26,439 nt of DNA, taken from a virus. The position numbers and the translations under genes are program-made. The notes beneath the pieces are model-generated. The model was given only the letters and a program-made list of their open reading frames with translations. It was not told the origin of the DNA and ran no database searches. Location of the stretch: the IMG/VR virus record IMGVR_UViG_3300037847_002972, positions 1 to 26,439 of that record; one strand, written 5' to 3'. The stretch's first letter is position 1. Every line of letters begins with the position of its first letter. Below are positions 1 through 26,439 of the stretch, in pieces.

Positions 1-19
1 AGCGCACCTTAACTAACAT

Positions 20-43
20 AAAAAGGGGCATATTACTGCCCCT
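20..43 (-). terminator. Rho-independent terminator
   Basis: On the minus strand a 6-bp stem GGGGCA/TGCCCC (plus positions 25-30 and 37-42) with a 6-nt loop is followed by a run of five T. It lies 16 bases past the stop of the 59-301 gene and would end that transcript. Confidence 0.8.
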
Positions 44-58
44 CAGTGTTATTTACTG

Positions 59-301
59 TCAGTCAGTGCAGCAGAGTTCTTCTAACATTTCATCCATTTC
101 TTCACGGTCAATGTTGCTATCTTCCCACATCAATCCGTCGCCGTTGGTCATACCGAATGCCTGCAGATATGGGACGAGTTTGTCATATCCACTGTGACCA
201 TAGATGCGAGCGGTGCGATACAAATGCTCTTCGTTATTGATCCAAAGAGATGCACACCAGGTCTCCCAGTTTGCCCATCCGTTGTATGTGGTTGCGGTCA
301 T
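59..301 (-). CDS. Conserved small phage protein with Y-N-G-W-x-N-W-E-T-W signature
   Basis: An 80-aa protein. Residues 6-15 read YNGWANWETW, the hallmark of a short family widespread in phages and often annotated as DUF7249 or hypothetical; the family name is from memory. The C-terminal half is acidic (EDSNIDREEMDEMLEEL). No catalytic motif or membrane segment is visible and its role is unknown. It has its own -10 box (327-332) and terminator (20-43), so it looks monocistronic. The leader is A/C-rich with no Shine-Dalgarno. Confidence 0.8.
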   Translation of the reverse strand: MTATTYNGWANWETWCASLWINNEEHLYRTARIYGHSGYDKLVPYLQAFGMTNGDGLMWEDSNIDREEMDEMLEELCCTD

Positions 302-326
302 GTGTTGTTGTTTGGTTGATGTCTTT

Positions 327-332
327 ATTATA
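327..332 (-). promoter_or_regulatory. -10 box (TATAAT) of the 59-301 gene
   Basis: A perfect TATAAT on the minus strand lies 25 nt before the ATG at 301. No convincing -35 lies 16-18 nt upstream. The leader between box and ATG is CAA-rich. A TGACAGGTGGGTGTGACC-like stretch, similar in flavour to the elements before other small genes here, sits just upstream. Confidence 0.6.
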
Positions 333-343
333 GCGGGTCAGGG

Positions 344-631
344 TCACACCCACCTGTCACCAGGGACAGTTCCCCAACCGTCACGCTGATAGCGGCGGCG
401 GTCATAGTCTTCCGCTGTGAAGTGATCGTCAAAGTCACCCTCATCAGTGGCACCCCTCACCATGTCCCCAAAGGTCACCCGCTCGTATGATGCAGCACGG
501 CGGCAGGTTGCTCGCTCTTGTCGTTCCTGCTCCATCACCTGCAGGGCGATGCTCTTAAGATAGGGGGAGCTGGCATAGATGCCGTCGCTGTCAAAGAGGG
601 ATTGTGCCATGGGGAAGTCGCTTGGTTTCAT
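344..631 (-). CDS. Hypothetical small acidic phage protein
   Basis: A 95-aa protein that I do not recognise. It is soluble and rich in D, R and Y, with a C-terminal EDYDRRRYQRDGWG segment. The ATG at 631 lies exactly 6 nt after a perfect TATAAT, so the mRNA is predicted to start at or next to the start codon. It is separated from its neighbours and probably monocistronic. Confidence 0.65.
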   Translation of the reverse strand: MKPSDFPMAQSLFDSDGIYASSPYLKSIALQVMEQERQERATCRRAASYERVTFGDMVRGATDEGDFDDHFTAEDYDRRRYQRDGWGTVPGDRWV

Positions 632-637
632 GTCTCT

Positions 638-643
638 ATTATA
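638..643 (-). promoter_or_regulatory. -10 box (TATAAT) placed for a leaderless mRNA
   Basis: TATAAT, six bases, then the ATG at 631. With the usual 6-7 nt from -10 to the transcription start, the first transcribed base would be the A of ATG. No -35 is visible. Confidence 0.6.
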
Positions 644-662
644 GGGGCTGAGGGGCAGAGGT

Positions 663-887
663 CTAGACGAGGTGGGACAGATGTTGATCCGTCACAGCAT
701 CAATGCTCTCGTCTTCATAGACCCTCACCCACTTGATAGGGTTGCCACTGGTCAGACGCCAAATCATCATGTCACCTTCCCCAATGGACGCTTGGCAGAT
801 CTTGTAAGCGTGGGCGATGTTGATGGCATACTCTGCACCGTGTGGATCAAAGTTTGCCCAGTTGGCGGGTTGAACGGCAAAGGTCAT
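663..887 (-). CDS. Hypothetical small phage protein
   Basis: A 74-aa protein of unknown function, with tryptophans in its N-terminal half (PANWANFDPHG) and a MMIWRLTSGNPIKWVRVYED segment that reads like paired beta strands. A TATAAT box lies 21 nt upstream of the ATG at 887. The leader is A-rich and lacks a Shine-Dalgarno. Confidence 0.65.
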   Translation of the reverse strand: MTFAVQPANWANFDPHGAEYAINIAHAYKICQASIGEGDMMIWRLTSGNPIKWVRVYEDESIDAVTDQHLSHLV

Positions 888-908
888 TTGGTTTTTTTCG
901 TTGCTCTT

Positions 909-914
909 ATTATA
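909..914 (-). promoter_or_regulatory. -10 box (TATAAT) of the 663-887 gene
   Basis: TATAAT in a TATATAATAAGAG context, 21 nt upstream of the ATG at 887. No -35 of good quality was found. GGTTGGGACAGAG at about 960-973 (minus strand) resembles the GTGGCACAG element seen before other genes. Confidence 0.55.
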
Positions 915-1025
915 TACCCAGCGACGCGGGCAATGCCAGCATAAGTGGACAGTCTGTGCTCTGTCCCAACCTTGGGCAGGTAGGGCATGGAATAGTGAGA
1001 CAATGGAAGACCCTCTGAATTGTGT

Positions 1026-1241
1026 TTAGTTTGCGTCAGGAATTAGATCAACCAATGTGTCTTCATCGTAGAGATTTACGATCTCTTCAGTTACTTCATC
1101 CCATGTCAACTTTTCGTATTCATCCATCAACAAATCATGTGCGATTTGTGCCAGACTGTCTACATCCATCCCATCAATAATGTGATTGACATAGTTCTCT
1201 TTGAGATGAAAAAGATCAAATTCGTTTGGAGATTGAGTCAT
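1026..1241 (-). CDS. Conserved hypothetical cyanophage-type small acidic protein
   Basis: A 71-aa, very acidic, predicted helical protein (MDVDSLAQIAHDLLMDEY, then EEIVNLYDEDTLVDLIPD). It resembles hypothetical proteins I recall from T4-like cyanophages, with no known function. The start is the ATG at 1241. The terminator of the preceding gene ends 24 bases upstream, so it either has its own weak promoter or depends on read-through. Confidence 0.7.
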   Translation of the reverse strand: MTQSPNEFDLFHLKENYVNHIIDGMDVDSLAQIAHDLLMDEYEKLTWDEVTEEIVNLYDEDTLVDLIPDAN

Positions 1242-1264
1242 GACAATTGTGTGGTGATGGTATT

Positions 1265-1288
1265 AAAAAGGGGGGAGATAATCCCCCT
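1265..1288 (-). terminator. Rho-independent terminator after the 1297-1623 gene
   Basis: Minus-strand stem GGGGGA/TCCCCC (plus 1282-1287 and 1271-1276), 5-nt loop, then C and TTTTT. It starts 9 bases past the stop of the 108-aa gene. The strong stem plus T tract makes this one of the clearest terminators in the window. Confidence 0.85.
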
Positions 1289-1296
1289 ATGTGTCA

Positions 1297-1623
1297 TCAG
1301 GCAAACTCAGCGAAAGTGTAACCGTTGACGAAATCATGCACCACTTTGTTATCACGAACGTACCATGCAAAATCCTTCTGAAAGACACCATCAGTGAATG
1401 CATTGCAGAACTCATTGATGATAGCATTGAGACGAGATTTGGTGGTGTTAGATTGCCAACCTCCATCAAATACACGGACGAAATCCTCACCGATCTCAGC
1501 AATTTTGTTATTGTGCAGATACACGGTGGACACACCTTCGTTGTTATCAACGCGGGTGTTACTCATGTGCCAGTCAGTGTTGTTCTTGATGGCAGTGTTC
1601 ATGAGCATTTCAATCTTACGCAT
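1297..1623 (-). CDS. Conserved cyanophage-type hypothetical protein
   Basis: A 108-aa protein starting MRKIEMLMNTAIKNNTDWHM, with VYLHNNKIAEIGEDFVRVFD, then GGWQSNTTKSRLNAIINEF. The pattern (basic N-terminus, N-S-x-V-x-L-H-x-N-x-I, G-G-W-x-S-x-T-T-K-S-R-L-N) is one I associate with a short cyanophage/podophage family without known function. It is monocistronic, with a TTGCAA-17-TATATT promoter at 1659-1687 and a terminator at 1265-1288. The leader of about 30 nt has no Shine-Dalgarno. Confidence 0.8.
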   Translation of the reverse strand: MRKIEMLMNTAIKNNTDWHMSNTRVDNNEGVSTVYLHNNKIAEIGEDFVRVFDGGWQSNTTKSRLNAIINEFCNAFTDGVFQKDFAWYVRDNKVVHDFVNGYTFAEFA

Positions 1624-1658
1624 GTGGTGAAAAATGGGTGAATTTGTTTGACTCTTTT

Positions 1659-1687
1659 AATATAGAGCACAGGGGGGAGAGTTGCAA
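1659..1687 (-). promoter_or_regulatory. Sigma70-like promoter TTGCAA-17-TATATT
   Basis: -35 TTGCAA at 1682-1687 and -10 TATATT at 1659-1664 with a 17-bp spacer. The -10 begins a conserved block TATATTAAAAGAGTCAAA that recurs at 7332-7349 and, with one change in the part that follows the box, near 8805-8822. The -35 sits inside a hairpin (1667-1699). Confidence 0.6.
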
Positions 1688-1699
1688 CCCACCCTGTGC
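1667..1699 (-). repeat. Inverted repeat with GCACAGGG arms overlapping a promoter
   Basis: Minus strand: GCACAGGGTGGG pairs with TCCCCCCTGTGC except for one mismatch, around a 9-nt loop. There is no T tract, so it is a weak terminator at best for the 1708-1890 gene. It contains the GTGGCACAG motif found near several other small-gene promoters. Confidence 0.6.
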
Positions 1700-1707
1700 C
1701 ACTTTGC

Positions 1708-1890
1708 TCACTGGTCAGCGAACATGCCGAAGTGGGCATCCAGCACGTAGTCTATCACCTCATCAGTGGCAGACACGTTGAACCGATCACAGAACCAATC
1801 AACACACATTTCAGCGGGCATCATGGTGTCAAACATGAAATCCTGCAGGTCCTGCAGGGTCTGGGGATTGGAGAGGAGTGTTTTGTTCAT
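1708..1890 (-). CDS. Hypothetical small phage protein
   Basis: A 60-aa acidic helical protein starting MNKTLLSNPQTLQDLQDFMF. Not recognised. The ATG at 1890 is 6 nt after a perfect TATAAT, as for the 344-631 gene, which predicts a leaderless mRNA. Its first 13 bases (ATGAACAAAACAC) are identical to those of the 1980-2159 gene upstream, hinting at a duplicated 5' end or shared translation signal. Confidence 0.65.
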   Translation of the reverse strand: MNKTLLSNPQTLQDLQDFMFDTMMPAEMCVDWFCDRFNVSATDEVIDYVLDAHFGMFADQ

Positions 1891-1896
1891 GCACCT

Positions 1897-1902
1897 ATTA
1901 TA
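1897..1902 (-). promoter_or_regulatory. -10 box (TATAAT) placed for a leaderless mRNA
   Basis: TATAAT-N6-ATG, the same geometry as at 638-643. No -35 is seen. A 41-nt hairpin (1928-1968) containing GTGGCACAG lies upstream. Confidence 0.6.
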
Positions 1903-1927
1903 AGCATAGGGTTTGGCGATCTGCTGG

Positions 1928-1968
1928 GGTCACTGTGCCACCTTGCCAACTGGTTGGGGCGGCTGACC
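1928..1968 (-). repeat. Long imperfect hairpin with GTGGCACAG motif
   Basis: Minus-strand RNA could fold as GGTCA/TGACC, then GCCGCC/GGTGGC (one G-U), then CCAA/TTGG, with small internal loops. The wobble makes the fold better on the minus (transcribed) strand than on plus, favouring an RNA role. It lies between the 1980-2159 stop and the 1897 promoter. Confidence 0.55.
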
Positions 1969-1979
1969 AATTGTTTACA

Positions 1980-2159
1980 TCAACCCCCAAACATTTGATC
2001 AAATAGTTCTTGAGAATCACGCTCTAATTCTTCCCTGTGTTCTTGACACCAACGCTCATGATCTTCCATGCGTTTGATAGCAAGATGCTTAGGCAATCCT
2101 GTGTGCATGATGATCTTACCGTTTGGCAGTCTGTGTTGAAACATAGGTGTTTTGTTCAT
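1980..2159 (-). CDS. Hypothetical 59-aa phage protein
   Basis: A small gene read directly from ATG at 2159 to TGA at 1980-1982. The product starts MNKTPMFQHRLPNGKIIMHT and ends in a charged helical stretch (EEL ERD SQE LFD QMF GG). Function unknown. A TATTGT-N6-ATG arrangement precedes it, a weak version of the leaderless geometry seen for two neighbours. Confidence 0.65.
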   Translation of the reverse strand: MNKTPMFQHRLPNGKIIMHTGLPKHLAIKRMEDHERWCQEHREELERDSQELFDQMFGG

Positions 2160-2181
2160 GTGTATACAATACAGGATATGA

Positions 2182-2430
2182 TCAGCAATTCAACCCAGGT
2201 TGTGCCACTACGGGAACTGGACCATAGATATCGTTCATAAAATCACGTACCCTTTCACGGTCCAAACTATCACCATCACCCCATGACATTTCTATACATG
2301 GGTCATTGCAATCATCCAAATACATTAACACTGCATAAGCAATTTGTTCTTTGGTTCTGTTTTGATCATACAGACCATCTTTCCCATAGAAAGAATAAAC
2401 GTAGTCAATGAATTGTTGGAAGTTGTGCAT
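2182..2430 (-). CDS. Conserved small phage protein
   Basis: An 82-aa protein starting MHNFQQFIDYVYSFYGKDGL. I chose ATG 2430 because AGGA lies 6-9 nt upstream; the in-frame GTG at 2454 overlaps the predicted promoter. The sequence is acidic and aromatic, ending in VVAQPGLNC. No domain is recognised. Its 3' end supplies one GTGGCACA copy (about 2207-2214). Confidence 0.7.
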   Translation of the reverse strand: MHNFQQFIDYVYSFYGKDGLYDQNRTKEQIAYAVLMYLDDCNDPCIEMSWGDGDSLDRERVRDFMNDIYGPVPVVAQPGLNC

Positions 2431-2452
2431 AAAAAATCCTGAACATGTATAC

Positions 2453-2458
2453 ACTATA
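2453..2458 (-). promoter_or_regulatory. Candidate -10 box TATAGT of the 2182-2430 gene
   Basis: TATAGT in the partly palindromic sequence GTATAGTGTATAC. The predicted start lies near 2446, giving a 16-nt leader that contains the AGGA Shine-Dalgarno before ATG 2430. Confidence 0.45.
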
Positions 2459-2495
2459 CACGCTCAGGATGTGAATGGGAGGTTATATGGACAGT

Positions 2496-2654
2496 TTAGA
2501 AACTGTCATCATACTCATTGACCTCTCGTTTAAATTTTGCTACCTTCTTTTTAGTTTGTCTCCTAATATTCTTTACTTCATAACCAAAATCTTCAAAATC
2601 GTCGTCATAATCTTTATACTTACTGTTGTCGCCCGAAGAGTGACGTTTGCCCAT
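2496..2654 (-). CDS. Hypothetical 52-aa charged phage protein
   Basis: A small gene from ATG 2654 to TAA 2496-2498. The product has a basic start (MGKRHSSGDNSKYK), an acidic stretch (DYDDDFEDFG) and a basic helix (IRRQTKKKVAKFKREVNEYD). An in-frame TAA four bases upstream of the ATG limits the start. Not recognised; the layout would suit a small nucleic-acid- or protein-binding factor, but that is inference. Confidence 0.6.
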   Translation of the reverse strand: MGKRHSSGDNSKYKDYDDDFEDFGYEVKNIRRQTKKKVAKFKREVNEYDDSF

Positions 2655-2690
2655 TGATTAGAATCGGTTGTTATACCTCAAATACGTGAT

Positions 2691-2927
2691 TTATTTAGTG
2701 ATATCAACTAGTTTGCCTTCTTTAATACTTACATTCACTAGTTTACCAATAGATTCTTTGTTTTTCAGTGTATTTGACACTTTTTCATTGAATTCTTGTG
2801 CATTTTCACACTTGAACTCATATTCTTTGTCAATATTACTGTTATATGTTACAAATACACTCTCTTTGTCTACTTTTAGTGTATTGATAGCTGAACTATC
2901 AAGGTTTTCGTAGGTTTTCACAAACAT
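2691..2927 (-). CDS. KTSC-like small protein
   Basis: A 78-aa protein. MFVKTYENLDSSAINTLKVD is followed by a V-x-V-x-Y / Y-x-F-x-C beta pattern and a KESIGKLVNVSIKEGKLVDI end. The S-S-A-I-N..Y order resembles the KTSC fold common in phage hypothetical proteins, but the lysyl-tRNA-synthetase context is absent and similarity is weak. The frame stays open to 3221, but that extension crosses a TATAAT box and low-complexity A/T sequence, so I start at ATG 2927. There is no Shine-Dalgarno. Confidence 0.6.
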   Translation of the reverse strand: MFVKTYENLDSSAINTLKVDKESVFVTYNSNIDKEYEFKCENAQEFNEKVSNTLKNKESIGKLVNVSIKEGKLVDITK

Positions 2928-2939
2928 TGAAAGGGATTT

Positions 2940-2994
2940 AAAGTTTAAATTTGAAAAAAACTCAAAAATCTTAAAATTTAACTTTTTAAACTTT
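2940..2994 (-). repeat. A/T-rich leader with inverted repeat
   Basis: Arms AAAGTTTAAA and TTTAAACTTT (10 of 10 complementary; plus 2940-2949 and 2985-2994) enclose a T-rich loop of 35 nt. The element lies within the roughly 115-nt 5' leader between the -10 at 3045 and ATG 2927, ending 13 nt before the start. It could mask or expose the start codon. Confidence 0.5.
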
Positions 2995-3044
2995 CTTAAA
3001 AAGTCAAAAAAGCGAAAAAGTGAGATTTCTGTGTTTCTCCATTT

Positions 3045-3050
3045 ATTATA
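3045..3050 (-). promoter_or_regulatory. -10 box (TATAAT) of the KTSC-like gene
   Basis: Perfect TATAAT, about 118 nt upstream of ATG 2927. A TGTGACAGTCCTCAAAGTGGC element lies 30 nt further upstream (about 3087-3107), a copy of the recurring pre-promoter motif. The rest of the gene-free stretch 2928-3305 holds a short hairpin (GCTAAG/CTTAGC, 3134-3163) and the repeats at 3207-3296. Confidence 0.5.
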
Positions 3051-3206
3051 AAGGGTCTTGGGGGTGATTCCGAGGGTCTGTGTGCCACTTTGAGGACTGT
3101 CACATGCTTCCTTGACTTTCGTGTGGTTGCGTGCTAAGCCAACGTCTCTGGAGTACCTTAGCAGTATCTTCAGAGCAGCCAGGGGGTATTTAATTAACCT
3201 TTTTTT

Positions 3207-3296
3207 ATTATTGATTCTCAACTAGCATTGCTTATTGAGAACCATTGGTATGACTGGCGCGGAGAGCACCTTGAAAACCTTATTGAGAATCAATTG
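3207..3296. repeat. Three copies of a TTGAGAA(T/C)CA motif, possible Fur-box-like operator
   Basis: TTGATTCTCAA at 3211-3221 is inverted relative to TTGAGAATCAA at about 3283-3293, and a third partial copy CTTATTGAGAACCATTG starts at 3231. The copies at 3231 and 3279 form a direct repeat (CTTATTGAGAAYCA, 48-nt period). On the minus strand ATTCTCAATAAG resembles the cyanobacterial FurA box core (ATTCTCAATAA, recalled from Anabaena). Binding is inference. Confidence 0.4.
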
Positions 3297-3305
3297 CAGA
3301 GGGTG

Positions 3306-3509
3306 CTACTTAAATCCCTTTGTTGTACTATGATTGTACTGTTGTTTGTCCATAACAGTGACTTTACTACCTGTAGTATCAGCTTGTTGGAAGTAATGAA
3401 GACGTACTAGTTCATAGTCATCATATGTGTATGTTCTACCATCTTCGTATGTGATGATGTAGAAATGTCTATCGTATGGTTTAGTTGATGTACTAGTGAA
3501 TGTTTTCAT
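3306..3509 (-). CDS. Conserved cyanophage-type hypothetical protein
   Basis: A 67-aa protein starting MKTFTSTSTKPYDRHFYIIT, then YEDGRTYTYDDYELVRLHYF and KVTVMDKQQYN. The YEDGRxYxYDDYELVRLHYF pattern is one I recall from cyanophage hypothetical proteins; it reads as an N-terminal beta hairpin and a helix. It is the last gene of the overlapping cascade begun at 4399; its ATG shares one base with the upstream stop (TAATG). Confidence 0.75.
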   Translation of the reverse strand: MKTFTSTSTKPYDRHFYIITYEDGRTYTYDDYELVRLHYFQQADTTGSKVTVMDKQQYNHSTTKGFK

Positions 3510-3856
3510 TAGTCTATCTCTGCTATGTTAATGTTGTTTCTTTTGATAACTGCATCACGTAAGTATTTGTTTACCCATGTAATAGATTCACCACATTTAT
3601 CACAACGTAGTATACCAAAGTGAGACATTCTCTTCTTTCCTGTATCCCAACGTTTGTAATGATATTCTAGGAAGAACTTATCATGATCACAACATTGACA
3701 TTTACGATAAGGGAGGAATACAGGATGATATTTGTACAGTGGATCTTCAGGCAGGATAAACGTATCAGGATTTTCAGAGATAATACCAGACCACATATTT
3801 GCCTTCTTGTTTATCTCATCCTGTGTTATGCGTTTGTTTGAATGATGATTGATCAC
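3509..3856 (-). CDS. Zinc-ribbon-like phage protein
   Basis: A 115-aa protein with two cysteine pairs: C53/C56 (RKCQCCDHDK, with C55 also present) and C85/C88 (LRCDKCGES), 28 residues apart. The spacing and the beta-rich linker (FFLEYHYKRW, MSHFGIL) fit a zinc ribbon. Such ribbons bind nucleic acid or the transcription machinery; which applies here is unknown. It overlaps the upstream gene by 41 nt and the downstream gene by 1 nt, so it is translationally coupled in the cascade. Confidence 0.7.
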   Translation of the reverse strand: MINHHSNKRITQDEINKKANMWSGIISENPDTFILPEDPLYKYHPVFLPYRKCQCCDHDKFFLEYHYKRWDTGKKRMSHFGILRCDKCGESITWVNKYLRDAVIKRNNINIAEID

Positions 3857-4049
3857 GTTCTTCCTTCACTGTCTGATAGTATAGTTTGTAGTAACGTTGT
3901 TTCATAGTAGTGATGATAGCATTGTCATCATCAAATGCCATGTACTTCGTCAGTTGATATACTCCTTCTAGTTCTGATATTAGACGTAGTATATTAATGG
4001 ACGATCGTTCTAATCCACCATGTGTCCATTTACTTAGATCGTCTGACAC
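3816..4049 (-). CDS. Hypothetical helical phage protein
   Basis: A 77-aa protein starting at GTG 4049 (MSDDLSKWTHGGLERSSINI). It is predicted all-helical with basic/aromatic stretches (MKQRYYKLYYQTVKEERD). GGAG 10 nt upstream could be the Shine-Dalgarno. It overlaps the 27-aa peptide gene by 20 nt and the zinc-ribbon gene by 41 nt. Function unknown. Confidence 0.6.
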   Translation of the reverse strand: MSDDLSKWTHGGLERSSINILRLISELEGVYQLTKYMAFDDDNAIITTMKQRYYKLYYQTVKEERDQSSFKQTHNTG

Positions 4050-4113
4050 TCCATGTCATCTCCATTGCTAGTGTTATTAGTAATACTAGTGTAATAATGA
4101 ATAGGGAGCTCAT
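4030..4113 (-). CDS. 27-aa predicted single-pass membrane peptide
   Basis: ATG 4113 to TAA 4030-4032. The product has a hydrophobic run (SSLFIITLVLLITLAM, residues 2-17) followed by a polar, basic tail ending RRSK, so a short membrane helix with the tail probably cytoplasmic. Support for reality: its ATG overlaps the upstream stop by 4 nt (ATGA), the pattern used throughout this cascade. Role unknown; similar tiny phage membrane peptides modify host envelope processes, but nothing specific is visible. Confidence 0.55.
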   Translation of the reverse strand: MSSLFIITLVLLITLAMEMTWSVRRSK

Positions 4114-4268
4114 GTTAGACGTAAGCGATAATCCTTTAGTTTCTGTACTAGTTGTTCATGATGTGTAGTGCCTGGTTCAATCATCTCTCGTGCTCTTGCT
4201 ACATCATAGGATGACATAGTATTGAGAGCTTTAAGGATGTGATCTACTTCGTCTAGGGAGAGGTTCAT
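4110..4268 (-). CDS. Hypothetical 52-aa helical phage protein
   Basis: ATG 4268 to TGA 4110-4112. MNLSLDEVDHILKALNTMSS is followed by ARAREMIEPGTTHHEQLVQK. The EVDHILKAL start resembles a short helical cyanophage family I recall without a function. Four-base ATGA overlaps occur with both neighbours, so it is translated as part of a coupled chain. Confidence 0.65.
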   Translation of the reverse strand: MNLSLDEVDHILKALNTMSSYDVARAREMIEPGTTHHEQLVQKLKDYRLRLT

Positions 4269-4399
4269 GATTGTGTAGTGTAATCAATTTCTACTTGTCC
4301 ATATGTAGCATCATCATAGAAGTGATGATCACGATAACCAATACGTTGTTCTTCTTGGAGTTGTTCTTCAATTTCCATGTAGAACTCTTCGTTAGTCAT
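4265..4399 (-). CDS. Hypothetical 44-aa acidic phage protein
   Basis: ATG 4399 to TGA 4265-4267. MTNEEFYMEIEEQLQEEQRI is followed by RDHHFYDDATYGQVEIDY. It is strongly acidic and unrecognised. It is the first gene after the 4423-4451 promoter and overlaps the next gene by 4 nt, which supports the call despite its size. Confidence 0.6.
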   Translation of the reverse strand: MTNEEFYMEIEEQLQEEQRIGYRDHHFYDDATYGQVEIDYTTQS

Positions 4400-4422
4400 C
4401 GGTATGGGCGCAACTATAGTAT

Positions 4423-4451
4423 ATTATACAGAACTAGTTGAAATTAGTCAA
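4423..4451 (-). promoter_or_regulatory. Near-consensus sigma70 promoter TTGACT-17-TATAAT
   Basis: -35 TTGACT at 4446-4451, 17-bp spacer, perfect -10 TATAAT at 4423-4428. It lies mostly in the last codons of the 4434-4580 gene and would drive six overlapping genes from 4399 to 3306. It is the best host-type promoter in the window, as expected for an early phage operon. Confidence 0.8.
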
Positions 4452-4580
4452 GTTGTGATATACCGTAGTGATGGACATATGCCCATGAATGTAACCACCT
4501 ACAATGATAGCAATGGCGAATAAGAAAGCGCCGATGATTGAGAGTGATAGGGGAACTTTATCAGGATTAGGATCTGACAT
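4434..4580 (-). CDS. 48-aa predicted single-pass membrane protein
   Basis: ATG 4580 to TAG 4434-4436. MSDPNPDKVPLSLSIIGAFL begins with a short polar N-terminus; the hydrophobic helix runs about residues 11-29 (LSLSIIGAFLFAIAIIVGG), and a polar tail containing HGH follows. Unrecognised. It overlaps the preceding gene by 14 nt and carries the next operon's promoter in its 3' end. Confidence 0.6.
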   Translation of the reverse strand: MSDPNPDKVPLSLSIIGAFLFAIAIIVGGYIHGHMSITTVYHNLTNFN

Positions 4581-4758
4581 AACGTTGTATCCTTACTCCA
4601 CCTGTTAGTGGATCAGTGATTGGCACACTAGTATAACACATGAGTTTGTAATCGCGTGGTTTGAGATTAGATCGTTCAATCTGATCTACTGCATGATCAA
4701 AGCACATGTACCACGATAGGTTAAACTTACCAGTGCGTGGTTCTAGACGCCATGGCAT
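4567..4758 (-). CDS. Hypothetical phage protein, start uncertain
   Basis: The conservative start is ATG 4758 (MPWRLEPRTGKFNLSWYMCF), giving 63 aa ending VRIQRYVRS. The frame is open back to 5037, adding a Ser/Thr/Lys-rich 93-residue extension that lies in the +1 frame of the AbrB-like gene (4802-5053). The part just before 4758 (TRCAKIELFPVNC) already looks coding, so translation may begin by overlap (GTG 4959 is in frame) or frameshift. No Shine-Dalgarno is seen at 4758. Function unknown. Confidence 0.55.
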   Translation of the reverse strand: MPWRLEPRTGKFNLSWYMCFDHAVDQIERSNLKPRDYKLMCYTSVPITDPLTGGVRIQRYVRS

Positions 4759-4801
4759 ACAATTGACTGGAAATAGTTCAATCTTAGCGCATCTAGTGTG
4801 T

Positions 4802-5053
4802 TTAACCCCACGATCCTTGAGCTTCTGGCGAGTGGAAGACTTGACCGAAGGTTTCTTTGATGTACTCTTGGATGATGTCTTTTTTGTACTGAGAGACGCT
4901 ACGTTCTTTTCTAACGCTGATTGAGTTGTCGCTTTGGACTTCCCAGACGAGGTTGTCACCTTCTTGCCACTGGAGCGTGTTGAGGATGTCTTCTGGGATT
5001 TGGATGTAGTAGTCTTCCGTGTCGGCATACTGTTCAATCTTTAATGTAACCAT
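4802..5053 (-). CDS. AbrB/MazE-like swapped-hairpin protein
   Basis: An 83-aa protein. Residues 1-50 (KIEQYADTEDYYIQIPEDIL, LQWQEGDNLVWEV, SISVRKE) follow the AbrB/SpoVT/MazE pattern: short beta strands, I-P-E-x-I/L, L-x-W-x-x-G-D-x-L-x-W and a final strand ending in K. A helical tail of about 30 residues follows. The family binds DNA as a dimer (transition-state regulators, antitoxins). No toxin gene is adjacent. AGAGG lies just upstream of ATG 5053, which overlaps the metallopeptidase gene by 20 nt. Third codon positions are C-rich, favouring this frame over the +1 frame. Confidence 0.7.
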   Translation of the reverse strand: MVTLKIEQYADTEDYYIQIPEDILNTLQWQEGDNLVWEVQSDNSISVRKERSVSQYKKDIIQEYIKETFGQVFHSPEAQGSWG

Positions 5054-5717
5054 TTTCCTCTAACCATTGACGTGTGAGTGGTGTCGGTTCATAATCTGTC
5101 CACATTGTACCACGAGCGCAGCTCTGAAGTGCTTCCATGGTCATGTCCTCTGTTCTACCTGCCCATTGTGCTTCTGCTTCCCATGGGACACTATGCTCAG
5201 GATATGTACGCTTTGCCATCACACGCCAGATCATAGGAACATCGTCCTCTGGTTTGATGATAGCAATCATACTATTATCAATAGTACCTGCCATACAGTC
5301 TTGTGCAGCGTGCCATCCTTCATGTCGCATCAATTGCATCAACACATGTGGTTCATCCATGTATCTCCTATTGAGATAGATGTTGTTAGTCACAGTGTGA
5401 TAAACACCACGATGCATGACAGGGAAATAGCGTTGATCAGCAAGATATACTTTGATACCAACCTGATGCATTGCTAGTAGCATAGTATTGAATTCATGAG
5501 CATGAGGTGTGTAACGCTCTGGGTTCTCATACTGTGAACTAATGTCCAGCAGTGAGTACACTTCATTCACATCATTTGTACACTCACGTACTAGCATACA
5601 ACCCATAGCATCCATGCTATTGTATCCTTTGGTGATTTTGTCCTCTCCTGCTTGCACACTCATACCGTGTGCCATACCAAACATTAGTCCTGCCAAGATG
5701 GCATTACGCATTTTCAT
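5034..5717 (-). CDS. Exported HExxH metallopeptidase-like protein
   Basis: A 227-aa protein from ATG 5717 (GAGGAG 8 nt upstream; an in-frame GTG precedes it). The N-terminus looks like a signal peptide: MKMRN, then AILAGLMFGMAHGMSV, then A-x-A-like QAGE near residue 23. R-H132-E133-G-W-H136-A gives the HExxH zinc-protease motif; E180 or E182 (SVPWEAEAQW) could be the third ligand. Five or more cysteines fit a periplasmic disulfide protein. It could cleave a host envelope protein or act in lysis. Activity is not proven: HExxH alone also occurs in inactive proteins. It lies in a coupled run of small genes. Confidence 0.65.
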   Translation of the reverse strand: MKMRNAILAGLMFGMAHGMSVQAGEDKITKGYNSMDAMGCMLVRECTNDVNEVYSLLDISSQYENPERYTPHAHEFNTMLLAMHQVGIKVYLADQRYFPVMHRGVYHTVTNNIYLNRRYMDEPHVLMQLMRHEGWHAAQDCMAGTIDNSMIAIIKPEDDVPMIWRVMAKRTYPEHSVPWEAEAQWAGRTEDMTMEALQSCARGTMWTDYEPTPLTRQWLEENGYIKD

Positions 5718-5856
5718 CACATAGTCTCCTCATGGTGTTGATTTCATGTAGCAATAGTTCTGCATCAGCATGTTTGCCCTCATTGTGTGCCTTGATGTAT
5801 TGTAGTATCAAGGAACGCAATGAGTCATCTAGAGCGTCATCCGTCTGTGAGTTCAT
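5704..5856 (-). CDS. Hypothetical 50-aa helical phage protein
   Basis: ATG 5856 to TAA 5704-5706. MNSQTDDALDDSLRSLILQY is followed by HADAELLLHEINTMRRL. Predicted to be a helical hairpin. GGAG lies 7 nt before the ATG. It overlaps the upstream gene by 20 nt and the metallopeptidase start by 14 nt. Function unknown. Confidence 0.65.
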   Translation of the reverse strand: MNSQTDDALDDSLRSLILQYIKAHNEGKHADAELLLHEINTMRRLCDENA

Positions 5857-6085
5857 AGAATCGCTCCTGAAGCTCATGCTCATTGTAGAATACAGTTGGT
5901 TCGTCCTCTAGTTGCTCGGGATCCATCCACTCAAAGAATTCATCAGCGAGTGCGAGTGCTTCATCAATCATGTCCTTTGCCATCAGTACACGGAATTGAG
6001 CAACAACACCTTCATAGATGTCATCACGCTGTGCAGAGATGCGCTCAGTGGTAGCGTCGTCGTGAGTGTAGTAGAAGTTGTTCAC
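5837..6085 (-). CDS. Hypothetical acidic phage protein
   Basis: An 82-aa protein starting MNNFYYTHDDATTERISAQR. It is acidic and helical (KDMIDEALALADEFFEWMDP) and unrecognised. A 4-nt ATGA overlap with the upstream gene places it in the operon initiated at 6585-6613. Confidence 0.7.
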   Translation of the reverse strand: MNNFYYTHDDATTERISAQRDDIYEGVVAQFRVLMAKDMIDEALALADEFFEWMDPEQLEDEPTVFYNEHELQERFYELTDG

Positions 6086-6330
6086 AGTTTGTTAGCGAAA
6101 ATGATGTTTGCGAGGTGGTCGTATTGGATGAATTCTACATCCTTAGGGAGCAAACTGACGGCAGCAGCAGCGAAGTCGTTAGGAAACTTCTTAAACATGC
6201 GCCAATACTTTTCAACTCCCTCATCATCTAGATCTTCATGTGGCAGTACACGGATCTCCCATGAACCACGAGTGTATCTGTTAGGATACGGTTGGATGTA
6301 CTCTTTGATGTGTTCAGCGAGCATGTTCAT
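6082..6330 (-). CDS. Hypothetical phage protein
   Basis: An 82-aa mixed alpha/beta protein (MNMLAEHIKEYIQPYPNRYT, SWEIRVLPHEDLDD, then a helix and an alanine-rich FAAAAVSLLP segment). No family is recognised. Four-base overlaps with both neighbours show translational coupling. Confidence 0.7.
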   Translation of the reverse strand: MNMLAEHIKEYIQPYPNRYTRGSWEIRVLPHEDLDDEGVEKYWRMFKKFPNDFAAAAVSLLPKDVEFIQYDHLANIIFANKL

Positions 6331-6557
6331 TTGACAAATACCTCATTAGTGTGTTCAATAGTAAGAGCTTTGATGTCTTGCAGCATCTTGCACATATGTG
6401 CAACATACTCTACATCTTCTTCATTAGGTTCAAAGTCATAGGCACTGTTCCAATCAACAGTGTTGTCTTCAAACACAGGGGCACCGAACATATAACCATC
6501 ATCTTCCATTGCATATGCGTTGCCATCAGCAACGATGTAGAAATTGGGAGCGTTCAT
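6327..6557 (-). CDS. Conserved cyanophage-type hypothetical protein
   Basis: A 76-aa acidic protein starting MNAPNFYIVADGNAYAMEDD, then NSAYDFEPNEEDVEYVAHMC. It reads as a beta-rich N-terminus and a C-terminal helix. It is the first gene after the promoter at 6585-6613 and overlaps the next gene by 4 nt. Function unknown. Confidence 0.75.
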   Translation of the reverse strand: MNAPNFYIVADGNAYAMEDDGYMFGAPVFEDNTVDWNSAYDFEPNEEDVEYVAHMCKMLQDIKALTIEHTNEVFVK

Positions 6558-6584
6558 GATTCTTGAGGAATTGGATCTGAATAC

Positions 6585-6613
6585 AGTGTACTATGTATGT
6601 GGGAGGGTGTCAA
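6585..6613 (-). promoter_or_regulatory. Sigma70-like promoter TTGACA-17-TACACT
   Basis: Perfect -35 TTGACA (6608-6613), 17-bp spacer, -10 TACACT (6585-6590). It lies in the gap after the 6616-7056 gene and heads the overlapping run 6557 to about 4434. Confidence 0.65.
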
Positions 6614-6615
6614 CC

Positions 6616-7056
6616 CTATTTGTAGAGGTAACCACCCGCCCAGTCACAGTTTTCCAACACCCACTCACGCTGACCAATGATGCGAAGGTCAAAGCGAACA
6701 TCCTTAGCAGGTGCTTTCCAGGATGCTGCTTTGTACAGTTCACCAGTGTTCTTGTCAACAAATGCGTGGACACTCTTGCTACCATCAGTGCATGTCTGGA
6801 CGATCTTGTGATACTTACGACCAGTCACAATGCTGAACTTGTACAAATCTTTGCCTGCTTTGTAGTCTTCAATACGCTCTTCCCAGTATTGTGGATTGTC
6901 AGAGCTAGGCATCAAGAACTGAGCACGCTTGATGGACTGTTCAAGGAAGTTCTGCTCCAGTGCTTCACAAAGCATTTTGGTATACTTGAGAGCGTTAGCA
7001 GCGATTTGCTCGCGAGCGTCGGCAGTAGCAGCGAATTCAGAGAAGGTCACAGTCAT
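6616..7056 (-). CDS. Conserved phage hypothetical protein (basic, beta-rich)
   Basis: A 146-aa protein from ATG 7056 (MTVTFSEFAATADAREQIAA). Residues from about 70 on read YKFSIVTGRKYHKIVQT, SVHAFVDKNTGELYKAASWK and DLRIIGQREWVLENCDWAGG. This K-Y-x-K-I-V-Q / H-A-F-V-D-K-x-T-G-E-(L/V)-Y-K-x-A-S-W pattern is widespread in phages without a known function. The frame is open upstream to 7107, but that part spans the -10 box TATACT, so the shorter start is preferred. There is no Shine-Dalgarno, only a CAAACAAACAAACC leader. Confidence 0.8.
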   Translation of the reverse strand: MTVTFSEFAATADAREQIAANALKYTKMLCEALEQNFLEQSIKRAQFLMPSSDNPQYWEERIEDYKAGKDLYKFSIVTGRKYHKIVQTCTDGSKSVHAFVDKNTGELYKAASWKAPAKDVRFDLRIIGQREWVLENCDWAGGYLYK

Positions 7057-7080
7057 GAGGTTTGTTTGTTTGATGAACTT

Positions 7081-7086
7081 AGTATA
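7081..7086 (-). promoter_or_regulatory. -10 box TATACT of the 6616-7056 gene
   Basis: TATACT 24 nt before ATG 7056, followed by a CA-rich leader like that of the 59-301 gene. No clear -35. Confidence 0.5.
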
Positions 7087-7103
7087 GCAAGGGGAGGAAG
7101 CGA

Positions 7104-7319
7104 TCACACGCTACCCTGTGCAACTTCTGCAAGTGGCACACGCTTGACGGTCAGACGACGCCATCCACGCACTTCACGGATAGCATTGACAACCTGGTTC
7201 ACCACGTTGTTGTGCTGACGGTTAAGACCACGCATGGACTTGGTAGCAGGACGTGTGATGTAGAAGATGCTGGTGGTCAGGTCTTCGTTGCAGATGCTGA
7301 CTTCGTAAGCGTTGGGCAT
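7104..7319 (-). CDS. Hypothetical small basic phage protein
   Basis: A 71-aa protein starting MPNAYEVSICNEDLTTSIFY and continuing RPATKSMRGLNRQHNNVVNQ. It is basic in its C-terminal half (VRGWRRLTVKRV). ATG 7319 was chosen because AAGGAA lies 9-12 nt upstream. The longer start reading MYIKRVKG would be coding use of the recurring TATATTAAAAGAGTCAAA promoter block, which also occurs out of frame at 1647-1664. Its 3' end contains an inverted repeat (GTGCCACTT/AAGTTGCAC). Unrecognised. Confidence 0.65.
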   Translation of the reverse strand: MPNAYEVSICNEDLTTSIFYITRPATKSMRGLNRQHNNVVNQVVNAIREVRGWRRLTVKRVPLAEVAQGSV

Positions 7320-7343
7320 GAGGTCCGTTCCTTTGACTCTTTT

Positions 7344-7371
7344 AATATACATGGTTTCCGCGCCCTGTGCC
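7344..7371 (-). promoter_or_regulatory. Promoter GGCACA-16-TATATT
   Basis: -10 TATATT at 7344-7349 in the block TATATTAAAAGAGTCAAA; GGCACA at 7366-7371 sits at -35 with a 16-bp spacer. The same pair with the same spacing is found at 8817-8844, which supports a common regulatory unit. Confidence 0.55.
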
Positions 7372-7386
7372 ACAATAGTGGACACT

Positions 7387-7602
7387 TCAAGGACTGGTCA
7401 GCTTGGACACGCTGATCGCCAGCAGGAATGCGATCATGATCACCACATCCCACGATTTGGTGCGGATGAAGTACGGAACTGATATAGCATCAGATACAAC
7501 ATGCGCTATGACTCCTGCAGTTACGTTCACATGTAGCACAACAAAATAGGCAGCGATGACACCAACGCTCCCTGCGATCCGCGCCACTACGTCTGTTTTC
7601 AT
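7387..7602 (-). CDS. Small two-helix membrane protein
   Basis: A 71-aa protein from ATG 7602 (MKTDVVARIAGSVGVIAAYF). Hydrophobic segments at about residues 8-25 and 50-65 (WDVVIMIAFLLAISVSKL), with a second weak hydrophobic stretch between them. GGAG precedes the ATG, which shares one base with the upstream stop (TAATG). Probably an inner-membrane protein; function unknown. Confidence 0.7.
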   Translation of the reverse strand: MKTDVVARIAGSVGVIAAYFVVLHVNVTAGVIAHVVSDAISVPYFIRTKSWDVVIMIAFLLAISVSKLTSP

Positions 7603-8132
7603 TACCACTCCGTGATGTTCTTTACCCAGTCTTGTTGTAGCAGTTCTTTTACCTTGGTGCAGATATAGTCATCATTCTCAATACTCTTGCCACCCTGCTG
7701 GTGAGCGAAGAGACACTCATCTGACTCAATATGTGCTATGAAATCTTCTTTTGTAAACCATACGATACGTGCATCACACTCTTTTATGTTGATACCACAG
7801 AATATCAATCGCTCCCAGTCTTTATCACGAGACACATGGTTAATAATAAATGAGTCCTTCTTCACACTACCTTTCTTATCACGAGTAGCGAGAGAGAACT
7901 TAATCTCAGTAAGTATATTACTGATGACACGATCATGTCCAGCAGTGGATGTCTTAGCACGTTTCACCCCATACTTGTACATACACTGGGACACGAATCG
8001 CTCACCAAACTCACCCTTTTGTTTGGGTGACATGTACACATACCCCTTGAATGGAGTATCTTCCCAAGGATCCTGTACGTTGGAATCAATGTAGTCACGG
8101 AGACTACCATCAGCAAACATAAAGTCAAACAT
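7602..8132 (-). CDS. PD-(D/E)xK nuclease-like protein
   Basis: A 176-aa protein. A helix with KQKGEFGERFVSQCMYKYGV (residues 37-56) is followed by STAGHD67RVISNILTE76IK78FSL. D67 and E76-x-K78 on adjacent strands form the restriction-endonuclease-like core, and E41/E44 sit on the preceding helix as in that fold. Likely a small DNA endonuclease, for example for host DNA degradation or recombination; which substrate is unknown. No methylase partner is adjacent. The promoter is at 8154-8182, with AAGGATT before ATG 8132. Confidence 0.65.
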   Translation of the reverse strand: MFDFMFADGSLRDYIDSNVQDPWEDTPFKGYVYMSPKQKGEFGERFVSQCMYKYGVKRAKTSTAGHDRVISNILTEIKFSLATRDKKGSVKKDSFIINHVSRDKDWERLIFCGINIKECDARIVWFTKEDFIAHIESDECLFAHQQGGKSIENDDYICTKVKELLQQDWVKNITEW

Positions 8133-8153
8133 AATCCTTGGGAAGTTGATCCT

Positions 8154-8182
8154 ATTATAGCGTGTGACAGGTCAGCATTCAA
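8154..8182 (-). promoter_or_regulatory. Sigma70-like promoter TTGAAT-17-TATAAT
   Basis: -10 TATAAT 8154-8159, 17-bp spacer, -35 TTGAAT 8177-8182. The -35 overlaps the final codons of the 8172-8351 gene. The spacer contains CTGACCTGTCACA, similar to parts of the other pre-promoter elements. Confidence 0.65.
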
Positions 8183-8351
8183 TCTGTTGGACCAGTTCGT
8201 CAACTGTCACCTCTAGCTCTGCTGCTTTCAGTTCAAGTGCCATCATACCAGCAGTGTCATCGTCACTCATATCCATGTCATCCATGTCAGTGAGTGAGAG
8301 CATCTTGTCAAACAGCATGTCAACAAAGTTGCGATCGTCTTGAGTGATCAT
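8172..8351 (-). CDS. Hypothetical 59-aa acidic phage protein
   Basis: ATG 8351 to TGA 8172-8174. MITQDDRNFVDMLFDKMLSL, then a Met/Asp-rich stretch (DMDDMDMSDDD), then a helix with AAELEVTVDELVQQI. The ATG overlaps the upstream stop by 4 nt, so it is coupled to the 8348-8512 gene. Unrecognised. Confidence 0.65.
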   Translation of the reverse strand: MITQDDRNFVDMLFDKMLSLTDMDDMDMSDDDTAGMMALELKAAELEVTVDELVQQIEC

Positions 8352-8512
8352 TGTTCTAATTGAGATTGGAGGTGGTTGTACAGTTCACTAGCATCAACAT
8401 TGTGATGATAGGAATATTGTTGTGTGTGCCCCAGTGGACACCCCATCATCATATCCAGCAGGAATTTGATTTGTGAGGGTTCCAGGGGCACTGAGGTGGT
8501 CTCAGTAGTCAT
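8348..8512 (-). CDS. Hypothetical 54-aa phage protein with YHHNVD motif
   Basis: ATG 8512 to TGA 8348-8350. It starts MTTETTSVPLEPSQIKFLLD and ends YHHNVDASELYNHLQSQLEQ. I recall short T4-like phage proteins with a Y-H-H-N-(V/I)-D-x-x-(D/E)-L-Y end, function unknown. The 4-nt overlap with the next gene supports it. No Shine-Dalgarno. Confidence 0.65.
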   Translation of the reverse strand: MTTETTSVPLEPSQIKFLLDMMMGCPLGHTQQYSYHHNVDASELYNHLQSQLEQ

Positions 8513-8552
8513 TGTGGATTGGAGGGGGGATAGAGGCGCTCCTGAGTGCCTC

Positions 8553-8792
8553 TCAGCACATCACAGGGGCATAGTCGTCACCATTGTAGCAGTGAATGTT
8601 GAAATCAGTCACCTCAGCACCATTGGCGATCAGGTTGTTGATAGAGTAGACAGCATCAGTCTTGACAACAGTGGAGAACGTGGTCATCTCACTCTCAGCA
8701 CCAGGATGCCAAATCACACGCTTGACGAACCGCTTAGCAGAGGGGGTGCAGGGGTAGAAATCAACTTGAGTGGCAGAATTCTTGAGTTGCAT
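8553..8792 (-). CDS. Hypothetical small phage protein
   Basis: A 79-aa protein from ATG 8792 (MQLKNSATQVDFYPCTPSAK). It reads as mostly beta (FVKRVIWHPGAES, STVVKTDAVYSINNL) and is unrecognised. An AAGG lies 8 nt upstream. The in-frame ATG at 8825 (MYIKRVKA) coincides with the recurring promoter block and is rejected as the start. Confidence 0.65.
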   Translation of the reverse strand: MQLKNSATQVDFYPCTPSAKRFVKRVIWHPGAESEMTTFSTVVKTDAVYSINNLIANGAEVTDFNIHCYNGDDYAPVMC

Positions 8793-8816
8793 GGTGTGCC
8801 TTGCTTTGACTCTCTT

Positions 8817-8844
8817 AATATACACGGTTTAGGGGTGCTGTGCC
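8817..8844 (-). promoter_or_regulatory. Promoter GGCACA-16-TATATT
   Basis: -10 TATATT 8817-8822; GGCACA 8839-8844, 16-bp spacer, matching 7344-7371. GGCACA is part of a hairpin (8837-8859): GCTG and CCAC pair with GTGG and CAGC around a TGTG loop and a small internal loop. The hairpin also closes the preceding oxygenase transcript. Confidence 0.55.
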
Positions 8845-8869
8845 ACCACAGTGGGCAGCTTGAAGAGTG

Positions 8870-9460
8870 TCACACGAATGGTGGACCGATGACCCAACCT
8901 ACGATACTCTTCCTAATACCCTTGGTAACTGGTGTTACTCTGTGAATAGTTTCAGATGGAAAGATTACCATCTGTCCTCTTTTCTTTGGTGCCTTATGTA
9001 TCTTCACGTCAGGTTCATCACTAACAATACCATGACCAGTATGATATGCCAACTCTAAGTCACCACCTTCGTAGTCATCATTCAACAATACTGAGAATGA
9101 TAGTTTACGAATGAATTTCTCTGTTGGGTTTGTCAATTCAACATGGTCACGATGCCATGAGTAGTGATCACCTTCACGATAACATGCATATTGGAATGCA
9201 TTGCCATGATACCAAGGACTCAAGTTAAACTTGTAATGCTCATCATTGATCATGTTCAGGTAATGCCTGAAGAAAGCACCAACCCACATTGGTTCTTTCA
9301 ATAGTTTAACCTTTGTGGATCGTGATGGCACTTTACGATAGTCACCATCAGGATTGAAGACCATAGCTTCAGCAAAGTCTCCTGAAGATGGGTTATCAAG
9401 TTCTTTGATAATCTCTTCTAAGATGATGTCAGGTAGTTTCAGGTCAACAAAACAATGCAT
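8870..9460 (-). CDS. 2OG-Fe(II) oxygenase (prolyl-4-hydroxylase type)
   Basis: A 196-aa protein, the length usual for a minimal double-stranded beta-helix dioxygenase. The iron site is H103-x-D105 (YSWHRDHVE) and H173 (PSETIHRV); R183 (KGIRKSIVGW) binds the 2-oxoglutarate carboxylate. VLLNDDYEGGDLEL and KRGQMVIFPS are typical family strands. It should hydroxylate a substrate using O2 and 2-oxoglutarate, releasing succinate and CO2; the substrate is unknown. ATG 9460 shares one base with the stop of the preceding gene. It is the last of five such enzymes in the block. Confidence 0.85.
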   Translation of the reverse strand: MHCFVDLKLPDIILEEIIKELDNPSSGDFAEAMVFNPDGDYRKVPSRSTKVKLLKEPMWVGAFFRHYLNMINDEHYKFNLSPWYHGNAFQYACYREGDHYSWHRDHVELTNPTEKFIRKLSFSVLLNDDYEGGDLELAYHTGHGIVSDEPDVKIHKAPKKRGQMVIFPSETIHRVTPVTKGIRKSIVGWVIGPPFV

Positions 9461-9618
9461 TACGAATCACCGTAGATAGGAATAATATCAGTGCGACAGT
9501 GCTGGGTCTTGTTGATGTGTTGTTCCCACAGTGCGGCGTCGTCCAAATTGTAGAAGATCGCTTGTTGGCGGGCGGTGCCCTTCTTCTTGTTTTTCATCCA
9601 CACAACTGCGTACTTCAT
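9460..9618 (-). CDS. Conserved cyanophage-type 52-aa protein
   Basis: ATG 9618 to TAA 9460-9462. MKYAVVWMKNKKKGTARQQA, then IFYNLDDAALWEQH and a C-terminal DIIPIYGDS strand. I recall close relatives with KKGTARQQAIFY in cyanophage genomes, function unknown. It has 1-nt stop/start coupling to the oxygenase. It overlaps the 3' 131 nt of the 9488-9799 frame; one of the two ends may be spurious. Confidence 0.7.
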   Translation of the reverse strand: MKYAVVWMKNKKKGTARQQAIFYNLDDAALWEQHINKTQHCRTDIIPIYGDS

Positions 9619-9799
9619 GCCAAAATTGAGAATAAACTAAAAGGTTAACATAGTGACGACCCCACCGTGAGTTTGCACTCGTAGGCAGTGGGATGTCTTT
9701 GAAACAAATGGTAATGTACTCTTCACATATGAAAGAGATGTAACCACATGTGCCATGATAGCACACTGGTTGTAGCAATTCAAAATCAATCGGTTTCAT
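9488..9799 (-). CDS. Conserved phage hypothetical protein with anomalous 3' end
   Basis: A 103-aa frame from ATG 9799 (MKPIDFELLQPVCYHG, then YISFICEEYITICFKDIP, VNLLVYSQFWHEV). The first 60 or so residues match a C-Y-H-G..Y-I-x-F-(I/V)-C-E-(E/D)-Y-(I/L)-T family I recall from cyanophages. The remaining 43 residues lie in the +1 frame of the 9460-9618 gene and look non-native (Q, R, T and H rich), so the true protein may have been truncated by a deletion or frameshift near 9620. GGAAG lies 7 nt before the ATG. Confidence 0.65.
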   Translation of the reverse strand: MKPIDFELLQPVCYHGTCGYISFICEEYITICFKDIPLPTSANSRWGRHYVNLLVYSQFWHEVRSCVDEKQEEGHRPPTSDLLQFGRRRTVGTTHQQDPALSH

Positions 9800-9983
9800 C
9801 AAAATACTTCCGATCCTTATTCTCTGGTTTAGGGAGACGGAACATTTCCTTAAGATCGTTCAGATCATTAAGTTGTTTTTGCAGGTTGTCAATTTGTGCC
9901 TGCAATTTCAGAAAGTTTTCATCGTTGATTCTTTGCATCATCAACATGTTTTCTACTGCTGATTTAAGATCTTCTTCAGTCAT
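9786..9983 (-). CDS. Small coiled-coil phage protein
   Basis: A 65-aa protein from ATG 9983 (MTEEDLKSAVENMLMMQRIN). Residues 20-50 (FLKLQAQIDNLQKQLNDLND) form a clear heptad coiled coil, so it probably oligomerises. A TTG three codons upstream is the alternative start. It overlaps the next gene by 14 nt. Function unknown. Confidence 0.7.
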   Translation of the reverse strand: MTEEDLKSAVENMLMMQRINDENFLKLQAQIDNLQKQLNDLNDLKEMFRLPKPENKDRKYFDETD

Positions 9984-9988
9984 GGTAA

Positions 9989-10276
9989 TCAATAACGCTG
10001 TGGTATTTTATCATACTGTAGTTTTTTGACAAGCTTGGGATCATCAATGAATGGATCAACTTCACGGTTGCCCATCATTAGATCATACAAACCACGAGCA
10101 CGACAGTATGCTTTCTCGTGATATTCTATCACATCATTGATGCAAGATAGCATCTCTTCATATGCTTGTCTTGACGATACTTTGTCATCTTGGAGGTAAT
10201 CGTCAATAGCATCCTGCATACGACATTGGCGTTGCTTTTCATAAGTGTTGTCAGGTCCAAGAATTGGTGATGTCAC
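9989..10276 (-). CDS. Conserved phage hypothetical protein
   Basis: A 95-aa helical protein starting MTSPILGPDNTYEKQRQCRM. The RQCRMQDAIDDYLQDDKVS and YHEKAYCRARGLYDLMMG segments resemble a cyanophage family of unknown role. Its ATG overlaps the stop of the upstream gene by 4 nt. Confidence 0.75.
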   Translation of the reverse strand: MTSPILGPDNTYEKQRQCRMQDAIDDYLQDDKVSSRQAYEEMLSCINDVIEYHEKAYCRARGLYDLMMGNREVDPFIDDPKLVKKLQYDKIPQRY

Positions 10277-10464
10277 GAATAAAACTCCTCGTTACGACGG
10301 CGATCAAGGTATTCAATAATTTCACCACGCCACTCTAGCAATTCATGATAGCATTGCTGATCATGTGCATCTTGACGTAGTTCATGATCTGGTTTCAACA
10401 CACTCTCATAAAAGATGAAGAAAGCATCTTTGCGTTTTTCGTGTTTGGTTGTGTTCCAGTCCAT
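10273..10464 (-). CDS. Hypothetical small phage protein
   Basis: A 63-aa protein starting MDWNTTKHEKRKDAFFIFYE. It is charged and helical (LEWRGEIIEYLDRRRNEEFY), with 4-nt coupling to the gene after it. Unrecognised. The 72-nt gap upstream contains a short inverted repeat GTGGA/TCCAC. Confidence 0.65.
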   Translation of the reverse strand: MDWNTTKHEKRKDAFFIFYESVLKPDHELRQDAHDQQCYHELLEWRGEIIEYLDRRRNEEFYS

Positions 10465-10490
10465 GTAATTGTAGCGTTGACTCAGGTATT

Positions 10491-10559
10491 TTAGATGGTT
10501 ATGTGTGGAAATCCACGTTTCCTAATAATTTCTTTACTATTGAGGTCCCCACCCATCAT
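10491..10559 (-). CDS. Possible 22-aa ORF
   Basis: ATG 10559 to TAA 10491-10493. MMGGDLNSKEIIRKRGFPHI reads like a protein fragment (helix then IRKRGFPHITI). It overlaps the last 23 nt of the 10537-10803 gene and fills the only gap in this block. No Shine-Dalgarno. It may be a gene remnant rather than a gene. Confidence 0.2.
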   Translation of the reverse strand: MMGGDLNSKEIIRKRGFPHITI

Positions 10560-10803
10560 TCTCAGGGACACAATCATCATCGTCCACTTGATCAACTGAT
10601 GCGATGTCACATACTGGCACCTCGTGCTCACCACCTACAAGATACCATGGCATGGTGATACCATGATACTCTGGATGTGCTTGGAAGTCATCAGGATAGA
10701 CACGATCACCCAGATACTTTAGTTCGCTTTCTGGAATAGCGTTGTCTCGTAACATTGCTTGTAGCTGCAAGTGTGTCAACTCGTACTGCGTTGGAACTTT
10801 CAT
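10537..10803 (-). CDS. Hypothetical acidic phage protein
   Basis: An 88-aa protein from ATG 10803 (MKVPTQYELTHLQLQAMLRD). GGAG 5 nt upstream favours this start over ATG 10818. It has a helical first half, a proline/histidine-containing middle and a very acidic end (DIASVDQVDDDDCVPENDGW). Unrecognised. Its 5' end sits where the ancestral DUF4385-type gene upstream would have continued. Confidence 0.65.
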   Translation of the reverse strand: MKVPTQYELTHLQLQAMLRDNAIPESELKYLGDRVYPDDFQAHPEYHGITMPWYLVGGEHEVPVCDIASVDQVDDDDCVPENDGWGPQ

Positions 10804-10821
10804 TAGATCTCCATTCACGTC

Positions 10822-11157
10822 TCATTTGTTGGTAGGTTTCATCATAGGCAGCCAAGTCTCTAACCTTTTTAAATACGGCAGCAGCCTTGGACTTTTCATT
10901 GGTTCGCCAATCTTTCTCTTGGGGTCTGGTGTCACCAGAAACTTGGTTTTAAATCCAAGGAACATTTGGTATATCTTAGCAGAAGAGTCGCGAGCAGTAG
11001 TTTCATCTACAAAGCGCCAGTGAGCGCAAATGTCGTTAGTGTAAGGGCGTACCAATAGCACTCCTTGCTCTCCCCTTCCAATACGATAAAGTTTGCGAGT
11101 TTCTTCATCTGTAAAGTCAAGGTCTTCATAAGGGAGTTCATAGCAAAATTCAAGCAT
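10822..11157 (-). pseudogene. DUF4385-type protein, internally deleted and frameshifted
   Basis: The 111-aa frame begins FCYELPYEDLDFTDEETRKLYRIGRGEQGV, LVRPYTNDICAHWRF and SSAKIYQMFLGF, a clear match to the DUF4385 N-terminal half (L-Y-R-I-G-x-G-E-Q-G-V-L-x-V-x-P-Y...H-W-R-F). The expected next part (D-F-V-G-A-D-M-A-R-K-F...T-R-A-R-R-Y-A-N) is missing. A DUF4385-like C-terminal part (KDWRTNEKSKAAAVFKKVRD, then YDETYQQMRREW) reads in a different frame, open over about 10706-10948. So roughly 25-30 codons were deleted with loss of frame. The remaining product is abnormal in its last 40 residues. It overlaps the oxygenase gene by 8 nt. Confidence 0.7.
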
Positions 11158-11674
11158 TCTTGATGTTGAAAGAGAAGATCACACGTTCTGAGTCAGATTT
11201 TACTGCCTTGCACTGGTGTGTCAAGACAGATGGGAAGAACACGATGTCTCCCTCACTGACCTCAGGGACATACTCTACCACATCACCCTCAATGAAGTCA
11301 ACAAAGGGAGCGAAGAACGACGTTGGTTGGTGGTCACTCTCTAAACTGGCATAAAAAATAGCACTATATCCTAGTGCTCCATGATTATGGGGTGGGTGAT
11401 AACCTCCACGAGTATACTTCTGCGCCCACATATTATAGATCTCAAAATCAAATGGATATATCTCATTGAATTCTTTCAATGCAGGATCAAACAATTCAAA
11501 CATTTTTTCTGTGTATGGAGCAAGCTTACCTTCTTTATAATATTTGAAGTAGTCTGTAAGGTGTCCATCACCATCTTCAAGATCTAAGGATGAAATTATA
11601 TCATCTTTGTGATCACTCCAATTCTCAACTGTAGCAGTGAAAAATGGAACTACAAATCCATTAAAAATTTTCAT
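11150..11674 (-). CDS. 2OG-Fe(II) oxygenase family protein (HxH type)
   Basis: A 174-aa protein of the phage/bacterial family annotated as putative 2OG-Fe(II) oxygenase (TIGR02466/PF13759-like, from memory). Motifs: WAQKYTRGGYHPPH96NH98GALGYSAIFYAS, GDIVFFPSVLTH153QCKAV, and R164 in SERVIFSFN. The metal site uses H-x-H rather than H-x-D in the first motif, as in that family. Substrate unknown. Its ATG overlaps the upstream stop by 4 nt. Confidence 0.8.
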   Translation of the reverse strand: MKIFNGFVVPFFTATVENWSDHKDDIISSLDLEDGDGHLTDYFKYYKEGKLAPYTEKMFELFDPALKEFNEIYPFDFEIYNMWAQKYTRGGYHPPHNHGALGYSAIFYASLESDHQPTSFFAPFVDFIEGDVVEYVPEVSEGDIVFFPSVLTHQCKAVKSDSERVIFSFNIKNA

Positions 11675-12054
11675 TCTTCTGGTCTGTTTCTCCCTGGTCG
11701 TAGAGCATTATTATCATATTCAATGACACCATCTGGTCTTACAACAAAGCACTGATACCAGTATGTGTCATCATCAACTTCATCTTTGCGAGGGAAATAA
11801 TCCATCACAAAGTCTTCTGCAATTTGAGGAGTTCTAAACTCAATGTATCCATAATACTTGCTCTCCATCAAAAGAATAACTTCTGGTGGCATTTCTTCGT
11901 CAAGTTTATAGTAATCAATGACAATAGACTTAGCAGCATCATCTGCTGCCTCAAGTCTTGGGTTCTCCCAGTATACTAGAGCACCAGCATTTGCAGCGGC
12001 TTCCTCAATTTGATCCCAATCTCTAGCACTATCAAATGTCTGTAGGTTCTGCAT
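11671..12054 (-). CDS. Hypothetical phage protein between oxygenases
   Basis: A 127-aa mixed alpha/beta acidic protein. MQNLQTFDSARDWDQIEEAA is followed by YGYIEFRTPQIAEDFVMDYF and WYQCFVVRPDGVIEYDNNAL. The VVRPDGVIEYD hairpin suggests a beta domain. Unrecognised. It sits between two oxygenase genes, overlapping them by 4 and 23 nt, so it may be a partner protein; that is inference. Confidence 0.7.
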   Translation of the reverse strand: MQNLQTFDSARDWDQIEEAAANAGALVYWENPRLEAADDAAKSIVIDYYKLDEEMPPEVILLMESKYYGYIEFRTPQIAEDFVMDYFPRKDEVDDDTYWYQCFVVRPDGVIEYDNNALRPGRNRPEE

Positions 12055-12565
12055 CGTTGTCCTCTACTTTCTTTAATTTATATGCGGCAGTTACTCTAAT
12101 GCCATAAAACTCTCTGGTAGTGTCCTCTGCCCAGTGATACATGTCAGATGGGAATAGCACACATGACGCTGGTTTAGGGAATACAGTATCATATCTACCA
12201 TCATCTTGTACAAATATAGTCTTTCCACCCCATGTGAGATCCCACACAGGATTACAAAACACTAAGAATGTATAATCTGCATCATCAACATGCATAGATC
12301 CATCCAAACCTCTAGTGTGACCATTCATATAATAGTCTAAGATTTCAAACTTAAATGGAATTAAGATCTCCATCTTCTCAGGAATGACACTATCAAAGAT
12401 ACCATATCCTTTGATATCCATCTTCCAGAACTTTTTATGTAATGATGATTCACTACTAGTAGCACCAAATTGCCATCTAGGACGACTAGCAATTTTATCA
12501 ATCTCCTCCATTTCTGCTTGGGTAAGAATAGTGTCCCAAGATTTAATATCAGTAAGTTTGCTCAT
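12032..12565 (-). CDS. 2OG-Fe(II) oxygenase (prolyl-hydroxylase-like)
   Basis: A 177-aa protein. H92-x-D94 (GSMHVDDADYTFLVF), H144 (PSDMYHWAED) and R157 (YGIRVTAAYKL) form the facial triad and 2OG anchor; WGGKTIF and ASCVLFPS are typical strands. AAGGA lies 8-12 nt before ATG 12565. It is in tandem with the 12567-13214 enzyme but the two are not closely similar, so they are not a recent duplication. Substrate unknown. Confidence 0.8.
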   Translation of the reverse strand: MSKLTDIKSWDTILTQAEMEEIDKIASRPRWQFGATSSESSLHKKFWKMDIKGYGIFDSVIPEKMEILIPFKFEILDYYMNGHTRGLDGSMHVDDADYTFLVFCNPVWDLTWGGKTIFVQDDGRYDTVFPKPASCVLFPSDMYHWAEDTTREFYGIRVTAAYKLKKVEDNDAEPTDI

Positions 12566-12566
12566 A

Positions 12567-13214
12567 TTAGTTCCTTAATGTAGTGTGATGTCTAATAATA
12601 CCAAGGCGAGCAAGATCAAATTGAGTCAATACTTCTCTATCTAAATCACCTTCCAGTTTCCAGTATACTTTGTTTAGTTCAGTAATATAATATCTCATGG
12701 TTGAATCAGAGATTGAACTCTCTAACCAAAATGTGATGCACTTCCTAACACCATTTGTGACTGGTCTTACACCATGTACAAAATGTGTGGGATAAACTAA
12801 AGCTTTACCAGCAGGTAGTTTCTTCTCAATAGTTTCTGTACCAACTTTGATGAAGTGTTCACCACCTTCATAGTCATCATTCAATGTGATAACAACTGTG
12901 TAATCAGTTCTACATCCCCACATTTCATAATAATCTGTGTGATCATCATAATGCTGACCCTCCTCATACTTCAACAAAAAACATGGTGAGCATTTATTCA
13001 AAGGATGCATCCTAAACAATTCTGTTTGTTTTAGAATCTTTGTAATACTCTGATTGACAATCTTATTGATCTCTATGTCATCTTGCTGAGTATTATCTTT
13101 TACGTGCTTTTCCTTTGGTCCAGTAGCAGCACCATCAATAAACTTACCAGAGTCAAATAGACTCATCATTTGTCTTAGTCTATTTTTATCTAAGAAATCA
13201 TACTCATAAATCAT
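12567..13214 (-). CDS. PKHD-type 2OG-Fe(II) hydroxylase
   Basis: A 215-aa protein of the YbiX/PiuC-like hydroxylase type: H92-x-D94 (YDDHTDYYEM), YTVVITLNDDYEGGEHFI, GKALVYPTHFVH147GVRPVTNGVR157KCITFWLES. The H-G-V-x-P-V-T-x-G-x-R signature is diagnostic. The C-terminal 45 residues form helices. It would hydroxylate a peptide or small molecule; some relatives are iron-linked in bacteria. Its ATG overlaps the upstream stop by 4 nt. Confidence 0.85.
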   Translation of the reverse strand: MIYEYDFLDKNRLRQMMSLFDSGKFIDGAATGPKEKHVKDNTQQDDIEINKIVNQSITKILKQTELFRMHPLNKCSPCFLLKYEEGQHYDDHTDYYEMWGCRTDYTVVITLNDDYEGGEHFIKVGTETIEKKLPAGKALVYPTHFVHGVRPVTNGVRKCITFWLESSISDSTMRYYITELNKVYWKLEGDLDREVLTQFDLARLGIIRHHTTLRN

Positions 13215-13543
13215 TGCATAACCTCAACATAAGATTTAATATAGTCATCAACTGCTCTCTTGTATCCCTCATGAATAGATGGAAGAGGAGCACACATATT
13301 AACAATACTATCAAATCCAACTAAGAATGAATTATCTGAAGAAAATCTCTTCCATGGTTTATATGTCACACCCAGTTGATTTACATCAATTTGACCTGAA
13401 GATTTGATGGTAAAAGGATATACTAGATTATAGCAGACTTTTTGCTGTACACCATTTATTTCTTCAATATGATCTTTTACATTAGCAATCAACTCCTCCC
13501 CCGTAACAAGAGTGAGAAGGAGAATATTAAGTTTTTGTTCCAT
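13211..13543 (-). CDS. Conserved cyanophage-type protein, possible Sm-like fold
   Basis: A 110-aa protein. MEQKLNILLLTLVTGEELIA, then VCYNLVYPFTIKSSGQIDVN and FSSDNSFLVGFDSIVNMCAP. The order V-T-G-E-x-(L/I)-I-A-x-V, N-x-(L/V)-x-x-P, then a strand and V-x-M-x-x-P-x-x-x-I-x-x-x-Y is a pattern found in T4-like cyanophages next to structural genes; the strands suggest a small barrel. Function unknown. Confidence 0.65.
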   Translation of the reverse strand: MEQKLNILLLTLVTGEELIANVKDHIEEINGVQQKVCYNLVYPFTIKSSGQIDVNQLGVTYKPWKRFSSDNSFLVGFDSIVNMCAPLPSIHEGYKRAVDDYIKSYVEVMQ

Positions 13544-13545
13544 GA

Positions 13546-14400
13546 TTAAACGTTATTACTATTAAGAGCTGCTAGGAGTGCATCAAGTTCTGCTCTCTCG
13601 TCAGGATACTGAGCAGAGTAATCAGCAGGTTTCAATGCACCATGTATAATTTCGTCAGGATTCTTGATTCTATAGTTAGAAGCAATGGTCAAACATACTC
13701 TCTTGACATATTCATCCCATACACCTGGGACAAATCCACCAAATTGATCATCTGTTTGTAGATATGCATTACCTGCATATGGAGTATTACCTTCAGCATC
13801 CTGATATTGTACATATCTAGAATAAACAGTAGGATTGATTGGATACTTTACCTCATCAGATCCTTGACCACTGTAATCAGAAGGAATATCTCTAAGTTTC
13901 TGTCTGTATGCAGTCCACTGTGCTTTTACTTCATCACTAATTTGTGCGTCTGGCATTTGAGTCCAGTCACATTCAGATAAGAGATAGTTCCTGACTAGTC
14001 TAACACCTTCCCATGATGTTTTCTGCCATCTACCATACTCATCATATAGTTTTTCTGCAACAGTTTCTTGTGCGCTGTCTTTGTACTCAAAATACTTCTC
14101 TTTGAGTTTCTCAGCAATGTCTGCTACTTCAGCGTCAGTCGCTTCTCTCCATTCATATGTTTTCCATTTTCTTTCTTTAGTAGCACGATCATAGACGTAC
14201 TTCTTCTTCTCAACACCATAAGATCCATCACTGAAATAATTCAAATGAATCAAGCGGTCTTTATCAGATGACCAAAATGGAAAGAGCATAGGTTGGATAT
14301 TATCATTCCACCATGTCTCTTCAATAAATTCAGTCTTACCATCTACGATGATAACTCTTTCTAGTGCATTGACTTGCACTACTACACGGATGTCTGCCAT
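13546..14400 (-). CDS. Tail-assembly-chaperone-like protein
   Basis: A 284-aa protein. Residues 137-175 (RNYLLSECDWTQMPDAQ, then AQWTAYRQKLRDIPSDY) match the Phage_tail_APC (PF16778-type) module found beside tail-fiber genes. The N-terminal 70 residues have DGKTEFIEETWW and a beta-rich YVYDRATKERKWK region; the C-terminal part has KRVCLTIASNYRI and ends LDALLAALNSNN. Probably helps fiber or tail assembly or becomes a minor tail part. A late-promoter-like GATAAATA lies 39 nt upstream. Confidence 0.7.
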   Translation of the reverse strand: MADIRVVVQVNALERVIIVDGKTEFIEETWWNDNIQPMLFPFWSSDKDRLIHLNYFSDGSYGVEKKKYVYDRATKERKWKTYEWREATDAEVADIAEKLKEKYFEYKDSAQETVAEKLYDEYGRWQKTSWEGVRLVRNYLLSECDWTQMPDAQISDEVKAQWTAYRQKLRDIPSDYSGQGSDEVKYPINPTVYSRYVQYQDAEGNTPYAGNAYLQTDDQFGGFVPGVWDEYVKRVCLTIASNYRIKNPDEIIHGALKPADYSAQYPDERAELDALLAALNSNNV

Positions 14401-14404
14401 TAGA

Positions 14405-15022
14405 TTACGGGAGTTTTAGAAACCAGCCTGTCGCAATATATTTATCATGGGTGAAGACAGTGTTCCCACGATGTACATGTGTCATCCCTGCTGGCCAGAT
14501 CAATAACGTGCCTGTCTGTGGTTTATATCGTTTCTTTTGATAGAGAAATTCAGTCTCTGCCTCACCATCAGGCATGTCGTTCAAATATACCATCCATGCT
14601 AGTTCTCTGTTTGCTGCTCTGAAACTACCATTCTCATAATGCCAAGTATGATAACCACCACCAGGAGAGGTTCTCTGTACTTTCAATCCAATAGAATTTA
14701 GATTTGTTTTAAGATGATCATACTCTTGCTTGTAGTTTCCAAATGCGCTATTCAAATACTTATAGAAATGTGTTGCCAATCCCATGTCAACATCATCTAA
14801 CATGATGCTAACATCATGTCTAGCAAGTTTCTTATCTGGCATCTGATCTTTACCATGCTGTACAATCTCAGGATTGATATCAATATATGTGTCAAAGTTT
14901 TTTACGATTGCAGCACAAATATCATGGTGTACAAATCTCCTGTACACACCAATGAAGTCTTCAAACTGTCCTTCAATCCTATCAGGATCAATAATAAATC
15001 CACACTCACTTGCTGCTAGCAT
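14405..15022 (-). CDS. 2OG-Fe(II) oxygenase (HxE type)
   Basis: A 205-aa protein from ATG 15022, which shares one base with the preceding stop (TGATG). Motifs: GGGYHTWH128YE130NGSFRAANREL, LAWMVYLNDM, TGTLLIWPAGMTHVH184RGN, DKYIATGWF. The H-x-E instead of H-x-D is an accepted variant of the facial triad; K194 replaces the usual arginine near the end of the fold. It sits directly downstream of the glycine-rich fiber gene, making that fiber or the host receptor side plausible but unproven targets. Confidence 0.8.
   Translation of the reverse strand: MLAASECGFIIDPDRIEGQFEDFIGVYRRFVHHDICAAIVKNFDTYIDINPEIVQHGKDQMPDKKLARHDVSIMLDDVDMGLATHFYKYLNSAFGNYKQEYDHLKTNLNSIGLKVQRTSPGGGYHTWHYENGSFRAANRELAWMVYLNDMPDGEAETEFLYQKKRYKPQTGTLLIWPAGMTHVHRGNTVFTHDKYIATGWFLKLP
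14439..14446 (-). promoter_or_regulatory. T4-type late promoter candidate GATAAATA
   Basis: GATAAATA (consensus in T4 TATAAATA; in T4-like cyanophages NATAAATA) lies 39 nt upstream of ATG 14400, within the end of the 14405-15022 gene. The distance fits a late promoter for the tail-chaperone-like gene and those after it. Confidence 0.5.
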
Positions 15023-18000
15023 CAATACGCCCTGATCAAATACTTCACTAGATGATAGCGTGTTAAGAGAGGAATGTCAATCTCTGGTGATAAAGTTGAA
15101 GAAACATTTAATTTAACAGCAGATGACAGTGTAAATGTACCTTCATTGACATCTAAACCAGCAGAATCAATAGGATTACCTTGTGGTTCAATTCTTTCTG
15201 TGACAAATTCAATACCTAAGTCAGCTCTTGCTTGTGGATAAGTAGCAATCTCAACCTCTGCTTCGTCATATTCAAACTGAACCCAATCAATGCCGAAGTT
15301 ATCTCCTCCAGCATTTCCACTTGAACTTCTAACTTGTCTTACTTCTAACAATAAGTTATTAGTTTGGAAATCAGATGGAATTGCAACATCAACTATTGTC
15401 CAATCAGTAGGACCACTAGCAGATGATATAGTACCAATCTTAGTATAACTGCCACCATTATCATTACTTGCAAATAATTCTAGTGGTTCTCCTGGTGCTT
15501 CTCCACCATTACTACCATTACCACGTATTACTCTCCATTTAGAATTGATAATTGGAGATCCCTTACTATTACTAGGAGATGCATTAATGGTGATTGTTCT
15601 CGCCCATCTTACTGCTTCACTTCCAAAAAATCTGAGATATTTCTCATTATCTGTAGAAGTAAATCCACCTGCAGATCCAGATCCTGTTCCAGATTCAATG
15701 TAGTCTACAGTCGTGCTAGCAAGGTCAAACAATCCAGCAGTTGTAGATGTACCAGTGCCACCGCCAACTGATTGTTCAATATAGTATCCAACTTCACCAC
15801 CACCATCTTGTCCTGATGCACCACCACCAGATCCATTATTACCAACCTGAAGTGTACTAGCATTTGGATTAGTTAAACCACTAGCTTCAAATTTAAAGTA
15901 AACGGTAGCACCTGATCCACCGCCACCACCACCAGCACCTTGTGTGGTGATAGTATTAGTAGAAGTAAATGAGACACTACCAGCGCCACCTGCTTGAGAG
16001 TTACCTGCGGTATTGTTTCCACCGTTACCTGCACCACTAGAACTTGAGCTACTAACAGTTGGACCAGCACCAGAGGATTTAACAGCAGATTGTCCTCTTT
16101 TAGCACCATATCCTGCTCTACGTGCATTAGATCCGTTGGATCCACCGCCACCACCACCAATACCAGATCCTACGCCAGCGCCGCCACCGCCGCCGCCTCC
16201 GCCACCACCAGAGCAGACACCATTACCGCCGCCACCACCAGATCCAGCGAAGATATTGCTCAGGTTTTGGACACCATCTGTACCGTTGGGTTGACCATTC
16301 ATGTCACTAGTAGTGGATGAACTGTTAGCACTTGATCCACCACCGCCGCCACCACCAGCGCCAACTAGAACAACAGATGTAGTACCGACTGCCGAAGCAC
16401 CACCACCGCCGCCTCCGCCGCCAGCACCGTTACCTGATCCGCCGCTGCCACCGCCAGCATAGGGAGAGGGACCACTGAATCCACCACTATTTCCTGATCC
16501 AGCGCCGCCACCACCACCAACATATACTCTTAAAATACCATTATTGCCAGTGTTTAGTTCAGCATTGACTCGTTTACCAGCTCCACCTTTTCCTCCTTTA
16601 TCTGAACCGTTAACTACACCACCAGCGCCACCTCCGCCACCACGTACTTGACAGGTAACACTCTTAAGACTACCACCAGAAGGAATATTATATGTTTGGA
16701 AACTAGTTCCAGTATAACTAAATTCTGTATAAGTTGATACATCCTCTGTACTAGTATCAGCAACACCATCTCCACCTTTTCCATAGAATAGTGTACTAGA
16801 TCCACCAGTACCACCAGCACTGGATCCACCATTAGTACCATTTTGTCCAGCAACATATCCAGAAAGCTCTAGACTCACACCACCAGCAAGATTAAATGTT
16901 CCATTTCCATTAACAGTCGTGAATGAACCATTTACACCATATCTTACATTACCACCAGATCCACCAGATCCACCACCATTTCCTGATTGTCCACCGCCAC
17001 CGCCACCTGCTCTAACTGCGTAAGTATTTCCAGCATACGAGAAAGTATAGGTAGTATTTCCACCATTACCACCAGTATTAGCAGTGTTACCACCAGATCC
17101 ACCAGCACCAGTTAAGTTACCACCAATAGCAAGAATTGGAACTTCATCTGCAGCTGGTGCTGGTACTGTGTAAGTTCCGTTACTGTTTTTACTTACTTTT
17201 ATGTCAAGATTGGTAGTTGTATCTCCTGGTAACTGAACTGTCTTTCCACCAATAGTGTAGTCATCATCAATATCCCATGTTGTAGGACTTGGAGTTGTGA
17301 TAATAGTAACAACTTCTGCTGGTAAATTACCAGCAATCTGATATCCTGTTTCAATAGTAATTTCACCAGAATTACCACCATTTGTAACTACAAGTGCATT
17401 TGCTGTTAATGCTAAGTATTTTGATGCTGCTAATTTAAAATTGTCATCGTCTACCTTAATAACCCACCAGGTACTCTGTGCTGCAAAATTAACACTTACA
17501 CCATTAACACTAAATGACAGTGGTGTTGATTGTGAGTTTGATACAACACGAATCATATTGCCAGTGTTTAGATCATGTTCTTGGACATTAAAGATACCAT
17601 CAGCACCGATTTGAGCTTGTGTGAAAGTAGCAAAGAACTTCTCACCAATACCACCAACGTTTCCGTATGTGGAGAGGTTAGGGTCTTGTATAACATAATC
17701 AACAATACCATGTGCGTGGAATAGTGGAACTCCACCAGATGGTAAGAAGAAATTAACCTGACCATTACTATCTTTGAATCCAACAGCATGATCGTCAACT
17801 GGTCCACCACCACCTTCAAATGCACCAGCCTGAGGAGCACTAGATGTTAGAATAGCATGTTCGTGTTCTGGGACAGCAGAGATCATCTTCTCTTGTAGTG
17901 GTCCAACTTGGATTGTTACTTCACCACTCAGTGAACCACCAACAAATTCAGTAACATTTGTGTATCCACTAATAATAATATTTCCAATATCAAATAGATT

Positions 18001-19233
18001 CTCTTGCTGATCCTTAGAAAAATACCATCTACCACCAGTAGCACCAACAACAGAAATAACATTACCAGAAACAGGTGATCCAGCACCAGATACACCACCA
18101 CCTGCACCTACAAGTTTCTTTGTTTTATAATCTGGAACATTAAATGTAACTCCAGGAGTAGTTCCAAAGTTCTCTTTATCAAATGTTCCACCATTACCAC
18201 CATAATCATCTGTTATGACTTCAAACAACAGTGGATAGTCATGTGCATTATACTCAGATCCATCACAATACAAAAATCCAGGATATTGCATCGCTGGGTC
18301 GGTTGCAGTATTTGATGTAGTTGACGTGATCTCAATTCTTGCTAATCCATTACTTCCATCTTGTAAAACATATACAGTCTCACCATCAGTATATCCATAT
18401 CCAGGATTAAGAATAGTACAGAAGTTTAATGTACCATCTAAGTTAGCAAGCACACCAACTTCAAGACCATATCCAGTAGACGATGCTACCGTGAAAAGTC
18501 CTGCAGATCCAGCATCAGTTACGTTGTAAAATTTACCATCATTGATATCACTATTACTTCTAGCAATTCTAAAATTATTATTGTCTACTTTATCTACATA
18601 AAAACTGAAATTCTTTTCAAATTGTACTCCACCTACACCACCAGCAGATAGATTAGGAGTAGCGATTGCACCTGCTCCACCTCCTCCACTAATTGTTACT
18701 ACTGGATTTTGATATCCTTTTCCACCATCATTAACTGTGATGGCAGTAACAACTCCAGAATTAATTGTTGCTGAAAACTGTCCAGGTTCTGCAGGACCAG
18801 CTCCATTGTCAGTTACAATAACGTTTGGTGGAGTTGTGTATCCCGATCCACCATTGTTAACAGTAATAGTTTGAATTGAAGCACCTAATTTTAGTTTATT
18901 AGGGTTTTGAGCAGACTCAGTAACAACTAGTTTATCACCATCTACAAATGGATGATTATTGAGTGTAATTAGATCATTATTCACACCAAAATTAGCTGGA
19001 GCTAAATCTGCGCTAATAGGACCAGTTGGAACACCACTAACAACATCATTAGTATACCCTGTGCCAGTAGAACTTCCTGTTGATACTGTTCCTAGTCCAG
19101 TAACAACACCATTATCTGTGACTTTCTCATCGTCTGCCTTAAAAATAGGCACAATAGCACCAATTGGCATTGTAGTGTTACCAAAAGTTGCCTTATCTGA
19201 CAGATAATTTGTACGGATATTTCTGATTGACAT
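15022..19233 (-). CDS. Tail-collar fiber protein with glycine-rich domain
   Basis: A 1403-aa virion protein. About residues 1-300 are beta-rich (GSGYTTPPNVIVTDNGAG-type repeats, GGKGYQNPVVTISGGGG). A collar domain (PGFLYCDGSEYNAHDYPLLF, FNVPDYKTKKLVGAG) lies at about 316-385, with H-x-H motifs near 456-458 (PEHEHAI) and 505-507 (FHAHG). About 700-1160 is extremely Gly/Ser/Asn-rich, with G runs up to about 10, resembling the polyglycine adhesin tips of S16-type gp38. About 1170-1330 looks like a lectin/jelly-roll module. The C-terminus is YLIRAY, shared in form with its two neighbours. Likely the receptor-binding part. Confidence 0.8.
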   Translation of the reverse strand: MSIRNIRTNYLSDKATFGNTTMPIGAIVPIFKADDEKVTDNGVVTGLGTVSTGSSTGTGYTNDVVSGVPTGPISADLAPANFGVNNDLITLNNHPFVDGDKLVVTESAQNPNKLKLGASIQTITVNNGGSGYTTPPNVIVTDNGAGPAEPGQFSATINSGVVTAITVNDGGKGYQNPVVTISGGGGAGAIATPNLSAGGVGGVQFEKNFSFYVDKVDNNNFRIARSNSDINDGKFYNVTDAGSAGLFTVASSTGYGLEVGVLANLDGTLNFCTILNPGYGYTDGETVYVLQDGSNGLARIEITSTTSNTATDPAMQYPGFLYCDGSEYNAHDYPLLFEVITDDYGGNGGTFDKENFGTTPGVTFNVPDYKTKKLVGAGGGVSGAGSPVSGNVISVVGATGGRWYFSKDQQENLFDIGNIIISGYTNVTEFVGGSLSGEVTIQVGPLQEKMISAVPEHEHAILTSSAPQAGAFEGGGGPVDDHAVGFKDSNGQVNFFLPSGGVPLFHAHGIVDYVIQDPNLSTYGNVGGIGEKFFATFTQAQIGADGIFNVQEHDLNTGNMIRVVSNSQSTPLSFSVNGVSVNFAAQSTWWVIKVDDDNFKLAASKYLALTANALVVTNGGNSGEITIETGYQIAGNLPAEVVTIITTPSPTTWDIDDDYTIGGKTVQLPGDTTTNLDIKVSKNSNGTYTVPAPAADEVPILAIGGNLTGAGGSGGNTANTGGNGGNTTYTFSYAGNTYAVRAGGGGGGQSGNGGGSGGSGGNVRYGVNGSFTTVNGNGTFNLAGGVSLELSGYVAGQNGTNGGSSAGGTGGSSTLFYGKGGDGVADTSTEDVSTYTEFSYTGTSFQTYNIPSGGSLKSVTCQVRGGGGGAGGVVNGSDKGGKGGAGKRVNAELNTGNNGILRVYVGGGGGAGSGNSGGFSGPSPYAGGGSGGSGNGAGGGGGGGGASAVGTTSVVLVGAGGGGGGGSSANSSSTTSDMNGQPNGTDGVQNLSNIFAGSGGGGGNGVCSGGGGGGGGGGAGVGSGIGGGGGGSNGSNARRAGYGAKRGQSAVKSSGAGPTVSSSSSSGAGNGGNNTAGNSQAGGAGSVSFTSTNTITTQGAGGGGGGSGATVYFKFEASGLTNPNASTLQVGNNGSGGGASGQDGGGEVGYYIEQSVGGGTGTSTTAGLFDLASTTVDYIESGTGSGSAGGFTSTDNEKYLRFFGSEAVRWARTITINASPSNSKGSPIINSKWRVIRGNGSNGGEAPGEPLELFASNDNGGSYTKIGTISSASGPTDWTIVDVAIPSDFQTNNLLLEVRQVRSSSGNAGGDNFGIDWVQFEYDEAEVEIATYPQARADLGIEFVTERIEPQGNPIDSAGLDVNEGTFTLSSAVKLNVSSTLSPEIDIPLLTRYHLVKYLIRAY

Positions 19234-19234
19234 T

Positions 19235-20992
19235 TTAGGTCTTAATTAAGTAATCTACCATGATAAAAGGAGCAATTAAACTATCTATTTTGGAGTCAGT
19301 TTCTGGTTGAATGTTAACCGAAGCTGACATACCATCAGTAGAAATAAATGTCTCTGGTATATTTAACTGATAATTGGTAGTTCCAATACTATAATTGATA
19401 GTATGAGTATGCTCTGTTGGATCATCTTCATAATCAAATGCTTCGGTAGTTTCAACAATATTTGAGATCTGTGGATATACAACGTTTGTATTATTATCTA
19501 CGACGGTATCAAAAGGAACAACGTTTGCTAAGCAAGTATCATGAGGATATCCCGATTCTGCGTTACCATTTTCCGAAGATTGTCCAACAGTATCAACTCT
19601 CAGACTAATACCGCCACCACCAGTTATAGGAGCAGAACCGATATTCTTTCCACCAATATCAGGGAATTTAAGAACATCACCAGCAGCATATCCAGTTCCT
19701 TTATTAGAAAAGGCAAGAATTTTATATCTTGTGTTAACAGCATTACCATAACCAGCTCCACCTGGATATGCTTCAAATCTACAAACGACTTCTGCCCCAG
19801 TTCCTGATCCGCTATACCCTGGGGCATATGTCAAAGAAACAGTATCTTGAGCAAAGTCATTGATGTCATCCCATGTTCCTGCACCGCCACCATATCCACT
19901 GTATGCAAACTGTCCAGTTCCTTTAGGATACCAATCATTTGGTCCGTCATTATATGCGGATCCACCCATATACAGAGAGAATGATTGAATTGCTGTAGGC
20001 GAAGGAGTATCTCCAGTAGGAATGTTATCATCACCAACTCCATCTGCACCACAAATATATGTGGCACCAACAGTGTAATCAGTAGCAGGTCCACAACCAG
20101 TTGGAGGGATTGGTCCTAGTGGAATACCAGCAAATTTCTGTACACAAGGACCTTCTGGCGTAGTATCAATTACAACTTCTTCACCATCTGGAATTAGACA
20201 GTTAATATTGTATCCACCACACTGTGTTTTACAAATACCATAATATTCAAATGATGCACTACCAAATCCACCACCCTCATTAAATGCACCACCCTGCCAC
20301 TTATTTGTCTGAGCATAAAATTTACATGCTGGTTGTTCTTGTGTGGCATCAAACCAGTTTTGAACACCAATAGTTGATGCGTTTGTAAAATAATTTAATT
20401 CAAATACATCATTACCTGCTCTTCTAATAGTTCTACATCTATACGTGGTAGTATAGTGTGCGTGTGGTAAGAATGACAATGCAGAAACAACTTCTTCATC
20501 TGGAGATTTTGGTTTAGTAAAACCTAAATTACCAGTTAAGTTCACAGTTCTTCCAGGAACTCTAAACTGTCCTGTTAAATCAATAACTGCTGTTGTTCCT
20601 ACGTTCGTTGATACAGTGACTCCAACACCAGACTTTTTAATTTCTTGTCCATTAGCATTTGTCACAGTCATGTCATTAATGACACCCTGGTCAGATCCAG
20701 AAGTTGCTTTAATAAACTTAGATCTTAGGTCTGGAACCTGAAATTGTTCATCACTTAATTCTACATTTGGTTGCTTAAATGCACATCCATCACCAGTTCC
20801 CAAAATTTCAGCAAGAGCTGGAAAAGTTGCAACATTATAAACAGCTCCATCACATCTTAAATATCCAGATGGAAGCAACTCTGCACTTAATCCAGCAATA
20901 GGATCATTAACATCCAACTCTCTAGGATACGCAATAAGAGTTCCTGTAGTTGTTCCGATCTTCGTTCTTTCTTGATTTAAAAAAACTGGCAT
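19235..20992 (-). CDS. Tail-collar fiber protein, cysteine-rich
   Basis: A 585-aa virion protein. Collar domain at about 14-95 (PSGYLRCDGAVYN, FQVPDLRSKFIKA). Two H-x-H motifs, H177/H179 (LPHAHYTT) and H528/H530 (TEHTHTINY), of the type that bind iron in T4 short/long fiber tips. A middle segment (about 230-310) carries six cysteines (YGICKTQCGGYNINC, GPC, TGC, YICG). The C-terminus is MVDYLIKT. It is two bases from the gene before it and one base from the next. Confidence 0.75.
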   Translation of the reverse strand: MPVFLNQERTKIGTTTGTLIAYPRELDVNDPIAGLSAELLPSGYLRCDGAVYNVATFPALAEILGTGDGCAFKQPNVELSDEQFQVPDLRSKFIKATSGSDQGVINDMTVTNANGQEIKKSGVGVTVSTNVGTTAVIDLTGQFRVPGRTVNLTGNLGFTKPKSPDEEVVSALSFLPHAHYTTTYRCRTIRRAGNDVFELNYFTNASTIGVQNWFDATQEQPACKFYAQTNKWQGGAFNEGGGFGSASFEYYGICKTQCGGYNINCLIPDGEEVVIDTTPEGPCVQKFAGIPLGPIPPTGCGPATDYTVGATYICGADGVGDDNIPTGDTPSPTAIQSFSLYMGGSAYNDGPNDWYPKGTGQFAYSGYGGGAGTWDDINDFAQDTVSLTYAPGYSGSGTGAEVVCRFEAYPGGAGYGNAVNTRYKILAFSNKGTGYAAGDVLKFPDIGGKNIGSAPITGGGGISLRVDTVGQSSENGNAESGYPHDTCLANVVPFDTVVDNNTNVVYPQISNIVETTEAFDYEDDPTEHTHTINYSIGTTNYQLNIPETFISTDGMSASVNIQPETDSKIDSLIAPFIMVDYLIKT

Positions 20993-20994
20993 TT

Positions 20995-22188
20995 TTAGTA
21001 AGCTCTGATGATCATGATTACGGTCTGTGATGGAGTGTTATTATCCATAAGAATATTTAACGCATCTGGAATATCAGAAACATTGACCGTATAAGATTGT
21101 ACGTTGTTGACAGCGATATTTGGTGGAATTTTAAGACCACCCATATTCATTGATAAATCAAAACTAAAGTGACTGTGCGTAGTTAGACTCTTATCGGTAG
21201 AATCTTGTGCAGCGTGACTCAAGTTAGTAGGATAAGTTGTTCCTGCATTACCACCAATGTAATTATCCTTACCAAATAGTGTTATAGGAGGTGGGAATAC
21301 ACCCGTGTGCATTCTCATCTGGTGGTTATAGTTATATGTGTCACTAAAGTTGGTTGTATATGCACCACTAGAAGGAATAGTTCTTGACAATCCAATTTCT
21401 GGAACTGTTTGATCTGATGTAGGGAAAGACTTAGCTTCACTAGTTAACACTAGTGTATTTTCATCATAGTATGTAATTGCACCAAATCCATTTTGCCAAG
21501 TATCTGGACTATCTGTGCTGGTAACACCAGTCAAGTTTGCAGATTCATATCCAGGACTACCAGAAACCTGGAATGTTGGTGCTTGGAAAATCTGAACATA
21601 CTTACCACTTGGAAATGCAGTTGTGTATTGTCCAGAGTGTTTGTGACCAGGAGTATGGTCAATACCAAGTTTTCTACCAATTGTATAATATGTCTTAGAC
21701 CATGTAGGATCATTCAAGGTAATGTTTTGAATTTTACCTGCCATGGTATCAATTGGATCTAATTCAAATCCAAGATCAGTATCTGCACTATAAATTGTGG
21801 GCGGAGTAACGGAAGTTCCATCACCCTCAACTAAACTTCCAATAACACTATATGCATCAGGTTGATTTGCATAATACTTTTCTTCCAGTAGCATGTCTTT
21901 TTCAAGGTCAAGCAACTGCCTACCATTCAAATTAGGAACTCGGAATAGATCTCCCTCATCGTAATTTGGAAAATTTCCAGTAATGGAATCTTCAGTAGGA
22001 CCATATGTATTTCCTATCATAGATGCCAACAAAGGAAATAATGAACAATCATATGTTCTACCATCACAAAGAATCCACCCAGTAGGAAGATTGTCTGGAT
22101 TATTTCCAGTGCTTTGGTTTCCACCCCAGGGCATGATAGTGCCGACTGGGGCAGACTTCATCGTCTTTAGTCTGTTATAGAAAGCCAT
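20995..22188 (-). CDS. Tail-collar fiber protein
   Basis: A 397-aa virion protein. Collar domain at residues 14-92 (APVGTIMPWGG, PTGWILCDGRTYDCSLFPLL, LFRVPNLNGRQLLD), then H182-K-H184 (TPGHKHSGQ) and H338-S-H340 (LTTHSHFSF). The C-terminus is TVIMIIRAY. It is the shortest of three successive collar proteins and closest in layout to a T4 gp12-like short fiber. ATG 22188 overlaps the upstream stop by one base (TAATG). Confidence 0.8.
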   Translation of the reverse strand: MAFYNRLKTMKSAPVGTIMPWGGNQSTGNNPDNLPTGWILCDGRTYDCSLFPLLASMIGNTYGPTEDSITGNFPNYDEGDLFRVPNLNGRQLLDLEKDMLLEEKYYANQPDAYSVIGSLVEGDGTSVTPPTIYSADTDLGFELDPIDTMAGKIQNITLNDPTWSKTYYTIGRKLGIDHTPGHKHSGQYTTAFPSGKYVQIFQAPTFQVSGSPGYESANLTGVTSTDSPDTWQNGFGAITYYDENTLVLTSEAKSFPTSDQTVPEIGLSRTIPSSGAYTTNFSDTYNYNHQMRMHTGVFPPPITLFGKDNYIGGNAGTTYPTNLSHAAQDSTDKSLTTHSHFSFDLSMNMGGLKIPPNIAVNNVQSYTVNVSDIPDALNILMDNNTPSQTVIMIIRAY

Positions 22189-25100
22189 TATAGTTCAGTT
22201 AACCACCAACCTTGATAGACAGCAGGAATAAAGTTGTCTCCATCAGTTGCACCAACATAAATCAATCCGAAGGAAGCATTTTTGTTTTGTACAACTAGTT
22301 CACCAGATCCATATGCTGTAGAGAGACCTCCAAGTTTTGTACCAATAGTATCACCTTGGAGAGGTACAGGTTCACCACCTACGATTGGAGCACGAATCAC
22401 GAGAGAATTATTATATGTCAATGCTCCACCAACTTCAGTAATTCTAATAACATCGCCTGTTACAGCGTTGGATGGTAAAGTCAAGATGAGAGCACCTGTA
22501 GATGGAGCTACTGCTACAATATAATTTATATTAACAGCGAGAGTGGCAGTTGCGTTGATGAACTTCGTAATGTGACCACCATTGATGTTCTTGTATGCCG
22601 TCAATCCAAAAGCATTGATGGATCCATCTTGCATGATGCTAAAGTTATTAGCACCATTGACACCTAGATTTCTGACATCTAAGATTGGTTGAGTAGCAGC
22701 TGGAGCAGGAGAAGCAATACCAGCAACATCAAGTAAGCGACCAACAAATGTATCACCAAACTCAGCTTCAACTCTGAACGTTGGTTCAAAAGTTTTGTTA
22801 GTAAATTGGATAGCATCAGGGTCCTCAACACATCTAGAAGGAACAATTCTTAGGTTGCCGCTGATATCAGTTGGTGCATTGATATCAAGTGCGCCACCCT
22901 CAAAGTGGTGTTCTTCGTTGTTGAGTAGTTTGATGATAGGTACATTGTTATCTGTACCTGTAATCTCAAAGTTTGAACCAACAAACTTAACATCATCATA
23001 AACGGTAAGTCTACCGTGATGATAGTTTGTTTTGACTAGTTCAATTCCACCATCGTTTGTAACAGTGTTGGAAACCAAGAAGATTTCATTATCAATTGCC
23101 AACCAATATTCACGATCAAGGAAGAATGGAACAACATCGCTATTCTCTAATCCAACCTTAACAGCAGTAGATCCAGTTGCAGGGATATCATTTGTAAGTG
23201 TAGTATTTTCTCTGAAGAGAACACGGAATACACTTTCACCATCACTATGTGTCTGGTTTGATCCAGGAACATTTGTCAAGGATGCTACACGAGTAACAGG
23301 TAAGTTACCAGCAGGTGCAATTCCACTTGCTTGAGGATTTCCACTGATTTGCATGATTTCTTCTTGACCGCCAGATCCAAATCCAACGAAGATGAAATCG
23401 TCTTTTTCAAAATTAGTAATGTCATCAACAGGTAGTGTTGTAGCACCAGTGCCAATTGTACCAGTAGTATTAACAAATGTAGTTGCAATACCGTTGTCTA
23501 CTTTTGGATCCTTGAAGATTGTATATACTGTTGCACCCTTAGTATGTGCTGCAGCTGCAGTTCCATACTGAGATCTAGTTGTGAAGATCTCACCACTAGG
23601 ATTACCAACTACTACATCACCAGAACATCCATCAACAGTGAAGATGTCGCGAACTTTATCAGTAATTCTGAACTTCTCATCTCTGGTTGCGTTAAAGCTG
23701 ATTCCAGTTTGATTACCAGAACCACCAAATGCTAAGTTCAGTGTAACTGTGCTGTTTGCAGCATCAATTGCAACAATCTGTGGATCAACGAATCTTGTAC
23801 CGCCAGTTGTAGCAGGATATTGGTTCTGATCTAGTGTTACAGTACCACCATTATCAACCAGTTCAACATAATCACCAACCTCTAGTCCATCAACTGAAGG
23901 AATAGCAGTGATTGTGAATTGTCCCTCAATAGCATTACCAGTGAATGTTTGAGCAGATGCAGTCTTACAACCACCCTTGAATTCAAACGAACCATTGATG
24001 GTTAGTTTTCCATTCTCTCCATCAGCACCGTCATTACCGATAATTGTCTCACCAGTGACACTATCAACAATGAAGACTGTATCACCGTTTGGACAACCAT
24101 TAGTGATTTCAAACTTCTTATTGACAACTTCTAGAGCAGTTGCTAACTTGAATGCTTCACCCTGGTTGAAGTCTCCGTCAGAATTGGTATCTTCACGAGA
24201 GATGATAACGTAATCAATTCCAACATTGAGTGTTCCACCAAACGTTGCTAGATATACATTTTCTTCAGCAGATGCATCTCTTGTTCCATCAATTGCCTGC
24301 TCAATCCAAGTAGCATCAAATGCAATGTTACACTTGTATACTGGAGTTCTGTTTCCAGGCTCATCTGGGTGAGTGTCAATTTGAGGAGCGAAAGAACCAA
24401 GTGGTTCTCTCTCAACAGTTAGGTAGTATGGAGCAGTTTCTGCACCACTTAAACCGCCAACCGCAATACGAACAATTTCAGGTCTTGTGTTATTACCTGC
24501 ATCAACAGGAGCATCAAGAATTAGATAATCACCTTCATTGAAGTAACCAGCAACAGGTTGATTTAATACTGGTAAGTAATATTGCTTACCTGTTAGTGCA
24601 GGTAGATCTGCTCCTTCAGGACCAGCACCAGGTTTGGTTGCCTGGAATGTTGCATCACCCCAAGATGCAGAACCAGCGGTGTCAATTCTGTTGTATCTGT
24701 TATCCGAAGATGGTAACTGAAGAACATTGACAATATCAATATTTTGATTGAAGGAAGAAGGTCCTAGGATACCAGATGCGTGAGCAATTGCAGTTGTTCC
24801 TAGAGACTGTCCAACACCAACAAAGGAGAAGGAAGAAGTACCACCACAGAGTTTAACACTTGCATTGAATGTGGTCTCACCATCAACCTCAAGACTGTTT
24901 CTGATGGTAGTTGTACCACCTTGACCAGCGATGTTAACTTCAGAAGCATTCAGAGCAAAGTCAATTGTCTGAGTATTTCCAGAGAAGAAGCTAACAATAC
25001 CTGCTTCAGTTGAAATGGTTACAACTTGCTCGGGATTGGTTCTATCACCACCAAGTTGCTTGAATGAACCAAAGGTTACATCACCTGCAAACTTAGTTCT

Positions 25101-26439
25101 TCTAACTTCAAAGTCAACGAAGGATAGGGATTCAACACGATTATATGCACCACCAATCGTTGTCTTAGAGATTGCAGCATCTTGATCAATATTACCGATA
25201 AAGATGTTAGCGTGGTTAGAAGCATTAGCGATGTATACAAACTGGTCGCCAGTAGACTTGTCACCAATGTAGATCCACTGAGTAGAAGTGGTGTTAAAGT
25301 CTCCAATTCTTAGAGTCTTAGCATAACCACCAATGTGCAGTCCAGCAGAATTATTTCCACCAACAAATGTGCTGTCGTTAAAGAGGTTAACAGTTCCAGT
25401 TGTGATGTCAGTTCTGATTTCAGCAAGTGTGCCGTCACCCTGAACTTCAATATCACGCTCAAACTGTACATCTTCGGTGAATCTTGCATCACCCTTGACA
25501 ACTAGTGCTCTGTTAAGTTCACTATCCTCAACATTAACACCAACCTTACCTTCAGCAACTGGTCTACCACCCTCTAGTGGGGTAGAAGTTTCAGTAGAAA
25601 CTCTCAATACTGCCTCATCATTAGGAGCAGCACTGTCACCGCCAACAATCAGAGCATCCTTAATTCTATTCTTATCGCGATCAGCAAACTGAGTATGCTG
25701 TAGATAATCAGGTGTCTTACGACCACTGATGTATGCATTACCAACAACGTCAAGGTTTGCACGAGGATCAGTTGTTAGATTCTCAACAAATGCATTTGCA
25801 TATGCATCATGAGAAGATCTGCAGATGGTGTTAATACCAAGTTTGTAATCACCAATAGTTTCTGTCTCAGTTCTGAGTGCCTCACCACCAATGACACCAA
25901 CTTCTTTGAAGTTAGCATTAGAGAATTCAATAGTTGGTTGATCAGCACCACCAGGAGTTCCAGAGATGATATTTTCCCAAGGTTGTGTATCCTGTGGAAT
26001 TTGATCAATAACTTGGAAGTGGCAGTAGTTATTAGTTGGGTTGAATGGATCACCAGGCTTGGCAGCATATACTGTCCAAGTTAGATTCAGTCTAGGATCA
26101 TAGTAGAAGTTCTTGATTCTAATCTGAGATGTAGAGGTAATTCCAATGTCATTACCAACTGCAAGTGCAACACCACTTGTAAAGTCTCTGAATTCAATCT
26201 TAACAACATTTGATCCATCAAAGACGATGTTATCAATGGTGTTGTTAGCAATATTTGCAAAGTAGTTAGAAAGAACCCATGCAATAGATCCATTCTTACC
26301 AATCTCAGATCCCTTGAATAGAACATCACCAGGAGCAGGTAATACACCGCCATATGTGATATATTGTGCAGAGTTAATTCTGGATCCACCAGAAGCAATT
26401 AGTGGAGTCTGATTAGGAGTAATGTTAGACGCAACACCA
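22188..26439 (-). CDS. Large virion fiber-like protein, 5' end outside the window
   Basis: The frame is open from the TAA at 22188 to the window edge: at least 1416 residues, start not seen. No Met codon is needed at 25607 (a TTG inside the gene); reading on gives AFVENLTTDPRANLDVVGNA, YISGRKTPDYLQHTQFADRD and WENIISGTPGGADQPTIEFS. The rest is made of repeated beta modules (L-x-V-x-G-D-A-x-F, F-x-G-D-V-T-F, TVDGCSGDVVVGN), typical of trimeric phage fibers or of large cyanophage baseplate-attached structural proteins. It ends with PAVYQGWWLTEL. No enzymatic motif. Confidence 0.75.
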   Translation of the reverse strand, partial: GVASNITPNQTPLIASGGSRINSAQYITYGGVLPAPGDVLFKGSEIGKNGSIAWVLSNYFANIANNTIDNIVFDGSNVVKIEFRDFTSGVALAVGNDIGITSTSQIRIKNFYYDPRLNLTWTVYAAKPGDPFNPTNNYCHFQVIDQIPQDTQPWENIISGTPGGADQPTIEFSNANFKEVGVIGGEALRTETETIGDYKLGINTICRSSHDAYANAFVENLTTDPRANLDVVGNAYISGRKTPDYLQHTQFADRDKNRIKDALIVGGDSAAPNDEAVLRVSTETSTPLEGGRPVAEGKVGVNVEDSELNRALVVKGDARFTEDVQFERDIEVQGDGTLAEIRTDITTGTVNLFNDSTFVGGNNSAGLHIGGYAKTLRIGDFNTTSTQWIYIGDKSTGDQFVYIANASNHANIFIGNIDQDAAISKTTIGGAYNRVESLSFVDFEVRRTKFAGDVTFGSFKQLGGDRTNPEQVVTISTEAGIVSFFSGNTQTIDFALNASEVNIAGQGGTTTIRNSLEVDGETTFNASVKLCGGTSSFSFVGVGQSLGTTAIAHASGILGPSSFNQNIDIVNVLQLPSSDNRYNRIDTAGSASWGDATFQATKPGAGPEGADLPALTGKQYYLPVLNQPVAGYFNEGDYLILDAPVDAGNNTRPEIVRIAVGGLSGAETAPYYLTVEREPLGSFAPQIDTHPDEPGNRTPVYKCNIAFDATWIEQAIDGTRDASAEENVYLATFGGTLNVGIDYVIISREDTNSDGDFNQGEAFKLATALEVVNKKFEITNGCPNGDTVFIVDSVTGETIIGNDGADGENGKLTINGSFEFKGGCKTASAQTFTGNAIEGQFTITAIPSVDGLEVGDYVELVDNGGTVTLDQNQYPATTGGTRFVDPQIVAIDAANSTVTLNLAFGGSGNQTGISFNATRDEKFRITDKVRDIFTVDGCSGDVVVGNPSGEIFTTRSQYGTAAAAHTKGATVYTIFKDPKVDNGIATTFVNTTGTIGTGATTLPVDDITNFEKDDFIFVGFGSGGQEEIMQISGNPQASGIAPAGNLPVTRVASLTNVPGSNQTHSDGESVFRVLFRENTTLTNDIPATGSTAVKVGLENSDVVPFFLDREYWLAIDNEIFLVSNTVTNDGGIELVKTNYHHGRLTVYDDVKFVGSNFEITGTDNNVPIIKLLNNEEHHFEGGALDINAPTDISGNLRIVPSRCVEDPDAIQFTNKTFEPTFRVEAEFGDTFVGRLLDVAGIASPAPAATQPILDVRNLGVNGANNFSIMQDGSINAFGLTAYKNINGGHITKFINATATLAVNINYIVAVAPSTGALILTLPSNAVTGDVIRITEVGGALTYNNSLVIRAPIVGGEPVPLQGDTIGTKLGGLSTAYGSGELVVQNKNASFGLIYVGATDGDNFIPAVYQGWWLTEL

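Follow-up and report, generated by a model that had tools for sequence, protein, structure and literature searches.

Sigma-70-type promoters direct the start of RNA synthesis 7 bp after the -10 hexamer. The cI gene, which encodes the repressor of the temperate phage lambda, is a leaderless phage gene. PeSLs are defined by an early promoter joined to a stem-loop in the intergenic region of shuffled genes. The sigma-70 start spacing is consistent with Zheng et al. (2011; PMC3160421), who describe leaderless mRNAs of bacterial and archaeal genomes in which a TA-like signal precedes the start codon by about 10-12 bp, and who name phage lambda as the first leaderless case. Earlier work on T4-like phages (Arbiol, 2010; Comeau, 2014, both via PMC4503421) describes PeSLs as motifs composed of a promoter and a terminator. 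Within the virus group of the halovirus HF2, repeated intergenic elements serve many genes as promoters (PMC8707807).

Here, we analyse a window of 26,439 bases, an IMG/VR virus record taken at its full length, with an array of small minus-strand genes at 59-2454 that contains the sites studied. As for lambda cI, transcription of a phage gene from its AUG is predicted here from the sequence; unlike this repressor of a temperate phage, the genes concerned are small lytic-cyanophage genes without assigned function. Of the features that are generally taken to define a PeSL, the promoter and the shuffling seam are present, and the stem-loop is clear in some members only. The likeness to PeSLs lies in an intergenic promoter cassette among small shuffled genes, in some cases with a hairpin or terminator directly before the promoter. 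The difference, as far as the cited accounts of PeSLs go, is that the seam can fall inside the first codons, the promoter fixes the start codon and the upstream hairpin is weak overall. Our genes share with the leaderless mRNAs of Zheng et al. (2011) a -10 directly before the ATG, the lack of room for a Shine-Dalgarno site and the same computational criterion, but they are small genes of T4-like cyanophages, and their promoter type also feeds leadered genes. The likeness to HF2 is by description only; HF2 is an archaeal virus with archaeal promoter elements (PMC8707807). Leaderless genes are already known. By title and abstract, we found no published report of leaderless cyanophage genes, nor of small cyanophage genes in which a leaderless start is conserved together with a shuffled two-element promoter, although the Syn9 transcriptome and PeSL papers may already cover some of this; one leaderless-related paper (PMC5312081) concerns a Bacillus phage.

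The small-gene array

A sequence search with the first 6 kb of the window gave 163 records, all of Synechococcus/Prochlorococcus phages or cyanophages. The matches of the large genes at 13.5-26.4 kb (PHROG) were mostly to phage tail-fibre and structural families. The gene 1297-1623 matches the Pfam family Kyano_Gp96, which identifies the window as a T4-like cyanophage of the Kyanoviridae type. The Pfam search gave no match for the products of the 1890, 631 or 2159 genes, which are named here by the position of their start codon (Table 1). The 1890 product is predicted to be a small helical protein (AlphaFold model, mean pLDDT 88.9); comparison of this model with the PDB gave no match better than E = 4, and a function by fold was not obtained. 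Isolates with a homologue of the 1890 gene include S-CAM3, Sf-CH1b, Sf-CH11, S-CAM1 and Bellamy. In Sf-CH11 (L002, 4326-4886, plus strand), an opposite-strand ORF, SfCH11_69, is annotated over a homologue of the 1890 gene that is itself unannotated, and this annotation is probably an error.

Table 1. Features of the small-gene array, in window coordinates.
Feature	Position	Strand	Details
ORF of the 631 gene	344..631	(-)	95 aa, predicted leaderless start, MKPSDFPMAQ...; PHROG 10986, unknown function
-10 hexamer TATAAT, 631 gene	638..643	(-)	6 bp from ATG (629-631)
-35-like TAGACC, 631 gene		(-)	16-bp spacer to -10
Degenerate upstream box CTGTCCCA, 631 promoter	673..680	(-)	reads CTGGCACA in L062 and L063
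ORF of the 1890 gene	1708..1890	(-)	60 aa, predicted leaderless start, MNKTLLSNPQTLQDLQDFMF...; PHROG 10297, unknown function
-10 hexamer TATAAT, 1890 gene	1897..1902	(-)	6 bp from ATG (1888-1890)
Upstream box GTGGCACA, 1890 promoter	1934..1941	(-)	31 bp before -10
ORF of the 2159 gene	1980..2159	(-)	59 aa; ATG 2159 at N6; homologues start at residue 6 (ATG 2144-2142)
-10-like TATTGT, 2159 gene	2166..2171	(-)	6 bp from ATG 2159
Upstream box GTGGCACA, 2159 promoter	2201..2208	(-)	29 bp before TATTGT
Apparent recombination seam	2144..2159	(-)	L081/L106 homology ends, homology to other 2159-gene copies begins
Leadered comparison gene 1297-1623	-10 TATATT 1659..1664	(-)	box GTGGCACA 1695-1702; ATG 35 bp from -10
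Leadered comparison gene 59-301	-10 TATAAT 327..332	(-)	ATG 25 bp from -10
Leadered comparison gene 663-887	-10 TATAAT 909..914	(-)	ATG 21 bp from -10

A preliminary description of this DNA had pointed to two perfect TATAAT-N6-ATG arrangements and one weaker version. Direct reading and a pattern search recovered the two perfect sites on the minus strand, TATAAT AGAGAC ATG (643-629), which opens the ORF 344-631, and TATAAT AGGTGC ATG (1902-1888), which opens the ORF 1708-1890; the pattern search found no other in the window. Direct reading also bore out the weaker TATTGT ATACAC ATG (2171-2157, minus strand), which opens the ORF 1980-2159.

Two hairpins in the array deserve mention. A 16-pair hairpin with a following T5 (2436-2470, minus strand) encloses the -10-like TATAGT of the gene 2182-2454, so that a promoter and a terminator-like element overlap; the upstream regions of some 2159 homologues (L081, L082, L084) resemble this arrangement, around TATTGT. 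A strong terminator-like hairpin, GGGGGATTATCTCCCCC, with a T run lies at 1269-1288 (minus strand) between the genes 1297-1623 and 1026-1241. For the latter gene, no strong -10 was found upstream in a scan of the window.

Conservation of the six-base spacing

Homologous loci were fetched from viral contigs for the 1890 (n = 56), 631 (n = 19) and 2159 (n = 31) genes, and the stretch before the start could be lined up for 54/56, 16/19 and 30/31 of them, respectively, the rest being cut or matching in part. In all fetched loci, we measured how far the first in-frame ATG lies from a strong -10 word, defined as TATTGT or a word with five of the six letters. This distance was exactly 6 bp for 15 of the 15 words in the 631 family (17 distinct homologues) and for 34 of the 39 words in the 1890 family (57 homologues). 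The neighbouring families gave variable distances: 17-30 bp in family 301 (25/25), 21-30 bp in family 887 (25/26), 25-36 bp in family 1623 (38/38) and 21-33 bp in family 1241 (3/3). An invariant 6 bp against a variable 17-36 bp within one gene array is the strongest evidence, at the level of sequence comparison, for a start of transcription at the start codon.

For a closer look at the 1890 family, 63 distinct matches were reduced to 56 by dropping seven that lay near a contig end or missed the anchor. A -10-like word was kept at N6 in 51 of the 56, a count with a mild bias because seven rows had two candidate ATGs and the one with the better -10 was chosen. These words were TATAAT (25), TATTGT (13) and 13 weaker ones (CATCAT 4, AATCAT 3, CATACT 2, CATGCT 2, TAATGT 1, CATATT 1). 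Five homologues had no N6 word: L058 and L059 are clearly leadered, with a -10-like word 25-27 bp away, and L048, L050 and L089 have an ambiguous start arrangement. The AGG in the AGGTGC before the 1890 ATG is not conserved (relatives read GTACAC, GTCTAC or AGACAC), and the -35 of this promoter is only weak.

Between the ATG and a conserved LQ core lay 12 to 17 codons. The length of the N-terminus thus differs by up to 5 codons at a fixed N6, which implies that promoter and ATG move together. On a tree of the 1890 family, the minimum number of changes was 19 for the -10 class, 19 for the N-terminal length and 4 for the N6 status; with ~140 bases this tree is quick and rough, and hence only the contrast between 19 and 4 counts.

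Probable translation from the first ATG

If the promoters are real, the N6 ATG might still be part of a 5' leader, with translation beginning at the next in-frame ATG, i.e., at codon 8 or at MKPSDF in the 631 family and at residue 6 in the 2159 gene. We regard this as unlikely, and the 1890 family speaks against it. In most members of this family, the first 18 codons contain no ATG apart from the start. In the stretch LLSxPQTxQDLQDF behind the ATG (30 distinct versions), 3, 2 and 14 of the 14 columns were variable at codon positions 1, 2 and 3, respectively, and pairwise comparison of the codons gave 1902 synonymous versus 289 non-synonymous differences, counted over pairs that are not independent. 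Judged from these substitutions, the codons directly behind the 1890 ATG evolve as protein.

The 631 family offers evidence on both sides. The N6 ATG was in frame with the core, at 0, 15, 18 or 21 nt, in each of the 34 rows, of which several come from overlapping loci and six enter under both of two core motifs. The extensions hence come in multiples of three, which argues against a leader. Moreover, versions of the MNKI.FDSNGIYA type, such as MNKINFDSNGIYA, lack an alternative ATG nearby. On the other side, codon 8 of the 631 gene of the window is a second in-frame ATG, and an ATG stands at MKPSDF in several homologues, where a leadered start may thus be used. In S-CAM3, the 631-family relative MKFDSNGIYASS carries AAG instead of ATG at +1, with a distance of 21 bp, which speaks for a downstream start. 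Overall, the constraint on the 1890 codons and the in-frame N6 ATG of the 631 family favour, at the sequence level, the 5' AUG as the predicted translated start. We hold a leaderless mRNA to be very probable for both the 631 and the 1890 gene.

An apparent recombination seam at the 2159 gene

The 2159 gene speaks for a downstream start, since translation of its homologues would begin at residue 6. Among the 17 -10-like words found in 30 homologues, nine lay at 23 bp, and the sole word at 6 bp was that of the window itself. PHROG 2575 likewise aligns to the 2159 product from residue 6. Homology of the window to L081 and L106 covers the upstream gene, the promoter and ATGAACAAA (ATGAAC...), and then ends. 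With other copies of the 2159 gene, the homology mostly sets in 7-15 bases after the ORF start or further on (from query position 309-317 and beyond, with the ATG at 302), and L093 and L097 span the seam at a lower identity of about 76%. The 2159 promoter plus ATGAACAAAACAC matches the 1890-type promoter of L014 and L015 (34 bases, 91%), and its box at 2201..2208 (minus strand) lies within the 3' end of the upstream gene 2182-2454.

From these alignments, the 2159 start codon looks like a recombination seam, so its TATTGT-N6-ATG is real sequence that is not conserved. Transcription from the A of the ATG, as the preliminary description proposed for the two perfect sites, gains good support from the homologues of the 631 and 1890 genes, but a leaderless start as a conserved property of the 2159 gene is not supported by this comparison.

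A two-element cyanophage promoter

The promoters contain a second element that had escaped the preliminary description, GTGKCACA, 28-31 bp upstream of the -10. In the window, GTGGCACA precedes the -10 by 29-31 bp in the 1623, 1890 and 2159 promoters and in one at 3088. In all fetched sequences, the distance from box to TATAAT was 26-31 in 58 of the 60 pairs within 60 bp, and that from box to TATTGT was 28-32 in 45 of 47 pairs; no reverse complement of the box was found at that spacing. A search of 20 whole records for GTGGCACA-N27-32-TATWNT gave 41 matches (three in Syn9, none in T4) versus 0 for the reversed pattern; examples lie at 48574 and 51016 of NC_008296.2. The same two-element promoter was found in none of 17 picocyanobacterial loci and twice in all 80 cyanobacterial loci.

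Among 112 distinct two-element promoters, a set enriched for 631/1890-type genes, 46 had their first ATG at +1, 54 between +10 and +31 and one at +50; no ATG was found in 11, and none lay at +2 to +9. Loci not chosen for these genes, together with the window, gave 22 candidates with 8 at +1, two of which are the window's own. In the leadered cases, the predicted +1 was A or G in about 98-99%, which supports the assigned transcription start. The predicted leaderless starts have the form ATG A(A/C)(A/C) A.., with almost no G up to +12. The leaders are likewise A/C-rich, with a Shine-Dalgarno-like four-letter word in 7 of 54. For instance, the gene 59-301 has ATC, not ATG, at +1, followed by a CA-rich leader.

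A stem-loop before the box was considered as a general feature and rejected, since its signal was weak overall (mean z -0.70 against mononucleotide shuffles). The promoter GTGGCACA-N30-TATAAT at 3049-3088 (minus strand) has no ATG opening an ORF of at least 30 aa within 60 bp; an A/T-rich stretch of more than 100 nt follows, and then a likely ATG near 2928.

Alternatively, these could be T4-type late or MotA-type middle promoters rather than host-type ones. Their -10 words are TATA-like, and the relative S-CAM3 encodes, by annotation, a late sigma factor and a late promoter accessory protein. Yet, the cyanophage late motif is given as TATAAAT (PMC3037559), whereas our sites read TATAATA and TATTGTA, and a late promoter was rejected for this reason. 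A middle promoter was rejected too: the MotA box (TGCTTtA) is described as centred at -30, ~12 bp from the -10 (PMC2988021), whereas the box found here is GTGKCACA at 28-31 bp. Moreover, cyanomyoviruses are described as lacking motA, asiA and alt/mod, and their early genes are thought to use the unmodified host polymerase (PMC2984593). We therefore hold phage-type late or middle promoters to be very improbable.

Occurrence of the spacing in whole genomes

The raw number of N6 sites says little. Shuffled versions of the window contained on average 0.57 TATAAT-N6-ATG, and 10 of 100 shuffles had at least two, so the window count of two is by itself not significant. In 19 whole cyanophage records (T4 excluded; 14 of the 15 IMG/VR records picked for holding homologues), TATAAT preceded ATG by 6 bases 56 times, versus 42 times by 7, 33 times by 5 and 18 times for the reversed N6 pattern, so the genome-wide excess is only modest. 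The whole T4 genome had 8 perfect N6 sites versus 6 at N7 and 2 at N5, and its first 50 kb had no N6 site opening an ORF of at least 30 aa. A scan with a degenerate -10 (YAYHVT) showed no N6 peak, and hence the signal requires a strong -10 or an alignment of homologues. The significance of N6 thus lies in its conservation among homologues and not in its raw number. Chance, i.e., a TATAAT that twice happens to lie 12 bp before an ATG with transcription from further upstream, would fit these modest counts but is highly improbable, because the exact spacing is kept in two families despite a changing -10 word and N-terminus, and because loci fetched via the unrelated bait gene gp25 show a sharp peak, with 7 TATAAT at N6 (~3 gene families) versus 6 over the 18 other offsets in the range 0-18.

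We counted 105 distinct N6 ORFs with a minimum length of 40 aa and a strong -10. The largest clusters were the 1890 group (40) and the 631 group (37; by single linkage, probably several families). Smaller clusters share their signature of C at -1 and an A/C-rich start: the MNKTTYEITCPALGE type, MQNKHIEHPED (DUF6267), MELNRNSKRI and single cases. N6 ORFs with this signature span several unrelated protein families, and clusters without it look like chance. Before the ORF of the DUF6267 protein MQNKHIEHPED... (261 aa; L005, L007, L020), a GGGGG hairpin with T7 immediately precedes TATAAT-N6-ATG, so that terminator, promoter and start clearly form one composite.

Proposed transcription and translation of the 631 and 1890 genes

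The best explanation as a whole, which we consider probable, is that the 631 and 1890 genes are each transcribed from their own sigma-70-type promoter, most likely by the host RNA polymerase. The -10 would lie so that the A of the start codon, 7 bp after the hexamer, becomes the first base of the RNA. An RNA that starts at this A has no leader, and a Shine-Dalgarno site is then not possible on the 631 and 1890 mRNAs. Ribosomes would bind the 5'-terminal AUG, behind which lie A/C-rich, nearly G-free codons, typically ATG AAC AAA AC. The promoter would belong to a widespread two-element cyanophage type (GTGKCACA, 28-31 bp, -10) that appears to be shuffled among small genes, some leaderless and others expressed via a CA-rich leader of about 10-30 nt. 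Expression may be early, and the GTGKCACA box may bind a protein.

The suggestion that altered ribosomes in infected cells favour leaderless mRNAs found no support. In Prochlorococcus MED4, 6-8% of the primary start sites are given as lying within 10 nt of the start codon (PMC5607370), and hence the host group may already translate such mRNAs. Mimicry of a general host leaderless signal was rejected as an explanation: 80 cyanobacterial loci around psbA showed no N6 excess (8 at 6, with offsets 3-9 ranging from 2 to 9), and the two-element promoter is nearly absent from them.

A further, more speculative possibility, which we put forward only tentatively, is that promoter, start codon and a short A/C-rich N-terminal tag form a portable leaderless module with an activator-bound GTGKCACA. 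The tag (MNKT, MTNK, MKTK) would then travel with the promoter by recombination at the start codon and switch on any small ORF behind it; a change of a single base, from ATC to ATG at +1, would make a leadered gene leaderless; and GTGKCACA would be recognised by an activator of early cyanophage genes.

Implications for cyanophage small genes

Cyanophages carry many tiny genes of unknown function, for which little has been described in the way of expression signals. If a leaderless class with a defined two-element promoter is conserved among them, their true start codons could be found by rule, and it could be predicted which small ORFs are expressed. Leaderless translation in marine cyanobacteria could then be tested on a natural system. 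Such a class also suggests how a newly acquired ORF could gain expression by one recombination step.
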